Part shown: positions 1-64,000 of the stretch, one piece after another | Position numbering within the stretch: the stretch's first letter is position 1 | Layout: each line of letters opens with the position of its first letter | Origin: Nonomuraea rhodomycinica | Lineage (GTDB): Bacteria > Actinomycetota > Actinomycetes > Streptosporangiales > Streptosporangiaceae | Assembly: GCF_013363995.1 (NCBI RefSeq) | Contig: NZ_JABWGO010000014.1 | Coordinates: 1-64,000 of the forward strand | DNA length: 64,000 nucleotides | Direction: 5' to 3' | Translations under genes and position numbers: made by a program | Notes under the pieces: model-generated | Databases searched by the model: none | Told to the model about the DNA's origin: nothing | What the model saw: the letters and a program-made list of their open reading frames with translations, nothing else

Positions 1-1
1 C

Positions 2-364
2 GAGGTCGCCGAGTTCGGCGTCAAGGTCACCATCATCGAGCCCGGCGGCTTCGCCACCCGGGGCGGCAAGAACCCCAACCCGCTCGACAACGGCCACGTG
101 GCCACACCCGACCCCGCCTACGACGGGTTGCGCCGCCGCCTGGGCGCCATGGCCGGCAAGCAGCCCGCCGGCGACCCCGCCGCCGCCGCCCAGGCCCTGC
201 TCACCCTCGTCGACTCCGACAACCCGCCCCTGCGCATCCTGTTCGGCCAGGGCTTCCGCCCGATGATCGAGCAGGCCTACGCCGACCGGCTGAAGACGTG
301 GGCCGACTGGCAGGATCTGTCTGCGCAGGCCCAGGGCCACCTCGACCAGGCGGCCGCGCTCTGA
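2..364 (+). CDS. SDR-family oxidoreductase, C-terminal part (5' end outside window)
   Basis: Only the last 120 or so residues are present; the frame is open from base 2 and the true start lies upstream of the window. The opening residues read EVAEFGVKVTIIEPGGFATR, the segment after the catalytic YxxxK of classical short-chain dehydrogenases/reductases, where the PGG(F/W) turn near the nicotinamide pocket is followed by a substrate loop. The remainder matches the helical C-terminus of 280-290 residue SDRs. The NAD(P)-binding TGxxxGxG motif and catalytic Ser/Tyr/Lys are not visible, so cofactor and substrate cannot be assigned. The next gene starts 67 bases downstream on the same strand. Confidence 0.8.
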   Translation, partial: EVAEFGVKVTIIEPGGFATRGGKNPNPLDNGHVATPDPAYDGLRRRLGAMAGKQPAGDPAAAAQALLTLVDSDNPPLRILFGQGFRPMIEQAYADRLKTWADWQDLSAQAQGHLDQAAAL

Positions 365-431
365 GCCCCTCCCGCCGATCCGGCGGCGGAATCCGGTTGC
401 GAGGCGCCGATGGGACTGGTGTGGTGCACGC

Positions 432-1673
432 ATGAGAAGTGCCAAGAGCCGGCACGACGGACGAGGACCGGAAGGGATCCGCACAGGCACGCGATCACCG
501 GCGCCATGGCACGCCTTGGCGGTGCTCGGCGCCCTGATGCTGGCCGCCCTCACCTTCAACACCGCGGAGAACCTGCCGGTCGGCCTCCTGGGGCTCATCG
601 CCGACGACCTCCAGGTCTCTCTGTCGGCGGTCGGTCTCCTGGTCACCGGGTACGGCGTGACAGTGGCCGTCGCGTCCGTGCCGATCGCGCACCTCGTGCG
701 GGCGGTGCCCCGGCGCCATGTGCTCTCGGGGCTGCTGGGGGCGCTCGTGGTGTCCAGTCTCGTCGCGGCGCTGGCGCCCTCGTACTGGCTGCTCCTCGTG
801 GCGCGGCTGCTGACGGCGCTCGCCCAGGCGCTGTTCTGGGCCGTGATGGGGCCGGTCGCGGTGGGCCTGTTCGCGCCGCGGGCGCGGGGGCGGGTGATGG
901 GGGCGTTGTCCGTCGCCGGTTCGCTCGCCCTCGTGCTCGGGGTGCCCGCCGGGACCTGGCTGGGCCGGCAGAGCGGCTGGCAGGTGCCCGTCGCCGTGCT
1001 GGCGGCTCTGGGGCTGGTCTCGCTGGTGACGATCGCCGTACTGCTGCCGACGTCGCGTCCGGACGAGGAGCCCGCCGCCTACGCGACCAGTCCCGACGTA
1101 CGGCGGTTCGGCACGGTGCTGGCGGCCGGAGCCTTGTCCGCCACCGGGGCGTTCACCGGATACACCTACATCGTGACGTTCCTGGGTGACGTGAGCGGAT
1201 TCTCCCCGGACACGGTCAGCGTCCTGTTCGTGGTGTTCGGTGTCGCGTGCCTGGCCGGGGTGAGCGTCACCGGGGCGTTGCTGGACCGCTTCCCGCAGTC
1301 CGCGCTGGCCGCCGCCGTGGCCACGCAGGCGGTGGGCATGCTGGGCCTGTACGCGTTCGGCGCTCACCAGGTGGCGGCGGTGGTGTTCCTGACGCTGATG
1401 GGGGGTGCGCTCGGCCCGGTGTTCATGACGACGCAGAACGCGATGCTGCACTGCGCCCCGGGCCGCACGGACATCGCCCTGGCGGCGAACTCCGGCGCCT
1501 ACAACGCCGGCATCGCGGCGGGTGCCGCGCTGGGGGCGTTGGTCCTGTCGCTCGCCGAGGTGCGGGGCACCTTCCTCGCCGGCGGGCTGCTGACCGCCGG
1601 GTCCTGCGTGGTCCTCCTCGGGGGCCGGCTGCTGCGCGGGCGCCGTCGTCCGGAGCGTTCAGCACGCCGATGA
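432..1673 (+). CDS. MFS transporter, drug:H+ antiporter-like (DHA1/AraJ type)
   Basis: A 413-residue protein with about twelve hydrophobic segments starting near residue 26, preceded by a short basic cytoplasmic N-terminus. The first helix pair carries FNTAENLPVGLL, typical of the AraJ/sugar-efflux and chloramphenicol-resistance branch of the major facilitator superfamily, and basic loops (RAVPRRHV, APRARGRVMG) lie where MFS signature loops are expected. The likely role is proton-coupled efflux of a small molecule across the cytoplasmic membrane; the substrate is unknown. The chosen ATG has no strong ribosome-binding site. The stop codon is immediately followed by a strong hairpin shared with the convergent PEBP gene. 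Confidence 0.85.
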   Translation: MRSAKSRHDGRGPEGIRTGTRSPAPWHALAVLGALMLAALTFNTAENLPVGLLGLIADDLQVSLSAVGLLVTGYGVTVAVASVPIAHLVRAVPRRHVLSGLLGALVVSSLVAALAPSYWLLLVARLLTALAQALFWAVMGPVAVGLFAPRARGRVMGALSVAGSLALVLGVPAGTWLGRQSGWQVPVAVLAALGLVSLVTIAVLLPTSRPDEEPAAYATSPDVRRFGTVLAAGALSATGAFTGYTYIVTFLGDVSGFSPDTVSVLFVVFGVACLAGVSVTGALLDRFPQSALAAAVATQAVGMLGLYAFGAHQVAAVVFLTLMGGALGPVFMTTQNAMLHCAPGRTDIALAANSGAYNAGIAAGAALGALVLSLAEVRGTFLAGGLLTAGSCVVLLGGRLLRGRRRPERSARR

Positions 1674-1702
1674 GCCGCCGGCCGGCCAGCAGCCGGCGGC
1701 TC
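1672..1702. terminator. Bidirectional hairpin between convergent MFS and PEBP genes
   Basis: Perfect 11-bp arms GAGCCGCCGGC (1672-1682) and GCCGGCGGCTC (1692-1702) enclose a 9-base loop. The left arm overlaps the MFS stop codon. There is no U-tract, which is usual for actinobacterial terminators. Confidence 0.7.
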
Positions 1703-1780
1703 AGGCGACCGCCACGGGCCGCAGCCGGGGACTCGGCGTCTCCCCCGCGACGTCCCGCGACGCCGGCGGGCAGCCGGCCG

Positions 1781-2314
1781 TCAGGCGGTGATCTCGGCGG
1801 TGGCGGTCAGGACCGCGCGGCCGAGGATGTGGCCGGACATGGTGAAGCCGAGGAAGGCCGGAGTGGCGTCGGCCGGGACGCCGATGGACTCGACGTCGAG
1901 GGCGTGCACCACGACGAAGTAGCGGTGCGGCCCGTGCCCGGCCGGCGGGGCGGCGCCGATGAAGCGGGCCACGCGGGCGTCGTTGGGCAGTTGGTAGGCG
2001 CCCTCGGGCAGGCCCGAGCCGGTGTCGTCGCCCGCGCCCTCGGGCAGGTCGGTGACGGTGGCGGGGATGTCGGCGACCGCCCAGTGCCAGAACCCGGACC
2101 CGGTGGGGGCGTCGGGGTCGTAGACGGTGACGGCATAGCTTCTGGTGCCTTCCGGCGCGCCGCTCCAGGACAACTGCGGGGAGATGTCCTGCCCTCCGGG
2201 GACGCCGGAGGAGAACTGCTCGGCCGGCCAGGGAGCGCCGTCGGCGACGGTGGTGCTGGTCACGGTGAAGGAGGCCGCCTCGGGAAGGCGGGCGAAGGGG
2301 TCGTTGGCGCTCAT
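1781..2314 (-). CDS. YbhB/YbcL-family (PEBP, Raf kinase inhibitor-like) protein
   Basis: A 177-residue protein with the two ligand-pocket signatures of phosphatidylethanolamine-binding-like proteins: DPDAPTGSGFWHWAV mid-protein and GHGPHRYFVVVHALD in the second half. Bacterial members are small soluble proteins of poorly defined function. The frame is open further upstream, but I choose the ATG at 2314 (MSANDPFARL) because GAGAGG sits about 8 bases before it. It is divergent from the GntR regulator, with the operator-like region between them, so it is a candidate target of that regulator. Confidence 0.85.
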   Translation of the reverse strand: MSANDPFARLPEAASFTVTSTTVADGAPWPAEQFSSGVPGGQDISPQLSWSGAPEGTRSYAVTVYDPDAPTGSGFWHWAVADIPATVTDLPEGAGDDTGSGLPEGAYQLPNDARVARFIGAAPPAGHGPHRYFVVVHALDVESIGVPADATPAFLGFTMSGHILGRAVLTATAEITA

Positions 2315-2360
2315 CGCGTCGGTCCTCTCAAGTCGCGGAATTGAATCGACCATAACACGG

Positions 2361-2391
2361 ATAATCGATTATTTGCTCAATCGTCTACGAT
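2361..2391. promoter_or_regulatory. Two palindromes in the PEBP/GntR intergenic region, candidate GntR operator
   Basis: ATAATCGATTAT (2361-2372) is a perfect 12-bp palindrome, and ATCGTCTACGAT (2380-2391) has arms ATCGT/ACGAT around CT. The second fits the FadR-subfamily GntR consensus t.GT(n)AC.a and abuts the ATG of the GntR gene at 2392, so binding there would block both divergent genes. Function is inferred. Confidence 0.55.
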
Positions 2392-3099
2392 ATGGCCATG
2401 ACGGACCACACCCCGCCCCCGCCGGGGAAGCAGATGCTCTCCGAGCAGGTCTACGTGCGCCTGCGGGACGCGATCATGCGCGGCGACTACGCCCCCGGGG
2501 ACGCCCTGAAGCCGCAGGAGCTCGCCCGGCAGCAGGGCGTGAGCCTGGCCGTCGTGCGCGAGGCGCTCGTGCGGGTGGTCGGCGAGGGCCTCGCCGACCG
2601 GCTGCCCAACCGCGGCTTCGCCGTCCCGTCCTTCTCCGACCGCCGCTGGCAGCAGATCGCCGAGGCCCGCCGGACCGTCGAGCCGGCCGTGCTGCGCATG
2701 TCCGTCGAGCGGGGCGACGTCGACTGGGAGGCCCGCGTACGAGCCGCCCACCATCGTCTGGCCCGCACCCCGCCGTACCCGCGGGGCGAGAGCGAGCACT
2801 ACAGCGAGGCGTGGTCCGAGGCGCACCGGGTCTTCCACCGCACCCTGCTGGAGGGCTGCGGCAACCCCGTCCTGCTGGAGACCTTCGACCGGATGTGGAC
2901 CGCCGGCGAGCTGGCCCGGCGCTGGTCGGCGCACCGCGATCCCGGTCGCGACGGCGTCGGCGAGCACCGCCGGCTGGAGGAGGCCGCGCTGGCCCGCGAC
3001 GCCGACGCCGCGGCCGAGCTGCTGACCCGGCACCTCACCCAGACCGCGGCCGCGCTCACCGACGGCGCCCACTACGACGCGGCGAAACGACCAGAATAA
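2392..3099 (+). CDS. GntR-family transcriptional regulator, FadR/FCD subfamily
   Basis: A 235-residue protein. Residues about 15-80 form the GntR winged helix, with LSEQVYVRLRDAIMRGDYAPGDAL and the recognition helix region LARQQGVSLAVVREALVRV. The rest is an all-helical FCD ligand-binding domain with the conserved histidines visible in the segment EAHRVFHRTLLEGCGN and in GEHRRLEEAAL. FCD domains usually bind a metal and a small carboxylate effector. No ribosome-binding site precedes the ATG at 2392; TACGAT at 2386-2391 could act as a -10 element only for a start further downstream (ATG 2398), so the start is uncertain by two codons. Probably autoregulated through the palindrome abutting its start. 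Confidence 0.85.
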   Translation: MAMTDHTPPPPGKQMLSEQVYVRLRDAIMRGDYAPGDALKPQELARQQGVSLAVVREALVRVVGEGLADRLPNRGFAVPSFSDRRWQQIAEARRTVEPAVLRMSVERGDVDWEARVRAAHHRLARTPPYPRGESEHYSEAWSEAHRVFHRTLLEGCGNPVLLETFDRMWTAGELARRWSAHRDPGRDGVGEHRRLEEAALARDADAAAELLTRHLTQTAAALTDGAHYDAAKRPE

Positions 3100-3126
3100 A
3101 GTTCTGTGAATGAGTTGGCTTCCGGA

Positions 3127-3153
3127 TGTCGAGAACGCGGCGCCGGCTCCGTC
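3127..3153 (+). promoter_or_regulatory. ECF42-type promoter upstream of the DGPF gene
   Basis: TGTCGA at 3127-3132 is followed after 17 bases by CGTC at 3150-3153. This matches, from memory, the -35 TGTCGA and -10 CG(A/T)C motif reported for ECF42 sigma factors in Streptomyces. It lies about 60 bases before the DGPF gene, which is coupled to the ECF42 gene, so autoregulation is likely. Confidence 0.6.
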
Positions 3154-3214
3154 CCAGGGGCACGAGCGACCACGACGGGCCGCGCGACGGACAAGACGAA
3201 CCAGGAGAACCACC

Positions 3215-3619
3215 ATGAAGTACCTGCTGCTGAAGCACTACCGGGGCGCACCGGCAGCCGTCAACGACGTGCCGATGGACCGGTGGACGCCTGAGGAGGT
3301 CGACGCGCATGTGCAGTACATGCGCGACTTCGCGGCCCGCCTGACGGAGACGGGCGAGTTCGTCGACGGCCAGGCGCTGTCACCCGAGGGCGCGTTCGTC
3401 CGGTACGACGGCGAGGGGCGGCCGCCGGTGACCGACGGCCCGTTCGCCGAGACCAAGGACCTCATCGCCGGCTGGATGATCATCGACGTGGAGTCCTGGG
3501 ACCGCGCGGTCCAGCTCGCCGGGGAGCTCTCCGCCGCCCCCGGGGCCGGCGGCGAGCCGATCCACGAGTGGCTCGAGGTCCGGCCGTTCCTCACCGAGTC
3601 TCACACGGTCACCGAGTGA
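3215..3619 (+). CDS. YCII-related DGPF-domain protein
   Basis: A 134-residue protein starting MKYLLLKHYRG, with the signature VTDGPFAETKDLIAGW near the middle. DGPF/YCII proteins adopt a ferredoxin-like alpha/beta fold with proposed but unproven enzymatic function, and are the habitual genomic partners of ECF42 sigma factors. The ATG at 3215 is chosen because AGGAGA (3203-3208) precedes it; a longer open frame from 3110 starts with arginine-rich sequence lacking similarity. The stop codon overlaps the GTG start of the sigma gene, so the two are translationally coupled. Confidence 0.9.
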   Translation: MKYLLLKHYRGAPAAVNDVPMDRWTPEEVDAHVQYMRDFAARLTETGEFVDGQALSPEGAFVRYDGEGRPPVTDGPFAETKDLIAGWMIIDVESWDRAVQLAGELSAAPGAGGEPIHEWLEVRPFLTESHTVTE

Positions 3620-4761
3620 ACGAGTCCCTGCTGCGGGAGCTCGTGCCCGCGGTGATCGGCGTCCTCGTCCGGCGCGGAGCCGACTTCGCCTCGGCCGAGG
3701 ACGCCGTGCAGGAGTCCCTGATCCGGGCCCTGGAGACCTGGCCGGACGACCCGCCGCGCGACCCGAAGGCGTGGCTCGTGGCGGTCGCGTGGCGCAAGTT
3801 CCTCGACGCCGCCCGCGCCGAGGCGTCGCGCCGGGGGCGGGAGCTCACCGTGGAGGCCGAGCCTCCCGCGGGTCCCGCGCCCGCCGCCGACGACACGCTG
3901 CGGCTGTACTTCCTGTGCGCGCACCCCACCCTGCCGCAGGGCTCGGCCGTCGCCCTGACGCTGCGCGCGGTCGGCGGCCTGACCACGCGGCAGATCGCCG
4001 CGGCGTACCTCGTCCCCGAGGCCACCATGGCGCAGCGGATCAGCCGGGCCAAGCGGCGTATCGCGGGACAGCCGCTCGACCGGCCCGGCGACCTCGGGAC
4101 GGTGCTGCGGGTGCTCTACCTCGTCTTCAACGAGGGGTACGGCGGGGACGTCGACCTGGCGGCCGAGGCGATCCGCCTCACCCGCCAGCTCGTCGCCCTG
4201 ACCGGCGAGCCCGAGGCCGCGGGCCTGCTCGCGCTCATGCTGCTGCACCACGCGCGCCGCGCGTCCCGCACGGACCCGGCGGGCCGGCTGGTGCCGCTCG
4301 CCCAGCAGGACCGGTCCCGCTGGGACACCGCCCTGATCAGCGAGGGGGTGACGATCCTGCAGGCCGCGCTGGCCCGCGACCGGCTGGGCGAGTACCAGGC
4401 GCAGGCCGCGATCGCCGCCCTGCACGCGGACGCCCGCAGCGCCGCCGAGACGGACTGGGTGCAGATCGTGGAGTGGTACGACGAACTGCTCGCCCTCACC
4501 GGCAGCCCGGTGGTGCGGCTCAACCGCGCGGTGGCGGTCGGGGAGGCCGACGGAGCGGGCGCGGGCCTGGCGGCGCTCGCCGACGTGTCCCCTGACCTGC
4601 CCCGTCACGCCGCGGTGGCGGCGTACCTGCACGAACGCGCCGGTGACCTCGAACGCGCCGCCGAGCTGTACGCCGAGGCGTCCCGCGCCGCCACCAGCGT
4701 GCCGGAGCGCGACCACCTGACCCGGGAGGCCGCACGGGTGCGGCAACTGCTGCGTCCGTGA
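3616..4761 (+). CDS. ECF42-group RNA polymerase sigma factor with C-terminal TPR-like extension
   Basis: A 381-residue protein, about twice the length of ordinary ECF sigma factors. Sigma region 2 lies at residues 10-75 (ADFASAEDAVQESLIRALETW, then WLVAVAWRKFLDAARAE) and region 4 around 105-150, with the helix-turn-helix LTTRQIAAAYLVPEATMAQRISRAK. The remaining 220 residues are helical, TPR-like and alanine-rich, as in ECF42 members, where this extension is reported to be required for activity. No anti-sigma gene is adjacent. The GTG at 3616 overlaps the stop of the DGPF gene; an upstream extension to 3568 in the same frame runs inside that gene and is rejected. Confidence 0.9.
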   Translation: MNESLLRELVPAVIGVLVRRGADFASAEDAVQESLIRALETWPDDPPRDPKAWLVAVAWRKFLDAARAEASRRGRELTVEAEPPAGPAPAADDTLRLYFLCAHPTLPQGSAVALTLRAVGGLTTRQIAAAYLVPEATMAQRISRAKRRIAGQPLDRPGDLGTVLRVLYLVFNEGYGGDVDLAAEAIRLTRQLVALTGEPEAAGLLALMLLHHARRASRTDPAGRLVPLAQQDRSRWDTALISEGVTILQAALARDRLGEYQAQAAIAALHADARSAAETDWVQIVEWYDELLALTGSPVVRLNRAVAVGEADGAGAGLAALADVSPDLPRHAAVAAYLHERAGDLERAAELYAEASRAATSVPERDHLTREAARVRQLLRP

Positions 4762-4780
4762 GCGGCCGTCCCGATGCCGG

Positions 4781-6550
4781 CTACCCGTCGGCCGGGTGTC
4801 GCGCCGGCGGGATGGTGTGGTTGATGCGGAAAAGGTGGTTCGGGTCGTACGTGGCCTTCACCGCGGTCAGCCGCCGGTGGTCCGCCTCGGTGTAGGCCCG
4901 CCTGACCCGTTCGGGAGCCGAGTCGTGGTCGAACAGGAAGCCGGGCAGCATGGCGCCGGTGTCCCACCGCCGGAGCCGCGCCAGCATCTCGTCGGCGGCC
5001 CCGCGCACCGCGTCGGCCTGATCGGGCGGGGCCGGCATCCGCAGCCACAGGTGGAAGGCCGCGCCCTGGGTGCTGACCGCGTGCGCGCGGCCCGGCGGCC
5101 GGTCCAGCGCCCCGCCCAGGTGCCGCAGCTCGATGCCCGGGAACGGCCCGCCGGACTTCGCGGGGTCGATGAACGAGACCAGCTCCGCCACGGCCTCGTC
5201 GTCCGGTTCGCGGAGCAACGCGCCGCGCAGGTGCGCCCCGACCGGGTTCTTGGGGTCCTGGTGGATCTCGGTGATCCGCGTGTACGGCATGGCGCCGCAG
5301 GTGTCCTGCGCCGGGCCGAGCGCGCGCAGCGGCTCCACCAGCCGCGCGCCCAGCTCCTCCTCCCCCACGTGGACCAGCGTGACCAGCACGAGCGAACGGC
5401 CGCGGAGCTCCTCGGGAAGCTGCGGCGCGTCGGGGAAGCGCATCAGCGTCACCGACGACGACATCTCCTCCGGCTGCTCCCTGGCCCAGGCCAGGTAGGA
5501 GCGGAGCACGCGGGTGGCCTGCTCGCGGTTCTCGACCGGGTAGTGGAGCCGGCCGCCGTAGATCGTGCGCAGCGGCAGCAGCTCGATCTCGGCCGCGACC
5601 ACCACGCCGAAGTTGCTCTTGCCGCCCCGCACCGCCCAGAACAGGTCCGGCTCCTGAAGGGGAGACACGGTGCGCAGCAGGCCGTTGGCGGTGACGATGT
5701 CGAGCGAGCGGACGCGGTCGGCGGCGAAGCCGTACGTGCGGCCGGTCAGCGGGAGCCCGCCGCCGGTCAGGAAGCCCATCACCCCGACCTGGCCGGAGGA
5801 GCCGCACAGCGGCGCGAGGCCGTGCTCGGCCGCCGCGGCGACCACCTCGTCCCAGCGCAGCCCGGCCCCGATCCGCGCGGTGCCGGCACGCGGGTCCACC
5901 GACAGCTCGCGCAGCTCGCCGGTGGCGATGAACACGGCTCCGTCCGCGGGCACCGACTTGCCGTGCCCGGTCGACTGCACCGCGACCGGCCGCCCCGCCT
6001 GCGCCGCGAACCGGACGGCGGCGGCCACGTCGTCGGCGTCGGCGGCGACCACGACCGCCGCGGGCCGGTGCTCGACCGTCAGCAGCCAGCCCGAGCAGGC
6101 CTGCTCGAAGCCCTCGTCGCCGGGGTGGAGCGTGCGCCCCCGGATCGACGCGCCCAGGCTCACCACGTCGTGCCAGGCCGCCGGCTCCCCCGCGAGGCGG
6201 TCGGCGGTGAACTGCACCGGGGCGGCGGCGCGCGCCGGAGCGCCGCCGGCGCTGACGGTGCCCGTCCCGTGATACGCGGCGCCGTCCAGGTGTGCCTCGA
6301 CGTGGATCCGCCGGCGACCGTGGTGGTCCGCGTCCGGAGCGGGAGTCTCGGTGAGCTCGTAGGAGAAGCGGCCGGGCCCGTCGGCGCTCCAGACGCCGGT
6401 GCCCACGCCGTGCGGGGTGCGCAGCGCGACGGTGCCGTCGGGGGCGAAGGAGATGGTGAAGGGGCCGGTCCGGTCGTCGTGGCGCGTCCGGCCGGTCCAG
6501 ACGCCCGTGAGGGTCTGGAGGGCGCCGGCCGTGGAATCGGTGTCCAGCAT
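4781..6550 (-). CDS. FAD-linked oxidase (BBE-type) with an extra N-terminal domain
   Basis: A 589-residue protein. Residues about 150-330 form the FAD-binding PCMH domain (HRPAAVVVAADADDVAAAVR); His196 in STGHG is the likely 8-alpha-histidyl attachment site, and VGVMGFLTGGGLPLTGR is the downstream pyrophosphate/FAD segment. The C-terminus carries the berberine-bridge signature YDPNHLFRINHTI. I see no cysteine directly placed for a second covalent bond, so single attachment is probable. Residues 1-120 are an additional beta-rich segment rich in charged residues (GVWTGRTRHDDRTGPF onward) that berberine-bridge enzymes normally lack. The ATG at 6550 (MLDTDST) is the natural start; upstream open frame crosses the operator and the MarR gene. 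Divergent from marR. Confidence 0.85.
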   Translation of the reverse strand: MLDTDSTAGALQTLTGVWTGRTRHDDRTGPFTISFAPDGTVALRTPHGVGTGVWSADGPGRFSYELTETPAPDADHHGRRRIHVEAHLDGAAYHGTGTVSAGGAPARAAAPVQFTADRLAGEPAAWHDVVSLGASIRGRTLHPGDEGFEQACSGWLLTVEHRPAAVVVAADADDVAAAVRFAAQAGRPVAVQSTGHGKSVPADGAVFIATGELRELSVDPRAGTARIGAGLRWDEVVAAAAEHGLAPLCGSSGQVGVMGFLTGGGLPLTGRTYGFAADRVRSLDIVTANGLLRTVSPLQEPDLFWAVRGGKSNFGVVVAAEIELLPLRTIYGGRLHYPVENREQATRVLRSYLAWAREQPEEMSSSVTLMRFPDAPQLPEELRGRSLVLVTLVHVGEEELGARLVEPLRALGPAQDTCGAMPYTRITEIHQDPKNPVGAHLRGALLREPDDEAVAELVSFIDPAKSGGPFPGIELRHLGGALDRPPGRAHAVSTQGAAFHLWLRMPAPPDQADAVRGAADEMLARLRRWDTGAMLPGFLFDHDSAPERVRRAYTEADHRRLTAVKATYDPNHLFRINHTIPPARHPADG

Positions 6551-6575
6551 TGGGTGATCCGCCTTTCCAAAGAAC

Positions 6576-6605
6576 GTTGGTATGGCCAACGTTGGCGCGG
6601 CCAAC
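6576..6605. promoter_or_regulatory. Two abutting MarR-type palindromes
   Basis: GTTGGTATGGCCAAC (6576-6590) and GTTGGCGCGGCCAAC (6591-6605) are head-to-tail 15-bp inverted repeats sharing arms GTTGG/CCAAC. A further half-site GCGGCCAAC lies at 6625-6633, nearer marR. They sit between the divergent oxidase and MarR genes and are the obvious operator. Confidence 0.7.
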
Positions 6606-6652
6606 AGTACACCGAATCGTGGGTGCGGCCAACAAGTTGCTAGATTGGCCCC

Positions 6653-7099
6653 GTGGACACCCCAGAGGGCCCGCCGCCCGAGCGGCTGCGCATGCTGCCG
6701 AGCAGGTTGGCCAACCATGCGGCGATGACCGCCAACCGCATCGTGGATCGGGCGCTCGCCCAGGCCGGCGTCCGGCGCTACCACTACGCCCTGCTCGCCG
6801 CGCTGGAGGAGTACGGCCCCGCCAGCCAGGCCGCCCTCGGCCGCCGCATCGGCATCGACCGCAGCGACATGGTGGCGACCGTCAACGAGCTCGCCGAACG
6901 GCACGTCGTGGAGCGCGCGCCCGACCCGGAGGACCGCCGGCGCAACATCGTCACCATCACCGCCGAGGGCCGGAGTCTCCTCACCGACCTCGACCGGCTG
7001 ATCGCCGCCGCCCAGGACGAGTTCCTCGCCCCGCTGCCCGCGGCGGACCGGCGGCACCTGATCGACCTGCTCACCCGCCTCGCCGAGCATCGCGACTGA
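6653..7099 (+). CDS. MarR-family transcriptional regulator
   Basis: A 148-residue protein of typical MarR length. The winged helix runs from about residue 40 to 105, with recognition helix region QAALGRRIGIDRSDMVATVNELAERHVVERA and wing DPEDRRRNIVTITAEGR. Helices at both ends form the usual dimer interface. The GTG at 6653 lies about 7 bases after TAGATT (6641-6646), a plausible -10 box, so the mRNA may be leaderless. Adjacent palindromes suggest it represses the divergent FAD-linked oxidase and itself, relieved by a phenolic or oxidised ligand; the ligand is unknown. Confidence 0.85.
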   Translation: MDTPEGPPPERLRMLPSRLANHAAMTANRIVDRALAQAGVRRYHYALLAALEEYGPASQAALGRRIGIDRSDMVATVNELAERHVVERAPDPEDRRRNIVTITAEGRSLLTDLDRLIAAAQDEFLAPLPAADRRHLIDLLTRLAEHRD

Positions 7100-7355
7100 C
7101 CGGTCACCCGGTGACCGGGGAGCACCCGGCGATCAGGCCGGCCGCGGCGTCGGGTCAGAGGCGGTGTCAGCACGGCGACGGCCCGGTATCAGCGCGGCCG
7201 GCGATGGTGAGTGCGTGAACGGTTCAGCGATCGCGGCCCGAGGCCGGGTGCGATCCGCCCGGGCGGCCTGGCCCGAGCGATCCACCTCTCGGCGCCGTTC
7301 GCGGTATCCGTCCGTCCATCTTGACTTCCGTGCCAGAACGAGGGAGCACGCCGCC

Positions 7356-7760
7356 ATGTCCATCACCCTGACCGACCAGGACAAGCTCACCCTGCGGATC
7401 GCCGCGTGGGGCGCCGTCTCGCTGATGTCCGCCGCCGGTGTCGCCGACTCGGCGCACAAGGTCGCCACCAGGGGCTCCATCGCCCTGACCGCCGCGACCG
7501 GCCTGGTCGGGCACGTGCTCGCCAAGGGGCCCAGGGGCGTGAAGTACGGCAAGTCCGTGGCCGAACTCGCCGACCAGGTGTTTCCGGCGCTGACGGCGTC
7601 CATGAACCTGCTCAAGCAGCACGATCCGGCAGAGGCCGAGAACTTCCGCCGCACCGTCATCGTCGCCACCGAGGCATCCGCCCGGGCCCAGCAGGGCGAG
7701 CCCAGCCCGCCCCTGGCCGAGATGGCCCGCAAGATCACCGAAGCCCTCGACGCCGCCTGA
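7356..7760 (+). CDS. Conserved actinobacterial protein of unknown function
   Basis: A 134-residue protein starting MSITLTDQDKLTLRIAAWGAVSL. I recognise it as a member of a small conserved actinobacterial family with no assigned function. It is mostly helical with a mildly hydrophobic central part (GSIALTAATGLVGHVLA), a lysine-rich KYGKSVAELADQV segment, and a hydrophilic C-terminus. The ATG at 7356 follows AGGGAG at 7341-7346; the 64 residues of open frame upstream lack similarity. It stands alone between marR and the convergent SGNH hydrolase gene. No function should be inferred from position. Confidence 0.7.
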   Translation: MSITLTDQDKLTLRIAAWGAVSLMSAAGVADSAHKVATRGSIALTAATGLVGHVLAKGPRGVKYGKSVAELADQVFPALTASMNLLKQHDPAEAENFRRTVIVATEASARAQQGEPSPPLAEMARKITEALDAA

Positions 7761-7799
7761 GGATTCATCACGCCTGAAGGTCCACCGGGGCACGGTCAG

Positions 7800-8462
7800 T
7801 CACGCGACCAGGCGCAACCAGGCCGCCGCGAGTGCGGCGTGACCGGCCGGCGTCGGGTGCACGCCGTCCATGGCCCAGTACTCAGGCCCGGTCGTCGCGG
7901 CGAGCTCGGCGAACATGCCGTCCGCGGCGAGCAGGTGCGCGCCGTACGTGCGGGCGAGCTCGCGCACGGCCTGGATCTTCGGGTCCAGGTCGGCGCGCCA
8001 CTCCTTCCGCTCCTCCTCGCCGATGTGGGCATCGCCGACCTCGACCAGGCCGCGAATCGGCAGGAGGAACGGCTCGATGAGGATCAGGCCGGCCCCGGCC
8101 TCGGCGAGGGGGGCGAGCAGCCGGTCGTAGCCCGCCGCGTACTCCTCCGCGGGGATCACGTGTCCGTCCGGGTCGTACGTGTGCCAGCCCATGTCGTTGC
8201 CGCCGACGAGGATCGACACCACGTCCGGGCGCGCGTCGAGCACGTCCGCCTGCCAGCGGGCTTCGAGGTCCATCACCTTGTCGCCCGCGACCCCGGTGTT
8301 CAGCCAGGTCACGGGCCGGTCGGGGTGCCGCAGGCCCCACTCGCCCGCGATGCGCAGCGGGTAACCGGACCCGAGGCCCTCTTCGCTCTCCAGCCGCCGG
8401 CAGTCGGTGACCGAATCGCCGGTGAACATCACGGTGCTTCCCGGGCGGAGGGTGATCGTCAT
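7800..8462 (-). CDS. SGNH/GDSL-type hydrolase
   Basis: A 220-residue cytoplasmic protein without a signal peptide. The catalytic blocks are visible in order: GDS with Ser17 (block I, MFTGDSVTD), a GVAGDKV glycine block, SILVGGNDMG (block III, Asn) and MDGVHPTPAGH near the C-terminus with the Asp/His pair (block V). This is a rhamnogalacturonan acetylesterase/lysophospholipase-like esterase; the natural ester is unknown. The ATG at 8462 follows AGGAGA. It lies 56 bases downstream of the FAD monooxygenase on the same strand and may be co-transcribed. Confidence 0.85.
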   Translation of the reverse strand: MTITLRPGSTVMFTGDSVTDCRRLESEEGLGSGYPLRIAGEWGLRHPDRPVTWLNTGVAGDKVMDLEARWQADVLDARPDVVSILVGGNDMGWHTYDPDGHVIPAEEYAAGYDRLLAPLAEAGAGLILIEPFLLPIRGLVEVGDAHIGEEERKEWRADLDPKIQAVRELARTYGAHLLAADGMFAELAATTGPEYWAMDGVHPTPAGHAALAAAWLRLVA

Positions 8463-8518
8463 GTGGTTCTCCTGGACATCGGTCGAGGGGAGGAAAGGTT
8501 CACCGTTCGAGCGGCTCA

Positions 8519-10039
8519 TCATCCGGTTGCCGGCCGGCCGAACCAACGGCTCGCGGCCCGCTCGAACCCGTCACGATCGGGCTCGTGATCGCCCACCCAG
8601 GCGACCACGCCGTCGGGCCGGACAAGCACGGCACCCGATCCGAGGTCGTCTCCCGCCGGCCCGGCCACGTACCGGATCCGGCCCGTCCACCCCGTCGCCG
8701 AGTCGGCCAGGCGCCGGTCGACGCTGAAGTCGAGAGCGACGCCGCGTCCGTCCCGCATCAGGTCGCCGAGGCGAGTGCCGTCCCCGAGACGAAGGTCCGG
8801 GGCGTTGCGGCCGGTCAGCGGATGCCCGCCGCCGAGGGCGTAGCGGATCGACGATCCCGACGTCTTCTCGAACACGTACGTCGTCCCGTCACGGGTCCCG
8901 ATCAGGTCTCGGACCACGCCCTGGATCGCCTGGGCATGCGCGTCCGGCCGCATGACCGCCGTCTGGGCGCGCGTCCAGTCGAGCGCCCAGGCGCCGACCG
9001 GACGGCGCTCGCCGGTGTAGGTGTCGAGCAGCCCGTCCGGCGCGTGCCCGTGCACGGTCGCCGCGAGCTTCCATCCCAGGTTCATGGCGTCGCCGATGCC
9101 GAGGTTGAGTCCCTGCGCCCCGAGGGGAGAGTGGATGTGGGCGGCGTCGCCCGCGAGCAGGACGCGCCCCCGCCGGTAGGTGGTCGTCTGCATCGCCCGA
9201 TCGGTGAAGCTGGAGGCGAGGCGGACGTCGCTCAGCGTCACGTCCGTACCGGACACCCGGCGCAGGACCGCCTGGAGATGGTCGCGAGTCGGCCGCTGCG
9301 AGCGATCGAACGCGCCGCCGTCGAACTCCAGCATGCCGACGTACCCCTCCGCCGGCGTCCGGAGGTACATGCCCGTCGGCGTCAGGTTGAAGCCGGGGCG
9401 CAGCTTCTCGGGATCGGCGACGGTGGCGAGCACGACGTAGCCGGTGAACTGCGGCTCGGTGCCGAGGAACTCGAAGCCCGCGAGCCCGCGCACCGTGCTG
9501 CGTCCGCCATCGCAGCCGACGACCCAGCGCGCCGCGTACTCGTGCTCGCCGGCTCGCACGACCACGACCCCGTCGTCCTCATCGTCCCGCGCGATGCCGG
9601 AGACGGCGACGCCGCGCCTGACCTGCACGCCGAGCACGGACGCCCGCTCGGACAGCACCGTCTCGACCGCTTCGAGGTCGGTCATGACGCCGTCCATCGC
9701 CGGGCCGGGAAGCCGGAACGGCAGGGCGGCGATGTCGACGTTGGCCGGATCGAGCATCATGCCGGCGAAGTGGCCCGCGCCACGAGGCTGTGCCGGCTCC
9801 TCCGCGACGGGACGGTCGCCGACGCCCGACGCCTTCAGCAGCGGGTGCAGCATTCCCCGCCGGTAGAACGCCTCGACCGACGCCGCGGACAGGCCCCGCA
9901 TCCCGAGCGGGTCCGCCTTCCACGGGGAACCGGGCTCCGGCTCCCGCTCCAGCACCAGGACAGAACAGCCCGCGAGGCCGAGCTCGCAGGCGAGGAGAAG
10001 ACCCACCGGGCCGGCGCCCACGATCACTACGTCATGCAT
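8519..10039 (-). CDS. FAD-dependent aromatic-ring monooxygenase
   Basis: A 506-residue protein of the group A flavin monooxygenase family, as in anthracycline and rifamycin tailoring hydroxylases. It has GxGxxG at residues 8-13 (IVGAGPVGLLLACEL), the DG motif in VVGCDGGRSTVRG, the GD motif in RVLLAGDAAHIHSPLGAQG, and a C-terminal thioredoxin-like segment ending RASRWFGRPATG. Expected reaction: NAD(P)H- and O2-dependent hydroxylation of an aromatic or polyketide-like substrate. The ATG at 10039 is preceded by AAGGGAG. Divergent from a BTAD-type activator, which may control it. Confidence 0.85.
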   Translation of the reverse strand: MHDVVIVGAGPVGLLLACELGLAGCSVLVLEREPEPGSPWKADPLGMRGLSAASVEAFYRRGMLHPLLKASGVGDRPVAEEPAQPRGAGHFAGMMLDPANVDIAALPFRLPGPAMDGVMTDLEAVETVLSERASVLGVQVRRGVAVSGIARDDEDDGVVVVRAGEHEYAARWVVGCDGGRSTVRGLAGFEFLGTEPQFTGYVVLATVADPEKLRPGFNLTPTGMYLRTPAEGYVGMLEFDGGAFDRSQRPTRDHLQAVLRRVSGTDVTLSDVRLASSFTDRAMQTTTYRRGRVLLAGDAAHIHSPLGAQGLNLGIGDAMNLGWKLAATVHGHAPDGLLDTYTGERRPVGAWALDWTRAQTAVMRPDAHAQAIQGVVRDLIGTRDGTTYVFEKTSGSSIRYALGGGHPLTGRNAPDLRLGDGTRLGDLMRDGRGVALDFSVDRRLADSATGWTGRIRYVAGPAGDDLGSGAVLVRPDGVVAWVGDHEPDRDGFERAASRWFGRPATG

Positions 10040-10196
10040 CAGAACTCCCTTCCGAAGCCTGTCTTCCGATGCACGCCAAGACTGACCCGGGCCGCTCACA
10101 TGGGGCGCACACGGCGCTGACATGGCGGTCACGCACGGCACTTGCCGGTCCTGCCATGATTTGGGGACTCGAAGGTGCGCACGCCAAGATTGGGAG

Positions 10197-13100
10197 ATGG
10201 ACGGGGATGCGCCGCTTCGTGTCACGCTGCTCGGCGCTTTTCAGGCGTCCCGCGGTGACGCCGCCCTGCCCGTTCCGGGTGCCCGGTTGCAGGCTCTGCT
10301 CGTACGGCTGGCGCTCGCCGGCGGGCGCCCGATCGATCAGGGCGTCCTGGTCGACGCGATCTGGGCCGAGGACCTGCCCGCCGGCCCCGCCCACGCCCTG
10401 CAGGCCCTGGTCTCGCGGCTGCGCCGGGCCCTCGGCTCGGCCGGCGACGTCGCGCAGGTCGCCGGCGGCTACCGGCTGAACGTGGACGCGGCCGACGTGG
10501 ACGCGCTGCGGTTCGAGCGGCTCGCCGCCGCCGGCCGTGACCGCGTGCGCGCCGGCGACACGCATGCCGCGGCTGCCTTGCTCGCCGAGGCCGTGGCGCT
10601 GTGGGGCGACCGTCCCGGCGCCGAGCCCACGGCCGTCGCCGCGGTGGCGCCCGCCGCCGCGACCCGGCTGGCCCACGCCTCGGTCGAAGCCGTCGCCGAC
10701 CTCGCCGGCGCCGAGCTGACGCTGGGCCGCGCCGACGCGGCCGCCGCCCGCCTGACCGCCCTGCTCACCGAGCACCCCGTCCACGAGCGGGCGGCCGCGC
10801 TGCTCATGGACGCGCTCACCGCCCAGGGCCGCCAGGCCGAGGCCCTGGCCCTGTACGAGCGGGTCCGCGCAACCCTGGCCGACGTGCTCGGCGCCGACCC
10901 GGGCGCCGCGCTGCGCGAGCGCCACCTGCGTCTGCTGCGCGCCGAGCGGCCCGCCCCGGCGTCCGGCACCGCGCGGACCGGGCCGAGCAACCTGCCCGCC
11001 CCGGCGTCCGGCACCGCGCGGACCAGGCCGAGCAACCTCCCCGCGCCGCTGACCGGCTTCATCGGGCGCGACGACGACCTCGCCCGGATCGACACGCTGC
11101 TCGCCGCCGGGCGCCTGGTCACCGTGCTCGGTCCCGGCGGCGCCGGCAAGACCAGGCTCGCCGTCGAGGCCGCCCGCCGGCACCACGACGCGTACGGCCA
11201 CGACGCCTGGATGATCGATCTCGCCTCGGTCACCGAGCCGGCCAAGGTCGGCGCGGCCGTGCTCGCCGGGATCGGGCTGCGCGGCGGCGCGATGTTCGAG
11301 GCCCGGACGCGGGTCGAGGGCTCCGACCTGGACGTGCTCGCCGACCAGCTCGGTGACCGGGAGAGCCTGCTGCTGGTCGACAACTGCGAGCACCTGATCG
11401 ACGCCGTGGCCCACCTGGTCGCGGCCCTGCTGCCCCGATGCTCCGCGCTGCGCGTGCTGGCCACCAGCCGCGAACCCCTCGCGGTCGACGGCGAGGCGCT
11501 GGTGCCGCTCGGCCCGCTCCCGCTGCCCGGGCCGGACGACGGCGTCGAGCAGACCCGGCGGGCGGCGTCGGTACGCCTGTTCACCGAGCGGGCCGCGGCC
11601 GTGCGCCCGGGCTTCGAGGTGGACGAGACGACGTTGCCCGAGGTCCGGCGGGTGGTCCGCGGCCTGGACGGGATGCCGCTGGCGCTGGAGCTGGCCGCGG
11701 CCCGGCTGCGGACGCTGTCGCTGCCCGAGCTGGCCGACGGGCTGTCCGACCGGTTCCGGCTGCTCACCACCGGCAGCCGCACCGCGCTGCCCCGGCACCG
11801 CACGCTGCGCGCGGTCATCGCCTGGAGCTGGCAGCTGCTGAGCGAGCACGAGCGTACAGTCGCCGAACGCGTCTCGATCCTGCCCGGCGGCGTCACACCG
11901 GCCTCGGCCACCGCGGTCTGCGCCGGCACCGCGGTGCCGGCTGCCGACATTCCCGAGCTGCTCGCGGCCCTGGTCGACCGGTCGCTGCTGCAGCTCGCGC
12001 CCGATCCGGGCCGCTACCGCATGCTGGAGACGCTGCGCGAGTACGGCACCGGCCGCCTGGCCGAGACGGGCGACCTCGGCACCGTCCGCGACCTGGCCGC
12101 CGGCCACTTCACCGCGCTCATGGCCCGGTACGATCCGCAGCTGCGCGGCCCCGGCCAGCTCGCGGCCATGCGCGTCATCAGCGCCGAGTACGACAACGCG
12201 CTGGCCGCCCTGCGCCGGCGGTGCGACACCGGCGACGCTCCCGGCGCGGTCGCGCTCGCCCTGAGCCTGACCTGGTACTGGCAGATGTTCGGCCGACACC
12301 GCGACGCGGCCTACTGGCTGGGCGAGGCCCTGGCGGTGCCCTGCGGGGAGCCGACGCCCGACCGCGACTGCGCCCAGGCGATCTACCTGTCCAACCGGCT
12401 CGACACCCGGCCAGGGATGACCGCCGGGGAGGCCGCGGGCGACCGGGCGCGGATACGTGAGCTGACCAACCGGCTGCTCGCCCACCCGGAGCTGCCCGGC
12501 CCGTACGGCGCGTACGCGCTCACGCTCGCGTTCCTGCAGGAGGAGAAGGCCGCGCTCGCGATCGTCGAGCACCTGGCCGACGGCGACGACGTGTGGCTGT
12601 CCGGGCTGGCCCACATGTTCCGGGCCCGGCTCGCCGAGAACGCGGGCGAGCTCGGCAGGACGCGCACCGACGTGACCGCGGCCCTGGCCCGTTTCCGGCA
12701 GGTCGGCGACCGCTGGGGCCAGGCCGCCGCCCTGCCGATGCGCGCCCAGCTGCGGCAGTACGACGGCGACCTCGGCGGCGCGCTGGCCGACCTGCGCGAG
12801 GCCCGGTCGCTGGCCGGCGAGTTCGGCCCGCTCGGCCTCGGCGACCAGGTGTTCAGCGACCTGCGCTGGATCGACCTGCACCTTCGGCGCGGCGAGAGCG
12901 ACCTGGCGATCGCGATGACCGAGTCGGCCCGCGAGCGGGCGCGGCGGGCGACCTCGAAGGAGCTGCTGCTCCTCTTCGACGCGTGGGAGGCCGGCTTCCG
13001 GGTGCGGCTCGGCGACCTGGACCGGGCGCGGGCACTGCTCGACGACGCCGAACGAGAGCTCGACGGCGACGCCACGTTCGCCGGTGACCACGTGCGGACG

Positions 13101-13490
13101 CTGGTCGGCAGCGCACGGGCCGCGCTCTGCCTGGAGACGGGCGACCTGGCCGGCGCGGAGAAGGCGCTGGAGAAGGCGTACGCGGCGGCGTCGGCCAGCC
13201 GGGACCTGCCGATCCTGTCGCTGGTGGCGGTGAACGCCGCCGCGTACGCCGGGGCGCACGGACGGCACCACGAGTCGGCCGTCCTGCTCGGCGCCGCGTC
13301 CCGGCTGCGCGGCGCTCACGACCACACCGATCGGCAGGTCCTCGAGCTCACCCGCCGGGGGCGGGCCGCGCTGGGCGAGGACGCCTTCGCCGCGGCGTAC
13401 GGGAAGGGCTGGCAACTGGACGGGAAGACGGCCACGACCGCAGCCGACCCGGCCCGGCTGCGCGGGGAAACTGGTCCGCGCTCGATGTGA
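10197..13490 (+). CDS. AfsR/SARP-family regulator (winged helix, BTAD, NB-ARC, TPR)
   Basis: A 1097-residue regulator. Domains in order: OmpR-type winged helix (about 8-90, RVTLLGAFQASRGD through VAGGYRLNVDAADVD), BTAD domain (about 95-245), a proline/alanine linker containing a 15-residue tandem duplication, an NB-ARC/STAND ATPase (Walker A GPGGAGKTRLA near 310-320, Walker B LLLVDNCEHL near 390, GMPLALELAA further on), and a long TPR-like C-terminus. Such proteins switch on neighbouring secondary-metabolite or degradation genes after nucleotide-dependent oligomerisation. Start ATG 10197 chosen because conserved sequence begins there (MDGDAPLRVTLLG), although its GGGAG is too close to be ideal. 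Divergent from the FAD monooxygenase. Confidence 0.85.
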   Translation: MDGDAPLRVTLLGAFQASRGDAALPVPGARLQALLVRLALAGGRPIDQGVLVDAIWAEDLPAGPAHALQALVSRLRRALGSAGDVAQVAGGYRLNVDAADVDALRFERLAAAGRDRVRAGDTHAAAALLAEAVALWGDRPGAEPTAVAAVAPAAATRLAHASVEAVADLAGAELTLGRADAAAARLTALLTEHPVHERAAALLMDALTAQGRQAEALALYERVRATLADVLGADPGAALRERHLRLLRAERPAPASGTARTGPSNLPAPASGTARTRPSNLPAPLTGFIGRDDDLARIDTLLAAGRLVTVLGPGGAGKTRLAVEAARRHHDAYGHDAWMIDLASVTEPAKVGAAVLAGIGLRGGAMFEARTRVEGSDLDVLADQLGDRESLLLVDNCEHLIDAVAHLVAALLPRCSALRVLATSREPLAVDGEALVPLGPLPLPGPDDGVEQTRRAASVRLFTERAAAVRPGFEVDETTLPEVRRVVRGLDGMPLALELAAARLRTLSLPELADGLSDRFRLLTTGSRTALPRHRTLRAVIAWSWQLLSEHERTVAERVSILPGGVTPASATAVCAGTAVPAADIPELLAALVDRSLLQLAPDPGRYRMLETLREYGTGRLAETGDLGTVRDLAAGHFTALMARYDPQLRGPGQLAAMRVISAEYDNALAALRRRCDTGDAPGAVALALSLTWYWQMFGRHRDAAYWLGEALAVPCGEPTPDRDCAQAIYLSNRLDTRPGMTAGEAAGDRARIRELTNRLLAHPELPGPYGAYALTLAFLQEEKAALAIVEHLADGDDVWLSGLAHMFRARLAENAGELGRTRTDVTAALARFRQVGDRWGQAAALPMRAQLRQYDGDLGGALADLREARSLAGEFGPLGLGDQVFSDLRWIDLHLRRGESDLAIAMTESARERARRATSKELLLLFDAWEAGFRVRLGDLDRARALLDDAERELDGDATFAGDHVRTLVGSARAALCLETGDLAGAEKALEKAYAAASASRDLPILSLVAVNAAAYAGAHGRHHESAVLLGAASRLRGAHDHTDRQVLELTRRGRAALGEDAFAAAYGKGWQLDGKTATTAADPARLRGETGPRSM
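10950..11039 (+). repeat. 45-bp tandem duplication inside the BTAD regulator linker
   Basis: Two copies, 10950-10994 and 10995-11039, differ at few positions and encode PAPASGTARTGPSNL and PAPASGTARTRPSNL. The unit is a multiple of three, so the frame is kept. It lengthens the linker between the BTAD and the ATPase domain. Confidence 0.9.
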
Positions 13491-13606
13491 GTCACCTGGC
13501 CACCGGCACGTCTCCCACACCTCCACCGCGTTTCGCGACCTGACCGCCGACGGCACGTCCACAACCTGAAGGAACGCCGCTCGCCGCCACCGCCGCCCGC
13601 ACGGGC

Positions 13607-14419
13607 TCAGAACCGGTAGCGGAGAATGCGCACTCCTTGCCGGGACAAGACCGTGCTGCGGGCGGTGAGACGGGTCAGCGCCCGCAGGGGTTGCGGGAAC
13701 CGGGCTATTTCCGGTGCGCGGGTGAGGATCTGCTCCTCGATCAGTTCGAGGCCGGCGCCCCAGGACTCCGGCTCGTGTGGGTCGTCGAAGCCCTGGGCGG
13801 CTTTGATGCCGAGCGCCTTGATGGTCGGGTGGTACTTCATGGCCCAGGCGGCGAAGCGGGTGTAGCCGTTGAGCGCGAACTCGCCCGAAGGGAAATGGCC
13901 GGCCAGCGCGCGGGTCATCGCCTGGAAGGAGTCGCCGGGCATGAAGGGAAGCAGCCCCTCGGCGACGATCATGGCCGGCCGGTCGCCGGGGATGGCTGTG
14001 AGCCAGTCGGAGCTGGTGAGGTCGGCTCCGACCAGGTGGGAACGGCCGGGCAGACGTTCGGCCCGCAGCTGCACCACTTCCGGGAAGTCGATGTCGTACC
14101 AGTCGACGCCGGGCGGAGGATCACAGCGGACCATCCTGGTGTCCAGGCCGCAGCCCAGGTCGAGCACCACGCATCCCGGATGAGCGGCGATGTAGGCGCG
14201 GACGACGCCGTCGAGCTTCTTGGCGCGCAGTGCTGTGGTGAGGACGAGGTTGGGTTTGACCTTCAGCTTGCCGAAGTCGTAATCGATGGTGCCGGCCAGG
14301 TCGGCGGAGAGCGTGTCGCCGAGGATCGGGCTGGGCCGCCCGGCGTCCAGGGCCCTGGCGTACAGAGTGAGCAGCAGCGTTTCCTGGATCAGCCCGAGCT
14401 TGGGTTGCCAGCGGTGCAT
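13607..14419 (-). CDS. Class I SAM-dependent methyltransferase, LCM/TcmP-like O-methyltransferase
   Basis: A 270-residue protein with motif I CVVLDLGCGLDTRMVRCD at residues 83-100, characteristic of the leucine carboxyl methyltransferase family, which includes the polyketide O-methyltransferase TcmP. It also has the acidic motif II region WYDIDFPEVVQLR and MIVAEGLLPFM. It should transfer a methyl group from S-adenosylmethionine to a carboxyl or hydroxyl of a small molecule. It is the last gene of a minus-strand operon, starting 9 bases after the GbsR-like regulator gene ends. Convergent with the BTAD regulator. Confidence 0.85.
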   Translation of the reverse strand: MHRWQPKLGLIQETLLLTLYARALDAGRPSPILGDTLSADLAGTIDYDFGKLKVKPNLVLTTALRAKKLDGVVRAYIAAHPGCVVLDLGCGLDTRMVRCDPPPGVDWYDIDFPEVVQLRAERLPGRSHLVGADLTSSDWLTAIPGDRPAMIVAEGLLPFMPGDSFQAMTRALAGHFPSGEFALNGYTRFAAWAMKYHPTIKALGIKAAQGFDDPHEPESWGAGLELIEEQILTRAPEIARFPQPLRALTRLTARSTVLSRQGVRILRYRF

Positions 14420-14428
14420 GGGGATTCC

Positions 14429-14884
14429 TTAACGGCGTAGCGGATGACGGGCCGCGAGATTCTGCAGCCACGTCAGGGAGTCGTGGGCGGCCTTGATGCG
14501 CTCGGCGCGGTGCCCCTCGCCGCCCACGATGTCGAGCCCTTCGTCGGCGATCTCGCCGAACGCGCTCAGGCTTTCGAGCTTGCGCTGGATGACCTTCTGC
14601 CAGGCGTCGTCTTCGATGCGGTAGTAGGAGACGCGATCGCCGGGCCGTCTCACCTTCTTGACCAGGCCGATGGCCGTGAGGAAGCGCATGTTCGAGGTGA
14701 GCGAGGCCCGGCTGGCCTGGATGACGTCCGCGATCTGGCCGGCGGACTGCTCGGCCGGGTCGCAGATCATGAGCCATCCGAGGATGCGTCCGGTGATGGG
14801 TGGCAGCCCCCACTCCTCGACGCAGAAGGCGGTCACCCGCTCCACCCAGCGGAGCAGCCGGTCCTGCTGTTCCTCAGTGCTCAT
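14429..14884 (-). CDS. GbsR/MarR-family transcriptional regulator
   Basis: A 151-residue regulator. Its N-terminus (WVERVTAFCVEEWGLPPITG) and the winged-helix segment SAGQIADVIQASRASLTSNMRFLTAIGLVKKV with wing RPGDRVSYYRIED match the GbsR branch of MarR proteins, which often control osmolyte, lipid or efflux genes. The C-terminal third is helical. Middle gene of a three-gene operon: 33 bases after the hydrolase, 9 bases before the methyltransferase. The inverted repeat upstream of the operon is its likely operator, giving negative autoregulation. Confidence 0.85.
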   Translation of the reverse strand: MSTEEQQDRLLRWVERVTAFCVEEWGLPPITGRILGWLMICDPAEQSAGQIADVIQASRASLTSNMRFLTAIGLVKKVRRPGDRVSYYRIEDDAWQKVIQRKLESLSAFGEIADEGLDIVGGEGHRAERIKAAHDSLTWLQNLAARHPLRR

Positions 14885-14917
14885 CGTCGCGTCCTCCGTT
14901 GTTGATCGTGTGCCGGT

Positions 14918-15847
14918 TCACTGTGTCATGGCGGCCACCGACTCGTAGGTGGGTGTCGGGGTGATGTCCGCGAGCCGGGTCCTGCGCAGGTAGAGGTCGA
15001 ACCAGTCGATCGCGAGCGCCGTCGCCTCCTCCAGGCCCGGGCCGGTGTACAGGCCGAGCACGTCGTAGGGCAGCACCGCGAGCCGCTTGGGCTCGCCCGC
15101 CTTGGCGAAGGCACTTTGCGCCTCCTCCAGCATGTGGTACGGGTCCCAGCCGCCGTTGGCGATCATCAGCAGCGGCGTCGGCGCGAGCCGGTGGATGAGG
15201 TCCTCCGGGGCGAAGGTGAGCAGGTGCTCGGCCGAGTCGAGGGTCTTCTCGTTGCGGTAGGTGGGAAACAGGCGGGTCGACATGTCCGGGGTGTCCTTCA
15301 CGCTGTCGCCCTCCAGCGTCAGGTGCGGCACGCGAGCGCTCTCCCCGCCTTCGTAGCGCCGCTGCCAGTCCTGCTGCAGCCGGTCGCGCAGCGCGTGGAC
15401 ACCGGCACGGCCCAGGAGGCGTTCCATGTACCGCCATCCGTTCCACACGCTGGGGCTCTGCACGACGACGCACTTGATGCGCCGATCGAGCACGGCGGCC
15501 TGGGCCGCCACCGAGCCGCCGACGCTCACCCCCCACACCCCGATCCGCTCCGGCTGCACTTCGGGACGGGTCTGCAGGTAGGACACGGCGCTGCGGAAGT
15601 CCTCCACCTGCCGCTCCGGGTAGTCCAGGCCGCGCGGCTCGCCTTCGCTCGAGCCGACCGTGCGGTAGTCGATGGCCAGCACCGCGAAGCCGGCCTTGAC
15701 GAAGTACGGCGCGAAGAACGCCAGCGCCTCTTTGACCATCACCCCGCTGTGCCCGAGCACCAGCCCGGGGACCGGGTCGCTCGTGTCGGGCAGGTAGAGG
15801 TCGCCCGCGCAGCGGGTGCCGAGGCTGTTGAAGGTCACGTGTTCCAT
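14918..15847 (-). CDS. Alpha/beta hydrolase, dienelactone hydrolase/YcjY-like
   Basis: A 309-residue protein with an alpha/beta hydrolase fold: the oxyanion region LVLGHSGVMVKEAL, strand VLAIDYRTVGSSEG, nucleophile elbow GVWGVSVGGS, the acid candidate near MIANGGWDPYHML, and a C-terminal helix pair. No signal peptide. Related proteins hydrolyse small esters or lactones; the substrate is unknown. The ATG at 15847 is preferred because GGAG ends 6 bases upstream; an in-frame ATG at 15859 is possible but has only a weak site. First gene of the hydrolase-GbsR-methyltransferase operon. Confidence 0.85.
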   Translation of the reverse strand: MEHVTFNSLGTRCAGDLYLPDTSDPVPGLVLGHSGVMVKEALAFFAPYFVKAGFAVLAIDYRTVGSSEGEPRGLDYPERQVEDFRSAVSYLQTRPEVQPERIGVWGVSVGGSVAAQAAVLDRRIKCVVVQSPSVWNGWRYMERLLGRAGVHALRDRLQQDWQRRYEGGESARVPHLTLEGDSVKDTPDMSTRLFPTYRNEKTLDSAEHLLTFAPEDLIHRLAPTPLLMIANGGWDPYHMLEEAQSAFAKAGEPKRLAVLPYDVLGLYTGPGLEEATALAIDWFDLYLRRTRLADITPTPTYESVAAMTQ

Positions 15848-15867
15848 GGTTTGCTCCATGCCTGTTG

Positions 15868-15901
15868 GCTAGTTATTTCAAACATGACTGAAATATCTAG
15901 C
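15868..15901. promoter_or_regulatory. Large inverted repeat upstream of the hydrolase/GbsR operon
   Basis: Arms GCTAGTTATTTCA (15868-15880) and TGAAATATCTAGC (15889-15901) match at 12 of 13 positions around an 8-base spacer. The element is AT-rich against a GC-rich background and lies about 10-20 bases before the operon's first start codons. It is the best candidate operator for the GbsR-like regulator. Confidence 0.65.
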
Positions 15902-15917
15902 AATGTCAATCCGGTAG

Positions 15918-16440
15918 ACCGTTACCGAGTTCCGCCACGCCCGCGTCCGCTCCAAGGGCGGCGCCATCGAATACGTGCACTGGGCCACCGCCACCGCCAC
16001 AGCCCGCCTGCCGCCTCGCCTGCTGCCCCGTCTGCTCGCCGGCCGCGCCGCCGGCCCGGTGTTCCTGGCCGACCGACGCGCCCCCGCCTCCGGACGACGC
16101 GCGCCGGCGGCCGCCGACACCTGCCCCCCACCTACGGCCACGGCCGCCTGTCCTGCCTGCGCGCCGAGCACCTGTTCAAGACAGCCTCAGCCGAGCTCGA
16201 CCCCCACAGCGACGGCTGGACCCTGCACCAGCTGCGCCACAGCGCGCTGACCCACCTGGCCGCCTCCGGCCCAACCACGCCCGAACTGCAGGCGAAGTCC
16301 CGCGGTGGACGACGGCGACCTCGGACACGGCCGGGTCGCCCTGCACCTGGCCGGCCCCGGCCGCTACGTACGCCTGGGTGAGGAGACCTCCGCCCGCGTC
16401 ACCGCCGAGCACGACCCCGCAGCCCGACGACGCAAGCGCC
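15918..16440 (+). pseudogene. Tyrosine recombinase/integrase C-terminal remnant, frameshifted
   Basis: Three segments in shifting frames add up to the C-terminal half of an actinobacterial tyrosine recombinase. Frame A gives EFRHARVRSKGGAIEYVHW; after a shift near 16125 comes HLFKTASAELDPHSDGW followed by the HxxR box LHQLRHSALTHLAASG; after a second shift near 16300 comes RYVRLGEETSARVTAEHD, where the active-site tyrosine neighbourhood should be. The upstream frame is closed by a TAG at 15915, immediately after the operator repeat. At least two frameshifts and loss of the N-terminal half make it nonfunctional. It borders the coiled-coil gene downstream. Confidence 0.7.
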
Positions 16441-16624
16441 CGAACCCACACCACTGGGTGATCTTGCATCGTCGGAGCAGTCCCGATCAGACTGCTGGAC
16501 GAGTACGCCGGGTGACGCAGGCGCGGTCCTAGCCGAGGCGGGCGCGGCCGGCGTGCGGGCAGACGCCGGCCGCGGCCGGGTGGCGCACGGGAACGGGGCC
16601 GCGTTCGGTCGGCCAGGCGAGCAC

Positions 16625-18010
16625 TCAGCCGCCCCGGCCGCTGCGGAGCTCCGCCGCCACAGCGCGTTCCCGCAGCTCCGCCGCCTCGCCACGCGCCGCC
16701 TCCAACTGCGCCCGTACGTCGTCCAGCCGTGCCCGTTCCAGCCGGAGCTCCACCCGCAGCTCGTCACGCTCCCCGGACAGGGCGTCGGCCCTCTCACGTT
16801 CGGCGGCCACGGCCTCGGCCCGGTGCGCGGCCTCCCGCTCGGCCAGCTCGGCGGCCTCACGCCGGGCCGCCTCCAGGGTCTCGGCCAGGGCGGCGAGCTC
16901 GCGCTCCATCCGTTCGCGCTCACGCGCGGCCTCCGCCACCTCGGCGGCGGCGTTCTCCTGCGCCTGCGCGACGAGCGCGGCGGCGTTGTCACGGGCCTGC
17001 TCGGCCTCGCTCAGCGCCGCGGCCCGCTCGTTGAGGGCCACAGCGCGGTCGCGTTCCGCCTGCGCGGCGGCACGCTCGGCGCTCTCCGCCCGCGCGACCG
17101 CTCGGTCCCGCTCCTGCTCCGCGGCCTCCGCCCGAGCCCGGGCCGCCGCCACCTCGCGCTCGGCCTCCTGCCGCGCGTGTGCCGCCGCGGCCACCTCCTC
17201 CCGGGCCCGGTCGCGCTCCGACCGCGCCAGCTCGGCGTCCTCACCAGCCTGTACGGCCTGCTCCAGAGCCTCCCGCGTACGGGCCTCGGCCGCCTCCACC
17301 CGCTCGGCCAGCTCCTGAACCGCCTGGTCACGGGCTCGTTCGGCCAGCTCGACCCGGGTCACCGCCTCCTTCGCCCGCCGTTCGGCCTGCTCGGCGCGGC
17401 GCGCGGACTTCTCGGCGTTCTGCAACGCCTGCCGTTCGGTGCTGGCCGCCTCACGCAGCGCCGCGAGGGCCTGTTCGCGGGCCCGCTCGCCGTCGCCGAG
17501 GGCGGTGTCGCGCTCGGTCTCGGCCTCCTCGACCCGCAGCCGCATCTGCGCCGCTTCCCGGCGGGCGTGCTCGGCCGCCTCGCGAGCCAGCCGTACCTGC
17601 TCGAACGCCTGCTCCCGTTCGGCACGCGCCACCGCCACGCGCGTGTGCGCCTCCGCCTGGACGGCGCTCAGCTTCGCCTCCACGCCGGCGGGGCTCAGCT
17701 CCTGGGCGAGCGCGTGCGCGAGCGGCTCGATGGCGGCGGCGAGCCCGCTCTCCATCCGCTCGTACAGCTGCTCCGCCCTGGCCAGTGCCCCCTCCAGCCC
17801 CGGGGTGGCACGACGCAGCTCTCTTTCCCGCTTGGCGGCGGCCTGGCAGTCGCCCTCGGGACAGTACGCCTTGGGACGGCCTCTCCCCCGCCGCTGCTCG
17901 ATCGGCGCCCCACAGTGCTTGCACGGCGTCACCACGGTGACTTCTCTGTTGATCTGTCGAGTGCTGGCATCACTGACCTGCGGTTCGCCATTTGTGTCCG
18001 GGATGGTCAC
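16625..18010 (-). CDS. Long coiled-coil protein with N-terminal Cys4 zinc motif
   Basis: A 461-residue protein. Residues 30-55 hold four cysteines (C30, C33, C50, C55) around a basic RRGRGRPK patch, read as a zinc ribbon/AT-hook-like DNA-binding head. From about 75 to 455 it is an almost uninterrupted Ala/Glu/Arg heptad coiled coil, resembling KfrA-type plasmid proteins in architecture. The GTG at 18010 is preceded by AGAAGG at 8 bases. I do not recognise a named family. It sits beside an integrase remnant, suggesting an element-borne maintenance or nucleoid-associated role; that is inference. Confidence 0.7.
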   Translation of the reverse strand: MTIPDTNGEPQVSDASTRQINREVTVVTPCKHCGAPIEQRRGRGRPKAYCPEGDCQAAAKRERELRRATPGLEGALARAEQLYERMESGLAAAIEPLAHALAQELSPAGVEAKLSAVQAEAHTRVAVARAEREQAFEQVRLAREAAEHARREAAQMRLRVEEAETERDTALGDGERAREQALAALREAASTERQALQNAEKSARRAEQAERRAKEAVTRVELAERARDQAVQELAERVEAAEARTREALEQAVQAGEDAELARSERDRAREEVAAAAHARQEAEREVAAARARAEAAEQERDRAVARAESAERAAAQAERDRAVALNERAAALSEAEQARDNAAALVAQAQENAAAEVAEAARERERMERELAALAETLEAARREAAELAEREAAHRAEAVAAERERADALSGERDELRVELRLERARLDDVRAQLEAARGEAAELRERAVAAELRSGRGG

Positions 18011-18023
18011 TGGTCTTGCCTTC

Positions 18024-18260
18024 TCATCTGAAGCGGCGGATTTCGTGGAACGGGATGCCGATGGCCAAGGTGTAGCTGCGCTGGGCCCAGAACCGGTGCC
18101 CCCTGTACGACGGGAACGAGCGAACCGGCCGCGCCGGCGTCTCGACCTCCTCCGCCAGGAGAGCCAACGACACCCGTCGTTCTGTGCCGTCGTCGCTCAG
18201 GTATACCGCCTCAGAGCTGTCTCGTCCGGGCGCACGTGGCACGGGCAGATGCGCCTTCAC
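18024..18260 (-). CDS. Small hypothetical protein, translationally coupled; possible TnsA-like N-terminal fragment
   Basis: A 78-residue protein starting at GTG 18260, which overlaps the TGA of the upstream membrane-anchored protein (GTGA). Its core, VYLSDDGTERRVSLALLAEEVETPARPVRSFPSYRGHR, resembles from memory the N-terminal segment of actinobacterial TnsA-like transposon endonuclease subunits, but the catalytic part is absent and the reading frame ends after FHEIRRFR. It could be a truncated element gene captured behind the upstream gene, or an unrelated small protein. It lies 13 bases upstream of the coiled-coil gene. Confidence 0.4.
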   Translation of the reverse strand: MKAHLPVPRAPGRDSSEAVYLSDDGTERRVSLALLAEEVETPARPVRSFPSYRGHRFWAQRSYTLAIGIPFHEIRRFR

Positions 18261-18850
18261 ATCGGCACCATCGACTTCATGACAGCGCGGATGGAGGCGT
18301 CTTCGAATCCACATCTCTGCAGTTCGCAGATGTAGCGCACCTTGAGCAGCTGACCACGTCCCGTCACGGTGAACAGCACGATTTCGCCGGTGGGGAAGCT
18401 TTCCATGTCGGAGGCGTACTCAACATAGGAACTACGCAGCAGGTAGCCCGGCGCACCGGTGCCCACCACCACTCTCTCGCGTTCCTCCAGGACGACATCG
18501 TGGTAAACGTCGCGGACGTCCTTGAGATGCTCCTCCACCGCCTCTTCCAACGAAGCTCCATGCGGGAGCAGGGACACCTGATACTCGGCAAACCAACCGA
18601 ACGGCCACCATGGCGGCTCGGCAGTCATGACCATCGGCGGGCGCAAGTCAGCATCGACGTCGACTCGCCAGCCTGCCGGGTAGCCGACTCGAAGGCCCTG
18701 CGCGACGTAGTACCGCACCTGCGGCCCCGCCTTGTCAGCACCCGCCAGCAGGCACACCATGACGACCGCCAAGATGATCCGTCGGAGCCGTCTCGTTCCT
18801 ACCGCCACCTCGGGGTTCTCAGAAGAAGAACCGGGAGATCGCACACCCAT
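18257..18850 (-). CDS. Membrane-anchored protein with a possible PsbP/Mog1-like domain
   Basis: A 197-residue protein with a short basic N-terminus, one hydrophobic segment (about residues 25-40, IILAVVMVCLLAGA) acting as signal anchor, and an extracytoplasmic domain. The segments GLRVGYPAGWRVDVD, ASLEEAVEEHLKDVRDVYHDVVLEE and FTVTGRGQLLKVRYICEL suggest the Mog1/PsbP-like fold common in actinobacterial lipoproteins, though no lipobox cysteine is well placed. I choose ATG 18850 because GAGAGGGGGG precedes it; a GTG at 18868 is upstream. Two extracytoplasmic cysteines near the C-terminus could form a disulfide. Function unknown. Confidence 0.6.
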   Translation of the reverse strand: MGVRSPGSSSENPEVAVGTRRLRRIILAVVMVCLLAGADKAGPQVRYYVAQGLRVGYPAGWRVDVDADLRPPMVMTAEPPWWPFGWFAEYQVSLLPHGASLEEAVEEHLKDVRDVYHDVVLEERERVVVGTGAPGYLLRSSYVEYASDMESFPTGEIVLFTVTGRGQLLKVRYICELQRCGFEDASIRAVMKSMVPM

Positions 18851-19330
18851 CGGGCGCCCCCCTCTCACCTGATCATCCTCGTCACGTCAGATGAGAGCTC
18901 GCCACCTGCTTCGTCAGATCGCCTGAGAACTCGCCACTTCGGACGAGAACCCACAGTCACCACGCCTGTCTCTGCGGTCACAGTGGCACCATACCATTAT
19001 TGATTTTCTAGAAAATCAAAATAAGAAAATCAGATCTGTTGTGTCGCGCCAGGCGGCAAGCAACTTGCGGGAATGCAGAATTCTCGCAAGTAACTGTCAC
19101 GCAACGCTCGCCGACTTTGAGTGACTGCGGATGGCCGAGTACGGCCACGTGCCTGGCCATGGGCTCGAGGCACCCGCCTCCAGGTGCGGATCGCCACGAA
19201 GTTGGCCCACAGCACACCCTCTAGCCCGTGCCCGTTGCCCCGGGTCTACGGCCGCGCTCTACAGATGGATCGTGACGATCTGCCTGTCAGTAGGTCGTGC
19301 CAGCCAGCGTCAGTGTCGCGTTACCGCTCG
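18851..19330. other. 480-base gap without a credible gene
   Basis: Contains an AT-rich patch around a 20-bp palindrome (19000-19019). Short open frames on either strand have no recognisable product. The base composition around 18985-19035 departs sharply from the surrounding GC-rich sequence. Confidence 0.6.
19000..19019. promoter_or_regulatory. Perfect 20-bp AT-rich palindrome
   Basis: TTGATTTTCTAGAAAATCAA is self-complementary over all 20 bases, and a further partial copy GAAAATCAG follows at 19025-19033. It lies 150 bases upstream of the membrane-anchored protein gene within an AT-rich island. It could be an operator or a recombination/replication site of a lost element. Confidence 0.55.
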
Positions 19331-20272
19331 TCAGAGGCCGACGTTGCGCATGGCGTTGTCCCGCCACCGGTCGACGGCCCGGATGTAGCGCAGCACCACA
19401 GGGGAGGCCAGCGCCCAGCGGCCGTGCTTGGCGATGACGGCGACCGGGACGCCGGCGGCGTAGGCGACGGTGGCGCCGCCGGCACGCAGGCTGTGCGCGG
19501 TGACCGCCGCGCTGGGCACGCCGGCGCGGACGGCCAGGTCGCGGACGATGACGTTGACCGCGTCGGCGCCGAGCGAGGGGCCGATGGTGCCGTGCCGGTT
19601 GATGCGGCGCAGCAGCCGCCCGGCGGTGTGTCCGGCCTGGTCCAGCACCTGGAGCCAGTCGCGCCAGGCGGCGACCGGATCGGTGACCGGATGGCTGCCG
19701 CGCGGGATGGCGATGGTCTCGCCGGCGGAGTCCTTGTCGGTCTTGGAGGTGCGGATGGTCACCTCCAGTCCGTCGGCGACCTCGCGCACGTCGTCGCGGG
19801 TGAACGCGACGAGTTCACTGCGCCGGCCCATCAGCGCCAGGCCGAGGACGAGCAGTAGCCGGTCGCGCAGACCTCTGGTGGTAGCCAGGTCGCAGGCGGA
19901 GACCATGGCGCGCAGCGCATCGATGGTGATCGGCGGGGCCTCGCGCTGGCCGCGGCCGCCGTCCTCGGCGCGGCGGCGCTTGTAGGCGCGCAGCGCCAGC
20001 CGGGCGGCCTCGGTGCCGGGCCGGCCGGGGTGGCCGGACAGCCGGTGCATGGTGCGCATGGCGGCCAGGGCCTGCTCAATGCTGGCCGGCGCCTGCCCCG
20101 CCGTACACAGATGGGCGGTGTATTCGGCCAAGGTGGCGTCGGTGGCGGGCAGCGCGAGCCGGCCGTGGGTGGCGCACCAGGCGGTGAAGGCGGCCCATTG
20201 CCGGGCGTAGGCGCGGCGGGTGTGCTCGCTGAGCGTGTGGTCTGCGGCGGTGTGCGCACCGCTATTTTCCAG
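19331..20272 (-). CDS. Tyrosine-family site-specific recombinase (integrase), start uncertain
   Basis: About 310 residues. An N-terminal SAM-like core-binding domain (LSEHTRRAYARQWAAFTAWC, ATLAEYTAHL) precedes a catalytic domain with the expected residues: Arg in LMGRRSELVAFTRDDV, Lys in RTSKTDKDS, HxxR in VTAHSLRAGGAT, the His/Trp position in VIAKHGRWALAS, and the nucleophilic Tyr in VVLRYIRAVDRW. All catalytic positions appear intact. No ATG/GTG lies at the natural N-terminus (conserved sequence begins near 20240); the frame stays open into the opposite-strand aminoglycoside phosphotransferase fragment, so either a rare start is used or the 5' end was recombined. Confidence 0.75.
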   Translation of the reverse strand: MENSGAHTAADHTLSEHTRRAYARQWAAFTAWCATHGRLALPATDATLAEYTAHLCTAGQAPASIEQALAAMRTMHRLSGHPGRPGTEAARLALRAYKRRRAEDGGRGQREAPPITIDALRAMVSACDLATTRGLRDRLLLVLGLALMGRRSELVAFTRDDVREVADGLEVTIRTSKTDKDSAGETIAIPRGSHPVTDPVAAWRDWLQVLDQAGHTAGRLLRRINRHGTIGPSLGADAVNVIVRDLAVRAGVPSAAVTAHSLRAGGATVAYAAGVPVAVIAKHGRWALASPVVLRYIRAVDRWRDNAMRNVGL

Positions 20273-20368
20273 TGGCCCGGAAATGGGCCGCCACTCCCCC
20301 GCCGGTAGGGCGTGAATGCAAGCTCCTAGCGGCTGATCAAGCCCGCGGCCCGTTTCTGCCGTATTCCG

Positions 20369-20977
20369 GTGGCACCCCCACAGGTCCTGTGGCGGAAGCC
20401 GCCCGTGCTCGCGCTCGCCGCCGTCCCGGGCACGGCGCTCGGCCGCCTCGGCGAGCCGTCGACCGCGTCGCCGGCGGCGTGGGTCGCGGCGGGTGCCGCC
20501 GTACGGAAGCTGCACGACGCGCCGCTGCCGCCGTGGCCCGGCCAGAGCCTCGACGAGATCGCATCCCGCCTCGACGGCGAATGCGAGTGGCTCGTCACGA
20601 ACGGGGTCCTTCCCGCCGACCTGGTCACGCGCAACCGCCGGGTCGCCGAGGCCGCGCTGCGGCCGTGGACACCGGTGTTCACGCACGGCGACCTGCGGCT
20701 CACCCACGTGTTCGTCGACGGTGGCGAGGTCACCGGCGTGATCGACTGGTCCGAGGCGAACCGGGGCGACGCCCTGTACGATCTCGCCATCCTGACGCTC
20801 GGACACGAGGAGCGCCTCGGCGACGTCGTCGCCGGCTACGGCGCCGACGTCGACCTCGACGTGATCCGGGCGTGGTGGTCGCTGCGTAGCCTGGTGGCGG
20901 TCCGCTGGCTGATCGAGAACGACTTCGACACCTTCTCGCCGGGCTGCGAGGTCGACGTGCTGAGAGCCCGGCTGTGA
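20369..20977 (+). pseudogene. Aminoglycoside phosphotransferase-family protein lacking its N-lobe
   Basis: About 200 residues corresponding to the hinge and C-lobe of an APH/choline-kinase-like enzyme. The hinge is VLALAAVPGTALGRLG, the catalytic loop VFTHGDLRLTHVF (Brenner-type HxDxxxxN variant) and the metal-binding acid GVIDWSEANRGD, followed by LYDLAIL. The ATP-binding N-lobe with its lysine, normally about 100 residues, is absent, and the open frame begins exactly where the divergent recombinase's 5' region ends. It is therefore a 5'-truncated remnant, most likely cut by insertion or recombination; no phosphotransferase activity is expected. Confidence 0.7.
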
Positions 20978-21013
20978 GGCCGCACGAGCCGGCGATCTGC
21001 CGTCAGGGCGCCG

Positions 21014-22174
21014 TCACTGGCCCAGCCGCCACACTGCCCTGCCCAGCGCGTACAAGTGGCGCCCGTCCTCACTGGCAGCCAGCTCCATGATGTCCGCGTG
21101 CGTCGTGTCCGGGTTCATGACGTGCCGAGTCTCGCGCGGCCGTTCCCTGGTCCAGCGCCCATCGGTCAGGTGCCACAGTTCGCCGTCGTGGGTCACCGCC
21201 CACAACCCGCCACGCCCGTCGTGGACGGCATCGGCGAAACGGGCGTTCCCCTCCTCGTCGGTGGGCCCGAACAGGCAGCTCCACCGCCCGGCCTTCCAAC
21301 GCAGCGCGAGCAGCCTGCTGCGTGCCAGAGGCTCGAGTTCCGCGTCCTCTTCGTCCCACGTGACCATGCCGAGCGCCCAGAACTCGCCCGGCCGCGTGGG
21401 CACCACCGCGCTCAGCTGAACCCACTTCCCCTTGACGCCGGGCACCCGCACGAGCCGCCAGGCGCGTCCGGTCCACTGGGCCAGCGGCGCACGGGCCTCC
21501 TCGTCGAGGACGACCCAGGGGGCCTGCGTTGTGCCGGTGAGCGAGGCGCCGACGTCGGGCAGCGGCGTCTGCCGCCAGGCGCGGCCGTCCCAGCGCATCG
21601 TCCGGTCGCCCGCCATCACCCACGGACCGCGGCCGTCCACGTCCACGCCGCCCGATGCCAGCGGCCCGCCGTACCACGTGCCAGCCTCCCGGGAGCCGAG
21701 GCCGTACTTGTCCTGTCCGGCCCCGGTCAGCACCCAGAGGCGCTCGCCGCTCGCCGCCAGGCCCAGGCTCTTGCCGGGCCACGGGGTGGGGACGGGCTCC
21801 AGCGTGTCGCCGGTCAGGCGCCGCACCTCGCCGATGCCGCCGGGGTCCTGCACGGTCAGGAGCGAGCCGTCGGCGCTCACGTTCCCCTGCCTGAAGAACC
21901 CGGAAGGGCTGTCCGGGGTGACCTTGCGCCAGCCGGCGGTGACATGGCGGGCGTGGAACTGGTCGCTCCGGCGGGGAGGGCTCTGGCAGGACGCCGGTTT
22001 CGCCCGCGTCGCAGGAGCCACGCCGGTGGCCAGCGGACTGCCCGTGGGGTCGGCTCTCGTCGCGGCCGGCCGGCGCGCGGCGGGGTGAGCGTCCGTGCAG
22101 GCACTCAGCGACAGTACGGCCAGCGCTGCGACCACCCCACAGGTGACGGCACGAGCGGACAGCGGAGCCTCCAT
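21014..22174 (-). CDS. Secreted lipoprotein with repeated WxxxLP-like motifs (probable beta-propeller)
   Basis: A 386-residue protein with a lipoprotein signal: hydrophobic AVTCGVVAALAVLSLSAC ending in lipobox LSAC, lipidated Cys26 predicted. The mature part shows repeated blades built around W-D/E-G-R-x-W units: MRWDGRAWRQTPLP, QWTGRAWRLVRVP, WKAGRWSCLFGP and HLTDGRWTRERP, with intervening GLAASGERLWVLTG and GGLWAVTHDGELW. This suggests a beta-propeller displayed on the outer face of the membrane. The ATG at 22174 has only a weak AAGATC site. Ligand or partner unknown; stand-alone gene, convergent with the phosphotransferase remnant. Confidence 0.7.
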   Translation of the reverse strand: MEAPLSARAVTCGVVAALAVLSLSACTDAHPAARRPAATRADPTGSPLATGVAPATRAKPASCQSPPRRSDQFHARHVTAGWRKVTPDSPSGFFRQGNVSADGSLLTVQDPGGIGEVRRLTGDTLEPVPTPWPGKSLGLAASGERLWVLTGAGQDKYGLGSREAGTWYGGPLASGGVDVDGRGPWVMAGDRTMRWDGRAWRQTPLPDVGASLTGTTQAPWVVLDEEARAPLAQWTGRAWRLVRVPGVKGKWVQLSAVVPTRPGEFWALGMVTWDEEDAELEPLARSRLLALRWKAGRWSCLFGPTDEEGNARFADAVHDGRGGLWAVTHDGELWHLTDGRWTRERPRETRHVMNPDTTHADIMELAASEDGRHLYALGRAVWRLGQ

Positions 22175-22293
22175 GATCGTGATCTTGATCCGTGGTCCAC
22201 GATTATGCCTTCCGGGAGCCGCCGGCAACCAGGTGCGCCCACCATCGGCTCGTACACCATCGGCTCGGGCGTGGCCGGACCGGGGAACGTGAC

Positions 22294-22449
22294 TCATGCG
22301 GGGTCCGGCAGGCGCATCGACGCGAGTCTCGCGGGATCGGCCACGATCACGATGGCGGTGGTCCGGCCGCCGGCGACCGTGAAGGAGATGATGGACAGCG
22401 GGGTTCCGTCCTCGCGCCACGCGACGTACCCGGGAAGGCAGTTGACAGG
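22294..22449 (-). pseudogene. C-terminal fragment of an ECF41/SigJ-type sigma factor (SnoaL-like tail)
   Basis: About 50 residues ending in a TGA: VNCLPGYVAWREDGTPLSII, then FTVAGGRTTAIVIVADPARL. This is the end of the SnoaL-like domain that forms the C-terminal extension of ECF41/SigJ sigma factors. The rest of the gene is missing: the frame runs directly into the IS5 transposase remnant at about 22480. The simplest reading is insertion of the IS into the sigma gene followed by deletion. Confidence 0.6.
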
Positions 22450-22479
22450 GCGCGGACGCCCGCCGTCATCCCCTCCAGG

Positions 22480-22967
22480 TCCGGCCCCGCCTGGTCGTAC
22501 GCCTTCGTGGTGCTGGACGGCACCCTGATCCCGATCGATCGAGTCGCTGCCGACCGGCCCTACTACTCCGGCAAGCACAAGAAACACGGCATGAACATCC
22601 AGGTCCTGGCCGCCCCCGATGGCACGCCGCTGTGGACCTCTGGCTCCTTGCCGGGCTCGGTGCACGACCTGAGGGCCGCCCGGATCTGGGGCATCGTGCG
22701 CCGCCTGGAGGCGGCCGGAATGATCGCCCTGGCTGACAAGGGCTACGTCGGCGCCGGTGAGCCCGTGCGGGTGCCCTACAAGGGGAAGAACAAGCCGGCC
22801 TCGCAGAAGGCCGCCAACTCCTGCATGCCAAGCTCCGCGGACCCGGTGAACGCGCCAACGCGCAGCTGAAGACCTGGCGCATCCTCCGCAAGCTACGTTG
22901 CTGCCCTCTTCTCGCAGGTCAGCTCGTCAAAGCCATCCTCATCCTTCAGTTCCGCGAGGCGGGATGA
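22480..22967 (+). mobile_element. IS5-family transposase remnant (DDE), 5'-truncated and frameshifted
   Basis: Starts mid-protein with AFVVLDGTLIPIDRVAADRP, containing the first catalytic Asp region, continues KHKKHGMNIQVLAAPDG and ALADKGYVGAGEPVRVPYKG, containing the second Asp. A frameshift near 22825 is followed by LRGPGERANAQLKTWRILRK, containing the catalytic Glu, and the normal end ILQFREAG with stop at 22965-22967. Residues equivalent to the N-terminal third are gone. No inverted terminal repeats could be identified by eye. Confidence 0.8.
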
Positions 22968-23060
22968 AAAGCACTCAATGAGCTCTTTCCAACCTGACGG
23001 TCCAGGTCACATCGGGTTGGCACAGAACGGTGGCGGCTGAGAGGAGACTCTCGGCAGCCC

Positions 23061-23111
23061 GAGTCCAAGGTCGAGTTGTACGCGGCGATCCGCCGTGATT
23101 TCGAGCGGGGC
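23061..23111 (+). mobile_element. Short IS21 IstA N-terminal remnant
   Basis: Seventeen residues ESKVELYAAIRRDFERG match the conserved beginning of IS21-family IstA transposases. After that the frame diverges and no further IstA sequence is found. A very small scar, assigned from memory of the motif. Confidence 0.45.
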
Positions 23112-23225
23112 TGTCTATGCGGGCCACCCAAAGCAAGTACGACGTGGGCTTCCACATGGTGGGGAAAGATCGGCCGGGAACCGTTGAGCACGGGCGTTTC
23201 CCTGACATGAGCGATCGTCGTGACT

Positions 23226-23391
23226 CCCGGCCGCCCACTTGCTATGAAGCCGAGTGAACACGTCCTGCAGCACGTCTTCCGCCGTCTTGTGGTCGTCGAC
23301 GAGCAGCACCGCGAACCGCACAAGACTGAGCCGATGCAGACGATAGAAGGCGACCAGGTCAGCATCAGGGATGCGGCTGGCGGAGCGGACA
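23226..23391 (-). pseudogene. Sigma-70 factor region 2 fragment
   Basis: The minus strand encodes DADLVAFYRLHRLSLVRFAV followed by DDHKTAEDVLQDVFTRLHSKW, regions 2.1-2.2 of an ECF-like sigma factor. Sequence similarity stops at about 23226, where the frame continues into unrelated codons up to the IS21 scar. Regions 3-4 are missing. It is not the other half of the SigJ-type fragment at 22294, whose N-terminus would look different, so this is a second broken sigma gene. Confidence 0.55.
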
Positions 23392-23580
23392 CTTTCGGTG
23401 CCGGCTCCGCCAGCCGCAGGATTTCACTGTCCCTGATCTATGAACGCCCGGGCCCTACCGATCCGCTGCTTCTCCACGTCGAAGATCCGGAGAAGGATCC
23501 AGTCCGCCCCCGGCAAGGATCGTTTTCGCCCAGCATGTTCAAGCGAGGGGTCTTGGTGCGGACGAGCCGGGCCTGCGAGG

Positions 23581-26500
23581 TCAGCCCGGGCCGATGGCGT
23601 AAGCTCGGATGATCGTCTGGGCCAGGGTGGTGCCGGACGTGCCGTGGGCAGTAGCCCTCAGCGAGACGAACCCGGGCGTGCGCGGGTTCGGTATCGTGGC
23701 GGTCCATCCCGTGGCGGTGCGCTGGGCCGGGATAGTACGCCAGCTCGTGCCGTCGTCGGAGGAGAGCTCCAGCTTGAGCGTGGAGGGAGCGCCCTCGACC
23801 TTGATGGGCAGTTCGGTCAGTGAGCCGGGTCTGGCGCGGTTGAAATCGTCGAGTCCGCCGGGCGCGTAGCGCACCGCCATCAGCGGTAGCGGCCGCTCCG
23901 CTTCCGTGCGCGCTGACCGGAAGGTCCACACGCTTTCCACCGCCGTGGACAGCGCGGAGTAGGGCGCTTGGCTGCGCATGGACGCCCGCAGCGTGTAGAG
24001 GCTCGATTCCGCCGGCAGCGCGGCTTGGAGGCGGCAGCTTTCCCACTGGTCGAGCGCGCAGCCGGCGAGGGGTGTCTCGGTGAGCACGTGCCCGTTCCGG
24101 CTGAGGGTGGCGGTGCCGGTGGCCGCGCTGTCCGCTCCAACCCTGCCAGGGGCGGGGTCGGTGAACAGCCCGACGGTGGAGAAGGTCAGCGTATTTCCGG
24201 TACGGCTGCCGCGAATCCCGGCTGTCGCGGGACCGGTCACCGCGGCGTTCCAGGTTTGCCGGGTGTGCTGTCCGGGCTTCATGGCTTGGCCATCGTCGGC
24301 GAGGGTGTACGTGCCGAGTTCGAGCATGCTTTCCCAGATCAGGCCGGGCGTGCGGTTGTAGGTGAGAGTGCCGGGCAGGTCCAGGTCCTGGGGTGGCGAG
24401 GCCAGGGACGCCGGCCAGTCGTCGCGGAAGCGTGGGCCGCTGAGGGGCAGGCCGGTGGCCGCCATGGCGGACGCGCGGAAGGTCGCGCTCACCGTGGCGA
24501 GGTCCTTGCGCCTGGCGGCGTAGGTGGGATCTTCGGGTAGGCCGCCGGCGCGGTGGTCGGCGAGGTCGTACAGGTACGGGCTCGGCACGGCGTCCTTGCT
24601 GAACCAGATGGTCCGCAGCAGGTAGCGCAGGCCCTCCTGGCGTGAAGGGACGATGAAGAGCCTGGTGTTGGGGTCCTCGCTCGACGAGCTCGCGATACCC
24701 CAGGCGCCGTGTGCCAGGCTCAGCCAGTGGCCGCGTCCGGGGGCCGCGCTCGGATCGTCCAGCGTGACCCGTACCGGATTGCCCTTGCGTGCGTCCACGA
24801 CCACCTGCTGGTCGCGATCGGCGATGCGCACCGCGGTGTGCGCGACGGTCTTGCCGTACGCCCGCTCGCTGAAGTCGGTGTAGACATCCCACTCACCCAC
24901 GGGCAGGCGGGCCTTGCCGATGCCGTCCTGGACGGCCAGTTCGTGGATGACGCCGGTCTTCGGGTCGTACAGTTCGACGTACGGATGGGCGGGGTTGCCG
25001 TCCCTGCCGATGACGCTCACGGTGAGGTTGTACGACTCCGGCTCGACGTACGCGCCGGCCGGCGTGCGGATCACGCTCTGGCCGGACCTGGCGGTGATGA
25101 TGCCGGGGTAGTCGCCCGGCGCTTTCTGGCGGGCGTCGACGGTGAGGGTGAGCGACGCCTCGCCTTTCGCGGGCACTTCCAGCCGTTGGGTGGACAGCTT
25201 CAGCGTCTCCCCTTCGGCGGCCAGGTCGATGGTGGCCGGGGTCTCTGCGGTGTTGGCGTAGGTGAGTGTTCTGGTGGCCAGCCGCTCATCCGGGCCGTTC
25301 CAGGGGAAGGTGGCCCATAGATCGCCCGGTAGGGCCACTATCTGCTGGTCGACGGCGCGGGCCACGTCCACCCGGCCGGTGCCTTGCTGGTACGGCGTCG
25401 CGCCAGCGGAGGGCGCGGCGCTGCCGATGAGCGCCGCCTTGAGCTGCCGGCCGGTCCATTCGGGGTGCTTTTGGGCCAGGATCGCGGCGGATCCCGTCAC
25501 ATGGGGCGCGGCCATCGAGGTGCCGCTGAGCGTCTGGTAGCCGCCACCGGGTGCCGCGGCGACGATGTCCACGCCCGGCGCGGTGATGTCCGGCTTGATC
25601 GCGTGATCGCCCTGCCGCGGTCCCCGGCTGGAGAAGTCGGCGATCCGGTCCGACCTGTCGACCGCGCCGACGGTGAGAGCGGCGTCGGCGTTGCCGGGGC
25701 TCGATATTGTGCCGGGCCGGTCACTGTTGCCGGCGGAGATGACGAACAGCGTGCCCGTCCGCTCCGACAGGGAATTTACGGCCTCTTCCAGGGGGTCGAG
25801 TTCCAGCGTGTCGGGCCCGCCGAGACTCATGTTGACGATCTTGGCCTTGACTTCGAGGGCGGCCCATTCCATGCCCGCCAGGACGGCAGAGTCGGCGATA
25901 CCGTCCACGCCGCCGACCTTGCCGATGGCCAGCTTGGCGTCGGGCGCGACGCCCCGGTATTTCTCTCCGGCTCCGGCGACGGTCGAGGCGACGTGGGTGC
26001 CATGGCCGAGGGTGTCGCGGATGTCAGGGTCCTCGCTGAAGTTGCGTTCGTAGGCCACTGTCCCCTTCAGATCTGGATGGTCGGGGTCGTAGCCGGAGTC
26101 GAGTACGGCCACGGTCACGCCCTTGCCGGTCAGGCCGAGCTCCCAGGCCGTGGTCGCTCCGATCTGCTTGACGCTCTGATCGAGGTCGAAGGAGCGGCGG
26201 CCGTCCAGCCAGAGTTTCGTGTTCCTAGTGCCGAGGGCGCGGGCGCCGCTGGTCAGGTCCTTCCACGTCTGGCCCGCGCTTTCCTTCGGCACACGCAGCG
26301 TGGTCATGCCGGCGCCGGCAAGCCGCCGGGCCTGGCGGGCGGCCGCGGGAATCTGCCCCGACTGGGCGATCAGCGGGATGTCGGATCTGCGGGCATCGTC
26401 ATAGCGCCAGGCCAGCAGTTGGGTGACGTCGAACAACCGCCGGTCGAGCGCGCCTTCGACCACCAACGGGCGGGCGTCGGACGGAATCACGTACAGATGC

Positions 26501-26709
26501 CCTTGGCGCATCTGGCTGGTGAAGTCCACCCGCCGGCCAGGGCCGGGGACGACGCGGAAACCGTTGCCGGCGACCATCACCCGGTCGCCGGTGATCAATG
26601 TCACACTGCTCGACGTGCCGGTGCCGGCGGGTGCGGCCGATGAGGGCGTGGGGATGGTAGTGGCCGCTCCCGCCAGCAGGGCGGCCATGAGCGCGTTGCG
26701 TAAGGTCAT
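23581..26709 (-). CDS. Secreted S8 (subtilisin-like) serine protease, large multidomain
   Basis: A 1042-residue protein with a Sec signal peptide (residues 1-26). A propeptide-like region precedes the subtilase domain, with catalytic Asp near 203 (VAVLDSGYDPDHPDLKG), His near 237 (GHGTHVASTVAG), oxyanion Asn in FVISAGNSDRPG and Ser near 397 (LSGTSMAAPHVTGS). About 600 residues of beta-sandwich-like sequence follow, including GEASLTLTVDARQ and a final segment SDDGTSWRTIPA. ATG 26709 is chosen over an upstream ATG because GAGAGG lies 6 bases before it. Divergent from an ECF sigma/CU044_5270 pair, which may respond to envelope or protein stress. Confidence 0.9.
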   Translation of the reverse strand: MTLRNALMAALLAGAATTIPTPSSAAPAGTGTSSSVTLITGDRVMVAGNGFRVVPGPGRRVDFTSQMRQGHLYVIPSDARPLVVEGALDRRLFDVTQLLAWRYDDARRSDIPLIAQSGQIPAAARQARRLAGAGMTTLRVPKESAGQTWKDLTSGARALGTRNTKLWLDGRRSFDLDQSVKQIGATTAWELGLTGKGVTVAVLDSGYDPDHPDLKGTVAYERNFSEDPDIRDTLGHGTHVASTVAGAGEKYRGVAPDAKLAIGKVGGVDGIADSAVLAGMEWAALEVKAKIVNMSLGGPDTLELDPLEEAVNSLSERTGTLFVISAGNSDRPGTISSPGNADAALTVGAVDRSDRIADFSSRGPRQGDHAIKPDITAPGVDIVAAAPGGGYQTLSGTSMAAPHVTGSAAILAQKHPEWTGRQLKAALIGSAAPSAGATPYQQGTGRVDVARAVDQQIVALPGDLWATFPWNGPDERLATRTLTYANTAETPATIDLAAEGETLKLSTQRLEVPAKGEASLTLTVDARQKAPGDYPGIITARSGQSVIRTPAGAYVEPESYNLTVSVIGRDGNPAHPYVELYDPKTGVIHELAVQDGIGKARLPVGEWDVYTDFSERAYGKTVAHTAVRIADRDQQVVVDARKGNPVRVTLDDPSAAPGRGHWLSLAHGAWGIASSSSEDPNTRLFIVPSRQEGLRYLLRTIWFSKDAVPSPYLYDLADHRAGGLPEDPTYAARRKDLATVSATFRASAMAATGLPLSGPRFRDDWPASLASPPQDLDLPGTLTYNRTPGLIWESMLELGTYTLADDGQAMKPGQHTRQTWNAAVTGPATAGIRGSRTGNTLTFSTVGLFTDPAPGRVGADSAATGTATLSRNGHVLTETPLAGCALDQWESCRLQAALPAESSLYTLRASMRSQAPYSALSTAVESVWTFRSARTEAERPLPLMAVRYAPGGLDDFNRARPGSLTELPIKVEGAPSTLKLELSSDDGTSWRTIPAQRTATGWTATIPNPRTPGFVSLRATAHGTSGTTLAQTIIRAYAIGPG

Positions 26710-26831
26710 CGTGGGCCTCTCGGGCACGGGAAGATCGTCTGGCCTGTTGTTGCCCGCAGGCCCTGGACGGGTTCACGCACCGGGCTCGCGGCCGTCGAGA
26801 ACTCGATTCGTCCCATCGGGAAACAGCAGGC

Positions 26832-27422
26832 ATGACACGAACCCCACCGGAGGAGATGGTCGAGGCGGATGACGCCGAGCTCATCCGCCGGTCAATTGAC
26901 GACCCGGAGCAGTTCGCCGGCGTGTTCGACCGGTATGTCGAGCAGATCCACCGCTATGCCGCGCGGCGGTTGGGCGTGCAGGCGGCCGATGACGTCGTGG
27001 CGGAGACGTTCCTGACCGCCTTCCGCTCCCGCGCCTCCTACGATCACGCGCAGCCGCTGGCCAGGCCGTGGCTGTACGGCATCGCGACGAACCTCATCGC
27101 CAGGCAGCGGCGCGATGAGGAGCGCTTCTTGCGGGCGCTGGCGCGCACCGGTGCGGAGCCGCCGCCTGAGTCGATGGCCGACGCGGTGATCGAGCGCGTG
27201 GCCGCGCAGGCCGAGGACCGCCGGCTAGCGGGGGCGTTGACGGGCCTGGCCAGCGGTGATCGCGACGTGCTGCTGCTGGTGGCGTTGGGAGAACTGGCCT
27301 ACGAGGAGGTGGCGCAGGCGCTCGACATCCCGATCGGGACCGTGCGCTCGCGCCTGCACCGGGCTCGCAAACAAGCGCGGGCCACCCTCGGCACCGGCCT
27401 TCACACGAGAGAGGATGCATGA
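26832..27422 (+). CDS. ECF-type RNA polymerase sigma factor
   Basis: A 196-residue sigma factor. Region 2 spans residues 25-95 (FAGVFDRYVEQIHRYAARRLG, DDVVAETFLTAFRSR, then PWLYGIATNLIARQRR) and region 4 about 140-190 (GDRDVLLLVALGELAYEEVA with helix-turn-helix IPIGTVRSRLHRARKQAR). The ATG at 26832 is used; an internal ATG at 26856 directly abuts GGAGGAG and is too close for use. Its stop overlaps the start of the CU044_5270 gene (ATGA), a pairing in which the partner often acts as a membrane-bound regulator. Confidence 0.9.
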   Translation: MTRTPPEEMVEADDAELIRRSIDDPEQFAGVFDRYVEQIHRYAARRLGVQAADDVVAETFLTAFRSRASYDHAQPLARPWLYGIATNLIARQRRDEERFLRALARTGAEPPPESMADAVIERVAAQAEDRRLAGALTGLASGDRDVLLLVALGELAYEEVAQALDIPIGTVRSRLHRARKQARATLGTGLHTREDA

Positions 27423-28414
27423 TGGATGAGTTCGGACGGTTCCTCGAGGCCACCCCGGCGATCACCGGTGAGGCGAAGGAGGCGGCCCGCACCCGGTTGC
27501 TGCAGGCCATCCGTGAGCCGGTCCCCGTGTCGCCGATGCCCTCGCTGATGACCCCGCCGAGGCGGCGCAGGCCGCGCCTGGCCTGGCGTCTGGCGCTGGC
27601 TGCGTCGGTCGCGATGGCCGTCGGCGCGGGCGTCCTCGCGGTGCGCGGCGATGAACAACCTGCCACCACCCCGGTCGCCAGCGTTCGGGATCTCGGCGAC
27701 AAGGCGGCCAGGAGCGCCGAGACCGACCCGTACGAGATCACGCCGTCGCCGGGCCGCTGGCTGTACGTGAAGCAGACGATCGCTCCGCTCCGCAAGGAGC
27801 CGGAGCCCGAGGTGGATCGCGACAAGCGCATGACTCTTGAGACGTGGCACAGCTTGGACGGCAAGCAGATCGCGTTGGACAACGGGCGGGGCAAGCTCGT
27901 CACGGAGGAGTACGGCCCCGGCGTCACGGGCGCGGACCTGGCCAGGGCGCCGGTCACCCCCGAGGAAATGATCGCCAGGATCGGGGCGAGCGTCGATGCG
28001 ACCCCCGTGACAGAGTTCGACGACGCCGACGCGACCAGGCAGGAGCGGATCTTCCGGACGATCTCCCAGTTGCTGGGCGAGCAGCCGTTGGTCGCCGACG
28101 TGCGGGCCGCGTTGTTCCGCGCGCTGCCCATGATCCAGGGGGTTTCGGTCAAGCGGGACGCGATCGACGCGGCAGGCCGTCACGGGGTCGCGTTCGGCTA
28201 CACGGGAGCCTGGGAGCGCTCCGAGATCATTGTGAGCGCGCAGGACTACCGGTTCTTGGGGACGTATGGCGAGACCGTCGCCGATCGCACGTTCCCCATC
28301 AGCAAGATGACGGTCAGGGCAGGCACGCCGACAGTGTGGACCGCGAACATGGAGAGTCAGGTTGTCGATAGGCCGGGGGACCGGCCGCAGGGGAACAGCC
28401 ACGACGCAGAATGA
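27419..28414 (+). CDS. CU044_5270-family membrane protein, putative anti-sigma partner
   Basis: A 331-residue protein. Residues 1-55 are cytoplasmic with a zipper-like head (MMDEFGRFLEATPAITGEAK), followed by a proline/arginine-rich basic stretch. A single membrane helix lies at about 57-78 (LAWRLALAASVAMAVGAG), followed by an extracytoplasmic domain with WLYVKQTIAPLRK, GVTGADLARAPVTPEEM and ALPMIQGVSVKRDAIDAAGR, hallmarks of the CU044_5270 family. Starts inside the sigma stop codon (ATGA overlap), so production is stoichiometrically coupled. Regulation of the sigma factor is inferred from topology and pairing. A hairpin terminates the operon 69 bases downstream. Confidence 0.85.
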   Translation: MMDEFGRFLEATPAITGEAKEAARTRLLQAIREPVPVSPMPSLMTPPRRRRPRLAWRLALAASVAMAVGAGVLAVRGDEQPATTPVASVRDLGDKAARSAETDPYEITPSPGRWLYVKQTIAPLRKEPEPEVDRDKRMTLETWHSLDGKQIALDNGRGKLVTEEYGPGVTGADLARAPVTPEEMIARIGASVDATPVTEFDDADATRQERIFRTISQLLGEQPLVADVRAALFRALPMIQGVSVKRDAIDAAGRHGVAFGYTGAWERSEIIVSAQDYRFLGTYGETVADRTFPISKMTVRAGTPTVWTANMESQVVDRPGDRPQGNSHDAE

Positions 28415-28482
28415 TGCGATCCATCGCTCGACGCGACGAGGCGTAGTCATGTCGGACGACACTTGATTGCCACGGGAGCCCA

Positions 28483-28516
28483 ACGATGGGCGCGGCCATC
28501 AGGCCGCGCCCATCGT
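28483..28516. terminator. Strong hairpin ending the sigma/CU044_5270 operon
   Basis: Perfect 15-bp arms, ACGATGGGCGCGGCC (28483-28497) and GGCCGCGCCCATCGT (28502-28516), around loop ATCA. No U-tract. It lies between the operon end and the recombinase remnant and also marks the boundary of the recombined segment. Confidence 0.8.
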
Positions 28517-28532
28517 CATTGGTGCGCCCAGC

Positions 28533-29162
28533 ATGGGCGATTGCCTGGGGGTGAAATGCGACGACCCCGACAAGCCGGGCGACCCGGCCAGCGTCCGCGA
28601 CAAGGCGATGCTCGGCACCCTCTACGGTGCCGGGCTCCGCCGCCAAGAGCTCGTCGCGCTCGCCCTGGCCGACTGGGACCCCGACAACCACGAACTCCGC
28701 GTGCTCGGCAAGGGCAACAAGGAGCGCGACAGCTACGTCCCCGACCAGGTCGCCGACCTCATCGCCGCGTGGATCGCCGTGCGCGGCCGCACCCCCGGCG
28801 CCCTGTTCCCCCCGCTGTCCAAGGCCGGACGGATGCGCACCACCCCAGACGGCCGCCCCGCCCACATGACCGGGCAGGCGCTGCGGAAGATGCTGCTCAA
28901 GCGCATCAGACAAGCCGCCCAGCGCCAGCCGACGATCAACGGCAAGACGTACCGGCCGTACGACTTCCGCCGCACGTTCATCGGCGACCTGCTCGACCAG
29001 GGCGTGGACCTGGCCACCGCGCAGGCCCTGGTCGGCCACTCCTCCCCCGTCACCACCGCGCGGTACGGCCGCCGGCCGAAGGCCACCCGCCGCGCTGCGG
29101 TCAACCGGCTCCGCCTGCCCGAGCGGCAGCCTCCAGCACGCTCTGACGAGGTCCGATCCTGA
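28533..29162 (+). pseudogene. Tyrosine recombinase catalytic domain, 5'-truncated, HxxR histidine replaced
   Basis: About 209 residues from an internal ATG. The catalytic Arg lies in LYGAGLRRQELVAL, Lys in GKGNKERDSY, the second box reads YRPYDFRRTFIGDLLDQG where the usual motif is PHDLRRTF, then LVGHSSPVTTARYGRR with the last His and nucleophilic Tyr. The box II histidine is therefore tyrosine (codon TAC instead of CAC). The N-terminal core-binding domain is absent: the frame runs back into the operon terminator. It is likely a scar of an integrated element, not an active recombinase, although an open frame of this length could still be expressed. Confidence 0.7.
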
Positions 29163-29206
29163 TAGTTTCCCGGGGCTGATCTGCAACTCCATGCGAGGAT
29201 CAGCCC

Positions 29207-30079
29207 ATGGTGGTGAGGCTTCCCCCTGGGGGCAATCGAGAGAACGCCCTGGCAGCACTAAGAAGAGTGGAAGACAACGCGTTCTGCTTGCTGAAGATGC
29301 GCGAAGACCTGGCTCCGCTCGAGCTCCATAGCGCCTATCTGCAATGGGTAGACGGCGCCGTCTCCCTCCTACGACACGAGATCAGCGAGTCCGATCTAGA
29401 CGATCTTGTCTTGACGAAGCGGTACTGGATCTTGCAATCGATGCACGGATCAGCCCTTCTCCCAGACCGGATGAAGGACCTCGTCATCACGGAGCTGGAG
29501 GGAAGGCAGATAGCTGTGGGCCTGGCGGCGCTACAGCTTGCAGAGCAGATCGAACGCTGGGCACGGCCGGGAGTGTTCGTCATGTTCGACACCTCTGTCT
29601 TCATCCAGCACGAGGACAAGCTGGAGAGCATCGACTTCGGCCAACTCCTCCAAGTCCGCGCCGAGCCCGTACACCTGCTGATACCCATGATCGTCATTGA
29701 CGAGCTGGACAGCCTGAAGCAGTCCAAGGACAAACACGTTCGCTGGAGAGCACGACACAGCCTGGCGGTGCTCGACCGGCTCCTGCCCAACCCCACCCAT
29801 GCCGCGCTGCTGCGACTCGCGGACTACGAGCCGCTGGAGAGCGGCGGGATTCCCCGCGGGGAAGTGTCAGTCGAAGTCGTCCTCGACCCTCCCAACCACG
29901 TTCGCCTGCCCGTCGAAGATGACGAGATCGTGGACCAGGCGGTGACGGCACAGGTTCTCGCAGGACGCCCCATCACCCTGGTCACCTTCGACACGGGCCA
30001 GTCGATGCGGGCCCGCGCGGCGGGCCTGCGATGCACCAAGATCGCGCAGCCCCCCGGAGACCCTCCGGAGCCTGCCTGA
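29207..30079 (+). CDS. PIN-domain protein
   Basis: A 290-residue protein. An N-terminal helical domain (1-115) precedes a PIN-type nuclease domain with Asp128 in VMFDTSVFIQHED, Asp165/Glu166 in MIVIDELDSLKQSKDKHVRW, an acidic pair in EDDEIVDQAVTAQVL and Asp near 260 in LVTFDTGQSMRARA. The arrangement resembles the PIN domain of PhoH2/VapC-like proteins, with a basic clamp (KQSKDKHVRWRAR) typical of RNA-cutting PIN enzymes. No antitoxin gene is adjacent; the helical N-terminus may serve as a fused regulatory or binding module. Codon use is slightly less GC-rich than neighbours. It follows a truncated recombinase by 45 bases. Confidence 0.75.
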   Translation: MVVRLPPGGNRENALAALRRVEDNAFCLLKMREDLAPLELHSAYLQWVDGAVSLLRHEISESDLDDLVLTKRYWILQSMHGSALLPDRMKDLVITELEGRQIAVGLAALQLAEQIERWARPGVFVMFDTSVFIQHEDKLESIDFGQLLQVRAEPVHLLIPMIVIDELDSLKQSKDKHVRWRARHSLAVLDRLLPNPTHAALLRLADYEPLESGGIPRGEVSVEVVLDPPNHVRLPVEDDEIVDQAVTAQVLAGRPITLVTFDTGQSMRARAAGLRCTKIAQPPGDPPEPA

Positions 30080-30113
30080 ATCGGAGGCAGACGCTAACCC
30101 GAGCAGCCTCATG

Positions 30114-30143
30114 CGGTCCTCTCCCCCGCTACGGAGAGGACCG
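30114..30143 (+). terminator. Hairpin after the PIN gene
   Basis: Perfect 11-bp arms CGGTCCTCTCC (30114-30124) and GGAGAGGACCG (30133-30143), loop CCCGCTAC, followed by the moderately T-rich TCTCTCAT. It begins 35 bases after the PIN stop. Confidence 0.75.
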
Positions 30144-30452
30144 TCTCTCATGCCTGGCCTGTTCCTCGCACCGTGCAGCTTCGCCGGCATCGGCGAAAAC
30201 ACCCATTGCGCCCGCCGGGCCGGCGGGTCAGCGAAGGGGTGCGACAGGTCGCTGGCGGGCTGACTCTGCCCGGCGCAAGGGGGAGCTTGCGGCCGGTGCA
30301 CTAGCGCTGGTCGTCGCCCACTTCCGGCAGCCGCTGGCCCGGGCAGTCAGCCGCGAGCTCGGTCAGGGCCTGCTGCTCGGCGAGGTCGATGGACAGGCTC
30401 CCCGGCCCGCACGAAACGAGCCGTCCGCGATCTTCTCAACGCCGGGCAGCCC
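30144..30452. other. Gap of about 300 bases with no credible gene
   Basis: The last 70 bases stay in frame with the DUF6262-like gene (RTKRAVRDLLNAGQP) and probably belonged to it. The minus strand at about 30300-30370 shows ALTELAADCPGQRLPEV, reminiscent of a recombinase tail, too short to assign. Confidence 0.4.
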
Positions 30453-30905
30453 ATGTCCTTCGCCGGGGTGGCACGAAAAGCCGACGTGTCGACCTGGTTC
30501 GTCTACAACACCCCCGCTATCAGCGCCGCGATCCGGCAGGCGATGAGTGAGCAGGCCCTGCATGGTGTGCAAGCAGCCGCGGTCCCCCGGCCCGAGCGCG
30601 CCATCCCCGCCAGCCTGCACACCGACCTTGCGATAGCACGCCAAGAAATCCAGGAACTGAAACGAGAGCGCGAAGCCTTGAAACACCGCCTTCAGCTTGC
30701 TCTGGGCGCGGAAATCGACAACGCGGTTCAGCCCGAACTCGTCCAGAAAGTGCAGGGTCTGGAACGCCACACCCAGGCCTTGACCCGAGACCTCGCCGAG
30801 GCACGCACCCAAGCTGCACGCCTCACCGAACAACAGCAGGAATCTGACGAGACCATCGCCTCACTCCGGCTCACCCTGCGCAAGGCGATGCGTACCCTCC
30901 CATGA
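30453..30905 (+). CDS. DUF6262-like (TnpC-type) transposon accessory protein, possibly 5'-truncated
   Basis: A 150-residue protein from the first ATG. It starts with an HTH-like MSFAGVARKADVSTWFVYNT and continues as a long coiled coil (IARQEIQELKREREALKHRL, KVQGLERHTQALTRDLAEAR, LRLTLRKAMRTLP). This is the layout of DUF6262 proteins, the third component of Tn554-like transposons, where it accompanies two tyrosine recombinases. Upstream codons to about 30405 are still in frame and family-like without a start codon, so the native N-terminus is probably lost or degraded. No partner recombinase genes are adjacent, so it is likely orphaned. Confidence 0.6.
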   Translation: MSFAGVARKADVSTWFVYNTPAISAAIRQAMSEQALHGVQAAAVPRPERAIPASLHTDLAIARQEIQELKREREALKHRLQLALGAEIDNAVQPELVQKVQGLERHTQALTRDLAEARTQAARLTEQQQESDETIASLRLTLRKAMRTLP

Positions 30906-31164
30906 GCTGCAGATTCATGCTGGGAGTGCCGAAACCGCCGCGACTGCCCAGACTGCCGCCGGGCGGTTGATAGATCGGGAGGGTGGCGAAGGACCAGGGA
31001 AAGGCCGGAGGCGTGGACTCGAAAGCCGACGCCGGCGGCGCGTGCCGCCTGAAGCCGGCCACCAGCGTCCGGGAGCCGCCCTCTCTCATCTGCCTGCCCC
31101 GGCCCTGCCCCGACCGCAGTGCATGCGTGGTGGACCGCTGCGCGCACGTCGCCGGCGGTGACCA

Positions 31165-32475
31165 TCAGGCGATCCGGTAGGCGGCGGCGCCGTTGTGCAG
31201 AAAGCGGGCGCGGCCGTGGCCGTCGGAGCCGACCAGCGACAGGACTTGGTGGCCGGAGGACTTCGGTTCGGCGGTGATGACCGAGCTGTGGTTGAGGCGG
31301 ACGACCTCGACGCGGTTCTCAGACCCCCCGAGGAAGGACTCGGCAATGTCATTGCGTGGGCGGTAGGTGAGGAACGCACGGTCGTGCTCGCTGGCAAGGG
31401 TGATGTCGTACAGGGTGGAGCGGTAGGTGCCGCACATGCGGTCCGCGTCGATCCCGGTCGGGTTCAGGGGTGGCACGGGTCGTGGTGCCGTCTCGACGCC
31501 GGCAAGGTCCCTGAGCGCCGCACCGAAGATCTCGTAGGCCAGGGGTTCGCCGCCCGTGCTGTTGGTCAGCACGGCCACCGCCACGCCCGCCGATGGGGCG
31601 ACGCGAAGCCATGCCTTCTGCCCCTTGGAGACGCCGGTATGGCCGACGACGCCGTCCTGGTAGAGCATCCAGCCAAGTCCCCAGCCGATGACGCCGCCGC
31701 CGAAGTCCGGGACGGGTTCGACCTGGGGTTCGCGCAGTGCCGCCAGCGCGGGGTCGGTGAGATGCAGGCGGACGAACTCCAGCAGCTCGCGTGCGCTGAT
31801 CGCAAAGTGTGAGCCGCTGGGCGCGGAGTAGTAGGAAACCGCCCACTCTTTGGCCGGAACGACCTTTCCGTCGATCTGGACGTGGCCGACCGCGGCGCGG
31901 TGCAGGATCGCCTCGTAGGGGTCGGTAGCGGCGGTGCGCAGACCCAGTGGTGTCACCAGGCGTTCGCGGAGCACGTCGTGGAAGGGCTTGTCGCACAGCA
32001 CCTCCACCAGCCTGCCGAGCACCACGTACCCGCTGTTGGAGTAGGAGAAGACGGTGTCAGGCGGGAGGAGCTGGTCCGCCTCGGCGAGGGTGGCGACGAA
32101 CTTCTCGATCGCGTCGTCGTTGCGACCGGTGTCGGTGAAGTGGTTACCGTCGATACCGCCGGTGTGGGTGAGCAGCTGGCGGGCGGTCAAAGATGCGGTG
32201 GCGGCCCGGTCGCTCAGCCGGAAGCCGGGCAGGTAGTCGCGAACGGGACAGTCGAGATCCAGCACACCGTCGTCCACCAGTTGCTGGATCAGCGTGGCTG
32301 TCCAAATCTTCGTGATCGAGCCGATCTTGAACACCGAGTCGGTCGTGGCCTCGACCTGGGTGCGCAGACTCAGCACGCCCGCAGCCTCGTCCTGGATCTC
32401 CCCGTTGGCCAGAACGGCGACCTGTGCGCCTGGTACGTCGTATTTTGCGACAAGCTCGCCCAGATCCCATTCCAT
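31165..32475 (-). CDS. Serine hydrolase, class C beta-lactamase/EstB family
   Basis: A 436-residue protein without an obvious signal peptide. It has the SxxK motif SITK with nucleophile Ser53, the YxN motif in FSYSNSGYVVLGRL near residue 143 and HTG in VVGHTGVSKGQKAW near 280, replacing KTG as in EstB-type esterases and D-aminopeptidases. About 100 C-terminal residues (IDADRMCGTYRSTLYDITLA onward) form an extra lipocalin-like domain seen in many family members. Likely an esterase or peptidase acting on small substrates; true beta-lactamase activity is unlikely. Stand-alone on the minus strand. Confidence 0.85.
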   Translation of the reverse strand: MEWDLGELVAKYDVPGAQVAVLANGEIQDEAAGVLSLRTQVEATTDSVFKIGSITKIWTATLIQQLVDDGVLDLDCPVRDYLPGFRLSDRAATASLTARQLLTHTGGIDGNHFTDTGRNDDAIEKFVATLAEADQLLPPDTVFSYSNSGYVVLGRLVEVLCDKPFHDVLRERLVTPLGLRTAATDPYEAILHRAAVGHVQIDGKVVPAKEWAVSYYSAPSGSHFAISARELLEFVRLHLTDPALAALREPQVEPVPDFGGGVIGWGLGWMLYQDGVVGHTGVSKGQKAWLRVAPSAGVAVAVLTNSTGGEPLAYEIFGAALRDLAGVETAPRPVPPLNPTGIDADRMCGTYRSTLYDITLASEHDRAFLTYRPRNDIAESFLGGSENRVEVVRLNHSSVITAEPKSSGHQVLSLVGSDGHGRARFLHNGAAAYRIA

Positions 32476-32599
32476 CCCACCAGGCTAGCTCCATGATCGA
32501 AAGCCTTCGCCGAGTTAGGGGACGCACTGTTAGGCCGCACCGATGATCCTGTGGTTGCCCGCTTTCGACCTTTCTTGTACCTCATGTGCCTCAAATCCG

Positions 32600-32914
32600 C
32601 TCACAGGCTAAGATCGCAGTACACCGACGGCCTCGATGTGCTCCCCCAGTGGGATCGTGCAGATAACGCGCGTGGAACAGCCGTCGCGATCTTCGTCGGT
32701 CCGGTGGCGGAATGAACTGCGCTGGTACCCGTCGCGCTGCTCGGTGGCGATGGGCAGGGCGGCGACCGCCTCGGCCAGCAGCAGGCCTTCTGCGCGGCGA
32801 CCGTCATCGGTAGCGGTCTGGGCGGACGGGTGGCGGCGGGTAGGGCGGGGGTGATGGCTACAGCGGCGACCAGGAGAGCGGTGGTCGTGGCGGTGCGGCG
32901 TGGTCGGTGTGGCA
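32600..32914 (-). pseudogene. 5' fragment of a secreted HNH/DUF1524-type nuclease gene, frameshifted
   Basis: Begins MPHRPRRTATTTALLVAAVAI, a typical signal peptide. After a frameshift the minus strand encodes LLLAEAVAALPIATEQRDGY followed by RSSFRHWTDEDRDGCSTR. The latter matches the N-terminal GYxRxxFxHWxDxDxDGCxTR region of actinobacterial secreted DUF1524 HNH endonucleases. The HNH active site, expected another 100 residues on, is missing; the frame ends at about 32600. Upstream of the start at 32915-32960 is a normal-looking leader. Confidence 0.55.
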
Positions 32915-33279
32915 TACCCGATCCCTTCACAGTCACTACTGACTGAGACGATCGGTCACTCACTGTAGCGATCGAGGGGCGCGGACAGCGGCCTATCGAG
33001 AGCCACACCGCCGCGTCGGCGCTGCCCCAGCCGCCCAGGCCCATCCTTCGGCCCGATGCTCGCCCTCACGGGCAGCGGAACTGCCGCCGCCCGGAGTAAT
33101 CTTGGTCTTGGCCGGTCACGCCAGGCCACACTCCGAGTCGCCCGCGCCCACGGAGCAGGCGGCATCCGAGGACAAGAGGCCGTCGCCTCCCGTGACGAGA
33201 CAGTCCGAACCCCTGCCAGACGCTCTCTCATGTGCTGGCCGGTGACGTGGGGACCTGCCAGAGACCACGGAGACCCGTC
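32915..33279. other. 365-base gap without a credible gene
   Basis: Only low-complexity open frames of no recognisable family are present. It contains the leaders of the nuclease fragment (minus) and of the small hypothetical gene (plus). Confidence 0.5.
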
Positions 33280-33567
33280 ATGGTGGATGTGCGTAAGCGC
33301 CTCGTCCGCGACCTCCAGGCCGCTGTGCCCGGGATGAAGCCCACCGCGGCCGTCCGGCTGCTCGACCAGGCCGCCACGCTACGGCCCGAACCTCCGCAGG
33401 GGTGGGCGCGGCTGATCCCCAGCCGGGACCGCGACATCACCTACTGGACGCCCGAGAACAGGCCGGTCGGCGGAACCTGGGGAATCAGATTCGCGCCCCG
33501 CTGGGTACCGCAGACCCGGCCCAACTTCGCCAACCAGATCCGCGAGATCCTCGACTTCGAGGGGTGA
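33280..33567 (+). CDS. Small hypothetical protein
   Basis: A 95-residue protein starting at ATG 33280 (MVDVRKRLVRDLQAAVPGMK), preceded by GGAG at about 8 bases. It is soluble and basic, with a helical first half and a tryptophan-containing second half (QGWARLIPSRDRDITYWTPE, GGTWGIRFAPRWVP). I do not recognise a family. Codon use is typical of the host. It could be a real small gene; no operon partner. Confidence 0.5.
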   Translation: MVDVRKRLVRDLQAAVPGMKPTAAVRLLDQAATLRPEPPQGWARLIPSRDRDITYWTPENRPVGGTWGIRFAPRWVPQTRPNFANQIREILDFEG

Positions 33568-33741
33568 GCCTCCCCGGCGGCTGGCCGGCGGACGCCCCTA
33601 ACGGCCCTCAGCTCCCGAACGTGTCCCCAGCCGTCAGGTAGCGGCGTTTGGTTCGGCTGATCTAACAGGGCTGAGGGCAGGGCGAGCCGTATGTGCGAAA
33701 AGTGATTGCCGCTGGTTGTCCGCGTGGATGATCATGGGTGG

Positions 33742-34674
33742 ATGGACCTTGAGAGCGCGGCGCGGGACTGGCTGGCCGATGGCTTCGTGATCCTCCCGGG
33801 GTTCATCCCCGCCGAGGAGTTGGGAGCGGCGGTGAGCGAATTGGAGCTGCTTTTTCCGTCCGCCGAGGGCTTCCATGACGGCACCGACCCGCGCCGCGAA
33901 CGCTTCATCGGCGACGAGTTCGCCGGGATCGACACCTTCCCGTTCGCCAGCACCGAGATCAGCCTGCTTGCGGTGAACCATCGCATCCTGGCGCTCGCCC
34001 AGGCACTGCTAGATGACAACAGCATCCACCTCTACACGGCCGAAGCCTGGGCGAAGTACACCGGTGCCTGCGACTACGACCAGGACCTGCACCGCGACTA
34101 CCTCAACCACACCCTGCTAGTGCCCAGCACCGCTCCGGGCTGCCGACAGTTGGAGATGTTCGTCTTTCTGTCAGATGTCCCCGAAGAGCTCGGGCCGCCG
34201 CACCTCCTTTCACGCAGGCACACCGCGGACATCCCCGCCGTCCCGAACTGGTTCCTGCGGCCGGGGCAGGAAAGCGACTGGCGATTCAACGATGACAGCG
34301 GCAGCCCCGAGATGTACGGCGCCGAGGTCTCCGGTGCCGGGCCCGCAGGAACCGTCATCGCTTTCGAAGCCGGCACCTTCCACCGAGGCACCCGACTGAC
34401 AGCGCCTCGCGGCGCCCGCTACAGCATGCACCTGGGCTTCCGGCCGTCCAGCCTCTCATGGGGTCAACGTGCCGGCTGGGCAGCGCGCGGCTTCGAACGA
34501 GAATGGGTCGCGTTCGTCCACCGCGCTACCCCTCGCCAACTCCAAGCCTTCGGGTTCCCCCCACCAGGCCATACCTACTGGACGCCGCAGACACTGACCG
34601 GCATGGCGCTGCGGTATCCGGAACTCGACCTCACACCCTGGTCGACCTCTGCTCCCGCACTGCATGGGTCGTGA
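33742..34674 (+). CDS. Phytanoyl-CoA dioxygenase (PhyH)-family Fe(II)/2-oxoglutarate oxygenase
   Basis: A 310-residue protein from ATG 33742 (MDLESAARDWLADGFVILPG), the typical PhyH opening. The iron facial triad is His117-x-Asp119 in DQDLHRDYLNHT and His214 in GTFHRGTRL; Arg234 in MHLGFRP should bind the 2-oxoglutarate carboxylate. Members hydroxylate or halogenate small molecules including ectoine and natural products; the substrate here is unknown. The frame extends 12 residues upstream without similarity. Convergent with the carbonic anhydrase gene. Confidence 0.85.
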   Translation: MDLESAARDWLADGFVILPGFIPAEELGAAVSELELLFPSAEGFHDGTDPRRERFIGDEFAGIDTFPFASTEISLLAVNHRILALAQALLDDNSIHLYTAEAWAKYTGACDYDQDLHRDYLNHTLLVPSTAPGCRQLEMFVFLSDVPEELGPPHLLSRRHTADIPAVPNWFLRPGQESDWRFNDDSGSPEMYGAEVSGAGPAGTVIAFEAGTFHRGTRLTAPRGARYSMHLGFRPSSLSWGQRAGWAARGFEREWVAFVHRATPRQLQAFGFPPPGHTYWTPQTLTGMALRYPELDLTPWSTSAPALHGS

Positions 34675-34714
34675 TGGCGCTCCGACGCCTTCGCGGGCTG
34701 TCGGTAGACCGTAT

Positions 34715-35359
34715 TCAGACGCGTGTTGAGACGGCCGCCCCGCTCAAGCCATGCGCGGCGACCAGCCGCGCACTGCCGTCGGCCAGCCGATACGACAGGC
34801 CCACCACCGCCAGGCGGCCATCGGCCACCCGCTCGGCCAGCACGCGAGAGCGCTCCAGCAGCAGGTCGGCGCTGTGCCGGATGTGCTCATGCAGGATCTG
34901 CTCGCCCTGATCGTGTCCGGCGGCGCGGGCCGCCAGCACGCTCGGCATCACCCGCTCGACGACGTCACGGACGAACCCGGCCGGGGTGCTGCCACCATCG
35001 GCGGCGGCGCAGGCCGCCGCGATGGCCCCGCACGACTCGTGGCCCAAGACCACGACCAGCGGGCAGCCCAGCACGCTCACCCCGAACTCGATGCTGCCCA
35101 GCACCTCGGTGCCGGCCACGTGCCCGGCCGTGCGGACCACGAACAGATCACCCAGGCCCCGATCGAAGATGATCTCGGCGGCCAGCCGGGAATCGGAGCA
35201 TCCGAACAGCACCGCGAACGGGCTCTGCGCCGGCGCGGTCTCGGCGCGGCGGGCGGCATCTTGGTTGGGGTGCTCCGGCGTGCCAGCGATGAACCGCCGG
35301 TTCCCCTCCATCAGCATCGCCAAGGCATCATCGGGTGTCACCCTCAGGATCTCAGTCAT
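34715..35359 (-). CDS. Beta-class carbonic anhydrase
   Basis: A 214-residue protein with zinc ligands Cys54 (in FGCSDSR, giving Cys54, Asp56, Arg58), His107 and Cys110 (in VVLGHESCGA), the full beta-carbonic anhydrase set. It interconverts CO2 and bicarbonate in the cytoplasm, supplying bicarbonate to carboxylases and balancing pH. No signal peptide and no sulfate-transporter fusion. It ends 40 bases from the convergent PhyH gene. Confidence 0.9.
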   Translation of the reverse strand: MTEILRVTPDDALAMLMEGNRRFIAGTPEHPNQDAARRAETAPAQSPFAVLFGCSDSRLAAEIIFDRGLGDLFVVRTAGHVAGTEVLGSIEFGVSVLGCPLVVVLGHESCGAIAAACAAADGGSTPAGFVRDVVERVMPSVLAARAAGHDQGEQILHEHIRHSADLLLERSRVLAERVADGRLAVVGLSYRLADGSARLVAAHGLSGAAVSTRV

Positions 35360-35552
35360 GACCGCAGGCTACTGGGTACCAGGCCACGGCCCACACACTG
35401 TCCTCGGGGGTAGACCAAGTAAGCCGGAAAGGGGCAACGGCGGTGGTCACACAGGACAGAGCTGCGATTCTGTCCGGGTCCCGAGATGGCATCTGGCAGG
35501 TCAGCGCAGCCACACCACTGAGGTACCCAATCCGGCCCCACGTCGGGCGCGG

Positions 35553-35735
35553 CTATCCACAGCCGAAACCTCGGCTTCCGCCCCACCGCCTGACCAGCTC
35601 TATTAGCCCCATCCCGTTGAGGATGAGGGCGGCGCGGACGATGTCGCCGATCCGGCCGGGGCTGAGCGTGTCGTACTGCAGGGTGCGCCATCGCTGCTTG
35701 GGTTCGGCGGCGGTGCGCTCGCCGAGGGCCCGTGC
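35553..35735 (-). mobile_element. DDE_Tnp_4-type transposase C-terminal remnant
   Basis: About 60 residues: ALGERTAAEPKQRWRTLQYD, then SPGRIGDIVRAALILNGMG. This matches the last helix block of IS5-like transposases, where GERAN...K.RWRAL carries the catalytic Glu and RIGDI..AALVL ends the protein. The rest of the IS, to either side, is not recognisable; 35360-35552 and 35736-35917 hold no gene. Confidence 0.45.
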
Positions 35736-35917
35736 ATGCCGCGGCAGGGTGTTCGCTGCCGTACTGCCACAACCCCGAACCCCACGTCCCCGAGGCAGGC
35801 ACATCGACGATCGTGTCGTGGGGGCCGGCATCCTCTATCCCAGCTATCGGATGCTCCTGGGCCACCAGCCGACAACGCGTCCTTGCCTGTTCCGGCATGA
35901 CTCGGGCCCGATAGTGC

Positions 35918-36397
35918 TCACCCAGCCGAGGGTATGCCCGCGGTGGCGGGCTGCCGCTGCCGACTCGGGAGGGCGGCCAGCCCGGCGAGCCAGCCCAGCG
36001 CGATCCCCCATAGCAGGCCCGCGATCAGTCCGCCCACAAGATGTCCGGCGTATGCCCCCAGGTCCGCCGAGGCGATCTGGGACAGCACGACCGCTCGCAG
36101 CAGGTTGACGACCACCGCCCCGAGCACGAACGCCCCCCACGTGCGCCAGAAGCCGCCCCGAGCCCGGGCCACCATGACGACCAGCACCAAGGCGAGGACG
36201 CTGTCGGTGAGCGTGACGAGCCAGGTCGTCTCTCCCAGCGGCACCGCACGCAGACCCGGCAGCCCGTACGGCAGGCCGAGCGCGGACGGCACGGCCAGGT
36301 AACCCACCCGGGTGACCAGCGCGCTGCCCCACAGTCCGAAGGCCAGGACGATCGCGAGCGTGACGATCGCGGGGAGGCTATTGCGACTAATGCTCAT
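35918..36397 (-). CDS. Small integral membrane protein (four to five helices)
   Basis: A 159-residue protein with about four to five membrane helices: AIVTLAIVLAFGLWGSALV, TDSVLALVLVVMVARARGG, WGAFVLGAVVVNLLRAVVLS and GHLVGGLIAGLLWGIALGWL. The AGHLVGGLIAG segment resembles the last helix of rhomboid-like proteins, but no catalytic serine motif (GxSG) is present, so protease activity is not supported. The ATG at 36397 has no strong site. Divergent from the GH5 gene, 66 bases apart. Confidence 0.55.
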   Translation of the reverse strand: MSISRNSLPAIVTLAIVLAFGLWGSALVTRVGYLAVPSALGLPYGLPGLRAVPLGETTWLVTLTDSVLALVLVVMVARARGGFWRTWGAFVLGAVVVNLLRAVVLSQIASADLGAYAGHLVGGLIAGLLWGIALGWLAGLAALPSRQRQPATAGIPSAG

Positions 36398-36463
36398 GTT
36401 CGGCAGGCTAGCCGCGACCGCGATTCTGGCGGAAGACCCCCGTTCCCGGTGACCGGAGTTCCT

Positions 36464-37876
36464 ATGAAGAGTGCTCGGCTTATCACGGCCGTCGCCGTGC
36501 TGGCCGTCCTGGCCGGGGGCGGTGTCGCCGCGGCGACCAGACCCACCCCGAAGCCCGTCACCCGGTTCGTCACGGACGATCAGGGCAGGGTGCTGCTCCT
36601 GCACGGCTTCAACACGGCCAGCAGCGCCAAGAGCACGCCCGACGGCCTGCCGACGTTCACCGAGGCGGACCTCGACCGCGAATACCGGGACATGGGGACG
36701 AACTTCGTCCGCTTCCTGATCCAGTGGCGCACACTCGAGCCCACCCCAGGCACCTATGACACGAAATATCTGGACAAGGTGGCTGAGCGCGTCGCCTGGT
36801 ACGCCAAGCGTGGCTACCACGTGATGCTGGACATGCACCAGGACCTGTGGGGCAGCGACATCACCCCGGGCAAAGGCGCGGGCAACGGCGCGCCCGGGTG
36901 GGCCACACACCTCGACGGCCTCCCGGTCAGCACCGACCAGCCCACCTGGGAGATGTACTACCTGGAACCCGGCGTCATACGGGCCTTCGACCACTTCTGG
37001 AACACCACCGGTGACCACCCCGAACTGATGGACCACTACGCCAAGGCGTGGAAGGCGGTGGCTGCCAGGTTCAAGGACGACCCCGCCGTCATCGGCTACG
37101 ACCTGATGAACGAGCCCTGGGGCGGCACGATCCAGGGCGCCCAGTTCGAGACCGGCCCGCTGGCCACCCTCTACCGCAGGTCGATCGCGGAGATCAGGTC
37201 GGTCGACCCCGACGGCTGGATCTTCCTCGAGCCCCAGGCCGTGGGCGTCAACTGGGGTTTGCCGTCGGCCCTGCCCCACTTCGACGACCCGCGCGACGGC
37301 CTGCCGCGCATCGGCCTGGCCCCGCACCTCTATCCGCTCCCGCTCGACCTCGGCGACGACTACACGGCCGGTTCCCGCCGGTGGACCGATCGCACGCTGG
37401 GCTGGTGGCGGGACAACATGCTACGCACCGCCGAACGCGTGGGCGGCCCTGTGGTGCTGGGCGAGTTCGGGCTGGACATGTCCCGGCCGGGCTCCCCCGA
37501 CCTGGTCAAGCGGGTGCTCGAGCTCACCGACCAGGTGAACATGGGCCACGCGTACTGGTCACGCGACCCCGGACCCTGGGGACCCTACGACGACAAGGGG
37601 AAGCCGGGGCCGCTGGTCGCCGCGATGGCCCGGCCGTACCCCAGGGCGGTCGGCGGGGTGCCGGTGAGCGTCGCCTACGACGAGAAGTCCCGCGCGCTGA
37701 CCTTGGTCTTCGACGCCAACGCGACCGGCCCGACCGAGATCTATCTGCCCGCACGCGACTTCCCCCACGGTGGGCGGGCCTCCATCGGCGAAGCCACCTG
37801 GGACGCCGGCAGGCGCGTCCTCACCGTGAAGACGAAGACGGCCGGCCGCCTCACCCTCACGATCACCCCTGGATAG
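36464..37876 (+). CDS. Secreted GH5-family glycosidase (endoglycoceramidase-like)
   Basis: A 470-residue protein with a signal peptide (residues 1-24). The (beta/alpha)8 barrel carries acid/base Glu217 in YDLMNEPWG and nucleophile Glu334 in VVLGEFGLDMS; other landmarks are LLLHGFNTAS, MLDMHQDLWG and the tyrosine-rich APHLYPLPLDL. A C-terminal beta domain follows from residue 390. The FNTASSAK opening and DMHQDLW block are typical of endoglycoceramidase-like GH5 enzymes, which release glycans from glycolipids or sterol glucosides. ATG 36464 follows GGAG. Acts outside the cell. Confidence 0.85.
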   Translation: MKSARLITAVAVLAVLAGGGVAAATRPTPKPVTRFVTDDQGRVLLLHGFNTASSAKSTPDGLPTFTEADLDREYRDMGTNFVRFLIQWRTLEPTPGTYDTKYLDKVAERVAWYAKRGYHVMLDMHQDLWGSDITPGKGAGNGAPGWATHLDGLPVSTDQPTWEMYYLEPGVIRAFDHFWNTTGDHPELMDHYAKAWKAVAARFKDDPAVIGYDLMNEPWGGTIQGAQFETGPLATLYRRSIAEIRSVDPDGWIFLEPQAVGVNWGLPSALPHFDDPRDGLPRIGLAPHLYPLPLDLGDDYTAGSRRWTDRTLGWWRDNMLRTAERVGGPVVLGEFGLDMSRPGSPDLVKRVLELTDQVNMGHAYWSRDPGPWGPYDDKGKPGPLVAAMARPYPRAVGGVPVSVAYDEKSRALTLVFDANATGPTEIYLPARDFPHGGRASIGEATWDAGRRVLTVKTKTAGRLTLTITPG

Positions 37877-38087
37877 ATGCGCAGGATATTGAGCGGGAGG
37901 CGAGTACAGAGGCGAGCTGCCGCAGAGCAGCGATGATCGCCGCCACGGGCTCTCCCTGCCGGCCCTCGGCCCGGATGAGCCGGTAGACCCGCCAGGATCT
38001 GAGCGCATATGTGGCGCTGTGCTCTACCTGGAGGTCTCTCCCACCCGCCACCGTCACCACTAGCGCTCCTGCGTCAGCGCCCGCCAC
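37863..38087 (-). CDS. Weak candidate small hypothetical gene
   Basis: A 74-residue open frame, MAGADAGALVVTVAGGRDLQ continuing HSATYALRSWRVYRLIRAEG, overlaps the GH5 stop by 14 bases. It has no recognised family. Protein-like composition is its only support; it may be spurious. The rest of 37877-38147 holds nothing else. Confidence 0.25.
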   Translation of the reverse strand: MAGADAGALVVTVAGGRDLQVEHSATYALRSWRVYRLIRAEGRQGEPVAAIIAALRQLASVLASRSISCASIQG

Positions 38088-38147
38088 CAGCCGGTACGTG
38101 CCACGTTCGACCGAACGATGAAACCAGCCGTCCGAGTGTGACCACGG

Positions 38148-39434
38148 TCATGATGCTCCCTGGGCTCCGTCCGCAGATGAGCGGGCGGGGTCGGTGGTCG
38201 CGGTGTAGGCGGGACGGGGAAGGGGCCGGTCGAGCAGGAAGGCCGTCAGGAGGCTCCGGTAGAGGCCGGGACGGCCGTTGGCGATCGAGTGTCCGGCGCC
38301 GGGAACGTAGACCAGGGTCGACTCGGGCAACGTGCGCCGGTAGTCGTAGGTGACCTCCCACTTCAGGTAGTCGCACTGCCCGCGCATGATGAGGGTGGGC
38401 ACGTGGACTCCGCGCAGCTTCGGCCGCGGGTCGGCGACCGCCGCGGCGTCCGCGGACGTCATCTGGTTGCTGTAGAAGCCAGGCAGGTTGCCATGCACCG
38501 GAGCGGGGCGTGCGTTCCTGCAGCCGGTGGCGTCCTTGCCGATGAGCAGAAGCTCCCGCATCCGGGCGTCGGCCTCTGCGTCGGGCACCATGGCGTGCGC
38601 GGCGGCGGGGTTGAGCTGCAGGAGCAGTCCCTGTGTCAGCATGCGCGGGTCGCTGGTCAACTCGTCCGCGCGAGCCTGACGGTCGGCGGGCAAGGTGTCC
38701 CAGGGAGAGCCGATCCCCTTCGGGAAGGCGGGGTCCCAGATGGCGCCCGGTGAGGTGAGCACGGCTTTGAGGACATGGTCGGCGTGTGTGGCGAGGTAGG
38801 CGGCCGAGAGCGTGCCACCCCAGGAGCGGCCGACCAGAATGATCTTCTGGGCGCCGATGGTCCGGCGAATCGCTTCAAGATCGGCCACGTGCCGGGCGAC
38901 CGTGTAGCCGCTGGGGTCGGCCAGCCGGGTGGAACGTCCGGCGCCGAGCTGATCGTACGCGTAGACGTCGAAGCCGGCCGCCGCCAGTTCCCGGCTGCCC
39001 TCGGGCAGCCCCTCCCCTGGCGTTCCAGGACCACCGTGCAGGAAGATCACTGGCGGGCGGTGGATCATCCCCTCTCCCCCGAGCTTGACATAGGCGATGG
39101 TCGAGCCGGTCGGCAGCCGCCAGAACGCGACCGACGCAGGGGGCACGGCCGGCACGGGCACCGGGGATGCCCGGAACACCGTGAGCGCCGCGAGGGCGGC
39201 CATCGCAAGGGTATTGATCACGACATAGGGCATGACGAGCCGTGGCACGCCCAGCCGCCGGAGCGCGAACCGTCCCAGCAGCCAGCTGATCGCCGCGACC
39301 GCTGCCAGCCCGGCCGCCGCGAACACCGGCACGCTCGACGTCACCATCGCGGTGAGGAAGAACGTGACCACCCCGGCCGCCACTGCAGCGATCTCCGCGC
39401 CGACCAACAGGGCCGCCCCTGACACATGTTTCAT
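38148..39434 (-). CDS. Membrane-anchored alpha/beta hydrolase, proline iminopeptidase-like
   Basis: A 428-residue protein. Three membrane helices span residues 1-90 (GAALLVGAEIAAVAAGVV, VFAAAGLAAVAAISWLLG, VVINTLAMAALAALTVF). The hydrolase domain has the oxyanion motif VIFLHGGPGTPGEG, strand YAYDQLGAGRSTRL, nucleophile elbow LVGRSWGGTLS, acid candidate in MRGQCDYLKW and His in YVPGAGHSIANGRP. HGGPG plus GxSWGG is the proline-iminopeptidase/S33 signature. With the hydrolase after the helices it would face outside or inside depending on topology; three helices favour an extracellular enzyme domain. Confidence 0.85.
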   Translation of the reverse strand: MKHVSGAALLVGAEIAAVAAGVVTFFLTAMVTSSVPVFAAAGLAAVAAISWLLGRFALRRLGVPRLVMPYVVINTLAMAALAALTVFRASPVPVPAVPPASVAFWRLPTGSTIAYVKLGGEGMIHRPPVIFLHGGPGTPGEGLPEGSRELAAAGFDVYAYDQLGAGRSTRLADPSGYTVARHVADLEAIRRTIGAQKIILVGRSWGGTLSAAYLATHADHVLKAVLTSPGAIWDPAFPKGIGSPWDTLPADRQARADELTSDPRMLTQGLLLQLNPAAAHAMVPDAEADARMRELLLIGKDATGCRNARPAPVHGNLPGFYSNQMTSADAAAVADPRPKLRGVHVPTLIMRGQCDYLKWEVTYDYRRTLPESTLVYVPGAGHSIANGRPGLYRSLLTAFLLDRPLPRPAYTATTDPARSSADGAQGAS

Positions 39435-39511
39435 GGGGCAACGCTATGAACGGCCGGCGGGTTTTCCCTCCTGCCCAGGACCGATATGGACCTCCCCTGC
39501 GCGGCGGGGTG

Positions 39512-40162
39512 TCAGTGGTTCCCGGGACGGATCAGGCCCGACTCGTAGGCGTAGATGGTGGCGTGCAGCCGGTCGCGCACGCCCAGTTTGGCCAGGATCA
39601 CCGAGACATGGTCCTTGACCGTGGCCGGGCTGATCCGGAGAGCATGGCCGATCTCGGCGTTGGACAGCCCTCGAGCCACATGTTCGAGTACCTGGCTCTC
39701 GCGTGGAGTGAACCTGCCCGGCGCGATCACCGGCGCGGGGGAAGACGCGGCGAGGCGGTCGAGCAGCCGCCGCGTGATCGCCGGGTCCACCAGCGCATCG
39801 CCTCGCGCGATGACCCGCACCGCGTCGATGACACGCGTCGGCTCGGCATCCTTGAGCAGGAAGCCGGACGCTCCCGCGCGCAACGCTCCGAACACGTACT
39901 CGTCAAGGCCGAAGGCCGTCAGGACGATGATCCTGGTGTCGGACGTGCTGGCGGTGATGGACGCGGTGGCGGCCAGCCCGTCGAGCACCGGCATCCGGAC
40001 GTCCATGAGCACGACGTCCGGCCGCAGCGACGCGACCATGGCGACGGCGGAGTGGCCGTCCGCGGCCTGCGCCACCACGTCGAGATCAGGCTCGGCGGCC
40101 AGCACGGCGCTGATTCCGGCCCTGACCACCGCCTGGTCGTCGGCCACCATCACTCTGATCAT
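39512..40162 (-). CDS. NarL/FixJ-type response regulator
   Basis: A 216-residue protein. The receiver domain has acidic pocket Asp8/Asp9, phospho-acceptor Asp54 (VVLMDVRMPVLDG) and Lys near 104 (GFLLKDAEP). A C-terminal LuxR helix-turn-helix follows (FTPRESQVLEHVARGLSNAE with recognition helix ISPATVKDHVSVILAKLG). ATG 40162 overlaps the kinase TGA (ATGA), so this start is preferred over an in-frame ATG at 40174. Output promoters are unknown; the neighbouring membrane hydrolase is a candidate. Confidence 0.9.
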   Translation of the reverse strand: MIRVMVADDQAVVRAGISAVLAAEPDLDVVAQAADGHSAVAMVASLRPDVVLMDVRMPVLDGLAATASITASTSDTRIIVLTAFGLDEYVFGALRAGASGFLLKDAEPTRVIDAVRVIARGDALVDPAITRRLLDRLAASSPAPVIAPGRFTPRESQVLEHVARGLSNAEIGHALRISPATVKDHVSVILAKLGVRDRLHATIYAYESGLIRPGNH

Positions 40163-42069
40163 CTGGGCAGCCACACCCGTACGGTCCCGCCCGTCCCCAC
40201 AGTCAGTGCGCCACCATACGCGTCGGCCAGGACGTGCAGTCGTCTCCGCGCATCCCGGCTCGTCGCGCCTCCGACGAGCACACCGTCATGCCGAAAGGAC
40301 ACGGTGACCGTCCTTCCGGAGCACTCCTGTGCGACTCGGAACACACCCACCTCCAACTCGGGAACCAGGCCGCGCGGATCACCGATCTGATGCACCGCCA
40401 CCATCCGCCGCGCGGCCAGGACCGCCAACCCGGCGAGCGTCGGCGGCGGATCGTCGGCGCCCAGAGGCCGGCGCAACTCCTCCAGCAGTCCCCTCACCGC
40501 GCCGAGCCCGGCGCGGGCCTCGTCGAGCACCGTGCTGAGCCGGCCTTCCTCGGCCGCCACCACGACTGCTTCCGCATGTCGAGAGGCCGTACGACGCAGT
40601 CCCGCCGCGATCCGCTCGCGCTCCGCCCGCGCGACAGCCGACAGCCCCTGCCTGTACAGGTCGCCGGCCGCGCCGTCCGCCTCGCGACGCCGTGCTCTCA
40701 TCCGAGCCACCATCGCGCCCATCGCCCAGGCCGGCACCGCCAGAACGGCCACGCTCAGGGCGAGCACTGCCCAGACGGCAGCGCGGTCACCGCTGATGCC
40801 CGGCCCCATGGCCAGCGCCAGGCCGCCCGCCGCAGCGACGAGCAGGACCGCGAGCAGACCCCCGACCCGATCGCGACAGACGCCGAAGGCGTACACCTGC
40901 GCCAGCTCCACCCAGAAGCCCCACAGGAAAAGGTCGCCCGCGGGAATCGAAGACCATCCGGCTACCCACACCGCCCATGCGATCGGGTGGACCGACACCA
41001 TCGCCGCGAGGCTCCACAGAGGCGATCGCGTACGCCACCACAGCGGTATGGCATGCATCATGAACATCGGTACCAGCACGGTCAACTGCTCCGTGGAGAC
41101 CATCGTGGAGCCACCCGGCAGCAGGGCCGCCCCCATCGACAGCGCGAAGGCGAGCCCGACCAGCGCGGCGTCCCACGCACGCGGGCCGCGCCACCACTCG
41201 GCCCGCACCGACGGGACCTCGGCTCGAACCGGAAAACGCGCGCACACCGTCCAGCCGGAGCCGTCAGGGCCCGCCGTGAAGGTACCACCGCAGCTCGCCA
41301 CTGTCGTGACCAGCCCCGTCAGCCCAAGCCCAGAACCGAGGTCGTCATGCCGTGCCTCGCCGCCGCTGTCCCTGATCACCACTGTCAGGCTTCCGGAATC
41401 GTGCCTCACGCCGACCCACACCTGTGCCCCGCTCGCGTAGCGGGCCGCGTTGGTCAACGCCTCACGGACCACCCGGTAGGCAGCGGCCGCGACCTGCGGC
41501 GACACATGGTCAACAGTCCTGCGATAGGTGAGGCTCAGCTCCGGCCACGAGCCGATCAGCCCGTCGATCGTCGCGAGATCGGACACGGCGTTCTCCACGA
41601 CGGCCAGTTCGGCAGCGGCCAACCGGCCCTCCTGTCCGGCGTGGCTCAGGGCGTCTTCCTGGAGCCTTCGATCGGTCAAGTGCAAGGCTGAAGCAGCACT
41701 CACCGCGATGCTCGTGAGGCGGTGAGCGGCCGTGTCGTGCACTTCGGCGGCCAACCTGAGCCGCTCGGCATCCGCCGCCGCCGACCACGCCGCCGAGCGC
41801 GCCGCGCGGTACGCGACCCGCGCGTCTCGCCTCACGCGGCTCCGTCTGCGTGACCGGCCGAACGCCCAGGTGATCGCCACCAGACCACCTGACAGCAGCG
41901 CCAGTCCGCCCACGGACCGCAGCGACCCTCCGGCCATCGCGGCCTCGCCCGCCACCGCCACAACGATCACGCCCGCCGCTACGGCCGCGGCTCCCGCGGT
42001 GCGTCGAACGGCGATGCCGTACAGAATCATGGCTCCGACGAGGAGGGTCCACGACACGACGCCCACCAC
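40159..42069 (-). CDS. Tandem-duplicated HisKA_3 sensor histidine kinase (second half degenerate)
   Basis: A 636-residue protein built from two kinase units. Unit 1 has two membrane helices, a dimerisation helix with phospho-acceptor His111 (RLRLAAEVHDTAAHRLTSIA) and a HATPase domain (VVREALTNAARYASGAQVWV, SGLGLTGLV). Unit 2 starts near residue 300 with five or six membrane helices, then a DHp-like helix RERIAAGLRRTASRHAEAVV, in which the ELHD-type His is replaced by arginine, and a degenerate ATPase (VFRVAQECSGRTVTVSFRHD) lacking the N box. Unit 1 should be catalytic and unit 2 a sensing/structural module. The GTG at 42069 may be shifted one codon. Confidence 0.8.
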   Translation of the reverse strand: MVGVVSWTLLVGAMILYGIAVRRTAGAAAVAAGVIVVAVAGEAAMAGGSLRSVGGLALLSGGLVAITWAFGRSRRRSRVRRDARVAYRAARSAAWSAAADAERLRLAAEVHDTAAHRLTSIAVSAASALHLTDRRLQEDALSHAGQEGRLAAAELAVVENAVSDLATIDGLIGSWPELSLTYRRTVDHVSPQVAAAAYRVVREALTNAARYASGAQVWVGVRHDSGSLTVVIRDSGGEARHDDLGSGLGLTGLVTTVASCGGTFTAGPDGSGWTVCARFPVRAEVPSVRAEWWRGPRAWDAALVGLAFALSMGAALLPGGSTMVSTEQLTVLVPMFMMHAIPLWWRTRSPLWSLAAMVSVHPIAWAVWVAGWSSIPAGDLFLWGFWVELAQVYAFGVCRDRVGGLLAVLLVAAAGGLALAMGPGISGDRAAVWAVLALSVAVLAVPAWAMGAMVARMRARRREADGAAGDLYRQGLSAVARAERERIAAGLRRTASRHAEAVVVAAEEGRLSTVLDEARAGLGAVRGLLEELRRPLGADDPPPTLAGLAVLAARRMVAVHQIGDPRGLVPELEVGVFRVAQECSGRTVTVSFRHDGVLVGGATSRDARRRLHVLADAYGGALTVGTGGTVRVWLPR

Positions 42070-42308
42070 CCGATCATGCCATGGCGTGCTTGCGCTCCTC
42101 GATCACCTCGGCACCGGAACATGGGCGCTCGGCGGCATCGGCGGCTACCCCACGGGCTCCTCGCAGCGCCGACGGCAGGAGGCAGCTCAGCTCAGCATGA
42201 CCCCAGCAATCGGTCATGGTCGGCCACCACTGGGGCCTTTGCCGCTCCGCTCACGCGCGCGAGCCGCGGAGACTACGTCGCCCCGAACATGTGATCGGGA
42301 AGCAGAGG

Positions 42309-43115
42309 TCAGTGCCCCGTTCCCGCCTGGTCCATCATCGAGCCGATCGTCATGGCCATCCGCCGTCGGCTGACCAGTCGTCCCGCTTGCGCCATCAGCC
42401 GGTTCCTCGTGCCCGTGATCACGCTGGGGGGCGGGGTGCGCCGGTCGAGGGCCTTCAGGGCGATCGTGACGACCTCGTCGGGGCGCATCCGGCTGGTGCC
42501 GCCGTCGGCCTGGGCACCGGCGACGTCGAAGAACTCGGTCTCGGTGGCACCTGGCGACAGCGCCATCACGCGCAGCCCGGTGCCGCGTGATTCGTACCAG
42601 AGCGCCTCGGTGAAGCTGAGCACGAACGCCTTGGTCGCGCCGTAGACGGCCATGGTGGGGGTGGCCTGGTAGGCCGCCATGCTCGCGACGTTGACGAGCA
42701 CGCCGCCCCCGTGGGCGCGCAGCCGTTCGATGAAGACGCGGCTGAGGGCGACGAGAGTGGTGACGTTGACGGCGATCTCCGCCTCCAGCCGCTGCGGGTC
42801 CTCTTGGTGGAACGGCGCGTTGGTGGCGAAGCCGGCGTTGTTGATCAGGCCGGTGACGGTGAGGCCGCGCCGGGTGAGTGCGGTGTCGAGCGCCGCGGCG
42901 ACACCGGGAGTGGCCAGGTCCATGGCGATCGGGGTGGCGGTGATCCGGTACGTGGTCGCGAGCTCGTCCGCGAGGTGTTCGAGCCGGTCCAGCCGCCGGG
43001 CGACGAGCACGACGTCGGAACCGCGTGCGGCAAGCTGCCGGGCGAACTCGGCGCCGATACCTGCGCTGGCGCCGGTGATGAGGGTGGTCTGGCCGTGGTA
43101 GTCCACGGGGGTCAT
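42309..43115 (-). CDS. SDR-family oxidoreductase (DltE/YdfG-like)
   Basis: A 268-residue classical SDR: TGASAGIGAEFARQLAARG at residues 14-32, the NAG motif in LINNAGFATNAPF, catalytic Ser in NVASMAAYQA, YGATK with Tyr and Lys near 157-161, and SPGATETEFFDV. Arg in VLVARRLDRLE favours NADP(H). Start ATG 43115 is preceded by GGAGGAG. The gene is divergent from a TetR regulator with a palindromic operator between them, an arrangement in which TetR represses the SDR. Substrate unknown. Confidence 0.9.
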   Translation of the reverse strand: MTPVDYHGQTTLITGASAGIGAEFARQLAARGSDVVLVARRLDRLEHLADELATTYRITATPIAMDLATPGVAAALDTALTRRGLTVTGLINNAGFATNAPFHQEDPQRLEAEIAVNVTTLVALSRVFIERLRAHGGGVLVNVASMAAYQATPTMAVYGATKAFVLSFTEALWYESRGTGLRVMALSPGATETEFFDVAGAQADGGTSRMRPDEVVTIALKALDRRTPPPSVITGTRNRLMAQAGRLVSRRRMAMTIGSMMDQAGTGH

Positions 43116-43166
43116 GGCTCCTCCAGGGGTTCGGTTCGGGACAACGGGTGCCACCGTAAGCCTCTC

Positions 43167-43181
43167 TGGCACTGAGTGTCA
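43167..43181. promoter_or_regulatory. TetR-type operator between SDR and TetR genes
   Basis: TGGCACTGAGTGTCA has arms TGGCACT/AGTGTCA matching at 6 of 7 positions around a central G. It lies 30 bases from the TetR ATG and about 50 from the SDR ATG, typical for repressing both divergent genes. Confidence 0.7.
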
Positions 43182-43210
43182 AAGAGTCACTGGGGTGCTA
43201 TGATGCAGGC

Positions 43211-43819
43211 ATGCCGACGACCCCTGATCAGAAGCTCTGGGCCCGCACCCGCCAGGCCGTCCACGCGGAGGTCGCCCGAACCGCGATGAGCCTGTTCTTG
43301 GAGCGCGGTTTCGAGGCGACCACGATCGACGACATCGCCGCGGCGGCCGGCATCTCCCGGCGCTCCTTCTTCCGCTACTTCGGCACCAAGGAGGACATCG
43401 TGCTCGGCGACCTCGCCGCCCGGGGCGAGCTGATCCGCAAGGAGCTGGAAGCCAGGCCCGCCACCGAGGACGCCTGGACCGCCCTTCTCAACGCGCTGCG
43501 CCACACGCCTCGGCCCGGCCAGGACGACGCGACCACGTTGCAGATCTCGAAGATGCTCTACGGGACCCCGTCCCTGCGGGCCCGCAGCCTCGAGAAACAC
43601 CTCCAATGGCAGGCTCTGCTCACCCCGGAGATCCGCCGCCGCCTCGGCGTCGCGCCGGACGACGAGCACGACCTGCGCGCCGACGCGATCGTCGCCTGCG
43701 TCCTCACCTGCCTTGACGTCGCGGGCGAGGCCTGGACCAGGAGCGATGGCAGTCAGTCGCTGGAAGACCTGGTCCTCATGGCGGTCGCGGCAGTGCGCGG
43801 AAGCGCGGCAGACACCTGA
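43211..43819 (+). CDS. TetR/AcrR-family transcriptional regulator
   Basis: A 202-residue protein with the N-terminal TetR DNA-binding domain: AVHAEVARTAMSLFLERGFE, then the helix-turn-helix TIDDIAAAAGISRRSFFRYF around residues 35-56 and GTKEDIVLGDL. The C-terminal ligand domain is helical. It probably represses the divergent SDR and itself through the 15-bp palindrome at 43167. The inducer is unknown but is likely related to the SDR substrate. Confidence 0.9.
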   Translation: MPTTPDQKLWARTRQAVHAEVARTAMSLFLERGFEATTIDDIAAAAGISRRSFFRYFGTKEDIVLGDLAARGELIRKELEARPATEDAWTALLNALRHTPRPGQDDATTLQISKMLYGTPSLRARSLEKHLQWQALLTPEIRRRLGVAPDDEHDLRADAIVACVLTCLDVAGEAWTRSDGSQSLEDLVLMAVAAVRGSAADT

Positions 43820-43864
43820 AGCAAGCATGTGGGCGCTCTCCAACTGTGGCAGTCGCGGCAGCAA

Positions 43865-43990
43865 AACGGCTCATCGTTCCTCGCCCGCCTCCAGCGCGGC
43901 GAATCCATCCGCACCATCGCCGCCGGCGTCAAGGTCTCCGTCGGCGTCGTCCACAAGACCCTGACGGCCGCCCATGCGGAACAACAGCAG
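43865..43990 (+). pseudogene. Short HTH-containing fragment
   Basis: A stretch FLARLQRGESIRTIAAGVKV followed by SVGVVHKTLTAAHAEQQQ reads as a helix-turn-helix typical of recombinase or Trp-repressor-like proteins. Nothing recognisable lies before or after, so it is a relic or a fortuitous frame. Confidence 0.3.
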
Positions 43991-44939
43991 AGAAGGACGC
44001 CGGATAGGGCGCCGGTGCGTCTTCAGCGGAGCCCGGCTGTCCCATCCGGACGGCATCGCCCTGAACGCGGAGAGGCTCGGTGTCGAGGGCGGGCTGCGCC
44101 TCGATGACGGCTTCTCGGCCGAAGGTGAAGTCCTTCTGCGCGGAGCCCGCGTGGCCGGCTCGCTCCGTTTCGCGCAGGCGAGCCTCGCCAATCCGGGAAG
44201 AGGCGCGCTGAACGCCTGGCTGATGGAGATCGGCAGCGGACTGCGGATCACACCGGGTTTTGTGGCGAACGGAGAGGTCTTTCTGGACTCCACCCAGGTC
44301 CGCGGATCGGTCAACCTCGACGGTGACCTTCACCTTCGTGGTGTGGAAGCGGCTTCGCTGAAGATCGGGCCCCGGACGTAACTGCTGCGGGCCGTCGACC
44401 TCCGCCACAGTCGGGTCGGCGTGCTCGATGACGCTCCCACCCGGTGGCCTGCTCACGTCCTGATGAACGGCTTCACCTATGACAGCCTGGAGGCTCCCCC
44501 GCCTGTCCAGGAGCGACTCGACTGGCTGGCCGGGGAGGCCTACCAACCTCAACCCCATGAGCAGTTGGCCGCCGTCTACCGCCGGCAGGGCCACGATGAG
44601 GCTGCTCGGGACGTGCTGCTGGCCAAACAGCGTCGCCGCCGGTCTGGGCCGCGCGCGCTCTGGCTCGCAGCCCTTCTCCTTGTCGGCACGGTCGTTTTCA
44701 CCGCCCACCAGCCACTGGCCTTCCAAGCCGGGCGAGGCTCCCTCCTTCAACGCCTTCCTCTACACCCTGGACCTGCTCCTCCCGATCATCAGGGCCCGCG
44801 CGGCGCACAACAGTGGCTCGCCGCGGCGCTGATCACTGCGGGGTGGATCCTCGCAACGACCATCCTGCAGGCCTCACTCGCGCACTCTCCCGCCAATAAC
44901 GCGACCGGAAGCGGCCACCTCGACGCCGGCCCCGGGTGA
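43974..44939 (+). pseudogene. Decayed pentapeptide/bactofilin-like membrane oxidoreductase-type gene
   Basis: Repeat-rich first part (GIALNAERLGVEGGLRLDDG, EVLLRGARVAGSLRFAQASL, NGEVFLDSTQVRGSVNLDGD) belongs to an actinobacterial family loosely annotated as membrane-associated oxidoreductase. An in-frame TAA at 44379-44381 interrupts it; the same frame resumes with LLRAVDLRHSRVGVLDDAPT and PQPHEQLAAVYRRQGHDEAA. A deletion then removes the helices expected before LWLAALLLVGTVVFTAHQPL, and a frameshift follows (GEAPSFNAFLYTLDLLLPII in another frame, then QQWLAAALITAGWILATT back). A nonsense codon, a deletion and two frameshifts indicate a dead gene. Confidence 0.7.
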
Positions 44940-44960
44940 CGCGGACCCGAGTGGGAGGCC

Positions 44961-47768
44961 TCAGGCCGGCACCTGGTCGTGGCGCCTGTCAGCCGGCAGG
45001 GTGCCTTCGACCACGTCGCGCAGCTGCGACCGGGCGGTGACGCCCAGTTTGGGGAACACCCGGTAGAGATGGGAGCCGACCGTGCGCGGCGAGAGGTAGA
45101 GCCTTTCGCCGATCTCACGGTTGGTCAGGCCGCGCGCCGCGAGCCGGACGATCTGCTGCTGCTGGGGACTGAGCTCGGTGAAAGCACTGGGCACGACGCC
45201 GCCGGCGGCCTCGATGCCGGCCGCTCGCAGCTCCGCCTTCGCCCGCTCGGTCCACGGGCGCGCGCCGAGCCGCCGGAAGGTGTCGAGTGCGGCGGTCAGC
45301 AGCGGGCGGGCCTCGGCGATGCGCCGTCGCCTCCTGAGCCACTCGCCGTACTCCAGCCGGGTCTGGGCCCGCTCGAACGGCCATTGCTCGCCCGTGTCGC
45401 CCGCCAGCGCCGCCCGGAAGCAGGGTTCGGCGTGGTCGGGTTCGGCGAGCAGGGCGCGGCCCCGGTCGAGCAGCGCGGCGATCCGCGCCGACCTGTTCGG
45501 CCCGAGCCGCCGCGCCGACCGCTCCAGCAGTTCGGCGGCGTCCGCCCGCCGCCCCCGGCGCACGGCCGCCGCGGCGAGTTCGCCCAGGACGGTATAGGAG
45601 ACGTGGTAGTGAACCGGGTCGCCGTCGTCGGTGAAGGCGGAGCGGAACTGCGCGTACGCGGTGTCGTAGTCGCCCTCGGCCACGGCGGCCAGGCCCAGGG
45701 CCCGGCGGGCGAAGACGGCGACGGAGCGGCTCTCCAGCGGGTCGACGAGGACCAGCGCTCGCTCGGCGCGGCCCCGCGCCTCGTCCGCCTCGCCGAGCAG
45801 CGCGAGCGCCGTCGCGTCGAGCACGTGCGCGCACGCCTCGGCGTGGCCCAGCCCGGCCACCGAGGCCGTCGCCGAGATCTCGGCGGCCACCGACCGGGCC
45901 TCGGCCCACCGGCCCTGCTCCAGGTAGGTCCAGCCGACCGCGCTGCCCAGCCCGTCCGGCAGCGAGCCGTAGGCCTGCCACCGCTCGTACGCCTCGTCGA
46001 AGGTCCTGGCGGCCAGCGCGGTCTCGTCCAGGACCCAGGCCACGATGGCGAGCGCGGTCAGGCTGCCGGGGTCGTCCTTGGCGCCGGCGATGAGTGCGGG
46101 CAGCGCCGGGGCGAGCGCGGCGCCCGCGCCGCCCGGGTCGCACACGGCCCGCACCCAGGCGTGCAGGGCGCCACTGCCTGGGGAGCCGGGCAGGGCGGAG
46201 AGCAGGTTCGCGATCCGGTGCCGCTGGGACTCCTCGCCCGAGTAGTAGCGGACCACCGCGGCCGCGGCGAGCGCGTCGAGCGCGTGGGGCGAGCCGGTGG
46301 CCGCCGCCTGTTCGGCGATGCGGGTCAGCAGGGCGAAGGCCGCCGCGTGGGGCCGGCGCAGGGCCATGAGCTGCCCGGTGGCCAGCGCGGCCCTGCTGAT
46401 CAGCGCCGGGTCGTCGCTGTGCTCGCGGACCTCGGCGGCCAGGCGTTCCACCCAGCCGAGCTGGCCGGTGAACACGGCCATGGCGGCGGCCTCGGTCAGC
46501 AGCCGCGCCTGGTCCGAGCGGCGCGGACTCAGCTCCGCGGCGCGCTGCAGAGCGGCGGCGGCGGCCGCGTGGCCGCCCCGGCGCCGCGCCCGGTCGGCCG
46601 TCCGTCGCAGGGCGGCCGACACCTCCTCGTCGGGACGCGTGGTCGCGGCGGCGAGGTGCCAGGCCCGGCGGTCGGGCTCCTCGCTCAGCTTCGCCAGGGC
46701 CAGATGCGCCTGCCTGCGCTCCTCGAAGGAGGCGGCGTGGTAGACGGCCGAGCGGATGAGCGGGTGACGGAAGGAGATCCGGGGGCCGTCCTGGCGTACG
46801 AGATCGGCCCGCTCCGCGGGCGCCCACGCCCGGTCGCCCGCCTCGGGGAGCCCGCGGGAGGCCGTCGGCGCGTCGGCCCCGTCGGCGGCGGCGAGCAGCA
46901 GCAGGGCGCGGCGGGTCGCCTCCGGCAGAAGCGCCGCCTGCCCGGCGAAGATCCGCTCCAGCCGGTCGGTGACGGGCAGCGGGCCCTCCACGCCGCTGCC
47001 GCCGGGGTGCAAGCTCGCGCCGGCGCGGGCGAGTTCGACCAGGGCCAGTGGATTGCCGGCCGCCTCCTGCAGGATCCGCACCCGGGCCCGGCCGGTGGGC
47101 GGAACCGGCTGCCGGTCGAGCAGCCGGTTCGCCGCCTCACCGCTCAGCGGGCCGAGCTCCAGGCGCCGGTAGCCCTTGTCGAGCCCGGGCAGCGCGGCCG
47201 CGGCGCGCACGCCCACCAGCAGCGTGACGGGTTCGCTGTCCATCCGCCGGGCCACGAAGGACAGAACGTCCAGCGACGCGCGGTCGATCCACTGGGCGTC
47301 GTCGACCACCACGAGCAGCGGCGCCGGCTCCGCCAGGTCCGACACCAGGGTGAGAACGGCCTGGCCGACGAGCATGCCGTCGGGGGCCTCGGTGCCCTCC
47401 TCCAGCCCCAGGACGGTCCCGAGCGCCGCGCGCTGCCGCGGCGGCAGGCCGTCCAGCTCGGCGAGCACGGGACGGAGCAGCTGATGCAGGCCCGCGAACG
47501 CCAGGTGCGCCTCGGACTCGCTGCCGAGCGCCCGCAGCACCCGCCCGCCCTCGCCCCGCACGCGGCCGGCCGCGAAGCCGAGCAGCACGCTCTTGCCGGC
47601 ACCGGGCTCGCCCGTGAGGATCAGCACCTCGCCGTGGGACCGGCCGGCGGCGATGCGCCGCAGGATTTCCGCGGTTTCGGTTTCCCGGCCCACCACCGAC
47701 ACGTCGTGTTCGCGTGCCGATCCTTGCGCCGTTCCACCTTTTTCCACGGATTCTCCATGAATTGCCAT
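44961..47768 (-). CDS. LuxR-family LAL regulator with N-terminal STAND ATPase
   Basis: A 935-residue regulator. Walker A LTGEPGAGKSVLL lies at residues 51-63, Walker B LLVVVDDAQWIDRASLDVLS near 150-165, and a long TPR-like region fills 350-850. The C-terminal LuxR helix-turn-helix (ELSPQQQQIVRLAARGLTNR, then LSPRTVGSHLYRVFPKLG) spans about 865-925. LAL proteins are large ATP-dependent activators of catabolic or secondary-metabolite operons. It is divergent from the MBL-FUSC-MBL-esterase set, which is its most likely target. Several starts are possible near 47768; the first Met is used. Confidence 0.9.
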   Translation of the reverse strand: MAIHGESVEKGGTAQGSAREHDVSVVGRETETAEILRRIAAGRSHGEVLILTGEPGAGKSVLLGFAAGRVRGEGGRVLRALGSESEAHLAFAGLHQLLRPVLAELDGLPPRQRAALGTVLGLEEGTEAPDGMLVGQAVLTLVSDLAEPAPLLVVVDDAQWIDRASLDVLSFVARRMDSEPVTLLVGVRAAAALPGLDKGYRRLELGPLSGEAANRLLDRQPVPPTGRARVRILQEAAGNPLALVELARAGASLHPGGSGVEGPLPVTDRLERIFAGQAALLPEATRRALLLLAAADGADAPTASRGLPEAGDRAWAPAERADLVRQDGPRISFRHPLIRSAVYHAASFEERRQAHLALAKLSEEPDRRAWHLAAATTRPDEEVSAALRRTADRARRRGGHAAAAAALQRAAELSPRRSDQARLLTEAAAMAVFTGQLGWVERLAAEVREHSDDPALISRAALATGQLMALRRPHAAAFALLTRIAEQAAATGSPHALDALAAAAVVRYYSGEESQRHRIANLLSALPGSPGSGALHAWVRAVCDPGGAGAALAPALPALIAGAKDDPGSLTALAIVAWVLDETALAARTFDEAYERWQAYGSLPDGLGSAVGWTYLEQGRWAEARSVAAEISATASVAGLGHAEACAHVLDATALALLGEADEARGRAERALVLVDPLESRSVAVFARRALGLAAVAEGDYDTAYAQFRSAFTDDGDPVHYHVSYTVLGELAAAAVRRGRRADAAELLERSARRLGPNRSARIAALLDRGRALLAEPDHAEPCFRAALAGDTGEQWPFERAQTRLEYGEWLRRRRRIAEARPLLTAALDTFRRLGARPWTERAKAELRAAGIEAAGGVVPSAFTELSPQQQQIVRLAARGLTNREIGERLYLSPRTVGSHLYRVFPKLGVTARSQLRDVVEGTLPADRRHDQVPA

Positions 47769-47971
47769 TCGCTCGGATAACGCGTGTTCTCAACGTGTGC
47801 GACGCCCCGGACTATTCCGGCCGGCCGAGGTCTGTAGTGCAGTCGGGTGACTGATACCGGCCGGCGCCTGCCCTGAGCACGATGGTCGGTATCCGGAAAG
47901 CGGCCTGACCTGACCCTGCGTGGGTGCGGATGAGGGCGGGACGCGATGAATGATTCCATCGGAGTGCGGAA
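47769..47971. promoter_or_regulatory. Divergent regulatory region between LAL regulator and MBL operon
   Basis: About 200 non-coding bases containing both leaders. GGAG and GCGGA precede the ATG at 47972. I find no clear palindrome by eye. Confidence 0.4.
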
Positions 47972-49000
47972 ATGAGCAGCGTAAATCCTTCACCTTCCCT
48001 GACCCGGCGCGGGTTCGTCGCAGCCGCGGCGGGCCTCGGCGCCGCCGGGCTGCTGGGCGGCGCGCCGGCCCGCCCGGCCGCCGCGGCGGCCACGAAGGTC
48101 GAGACGATCCGGCTGGGCAAGGTCACCGTCACCCGCGTCATGGAGTTCAGCGGGCCCGTCGGGCTGACGTCGCGCGAGTTCTTCCCCGGCAGTCCGAAGG
48201 AGCTGTGGGAGGAGAACGAGGACTGGCTGAGCCCGGACTTCTGGAAGCCGGGCACCGACATGGTCCACTCCGCCCTGCAGACCTGGGTACTGCGCAGCGA
48301 GGGCAGGACGATCCTGGTCGACACCGGCGCCGGGAACGACAAGTTCCGCCCGTACGCCAGGCAGTGGCAGTACATGGACACGAACTTCCTGCGCCGGCTG
48401 TCCCGCGCGGGCGTCCGGCCGCAGGACGTCGACGTCGTCGTCAACACCCACCTGCACAACGACCACGTCGGCTGGAACACCCGGCGCGAAGGCCGTGACT
48501 GGGTGCCGACCTTCCCCAACGCCACCTACCTGATCCCGAAGGTCGAATTCGACTTCTGGAACCCCGCCGGCCCGGTGCGGCCGAAGTACAGGCAGGGCAA
48601 TCAGAACGTCTGGGAGGACAGTGTGCTGCCGGTGCACCAGGCCGGCCTGGTGCAGCTGTGGGAGGACTCCCACACCCTCGGCCCGGGCCTGAAGCTGAAC
48701 CTCGCCGCCGGGCACACTCCCGGCTCCTGCGTGCTGCGGCTGGAGTCCGGCCGTGACAGGGCGGTGTTCATCGGCGACCTGCTGCACACCCCGCTGCAGC
48801 TCGAACACCCCGAGTTCAACAGCTGCTTCGAGGAGGACGAGAAGCAGGCGCTCGCCACCCGGCGCCGCGAACTGGAGTGGGCCGCCGACCACAAGGCGCT
48901 CATCCTGCCCGCGCACCTTCCCGGCCACGGCGCCGCCGAGGTGGAGCGCAGCGGCAGCCACTTCAAGATCAAAAAATGGGCGGGTTTCAGCCGCGGCTGA
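47972..49000 (+). CDS. Tat-exported metallo-beta-lactamase-fold hydrolase (AHL-lactonase-like)
   Basis: A 342-residue enzyme. Residues 1-40 form a Tat signal with twin arginines at 12-13 (SLTRRGFVAAAAGLGAAG). The MBL metal-binding motif HLHNDHVGW (about 161-169) supplies HxHxDH; downstream ligands are His in AAGHTPGSC, Asp in IGDLLHTPL and His in PAHLPGHG. Two-metal hydrolases of this type open lactones or cleave esters and phosphoesters. Tat export implies metal loading and folding in the cytoplasm. First gene of a four-gene set; a paralogue lacking the signal lies two genes downstream. Confidence 0.9.
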   Translation: MSSVNPSPSLTRRGFVAAAAGLGAAGLLGGAPARPAAAAATKVETIRLGKVTVTRVMEFSGPVGLTSREFFPGSPKELWEENEDWLSPDFWKPGTDMVHSALQTWVLRSEGRTILVDTGAGNDKFRPYARQWQYMDTNFLRRLSRAGVRPQDVDVVVNTHLHNDHVGWNTRREGRDWVPTFPNATYLIPKVEFDFWNPAGPVRPKYRQGNQNVWEDSVLPVHQAGLVQLWEDSHTLGPGLKLNLAAGHTPGSCVLRLESGRDRAVFIGDLLHTPLQLEHPEFNSCFEEDEKQALATRRRELEWAADHKALILPAHLPGHGAAEVERSGSHFKIKKWAGFSRG

Positions 49001-49035
49001 CCCCCGGCGGCTCTGCAGCTCACGGAAGGATCGTC

Positions 49036-51180
49036 ATGCCGCTCAGAAAGACGGCGTCGCTGTGGGAGCGCCTCGCCGCCGCCGATCCCGGGCTGATGCG
49101 GCTGGTCTCCGCGATGCGCGCCGTCCTCGGCGCCGCCGTGTCCCTGACCGTGCTGGCGGCCCTGGGACAGCCCGACACGTCGTTGCTGGCTGGCGGGTTC
49201 ACCGCGATGGTGACCTCGCTGGCCGTCAGCGAGCTGCACCCGCGCAACCAGCTCATCACGCTGGCGCTCGGGGCTCCGCTGTCCCTCGCGGCCCTGGCCG
49301 GGGGAGCCGTGCTGAGGCCGTACCCGGTCGTGGCGGGATCGGTGTTCCTGCTGCTGATCCACGTCGCCGTCCACGTCCGCCGGTACGGCCCCAGAGGGCA
49401 GGGGGCGGGCGTGTTCGCCTTCATGGCCTTCTTCCTGGCGCAGTTCACCGGGGCACGAGCGGTTCAGGTGCCGCAGCTCGGCGCGGCGGTGCTCGTCGCG
49501 TTCTGCGCCGTCGTGGCCGTTGGCCACTGCCTGGGGCACATGACGTCGTCCCGCGTCCTGGCCCGGTTGCGGCGTAGCTTCGACGGGCGGCTGCGTGACG
49601 TCCTGCGGGACACGGCCGCCGTGCTCACCGCCGGACCGGACGCCGGCGCACTTCGCCCGTCGATGCAGCGCCGCCTGGACAGGCTTCACGCGGCCGTGCT
49701 CCTGATCGGGGACTTTCTCGGTGAACGCGCGGTCGATGGGGCAGCCGACGGCCCGCTTCTGGGGTACCTCGCCCGCGTGGAGGTGGCCGCCCAGCGGCTG
49801 GCCGTCCTCGTGTTCCGCGCCGCCCGCACACCGGTCGCCGCAGGCGATCTCGCCGAGGCGGACGGGCGGCACCGGCTCGCGGCACGGATCACGATCCTGC
49901 GCCACCAGCTCGCCTCCGGCACGCCTCCCACCTCCGGCCGGCGAACGCGGGAACGTGAGATTCCGCCGGCCGCGTCCGCCTCGTTGCGGGACTGTCTCCA
50001 GGGGCTCGACGAACTGGCCGCTCTGCTCCGGGGCACCGCCATCCCGCCGACCGGGGCATCCTGCGCCTGCCGGTGTCGCAAGGCGGGCTTCCAAGAGCGC
50101 GGACGGGGAACGACCCGGCAGGCCCTGCAGGTGACCACCGCCTGCGCGCTGTCCATCCTCGGCGGCCACCTGGTGTCCCCGGAGCACTGGTACTGGGCCG
50201 TCATGGCCACGTGGGTGGTGTTCGTCAACACCGAGAGCACCGGCGAGGTGCTGCTGCAGAGCGTGCGCCGGCTGGCGGGCACCGTGCTCGGCGCGGCGTT
50301 CGGCTACGGCCTGGCCACCCTGGCCGCACCGTACGGCCCGCTGCTCCTGGTGCTGCTGCTGGCGTGCATGTTCGGGATGTTCTACACACCGGCGGACGCC
50401 TACTGGGCGGTCACGTTCTTCATCACCGGCATGCTCAGCATGCTGCTCGCGCTGCTGGACACGTTCTCTGCGGACGTGCTCCTCGTGCGCGTTCAGCAGA
50501 CCGCGCTGGGAGTCTCCTGCGGCGTCCTCGCCGCCGTGGTCGTGGCGCCCCTCACGGTCCGCCGCGCCCGCGAGGAGGAGCTGGCCCACGTCCTGCTGAT
50601 CCTGCGGCGCCTGCTGGACGCGACGACGCCGGGCCCGGGCACCGGCGGCACGACGAGCCTGATCCGCGCGGCCCATGACTTCGACCGGGCAGTGGAGTCC
50701 TTCCGCAGGGCCTGCCTGCCGGTCGTCCACCCGCTCAATCCCCGGCGCGGCCGCCGTGATCGCGCCCGCCACCTGCTGGAGGTGCTGGACGCCGCCGCCT
50801 ACCACGCACGGAGCCTGGCCGCCGTGGCCGGGCGACTGCCGCCGGGCGGCGACGCCGCGTACGCCACCCGGGTCACCGCGGCGGCCGGCCGCGCGCAGGA
50901 GAGGGTGACGCACCTGATCCGGCTCACGGGCCGCCGGCCGGGCGCCGCCTGCCTTCCGGCACGTCCCGAGGTGGCCGGAGCGCTGTCCCTGCTCTCCGGC
51001 GAACGGCGGATGCGTCGCGGGCGCGTGTCGCCGCGGCGGCGTCTGCTGGTCCACCTCCACCGTCTCGACCTGACGCTGGCGACGCTCACCCGAGCCCTCG
51101 ACCCGCCCCAACCGGCTGCCGCGCAGGTGCAGTCACGTGACGCATACCGCGGCACCTGCCAGCCGTCGCACCATGGGTGA
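49036..51180 (+). CDS. FUSC-family membrane protein (aromatic-acid exporter type)
   Basis: A 714-residue protein with two hydrophobic blocks. Block 1 (about 20-175) has five or six helices (VSAMRAVLGAAVSLTVLAAL, VFLLLIHVAVHVRR, VFAFMAFFLAQFTG, AAVLVAFCAVVAVGHC). Block 2 (about 355-510) repeats the pattern (ALQVTTACALSILGGHLVSP, YWAVMATWVVFVNTES, AGTVLGAAFGYGLATLAAPY, YWAVTFFITGMLSMLLALLD), as in the FUSC fold of AaeB/YccS transporters. The intervening and C-terminal regions are cytoplasmic. RBS GGAAGGA precedes ATG 49036. It starts 35 bases after the first MBL gene and probably exports a substrate or product of the flanking hydrolases. Confidence 0.85.
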   Translation: MPLRKTASLWERLAAADPGLMRLVSAMRAVLGAAVSLTVLAALGQPDTSLLAGGFTAMVTSLAVSELHPRNQLITLALGAPLSLAALAGGAVLRPYPVVAGSVFLLLIHVAVHVRRYGPRGQGAGVFAFMAFFLAQFTGARAVQVPQLGAAVLVAFCAVVAVGHCLGHMTSSRVLARLRRSFDGRLRDVLRDTAAVLTAGPDAGALRPSMQRRLDRLHAAVLLIGDFLGERAVDGAADGPLLGYLARVEVAAQRLAVLVFRAARTPVAAGDLAEADGRHRLAARITILRHQLASGTPPTSGRRTREREIPPAASASLRDCLQGLDELAALLRGTAIPPTGASCACRCRKAGFQERGRGTTRQALQVTTACALSILGGHLVSPEHWYWAVMATWVVFVNTESTGEVLLQSVRRLAGTVLGAAFGYGLATLAAPYGPLLLVLLLACMFGMFYTPADAYWAVTFFITGMLSMLLALLDTFSADVLLVRVQQTALGVSCGVLAAVVVAPLTVRRAREEELAHVLLILRRLLDATTPGPGTGGTTSLIRAAHDFDRAVESFRRACLPVVHPLNPRRGRRDRARHLLEVLDAAAYHARSLAAVAGRLPPGGDAAYATRVTAAAGRAQERVTHLIRLTGRRPGAACLPARPEVAGALSLLSGERRMRRGRVSPRRRLLVHLHRLDLTLATLTRALDPPQPAAAQVQSRDAYRGTCQPSHHG

Positions 51181-51339
51181 GCAGGGCCGTCATGGAGACG
51201 GACGCGTACCGGACGGCCCTGTTCGGGCCAGCGGTCAGGCGGACCGCCCCGCAGGCGAACGGCACCCCTCATCCGTCATGAGCGACCGCTCCTCCGCGTT
51301 GCGGCCCGAGCCGCGAAATCCATCGAACTGGAGACAACC

Positions 51340-52254
51340 ATGGACACCATCACCCTGGGCGACGTCACGCTGACCCGGGTCCGGGAGTACTTCGGCCCCG
51401 TCGACATGACACCCGAGACGTTCTTCCCCGACAGCCCGGAGCGCGCGTGGCAGGACCACCGTTCCTGGCTGGTGCCGGACTTCCTGAACGCCGAGACCCG
51501 GATCGTCAACTCGGCGATCCAGACCTGGGTCCTGCGCAGCGAGGGCAGGACCATCCTGGTCGACACCGGCGTCGGCAACCACAAGGAGCGCCCGTACGCG
51601 CCCGTGTGGAACCGGCTGAACACCGACTTCCTGGACAACCTCGCCCGCGCCGGAGTCCGTCCCGAGGACGTCGACCTCGTCATCAACACGCACCTGCACA
51701 TCGACCACGTCGGCTGGAACACCTACCTCGACGGCCGGACCTGGGTGCCGACGTTCCCCAACGCCACCTACCTCATGCCCAGGGCGGACTTCGACTTCTG
51801 GAACCCCGCCAACGAGCACAAGCCCCGGCTGGGCCGCGGCAACCAGAACGTCTTCGAGGACAGCGTCGCCCCCGTTCACGAGGCCGGCCAGACCCTGCTC
51901 TGGGAGGACGGCCACCGCATCGACGGCAACCTGCGCCTCGACCTCGCCCCCGGCCACACGCCGGGCTCGTCGGTGCTGACACTGGAGTCCGGGGCGGACC
52001 GGGCGCTGTTCGTCGGCGACCTGCTGCACAGCCCGGTCCAGATCCACGAGCCCGACTCCAACAGCTGCTTCTGCGAGGACCCCGCCGGGGCCCGCGCAAC
52101 CCGGCGCAAGCTCCTGGGTTGGGCGGTCGACAACAACGCCCTGGTCATCCCCGCGCACCTGGGCGGCCACGGCGCCGCCGAAGTGGTCAGGGAGGCGGAC
52201 AAGTTCGCCATCAAGGGCTGGGCGCCCTTCGCCCCGTACACCGAGCAGGCCTGA
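51340..52254 (+). CDS. MBL-fold metallo-hydrolase, cytoplasmic paralogue of the exported enzyme
   Basis: A 304-residue enzyme closely related to the gene at 47972: both contain QTWVLRSEGRTILVDTG, GRTWVPTFPNATYL-like segments, FDFWNPA and NSCF.ED. Metal ligands are HLHIDHVGW (about 119-127), His in APGHTPGSS, Asp in VGDLLHSPV and His in PAHLGGHG. It begins directly at MDTITLGDVTLTRVREYFGP with no signal peptide, so it should act in the cytoplasm on the same class of substrate. RBS GGAGACAACC lies before the ATG. It is followed 22 bases later by the carboxylesterase gene. Confidence 0.9.
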   Translation: MDTITLGDVTLTRVREYFGPVDMTPETFFPDSPERAWQDHRSWLVPDFLNAETRIVNSAIQTWVLRSEGRTILVDTGVGNHKERPYAPVWNRLNTDFLDNLARAGVRPEDVDLVINTHLHIDHVGWNTYLDGRTWVPTFPNATYLMPRADFDFWNPANEHKPRLGRGNQNVFEDSVAPVHEAGQTLLWEDGHRIDGNLRLDLAPGHTPGSSVLTLESGADRALFVGDLLHSPVQIHEPDSNSCFCEDPAGARATRRKLLGWAVDNNALVIPAHLGGHGAAEVVREADKFAIKGWAPFAPYTEQA

Positions 52255-52276
52255 GCGCCTGCGGAAAGGCACGACC

Positions 52277-53785
52277 GTGAACCACCACCCCGACCCCGTC
52301 GCCACCACCGCACAGGGAGCCGTCCGCGGCCTGCGCCAGGGCGCCGCCCTCACCTTCCGCGACATCCCCTACGCCGCCCCGCCCCGCGGCGCCGGCCGCT
52401 TCGCGCCGCCGCGGCCGCACGAGCGGTGGGACGGCGTACGGGACGCCACGGCGCCGGGGCCCAACGCGCCGCAGTCCGAACGCAAGCTCGGCAACGTGGA
52501 CATGTCTCCCTACTTCGGCGCCGGTTGGAGCCGCGGGGAGGACTACCTCACCGTCAACGTCTTCACCCCCGCCGCCGGCGGTACCGGGCTGCCGGTCATG
52601 GTGTTCGTCCATGGCGGCGGGTTCGTCGCCGGCTCGACGCGGTCCCCGATGTACGACGGGTCCGCCTTCGCCCGCGACGGCGTGGTCCTGGTGACCCTCA
52701 ACTACCGGCTCGGCATCGCCGGGTTCCTCGACCTGCCCGGGGCGCCCGCCAACCGGGGCCTGCTCGACGTGGTCGCCGCGCTGCGCTGGGTGCGGGAGAA
52801 CATCGCCGCCTTCGGTGGCGACCCGGGCAACGTCACCCTCTTCGGCCAGTCGGCCGGGGCGACCATCGTCGGCGGCGTTCTGGCCACCCCCGAGGCCGCC
52901 GGCCTGTTCCGCCGTGCGATCGTGCAGAGCGGCAGCGGCCTGGGCGCGTTCACCACCGAGCAGGCCGCCCGCGTCACCAAGGCGGCGGCCGAGGTGCTGG
53001 GCGTCGGGCCCCACGCCCGCGACTTCGCAGGCATCCCCGACGAACGCCTGGTCGAGGCCGCTTCCCGGCTCTCGGGCATCGACCTGCGGACCGAGACCCG
53101 CCACGACCCGTTGATCGGGCTCAGCCCCTTCAGCCTCGTCCTGGACACGCAGCCGGCCGAGTCCGTCGCCGCCGGGCTGGGCGCCGACGTCGACCTGCTC
53201 GTCGGCACCAACGCCGAAGAGGGCAATCTCTACCTGGTGCCGGTGGGCGCCTACGCCACCTCGACCGCCGCCGACGTCCACGAGGCGGCGGCGCGCTCGC
53301 ACCCGGATCCGGCGCGGCTCGTCGGGACCTACCGGGCCTCGCGTCCCGGGGCGTCCCACGCGGAACTGCGCTCGGCCATCATGGCCGACGCCCTGTTCGG
53401 CGCGGGCAGCCGCGCCCTGGCCGGCGCGCACGCCGCCCATCCCGGCTCCGCCACCTACGCCTACGAGTTCGCCTGGCGCTCCCCGGCCCTGGACGGACAG
53501 CTCGGCGCCACCCACGCGGTCGAGCTGCCCTTCGTCTTCGACCTGGCGGACCGGCCCGAGCTGAACGGCCCCAACGCCCTGCTCGGCCCCGGCCCGGTGC
53601 CCGTGGGCCTCGCCGCCCGCGTGCACGAGACGTGGATCCGGTTCGCCAGGACCGGCGAGCCCGGCTGGGACCCGTACGAGAACGAACGCAGGGCGACCAT
53701 GCGCATCGACACCGAGTGGACCCAGATCGACGACCCCCGCCCCCAGGAACGCCAGGCCTGGAACCAAGGGCCTGCAGAGAAATGA
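52277..53785 (+). CDS. Type B carboxylesterase/lipase
   Basis: A 502-residue enzyme of the carboxylesterase/cholinesterase family. It has the oxyanion segment VFVHGGGFVAGSTRSP, nucleophile Ser near 190 in LFGQSAGATIVGG, acid Glu in GTNAEEGNLYLVP and His in GATHAVELPFVF, plus the conserved EDYLTVNVF block. No signal peptide, so cytoplasmic. GTG start at 52277 with GGAAAGG upstream. As the last gene of the MBL-FUSC-MBL set it adds a serine hydrolase to two metallo-hydrolases, suggesting sequential cleavage of an ester- or lactone-containing compound. Confidence 0.9.
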   Translation: MNHHPDPVATTAQGAVRGLRQGAALTFRDIPYAAPPRGAGRFAPPRPHERWDGVRDATAPGPNAPQSERKLGNVDMSPYFGAGWSRGEDYLTVNVFTPAAGGTGLPVMVFVHGGGFVAGSTRSPMYDGSAFARDGVVLVTLNYRLGIAGFLDLPGAPANRGLLDVVAALRWVRENIAAFGGDPGNVTLFGQSAGATIVGGVLATPEAAGLFRRAIVQSGSGLGAFTTEQAARVTKAAAEVLGVGPHARDFAGIPDERLVEAASRLSGIDLRTETRHDPLIGLSPFSLVLDTQPAESVAAGLGADVDLLVGTNAEEGNLYLVPVGAYATSTAADVHEAAARSHPDPARLVGTYRASRPGASHAELRSAIMADALFGAGSRALAGAHAAHPGSATYAYEFAWRSPALDGQLGATHAVELPFVFDLADRPELNGPNALLGPGPVPVGLAARVHETWIRFARTGEPGWDPYENERRATMRIDTEWTQIDDPRPQERQAWNQGPAEK

Positions 53786-54455
53786 CTCGTGGCATCCCGG
53801 ATTCCCAGCCGATGGTCTGGTATGAGCGCGTCGGCGGAGACCGCGATGCGCGGTTCTGCGTCCTCAACGAGCAGGTCCGCGCGCACCGCGATACCGGCAG
53901 CCGGTGATCGGCGTGGACGACTTCCCGCCAAGCACCGTGGGTCAGCTGATGGGCAGGTCCTTGCGGGCCTGTTCCAGGTCGGTGGCCCAGATCCACAGTC
54001 GATGCGGTGGCGGCACCCGGCGAGCCGTGCGGGCCGACCTCGGTCAGCGTGCGCAGGTCGACGCACGCCCGCTGAAGCGACCTTCATCGACAGCGCCCAT
54101 CTTCAAGGAAGCGACGGGGCTGGAGCTGGCGATGCTGGACGGCGTGCGGGTGGCGCCGGATTTATCCCGCTCTGTTCGAGCCGGAACCAGCCGCGCCGTC
54201 CTCCGGTCCCCGCGCTTCGCCCCCGGGTTCACCCTGGCCGAAGAACTCTCACCGTGAGAGCCCTCGGGTTCGGCATCGGACGCGAGAATCCCGCATCCGA
54301 TACGAGTCCACGCTGATCACTAAGGCCGCCTGACCTGCTCAAAGAGCGAGTGACAGCAGGTCGGGGGCATATCCGTTGGATTTTCCGCGATTACTACCGG
54401 TACCCCTAGGGCGGAGGCCGGGGCGTTGCGCGAGCCGGTCGGGCAGCGTCGGGGA
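53786..54455. other. 670-base gap without a credible gene
   Basis: Open frames up to 175 codons exist on both strands but have skewed, non-protein-like composition and no recognisable family. The region separates the plus-strand hydrolase set from the minus-strand glycan locus, so it must hold terminators for both; I find no strong hairpin by eye. Confidence 0.5.
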
Positions 54456-55427
54456 TCAGGCGTCGGTGGACCGCGACAGCGTGACACCGGCGGGCCTGAC
54501 CTCCCCCGCCCGCGCGAGCTTGCCGCGGATGACGAGAGCCATCCCGGCCAGCGTGAGCCCCATTCCGGCGAGCTGCATCGGCGCGGGCGCGCCGGCGAGC
54601 CGCGACAGCGCCGAGCCGACTCCCACCAGCGGCGGGACGGCGAGACCGAGCAACGCGGAGTAGGACGGCCCGCCGGTCAGCAGGATGCGGTGCTGCAGGA
54701 GATAGGCCGGCACGTAGACCACGATGCCGAGCACGGCGAGCATGCCCAGCGCCGCCCAGCCGACCCGCTCCCCCGCCGAGACGTCCGCCGCCGCCCACGC
54801 GGCGAGCGGGACCGTCCCCACCGCGAAGATCGGCAGGATGCGCGGCGCCATCGCCCCCTGGTAGCCGCGGTTCGTCCTGCTGAAGTACAGGCCGTAGAAG
54901 GCCATGGACAACATCGCGGCGAGCGCGACCAGCGAGCCGAGGGCGACGTCGTCGCCGAGTGTCCCCGCCAGCCGCGGGATCGTGTACAGCGCGGCACCGG
55001 CGACCGCGACGACCGTTCCGGCGACGATGCGCGGCGCGGGCCATGTGCGCAGCATGACGCTCTCGGCGATCAGCACCACGGCCGGGGTGAGGGAGAGGGT
55101 CAGCGCGGGCAGCGCCGGCCCGGCGAGGCTGATCGCGACGGTCGAGAGCACCGTGTACGCGGTCACGCCCGTCAACGCGAGCAGCACGATCTGCCACCAC
55201 CGGTACCTCACGCCCTTCCGGCCTCTCGCGGCCGGCGCTGCCCCGGCGGACGGCCACCAGGTGAGCGCGAGCAGGCCCAGGACGGTGAAAGCGGTACGGC
55301 CGGCCGACACGATCGCGGTGCTCGCGCCGCGCAGGGACGCCTCCACGATCAGCCAGGTCGAGGCGAGCAGGACGACCAGCGCGGCGGACTGCCAGATCAA
55401 CCTCCCCCTGCCCCCGTGCCCGCTCAC
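54456..55427 (-). CDS. EamA/DMT-family transporter
   Basis: A 323-residue protein with ten membrane helices in two EamA repeats: LIWQSAALVVLLASTWLIVE and ASTAIVSAGRTAFTVLGLLA in the first half, VALAAMLSMAFYGLYFS and SALLGLAVPPLVGVGSALSR in the second. DMT transporters usually export metabolites such as amino acids or nucleotide-related compounds. The GTG at 55427 overlaps the glycosyltransferase TGA (GTGA), so they are translationally coupled. The longer frame upstream lies inside the glycosyltransferase gene and is rejected. Last gene of the minus-strand operon. Confidence 0.85.
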   Translation of the reverse strand: MSGHGGRGRLIWQSAALVVLLASTWLIVEASLRGASTAIVSAGRTAFTVLGLLALTWWPSAGAAPAARGRKGVRYRWWQIVLLALTGVTAYTVLSTVAISLAGPALPALTLSLTPAVVLIAESVMLRTWPAPRIVAGTVVAVAGAALYTIPRLAGTLGDDVALGSLVALAAMLSMAFYGLYFSRTNRGYQGAMAPRILPIFAVGTVPLAAWAAADVSAGERVGWAALGMLAVLGIVVYVPAYLLQHRILLTGGPSYSALLGLAVPPLVGVGSALSRLAGAPAPMQLAGMGLTLAGMALVIRGKLARAGEVRPAGVTLSRSTDA

Positions 55428-56488
55428 CGCGCGAGGGTCTCGTAGACGGCGCAGGTGCCCTCCACCATCCGCGCGGCCGTGTACAGCCGCTGGTGGCGGT
55501 CGCGCGCGCGACGCGCCATCCCCGCGCCACGTTCCTCCCCGGTCAGGACGCTCAGCGCGGCCCCCGCCAGGGCGGGCGGGTCGTCCGGAGCGACCAGCAG
55601 GCCGTCGATCTCGTGCCGGACCAGCTCGGGGATGCCGCCCACCGCCGCCGCCACGATCGGGATCCCCGAAGCCATCGCCTCCAGGACGACGAGGCTGGCC
55701 GCGTCGCCCCGTGACGGCACCAGGAGCACGTCCGCACCGATCTCCGCGGTCAGGGCGCCCGACACGCTGCCGTAGAAGCGCGCGTGCTCGGCGATCCCGA
55801 GAGCGGAGACGAGCCTGCGGAGGAGTGTCTCGTCGGGGCCCGTCCCCACGAGGTGCAGTTTCGCGCCCGGCAGTTGGCCGAGCATGAGCTCGAACGCGAG
55901 GATCGCGACATCCGCGCCCTTCTCCGGCGACAGCCGGCCGCAGTACAGCACCTGCGGCCCCGAGCCCGGCTCCAGCCTGAAGCTCGACGCGGCGGGGACG
56001 TCGACGCCGTTCGGCACGTGGTGGACGCGGCCCGCGTCGCCGAGGAACTTGCCGATGGCCCTCTGCGCGAACTCGGCGACGGTGATGACCGGGAAGTCCG
56101 CGCCCGTGGCCAGGGCGGCCTGGAGGAACGGGTCGACCGGGTGGTACATGTGCTGCGTGTACAGCAGCGGCGCCCCGATCGCCGTCGAGAGCTCCGCGCC
56201 GCGGAAGCCGGCGTGCATCAGGTGGGCGTGGATCAGATCGGGCCGCCAGGCGGCGCCCGTCGCGAAGAGGACGGCGGGGTCGGCGGATTCCCCCGGCGCG
56301 GGCAACAGGGTCGGGTCGACGAAGACGTCGGCGCCCGCTCCGCGGCAGTGCTCGGTCAGGACTCCGTCGCTTCCGGCCACCACGCCGACTTTCAGTCCGC
56401 GGGCGATCTGGTGGGTCACCTGGGTGGCGACGTGGCTGACCGTTCCACCGGTCGTGGGGCCGCACTGCACCAGATGCATGACACGCAT
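55424..56488 (-). CDS. GT4-type glycosyltransferase
   Basis: A 354-residue protein with a GT-B fold. The N-terminal domain begins MRVMHLVQCGPTTGGTVSHV, with a donor/acceptor cleft motif LIHAHLMHAGFRG. The C-terminal domain shows VLYCGRLSPEKGADVAI, LHLVGTGPDETLLRRL and the conserved EX7E-like segment DAASLVVLEAMASGIPIVAA followed by VGGIPELV. It transfers a sugar from a nucleotide- or lipid-linked donor with retention. It starts 57 bases after the SDR gene ends, in the same direction. Confidence 0.9.
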   Translation of the reverse strand: MRVMHLVQCGPTTGGTVSHVATQVTHQIARGLKVGVVAGSDGVLTEHCRGAGADVFVDPTLLPAPGESADPAVLFATGAAWRPDLIHAHLMHAGFRGAELSTAIGAPLLYTQHMYHPVDPFLQAALATGADFPVITVAEFAQRAIGKFLGDAGRVHHVPNGVDVPAASSFRLEPGSGPQVLYCGRLSPEKGADVAILAFELMLGQLPGAKLHLVGTGPDETLLRRLVSALGIAEHARFYGSVSGALTAEIGADVLLVPSRGDAASLVVLEAMASGIPIVAAAVGGIPELVRHEIDGLLVAPDDPPALAGAALSVLTGEERGAGMARRARDRHQRLYTAARMVEGTCAVYETLAR

Positions 56489-56544
56489 GTGTTGCGTCCT
56501 TTCCTGAGGGGGCCGTTAGGGCTGGCGTCGGTGTCCTTCGGTGA

Positions 56545-57357
56545 TCAGCTGCCTTCGACGGAACGGGCCATCAGGGCGTTGCCCGCGGTGAGCCCGCCGT
56601 CGACCGTCAGGACCGAACCGGTGATCCAGCCGGCGCTGTCGGAGGCCAGGAAGCAGATCGACGTCGCCACGTCCTCCGGCTCCCCGACCCGTCCCAGCGG
56701 GTACCACTGCTTGAGCGCCTCGAAAGTGGCGGGGTTCCTGGCGACCTGCTCGTCCCACGCCGGGGTGCGGATGGTTCCGGGGCTGACGGCGTTCACCCGG
56801 ACGCCGTGCCCGCCGTACTCCACGGCCAGCGAGCGGGTCAGCGAGACGATCGCCGCCTTGGCCGCGCTGTAGGAGGGGTGACCGAAGAAGGCGAAGGCGT
56901 TCACCGAGACGACGTTCACGATCACGCCGTCGCCGCGGGCCATCATGCTGGGGAGCGCCGCCTGCGCGCAGCGCACTGCGCCCTTGACGATCACGTCGAG
57001 GTCGGTGTCCCAGAGGGACTGCGGAGCCTCGTGAAAGCGGGGTGGCACCGGGCAGGCCACGATGGCGTTGTTGACCAGGACGTCCACCGGGCCGCCCAGG
57101 TGTCGCGCGGCCGCCGCGAACCCCGTGGACACGCTCTCGCTGCGGGTGACGTCCAGCCGCAGACCGATCGCCTCGCCGCCGTCGGCGATGATCTCCTCGG
57201 CGAGATCGACAGCGCCGGACTCGTCGATGTCGGTGACGGCCACGGCCGCGCCCGAGGCCGCCAGCCGCCGCGCCGTCACCCGGCCGACTCCCCCGGCCGC
57301 ACCGGTCACCAGCGCCACCCTCCCGCTCAGGTCGAACCGGTCTTGACGTCCGCTCAT
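56545..57357 (-). CDS. SDR-family oxidoreductase (FabG-like)
   Basis: A 270-residue classical SDR with cofactor motif TGAAGGVGRVTARRLAASG (about 18-36), acidic VTDIDESGA favouring NAD(H), NNA, catalytic Ser in NVVSVNAFAFFG, YSAAK (about 158-162), and the family ending GWITGSVLTVDGGLTAGNAL. ATG 57357 overlaps the stop of the Gfo/Idh gene (ATGA), so both dehydrogenases are made together and may act on the same sugar or cyclitol. Confidence 0.9.
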   Translation of the reverse strand: MSGRQDRFDLSGRVALVTGAAGGVGRVTARRLAASGAAVAVTDIDESGAVDLAEEIIADGGEAIGLRLDVTRSESVSTGFAAAARHLGGPVDVLVNNAIVACPVPPRFHEAPQSLWDTDLDVIVKGAVRCAQAALPSMMARGDGVIVNVVSVNAFAFFGHPSYSAAKAAIVSLTRSLAVEYGGHGVRVNAVSPGTIRTPAWDEQVARNPATFEALKQWYPLGRVGEPEDVATSICFLASDSAGWITGSVLTVDGGLTAGNALMARSVEGS

Positions 57358-58535
57358 GCCGGCTCCACCTGCCCGTTGCCGAAGTAGGCCCGCAGCGATT
57401 CGTCCAATTCGGGCACCCATAGGAGGGCCCCGCCGTCCCGCAGCGAACGGGTGGCCAGGTCACCGGCGGCCACCGCCGTCCGCGCGTCCACCGGTGAAGT
57501 GTCGGTGGGCCCACCCTCGCGTACGAACCGAACGAACTCCTCGATCACCTTCGCGTCCGCCCCGCCATGCCCCTCGACCGGGCCGGGGATGCGGAACTCC
57601 GCGTCCCCCGCCGGGTCGTAGTCGCTCCGGCCGGTGTTCCACAGCCGGATCGTGCCGCCCGGCCCGTCACCGAAGTTCTCCAGCCGCCCGGCGTCGCCGA
57701 TCACCGTGAAGGAGCGCCAGTAGTCAGGGGTGTAGTGGCACTGCTGGTACGCGGCCAGCACCCCGTTGTCCAGCCGCAGGTTGAGCAGCGCGAGATCCTC
57801 GACGTCGATCACCGGGTTGAGCCCGCGCTGCCTCGACGGCGGCCACTGCTCCCTGCTCAGACAGTCGTCCGGCTTCGGCGCCCCCGCATCGCGCCGCGGA
57901 AGGTCACCGTAGACGGTCAGCCCGCCCATCGCCTGCACCGCCTCGGTGGAGCCCCCGACGATCCAGTGCATGGCGTCGAGGTCGTGGCAGGCCTTCTGCA
58001 GCAGCAGGCTGTTGACCTTGGACCGCTCGGCGTGCCAGTCCTTGAAGAAGAAGTCGCCGCCGTGGCCCACGAAGTGCCGGATCCACACCGTCTTCGGGAT
58101 GCCGATCTGGCCCTCGCGCACGAGCCGGCGCATCAGGCGCACCACTTCCATGTGCCGCATGTTGTGCCCCACGTACAGCCGGGACCCGGACGTCCTGGCG
58201 GCGCGTAAGACGGCGTCGGCGTCGGCCACCGTCGTCGCCATCGGTTTCTCCAGGTAGACGGCCTTGCCGGCGCTCAGCGCGTCGACGGCCACCCGGGCGT
58301 GGGTGTGGTCGGGGGTCGCCACCAGCACCGCGTCGATGTCGTCGCGGTCCAGCAGGCGGCGGTAGTCGGTCTCGGCGGCGTTCGCGCCGAAGAAGTCGGC
58401 CTCCTTGCGGAGGGTGGTCTCGTCCAGATCGCAGACGGCGGTGATACGCGATCCGCGCCCAGGTTCGCGGTGGGCGGCGACGGCGAGGCTGCGCCTCAGC
58501 CCCAGGCCGATGGCGGCGATTCGGAGATCGTCCAT
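57354..58535 (-). CDS. Gfo/Idh/MocA-family oxidoreductase
   Basis: A 393-residue NAD(P)-dependent dehydrogenase. It has an N-terminal Rossmann fold (IAAIGLGLRRSL, ITAVCDLDE), the family signature AGKAVYLEKPMATTVADAD with EKP near 94-96, NMRHMEVVRLMRRLV, and the catalytic-region histidine in LLQKACHDLDAMHWIVGG. The C-terminal domain holds the beta-sheet typical of glucose-fructose oxidoreductase relatives. Likely substrate: a sugar, inositol or glycoside. It starts the coupled set with the SDR, glycosyltransferase and EamA genes, 212 bases downstream of the GH29-like gene. Confidence 0.9.
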   Translation of the reverse strand: MDDLRIAAIGLGLRRSLAVAAHREPGRGSRITAVCDLDETTLRKEADFFGANAAETDYRRLLDRDDIDAVLVATPDHTHARVAVDALSAGKAVYLEKPMATTVADADAVLRAARTSGSRLYVGHNMRHMEVVRLMRRLVREGQIGIPKTVWIRHFVGHGGDFFFKDWHAERSKVNSLLLQKACHDLDAMHWIVGGSTEAVQAMGGLTVYGDLPRRDAGAPKPDDCLSREQWPPSRQRGLNPVIDVEDLALLNLRLDNGVLAAYQQCHYTPDYWRSFTVIGDAGRLENFGDGPGGTIRLWNTGRSDYDPAGDAEFRIPGPVEGHGGADAKVIEEFVRFVREGGPTDTSPVDARTAVAAGDLATRSLRDGGALLWVPELDESLRAYFGNGQVEPA

Positions 58536-58678
58536 GCTCTGTCGGGCTCTCCATCACGTTGAGTCGTCGAGCTGTGTTCCTCGCACCACACTGTGCGGTC
58601 GGGCGGCACCTGCATTGCGGACGGCGCGCTCAGGCGCCGCCCCGCGTTGCCGTCGCGCGCCGGGACGTGCTGGACGAG

Positions 58679-58718
58679 GAGGGCGTCACGGTCGCCATGC
58701 CGGACCAGCGACGCCCTC
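58679..58718 (-). terminator. Hairpin after the GH29-like gene
   Basis: Arms GAGGGCGTC (58679-58687) and GACGCCCTC (58710-58718) pair perfectly, with an inner GGTC/GACC pairing. It lies 29 bases downstream of the gene's stop, separating it from the Gfo/Idh transcription unit. Confidence 0.65.
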
Positions 58719-58746
58719 GTGCCTCAGGGGCATCCGCCAGCAGTGG

Positions 58747-61700
58747 TCATCGGCCGTTGATGGCCACCTCGAGCAGGTCGATCATCGAGCCGTTCGCGTC
58801 ACCGTTGAACGCCAGCCTGACGTACCGGGCCTTGGCGCTCAGCGGATAGCGGTTGGGGAACCCGAAGTCGGCGGTGCCGGTGGGACCGTTGATCGTGCCG
58901 GCGTCGTTCCATGACGCGCCGTCCTCGCTGATCTGGATCTTGATCGTCTTGGGGATGTTGAGATACTTCTGATCGAGGGAGTTGAAGCTGATCGCGATGC
59001 CGGAGAGATCAGAGTTCGCCGGGAGCTTGAACTGGATCCACGCCGCCTCGCCCGCCGGCACCGACCACTTCGACTGATCGAAGCGAGCGCCCTCGATCGT
59101 CCGGCCGTCGACGAGGTTGGCCACTCCGCCCTGCGGGTGACTCGAGGTGATCTCCGCGGTCCTCGCGAGGTTGCGGTACGGCAGCAGGTCCATGAAGACC
59201 CTGTTGGTGGTCACGGTCTTCCCGTCCAGCGTCACATCCGCCCATACGACGCCTCTGGTGGGCTTGTCCACGGCCGGCGTGATGATCTTGTTGCGGCCGA
59301 AGGAGAACGTGTCCACCTCGTGGATGGCGATGGGCTTGTCCTTGTCGCCGCCGCTCAGGTCGACGATGCCGCCGTGCCATCTGATCCGCGCCGCGCCCAG
59401 TCCGACCGGTCCCCCCTTGGCCGACCTGCCTTCCAGCGTGTAGCGCAGCCCGTCGTTCAGCGGGAACTCGCCGTACGCTTCCTTTCCCGCGATGAGCAGC
59501 GACGCATCGATCATGTCGTCGGCCGCGTGGACGACGCCGTCCCTGACTCTGACCCTCAGCGTGCCCTGTCCGGTGACGCCCTCGTGCCGGCCGGAGACCG
59601 TGATGGTCGTGGTGCCGTTCGACCTCGCGGTCACGACCCCTGGGCCGTGCACCGCGGCCACCGCGGGGTTCGCGCTCCGGTAGGTGAGGTCCGAGAGCTT
59701 CACCTTCAGCGCGGGATAGGTCATGTATCCCTCGGCGCGGACCTTCAGCATCGAGGGCGCGATCTGGTCGGCGACCGTGACGACGTCGGTCAGCTTGTAC
59801 GTCCGCGCCGGATCATCGGTCACGATCTTGATGATCGTGTCGACCGGGTCCTCCCGCACATCGGCCAGGTTGATCGACAGGCTGTCTCCGTGCTGGCTGA
59901 ACGAGGTGATCGGAACGTTCGCGTTCAGCCCGGTCACGGACGTCACCCGATGGCCGACCGGGCTGATGGTGAGGGATCGGCCGGGGATCGCGTCGAAGCC
60001 CTTCTTCCCGTCCGGCCCTCTCATGATGTGCAGATAGATGGCGTTGTCCCGGGCGGTCGCGTAACCCCATTGCGGGCCGGTCGCGTCGTTCGGGAAGGCG
60101 AACTTCTCGTAGTTGCCTCGTCCGTCGTCCTCATAGCCGTGGCCGGACAGGAAGTACGGTGTCGTCCCGGTGGTGGACTCGTGTCTTTCCGGGCCGCCCT
60201 CCGGGGCGAACCAGCCGATCAGGTTCTCTCTGACGTCGATGAACTCCTGGGCGGCCTTCGGGTACCGCGTGGCGATCTCCTGGGGTGTGTGCCAGTTGGG
60301 CCCGCGGCTGTCGATGATCGACTGATCGTTGTTGTCCGCGTATCCCCGGCCGGCGTTCATGACCATCTCCTTGGCCACCTGCCGGTAGTCATCGCGCTTG
60401 CCGTAGTACGGCGACAGCTCGTCCCTCGTGTGGATCATTTTCCACGGTTCCATGGTCGTCCGCTTGAGGAGGTGGTTGCGCGACGCGTTGGCGTAGATTC
60501 CCGACGCCTCCGCGGTCCGCAGGTCGGGGTCGCCGTACTCCTCGCCCCAGGCGTTCGAGTTCACGATGATCGTGTCAGAGTAGTTGCGGATGCTGCTGTA
60601 GATGACGTCGAAGTTGTCCGACTTGTGCCCCTGAGGGCCGTCGAAGTACAGATAACTCGGGTCATAGCGGTGGATGAGGTCGGCGATGTCCTGGACGGTC
60701 ACGTCAGTGTTCCGGGACGCATAGTAAAGGCCGAACCTGATTCCCTGGCGTTTCACCGCCTGTTCGAACTTCTTGATGCCGTCGAGGACGTTCCCGTGCT
60801 CGTCCTTCGGATAGTAGAGGTGCCGATCGCTCTTCGGGTCGCAGAACTTCGAGGGCCAGAAGTAGGCCTGCTGGTTGGTCTCGACGGACACCAGGGAGTG
60901 GCCTTGGCTCTTGGCTCTCCCCGCCCATCGCTCCACGGAGAAGTTCGGATCGACGAAGGAACCGTAGACGGCGGTGGCATGCGTCAGAGCGCCGACCCGC
61001 CCCTGTTCAAACCATTTGTTCGGGCGCTCCTTCACGGTGAGGGTGAAGTCCTTCGTAGCGCTGCTTCCCGTGCCGTCGGTCACCTGGACGGTGAAGTGAT
61101 GGTCGCCGGGCTTCGCGTCGCCGCCGATGACGCCCTTGGTGCTGTTCAGGTCGACCTTTCCGTTGACCAGGCCGTCCGCGATGGTGCCGTCGGGGTTCAG
61201 CTCCAAGCCGTCGGGCAGCTTCCCGGCGGTCACCTTCCAGGTGTACCCCGGGGTCCCTCCGGCTGCCATGAACTGGAAGGCCGAGGCCGAGACGCCGTAG
61301 GGGTTGCCGCTGACGGACTTGTTCCAGACGTAGGGCCATTCCTGGTAACCCACGGGCAGGCCCTGCGACACGATCGTGAGGGTGTCCGAAGGCCCCGCGA
61401 CGGAGTTGACCAGGCCGGCTATCCGGTTGCCCGCCTGGTCGGCGACCCGACCGTAGAAGCCGAGATAGGCCACGTTCTTGTCCTGCGCCACCGGCACGCC
61501 GCTCGCGTTCACGTCCTCGGTGTACGTATGCCTGATCTGGACCATCAGCTTGTTCCAGCCCCGGTGGAGCTGGACGGCGGTCTTCGTGAGATCCTTCTGC
61601 ACTTCCGCCGGCGTGCTCGGGCCCGTCACGCACCTGTCGTTGACGAAGAGCCGGTACGAACCGCTCGCGCCGACGTTGAAGGATGCCCGCTGCTCCTGCG

Positions 61701-62496
61701 GGCTGTAGACGTAGGTGTGCGCGTAGACGTACTTGTTCCTGGTGTCCACGCCTCGCTTGACCGTGTAGTACCCGTAGAGATCCTGGTAGTCGTCGTAGTT
61801 ACGGTTGTAGACGCGGTCGTCGAAGTAGTCCCACTTCCTGCTCTCGCCGCCGAAGCTCAACGCCTCGCCGACCTGCGGGGTGATCTTCGACTTCCCCTCG
61901 GCCGGTTCCGTCCTGTTGTAGACCTCGATCTCGGCGATCCCCGTGATCGGCGGGTACGGCTCGCGGCCCTTGTCGATCTCCACTCTCATCTCGCGAACGT
62001 TCTTCAGGCCCGGTTGTGCCGTGTAGAGCGTGGGATTCGAGGCGCTGTCGACCTGACCGGACTCCACCTTGCTGCCGTCGTCAAGGGTGAAGGTGAGGTG
62101 GTACCACTTGTTCACGTGCCGCGAATCACCCCACTGCGCGATGCGCACCTCGTTGAGCGCGATGGGCTCGCTCCACTTGAGGTTCACCCACGGGGTGGAG
62201 TCGTTCTCGGTCACCCACTGCTTCCTGGTGTCGCCATCAACCAGATAGGCGACCGGATTCACCGCGAGAGTCGATGACGAAGCTGTCATCTCCGACGCCC
62301 GGGGAGCCTCGTTCACCGGCTCGCCGGTCTCACATTCGTAGAGCTTCTCGACCACCGGCGAGCCGAACGGGCCCGACACCAGCCACGAGTCGATGAACGG
62401 CGCGTCCCCGGCCACCTGCTGGGCGTACGCCCTCCCGGTGAGGACGCCGAACAGCAGCGACGCGAGGGCGGCCACAACACCTAAGACTTTTCTCAA
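58747..62496 (-). CDS. Secreted multidomain GH29-like (alpha-L-fucosidase-type) enzyme
   Basis: A 1249-residue protein with a signal peptide (1-25). An F5/8C-like domain (about 65-200) is followed by a jelly-roll segment near 215-350 and a putative Ig-like domain near 400-490 (GGTPGYTWKVTAGKLPDGLE). A GH29-like barrel spans about 495-830, with VETNQQAYFWPSKFCDPKS, GIRFGLYYASRN and the nucleophile region YLYFDGPQG, Asp near 617. Two beta domains (one BIG2-like, VKLSDLTYRSANPAVAAVHG) and a C-terminal F5/8C domain (SGIAISFNSLDQKYL) follow. TTG start at 62496 with AAGGG upstream. It should bind and cleave fucosylated or related glycans extracellularly. Confidence 0.8.
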   Translation of the reverse strand: MRKVLGVVAALASLLFGVLTGRAYAQQVAGDAPFIDSWLVSGPFGSPVVEKLYECETGEPVNEAPRASEMTASSSTLAVNPVAYLVDGDTRKQWVTENDSTPWVNLKWSEPIALNEVRIAQWGDSRHVNKWYHLTFTLDDGSKVESGQVDSASNPTLYTAQPGLKNVREMRVEIDKGREPYPPITGIAEIEVYNRTEPAEGKSKITPQVGEALSFGGESRKWDYFDDRVYNRNYDDYQDLYGYYTVKRGVDTRNKYVYAHTYVYSPQEQRASFNVGASGSYRLFVNDRCVTGPSTPAEVQKDLTKTAVQLHRGWNKLMVQIRHTYTEDVNASGVPVAQDKNVAYLGFYGRVADQAGNRIAGLVNSVAGPSDTLTIVSQGLPVGYQEWPYVWNKSVSGNPYGVSASAFQFMAAGGTPGYTWKVTAGKLPDGLELNPDGTIADGLVNGKVDLNSTKGVIGGDAKPGDHHFTVQVTDGTGSSATKDFTLTVKERPNKWFEQGRVGALTHATAVYGSFVDPNFSVERWAGRAKSQGHSLVSVETNQQAYFWPSKFCDPKSDRHLYYPKDEHGNVLDGIKKFEQAVKRQGIRFGLYYASRNTDVTVQDIADLIHRYDPSYLYFDGPQGHKSDNFDVIYSSIRNYSDTIIVNSNAWGEEYGDPDLRTAEASGIYANASRNHLLKRTTMEPWKMIHTRDELSPYYGKRDDYRQVAKEMVMNAGRGYADNNDQSIIDSRGPNWHTPQEIATRYPKAAQEFIDVRENLIGWFAPEGGPERHESTTGTTPYFLSGHGYEDDGRGNYEKFAFPNDATGPQWGYATARDNAIYLHIMRGPDGKKGFDAIPGRSLTISPVGHRVTSVTGLNANVPITSFSQHGDSLSINLADVREDPVDTIIKIVTDDPARTYKLTDVVTVADQIAPSMLKVRAEGYMTYPALKVKLSDLTYRSANPAVAAVHGPGVVTARSNGTTTITVSGRHEGVTGQGTLRVRVRDGVVHAADDMIDASLLIAGKEAYGEFPLNDGLRYTLEGRSAKGGPVGLGAARIRWHGGIVDLSGGDKDKPIAIHEVDTFSFGRNKIITPAVDKPTRGVVWADVTLDGKTVTTNRVFMDLLPYRNLARTAEITSSHPQGGVANLVDGRTIEGARFDQSKWSVPAGEAAWIQFKLPANSDLSGIAISFNSLDQKYLNIPKTIKIQISEDGASWNDAGTINGPTGTADFGFPNRYPLSAKARYVRLAFNGDANGSMIDLLEVAINGR

Positions 62497-62524
62497 TGTC
62501 CCAGAACCCTTCTGCCCAAGGCTG

Positions 62525-62647
62525 TCAGGCCTTGCGGCTTCCGGCCGACAGTCCCGAACGCCAGTGCCGCTGCAGCACGATGAAGGCGATGACGAGGGGA
62601 ACGACCGAGATCAGCGAGCGGGGGCCACGCGGTCGTACCAGGTGCAT
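62525..62647 (-). pseudogene. C-terminus of a carbohydrate ABC transporter permease (CarB/MalG-type)
   Basis: About 40 residues, including GPRSLISVVPLVIAFIVLQR and ending HWRSGLSAGSRKA. This matches the final membrane helix and tail (...FxxxQRY...GLxAGxxKG) of MalG-like sugar permeases. Everything upstream is lost; unrelated sequence begins near 62650. The stop lies 29 bases before the GH29-like start, the spacing of a former sugar-import operon. Confidence 0.7.
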
Positions 62648-63276
62648 GGCTGGAAGCCGAGGGCCGTCGTACCGGCATGCGACTTGGATCTGCTGAAAGG
62701 ACAGCGGATCACATAGATCAGATCTATAACTGGTCACCCGTCGCCGTCGGCAGGTGCACGGACAGGATCCGCTGGCATTTGTTCAGGCCAGCGGCTTGAT
62801 CTCATTCGACTCTCAGTGTGTTGCGTCATCCTCTCGACGTCAATAGATTCCTAATATCGACCCATCCTTTCAGCATGAATCATAAATATGAGGCTCTCGG
62901 CGGGTCCGCGCCACGAGCAGGCCGCGCCGTGTGCGCCTCACCGATCAGGCCGGCGGACAGGTCATCTCTCTCGCGGGGAGGTCCTGGGAGACGACCGGCC
63001 CGCGCCGCAGAAGGCAATGACCGACACCTTCACCGCCCGTGCTCGCCCCGCGAAGTCGCCGGCCCCGCCGAACTCGCCTTCACCGTGCAGATCCGGTGTG
63101 ACCGGTCTCGGCGTCACGGGCGAACTCGCGGACCAGGCGCATCTCCCCGGGTCGTGAGCTGCCCCGCGTGATGTGCTGAGCCGTGCGACGGATCCGACCG
63201 GTCGCCACGCAGTCGTGAACCGCGATGCCCGGGAACGACAAAGACGAGGCGTGACCTTGTTGCACCTGGAACAGCC
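62648..63276. other. 630-base gap without a credible gene
   Basis: Short open frames only, none recognisable. It includes a slightly AT-rich stretch (62810-62890) and the leader of the downstream sigma gene. Confidence 0.5.
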
Positions 63277-63807
63277 ATGAACGTCGAAGATGGCCGCATC
63301 ATCGAGCGGTCACTGAGCGAGCCGGAGGCGTTCGCCGAGATCTTCGACCGTCATTTCCGCACCATCCATCGCTACCTCGCGCGACGCCTGGGAACCGACG
63401 CCGCGGACGACCTCGCCGGTGAGGTGTTCACCCTGGCTTTCGCGCGCCGCACCACGTATCGCATCGATCAGCCGGTCGCGTTGCCGTGGCTGTACGGGAT
63501 AGCGGGCAACCTGATTCACGCGCATCAGCGCGCGCGACGACGCGACGCGACGCTGATCGGGAGCCTCCCGCCGGAGTCCACCCCCCCGCCTTCGAGGACG
63601 CGGTGGAGTCCACCGTCGACGCGCGCCGCCGGATGCGTCGGATCCGGGAGGCGATCAGCGACCTGTCCGAGGCGGACCAGACGACGCTGTTCCTCTACGC
63701 ATGGGAGGACCTGAGCTATCAGGAGGTGGCAGCGGCCCTGGACGTCCCTGTCGGCACAGTCCGCTCCCGGTTGTACCGGATACGACGCCTCTTGCGTGAA
63801 CCGCTGC
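63277..63807 (+). pseudogene. ECF-type sigma factor gene, frameshifted at a C7 tract
   Basis: Region 2 reads normally from ATG 63277 (IIERSLSEPEAFAEIFDRHF, DDLAGEVFTLAFARRTTYRI, then PWLYGIAGNLIHAHQRARRR). At 63581-63587 a run of seven C shifts the frame; with six C the sequence would continue PAFEDAVESTVDARRRMRRI through SEADQTTLFLYAWEDLSYQE and the region 4 helix-turn-helix VPVGTVRSRLYRIRR. The 3' end merges with the Tn3 remnant. It resembles the sigma gene at 26832. The extra C could be genuine, a phase-variable tract or a sequencing error. Confidence 0.7.
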
Positions 63808-64000
63808 GCGCGAGCCAGGCCATCGAAGAACTCGGGCGCGTCATCAGGACCATCTTCATCTGCGGCTACCTCGCCGACGAGGCACTCCGGCAGGAGATGG
63901 CAGGAGATCCACGAGGGACTGAACGTGGTCGAGAACCGGAACTCGGCGAACAAGGACCTCTTCTACGGCAAGGCCGGCGACCTGACCGGCGACGACCCCA
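63808..64000 (+). mobile_element. Tn3-family transposase C-terminal remnant
   Basis: The sequence SQAIEELGRVIRTIFICGYL followed by ADEALRQE, then after a frameshift IHEGLNVVENRNSANKDLFY and GKAGDLTGDD, is a conserved C-terminal block of Tn3 transposases. The frameshift coincides with a 10-bp tandem duplication of GGCAGGAGAT (63889-63898 and 63899-63908). The element continues beyond the window. Confidence 0.8.

Follow-up and report, generated by a model that had tools for sequence, protein, structure and literature searches.

A metallo-beta-lactamase-fold hydrolase and carboxylesterase module behind a recurrent dyad, with a putative LAL activator, in Nonomuraea rhodomycinica and other actinobacteria

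The window analysed here is a 64,000-nucleotide stretch of the Nonomuraea rhodomycinica genome (contig NZ_JABWGO010000014.1). A first-pass annotation had described five genes at and beside positions 47769 to 53785: an LAL regulator, a FUSC membrane protein between two metallo-beta-lactamase-fold hydrolases (MBL1 and MBL2), and a carboxylesterase (CE). Open reading frame calls and domain profiles agree that all five are real and correctly described (Table 1). The LAL gene is divergent, as had been stated, and thus lies outside that interval. Its product has an N-terminal AAA_16 ATPase and a C-terminal GerE domain, both above cut-off. The intergenic gaps are 35 nt (MBL1–FUSC), 159 nt (FUSC–MBL2), and 22 nt (MBL2–CE). 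Because the FUSC–MBL2 gap resembles a promoter region, there are probably two transcription units. A scan for consensus promoters and terminators found nothing above chance.

Table 1. Features of the locus, in window positions.
Feature	Position	Strand	Details
LAL regulator	44961-47768	-	935 aa; AAA_16 7.7e-20, GerE (LuxR HTH) 4.4e-13; homologues go with the operator; proposed activator
Operator 1, GTGCAGTCGGGTGACTGATACCGG	47837-47860	+	Upstream of MBL1-FUSC; matrix score 30.5; 0-mismatch pattern match 47840-47858
-10-like box CACGAT	47878-47883	+	One base closer to operator 1 than the conserved spacing; inferred by analogy with column conservation
MBL1, Tat-exported metallo-beta-lactamase-fold hydrolase	47972-49000	+	342 aa; leader about residues 1-41
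FUSC_2-type membrane protein	49036-51180	+	714 aa; PF13515 9.9e-17; last ~18 codons overlap operator 2
Operator 2, GTGCAGTCACGTGACGCATACCGC	51127-51150	+	Upstream of MBL2-CE, within FUSC 3' end; matrix score 47.6; 0-mismatch match 51130-51148
-10-like box CACCAT	51169-51174	+	Columns 45-50 of operator alignment; inferred
MBL2, cytoplasmic metallo-beta-lactamase-fold hydrolase	51340-52254	+	304 aa; PF00753 1.5e-33; AlphaFold2 pLDDT 91.8, nearest PoOPH/MPH
Type-B carboxylesterase (CE)	52277-53785	+	PF00135 308 bits, 1.6e-91; GQSAGA nucleophile elbow; nearest solved chain 7w1j

The description of MBL1 and MBL2 as related HxHxDH hydrolases, one Tat-led and one leaderless, holds. A pairwise alignment gives 62 per cent identity across 298 residues with no gaps. 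MBL1 starts with a twin-arginine motif (LTRRGFVAAAAG...) followed by its single hydrophobic segment at residues 15–33; a leader and hydrophobicity scan of MBL2 found neither feature. In a quick tree the MBL1 sequences form a clade (SH-aLRT 100), and the Tat leader is present in nine of its ten rows; in the tenth (L022) the bases downstream of the RRGF motif are partly masked. Sequences containing stops or X, those of short coverage, and exact duplicates were dropped from this tree, among them the broken MBL1 of L017 and L026. Superfamily membership is supported by PF00753 scores above cut-off and by the HxHxDH ... H ... D ... H ligands. In MBL2, residues H118, H120, D122, H123, H206, D227, and H273, which we take to be the metal ligands, are invariant in a 28-row alignment.

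The predicted MBL2 structure has the fold of the MPH/OPH organophosphorus hydrolases and resembles PoOPH, MPH, Anc1-MPH, LrsL, and AidC (all E ≤ 1e-22). Among solved structures, methyl-parathion/dihydrocoumarin hydrolases and AHL lactonases come closest to it in fold, at 22–27 per cent identity in the matches listed. MPH, PoOPH, and OPHC2 (PDB 1p9e, 4o98, and 4le6; Anc1-MPH/AncDHCH1 is 5hif) match the predicted model over nearly the full chain (TM by query length 0.67–0.81) and have the same metal-ligand pattern. They differ in that low identity and in context, since here a paralogue pair occurs with an LAL regulator and a carboxylesterase. MPH is an exported enzyme, and the Anc1-MPH entry is described as a ‘reconstructed lactonase ancestor’. 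By analogy with this MPH/dihydrocoumarin-hydrolase and AHL-lactonase branch, the substrate would most likely be an aryl lactone or aryl ester.

CE belongs to the type-B family, with PF00135 above cut-off and a GxSxG elbow, and no hydrophobic leader was found in it. The carboxylesterase 7w1j matches it over nearly its full length and is of the same family; a closely spaced MBL partner sets CE apart from enzymes of that type. The membrane protein, for which ATG 49036 is the most plausible start (profile searches used the frame from 49030), has hydrophobic segments in both halves. The suggestion that it exports aromatic acids is weak here: it passes the broad FUSC_2 profile (PF13515, 61.7 bits against a cut-off of 25.6) and fails FUSC proper (PF04632, AaeB/FusC; 23.5 against 30.9). 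AaeB is an exporter, and the AaeAB and FusCDE aromatic-acid efflux systems likewise pair a FUSC-superfamily pump with a divergent regulator. That regulator is of the LysR type, whereas here it is an LAL; at this locus the pump adjoins MBL1 and MBL2 with no adaptor (membrane-fusion) gene beside it, is FUSC_2 rather than FUSC by Pfam, and shares its operator type with hydrolases. In Burkholderia, the fus genes are induced by fusaric acid and p-hydroxybenzoate, according to PMC7682875.

An imperfect dyad of 22–24 bp, with the common form GTGCAGTCACGTGACGGATACCGC, lies upstream of both MBL1 (47837) and MBL2 (51127), so that the region 47769–47971, earlier proposed as the LAL target, does contain an operator. 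Both copies score far beyond the best shuffled upstream sequence (1.4). The scoring matrix was trained on the relatives’ own loci, and its 115 upstream stretches include near-copies and one gene twice (L017); gene-blind dyad searches were therefore done. Across the 9.6-Mb genome of this strain, operators 1 and 2 are the only sites without a mismatch, and three matches with two mismatches were rejected as not above the control (7).

The gene-blind search covered 535 actinobacterial genomes (394 from the class and 150 from one genus, with nine shared) and returned thirty-two exact sites, while a reversed-pattern control returned none in either set. Thirteen sites came from the class set and nineteen were further sites from the one-genus set, where three of the twenty-two found repeated class-set sites. 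Exact operators are rare, occurring in 9/394 class genomes and 11/150 one-genus genomes. Thirty-one annotated sites precede MBL2 (twenty), FUSC (seven), a small protein without a Pfam match (two), MBL1 (one), or Rid (one), and the thirty-second is operator 2 of this locus; the exact pattern was found before no other gene types in these genomes. The pattern requires CAGTCA and would therefore miss operator 1 (CAGTCG). The genomes partly overlap those of the relatives described below (e.g. L149 with L058 and L150 with L081). As a separate observation, a weaker dyad site in Rhodococcus koreensis faces an FAD oxidoreductase.

We compared the locus with the best 80 of 320 relatives, ranked by MBL2 similarity, so the counts lean to close relatives. 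Within this set the dyad precedes MBL2 in 73/80 loci and CE follows MBL2 within 200 bases in all eighty, with a gap of 23–28 nt between BLAST hit ends in forty-eight. The operator is conserved across several actinobacterial families, and copies of it stand ahead of MBL2-CE, FUSC, MBL1, and the small protein alike. FUSC is present in twenty-eight loci and was not found in the other fifty-two stretches, and in L031 and L033 only a remnant of it survives; efflux through it therefore cannot be essential. Twenty-two of the twenty-eight have a dyad within 700 bases of FUSC on either strand (the one counted in L066 belongs to the small-protein gene). This rises to 25/28 if MBL1-FUSC units are counted and to 26/28 with L022, where bases are masked; the remaining two are remnants.

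All five genes occur together in five of the eighty loci (L016, L017, L022, L037, and L058) and in L152 outside them, spanning Nonomuraea, Streptomyces, and a strain deposited as Nocardia, so the arrangement is not confined to this strain. Some of these are imperfect: MBL1 is fragmented in L017 and partly masked in L022, and FUSC lacks its middle in L037. That the genes form one system, as first proposed, is supported by this joint recurrence and by the single operator type linking hydrolases and FUSC. The accompanying idea that hydrolysis takes place both inside and outside the membrane is not supported as a general rule. MBL1 is present in only 7/80 loci, three of them with a broken or remnant copy (L017, L026, and L030), and FUSC in 28/80. 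In three genomes of the window’s genus (L099, L101, and L102), MBL1 adjoins CE in a stretch lacking MBL2; MBL1 can take the place of MBL2. An MBL-CE pair plus its regulator makes up the core of the module, to which exported MBL1 and FUSC are optional additions, broken in some loci; two-sided hydrolysis is a variant. As judged from sequence, MBL2-CE with LAL, joined in some genomes by FUSC, MBL1, the small protein, and Rid, is shown to be one conserved group.

LAL lies within the stretch in 69 of the 73 dyad-bearing loci, and the other four genomes carry an LAL homologue elsewhere (58, 60, 77, and 83 per cent). None of the seven dyad-less loci has LAL in its stretch. Six of their genomes (L095 was excluded) were searched further, and none had an LAL at E ≤ 1e-150 among the eighty of 89–202 first-look candidates scored in each; an operator with at most one mismatch occurred in 0/7. 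Six of the seven have instead an XRE-type gene 122–362 bases before MBL2, 66–100 per cent identical to the L035 protein, and no such gene lies within 2 kb of MBL2 in the seventy-three operator loci.

The G/S residue of the LAL helix–turn–helix (RTV[GS]SHLYR) also varies with the G/T base of T[GT]AC in the dyad (G-TGAC 46, G-TTAC 2, S-TGAC 5, and S-TTAC 14; L064 and L090, with other cores, left out). With kinship ignored this is highly significant (Fisher P = 1.2e-8). On the tree it shrinks to nine independent pairs, with three or four in favour, none against, and five or six uninformative (P = 0.125–0.25). Pairing from the operator side gives four pairs, one to three in favour, with one against in 2/200 pairings. 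We therefore rejected the covariation as proof of LAL–dyad contact, as it is underpowered once the tree is controlled for. The putative LAL–operator link is one of co-occurrence, and the dyad might be bound by another conserved factor (e.g. a sigma factor) with LAL a mere neighbour. We consider this very improbable, given that LAL accompanies the dyad even from elsewhere in the genome (4/4) and that an XRE-type gene substitutes in 6/7 loci where both are missing. The -10-like box keeps a fixed spacing to the dyad, which suggests that LAL acts as an activator.

Taken together, we favour, at a probability of roughly 0.55, an inducible module for detoxifying (or quenching) an ester or lactone under one dedicated regulator. 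Many soil actinobacteria carry such a gene set, which appears to be co-activated by one large sensor-regulator through a strikingly conserved DNA switch. The compound that it probably degrades and expels would bear an ester or a lactone. LAL would sense the compound or its product through its ATPase/TPR part, oligomerize, bind the dyad centred at about -44, and activate, in class II fashion, a promoter whose -10 is TANNNT-like and whose -35 is poor. MBL2 would then open a lactone or cleave an ester by dinuclear-metal hydrolysis, CE would cleave a further carboxylic ester, and FUSC would expel the acid product or the compound itself. In lineages like this one, Tat-exported MBL1 may also attack the compound outside the membrane.

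A catabolic role is a weaker candidate, though one to take seriously: a MalT-like LAL would respond to a food ester or lactone, the acids and alcohols released by MBL and CE would feed central metabolism, and FUSC would be a spill valve or importer. Among LAL-like activators the best known is MalT, which is catabolic. Proteobacterial homologues in Variovorax and Azospirillum (46–49 per cent) sit in operons that look catabolic, beside genes for an IclR regulator, an FAD-binding oxidoreductase, aconitase-family and PEP-mutase-family proteins, and a branched-chain-type ABC importer, and R. koreensis has CoA-transferase and enoyl-CoA hydratase genes nearby. However, all thirty-two exact operators serve MBL, FUSC, the small protein, or Rid, with no catabolic enzyme beyond Rid, and FUSC-type proteins characterized so far are exporters (PMC7682875).

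Quenching of an autoregulatory lactone, of the gamma-butyrolactone or AHL class, with the exported copy acting extracellularly, strikes us as unlikely. The Tat leader of MBL1 would suit it, AidC, LrsL, and AiiA folds are among the structure matches, and the NCBIfam models that score best are AidB and YtnP. The fold and motif are shared with AidB, YtnP, AidC, and AiiA. The MBLs here nevertheless reach no NCBIfam equivalog cut-off, missing each by a wide margin: the pair score 90.8 and 94.4 bits against 360 for the AidB family (NF047979), and MBL2, at 94 and 64 bits against 360 (AidB) and 425 (YtnP), is a member of neither. Lactone quenching also needs no tightly linked carboxylesterase, and an operator-linked FUSC would be left unexplained.

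LAL regulators are numerous in actinobacteria, and to our knowledge few of their ligands and operators are known. The abstract of PMC3282765 calls them poorly studied, and SCO0877 and SCO7173, LAL/MalT-type proteins of like size and AAA plus LuxR HTH architecture, are described there as pleiotropic; the LAL here, by contrast, seems to be devoted to a single operator within its own module. That operator is specific enough for a bare DNA search to retrieve the system, and it comes with target genes and an inferred promoter geometry, which should make the LAL’s signal findable by a reporter screen. The regulated MBL–esterase pair might serve to inactivate natural products that are lactones or esters. 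We found no paper on the gene set in the literature searched (mostly outside subscription journals). The operator letters matched only a C. elegans paper (PMC5773127). Among the matches listed from wider searches, which included Serratia, Brucella, and Agrobacterium titles, no title dealt with this system.

A bolder extension of the detoxification reading, which we offer tentatively, is an undescribed, self-contained actinobacterial resistance system: one LAL sensor, one long dyad with its exact form confined to this module in the genomes searched, interchangeable hydrolases inside or outside the cell, a pump, the small protein, and Rid. It would be mobile and rearranging, with the regulator swapped wholesale (LAL with dyad, or XRE without) and the MBL-CE core kept. 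Two genomes carry paralogous copies behind the same dyad (L186 with L187, and L199 with L200); if this extension is true, the copies would act in parallel on different compounds.

The five open reading frames of the first-pass annotation are present as described, according to ORF calls and a profile search, and relatives' loci show that the gene group is truly linked. The window's genome (G000, 9.6 Mb) is close to Nonomuraea pusilla, and the cytoplasmic hydrolase MBL2 is 99% identical to its counterpart at locus L016. MBL1 and MBL2 align without gaps at 62% identity; MBL1 carries a twin-arginine leader, and no hydrophobic leader was found in MBL2 or the carboxylesterase (CE). FUSC most plausibly starts at ATG 49036, and its protein scores above the FUSC_2 Pfam cut-off and below that of the FUSC model. 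Beyond that annotation, the comparison adds a shared operator, a LAL-MBL-CE core, evidence that FUSC and MBL1 belong to one regulon with it as accessories, and a regulator swap.

Named genomes were scanned with the MBL pair, giving 320 relatives, of which we retained the best 80. In all of these best 80, CE begins less than 200 bases after MBL2, with a gap of 23–28 nt between hit ends in 48. The regulator LAL lies within the stretch examined in 69/80, upstream and divergent in 63 of those. FUSC (28/80), Rid (30/80), MBL1 (7/80), and a small protein (7/80) are sporadic, so the core is LAL-MBL-CE and these four are accessories. FUSC also varies in position (between LAL and MBL2, on the opposite strand beyond LAL, or elsewhere). 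The full set of five genes recurs at five of the 80 loci (L016, L017, L022, L037, L058) and at L152.

Inspection of the upstream frames revealed identical letters recurring in unrelated genomes. The resulting operator has the consensus CAGGTGCAGTCACNTGACGGATACCGCG, with a GTCA-NN-TGAC core, and at L058 it is a perfect 26-bp palindrome, CCGTATCAGTCACGTGACTGATACGG. The operator matrix was run over 115 upstream stretches; 96 contain a site with a score above 10, and shuffled stretches reached at most 1.4. Exact matches to CAGTCRNNTGACNSATACC in the 9.6-Mb genome are limited to operators 1 and 2.

We also searched for CAGTCANNTKACNSATACC independently of genes, finding 13 sites in nine of 394 class genomes and 22 sites in eleven of 150 genomes of one genus. 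The two sets share nine genomes (535 distinct) and three sites, and some genomes duplicate named loci; the reversed sequence gave no sites in either set. For 31 of the 32 distinct sites, the next same-strand module gene is MBL2 (20), FUSC (7), the small protein (2), MBL1 (1), or Rid (1); the distance to it has a median of 83 bases and never exceeds 353. The remaining site is operator 2 of the window. The divergent copies L187, L197, and L200 (MBL 58–60%, CE 49–50%, LAL 51–55%) share this operator.

Operators and small-protein genes of the module and its relatives
Feature	Location	Remark	Matrix score
Operator 1	47837-47860		30.5
Operator 2	51127-51150	within FUSC last codons	47.6
Small protein	L020:7157-7414		
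Small protein	L058:3019-3291		
Small protein	L071:3892-4149		
Small protein	L078:3855-4112		
Small protein	L079:4943-5200		
Small protein	L080:7614-7871		
Small protein	L066 ~5276	shortened	

Columns 45–50 of the operator alignment hold a TACGGT/CACCAT box (second place A in 86%, last place T in 95%), centred ~35 bp downstream of the dyad centre, a spacing that suggests class-II activation at these promoters. At 51124-51180 in the window, the FUSC frame terminates within the predicted MBL2 promoter, so that operator sequence encodes the FUSC C-terminal tail. The small protein (86–91 aa; SWLVGLGFRTPCGRLVRHFYVVDG...) has no Pfam match, and all seven copies are preceded by an operator, the one at L080 being weaker.

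A two-mismatch variant, CAGACATTTGTCCGATACC, occurs in G000 (C5:221994-222012; L157 ~8995, minus strand) between another LAL gene (44% to the window's) and a divergent pair encoding a membrane protein and an alpha/beta-hydrolase; its mismatch class is statistically not above control, and its location fits an operator. In Rhodococcus koreensis (L127:4101-5453), a weaker operator copy (score 27.5) faces an FAD-dependent oxidoreductase gene ~0.5 kb away.

Among the best 80 of 320 loci, operator and LAL occur together in 69 and are both absent from seven; the four with the operator alone each have a LAL homologue (58, 60, 77, and 83%) at another genomic location. In genomes of the seven lacking both, no operator with at most one mismatch was found (0/7), nor any LAL at E<=1e-150 in the six tested, a non-exhaustive search scoring 80 candidates per genome. 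Six of the seven (L025, L028, L029, L035, L075, L095) have an XRE-type gene, 66–100% identical to the L035 protein, 122–362 bases before MBL2; at the seventh, L074, the contig gives only 647 bases before MBL2. No such gene lies within 2 kb at any of the 73 operator loci, eight of which have 37–47% homologues at least 3 kb distant. This distribution suggests that the catalytic pair keeps one of two regulators, LAL or XRE-type. L129 likewise has an XRE-type regulator in place of LAL and operator. The raw counts show strong covariation between one HTH residue and one operator base (G-TGAC 46, G-TTAC 2, S-TGAC 5, S-TTAC 14), which is not significant after tree control.

MBL1 appears from its phylogeny to be old. 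Its ten rows form a single branch (SH-aLRT 100; quick tree, 128 rows) covering the window's genus and Streptomyces, which argues against local duplication as the origin of the MBL1/MBL2 pair. Nine of these rows were labelled Tat. The remaining one, L022, came out as cytoplasmic under the labelling rule solely because of masked bases behind its RRGF motif. MBL1 is decaying in some lineages: it is split into frames at L017, lacks its middle at L026, and is a 37-residue remnant at L030. In three genomes of the window's genus (L099, L101, L102), CE adjoins MBL1, with no MBL2 found in the stretch; two have no second match at E<=1e-60, and the third (G045) has a 52% homologue ~4 kb away.

The predicted MBL2 model (pLDDT 91.8) is closest in fold to PoOPH, methyl parathion hydrolase, the latter's reconstructed lactonase ancestor, LrsL, and AidC, and sequence search puts it in the same branch; CE is closest to PDB 7w1j. 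At best, these relatives define the type of reaction (ester or lactone hydrolysis), not the substrate. We infer that the module, when induced, inactivates and exports a compound of the ester or lactone type, most likely aromatic. On Variovorax and Azospirillum plasmids (L130, L131), 46–49% MBL homologues lead a common gene order (IclR, FAD-oxidoreductase, aconitase-family, isopropylmalate-dehydratase, PEP-mutase-family, ABC-importer) that looks like a catabolic operon.
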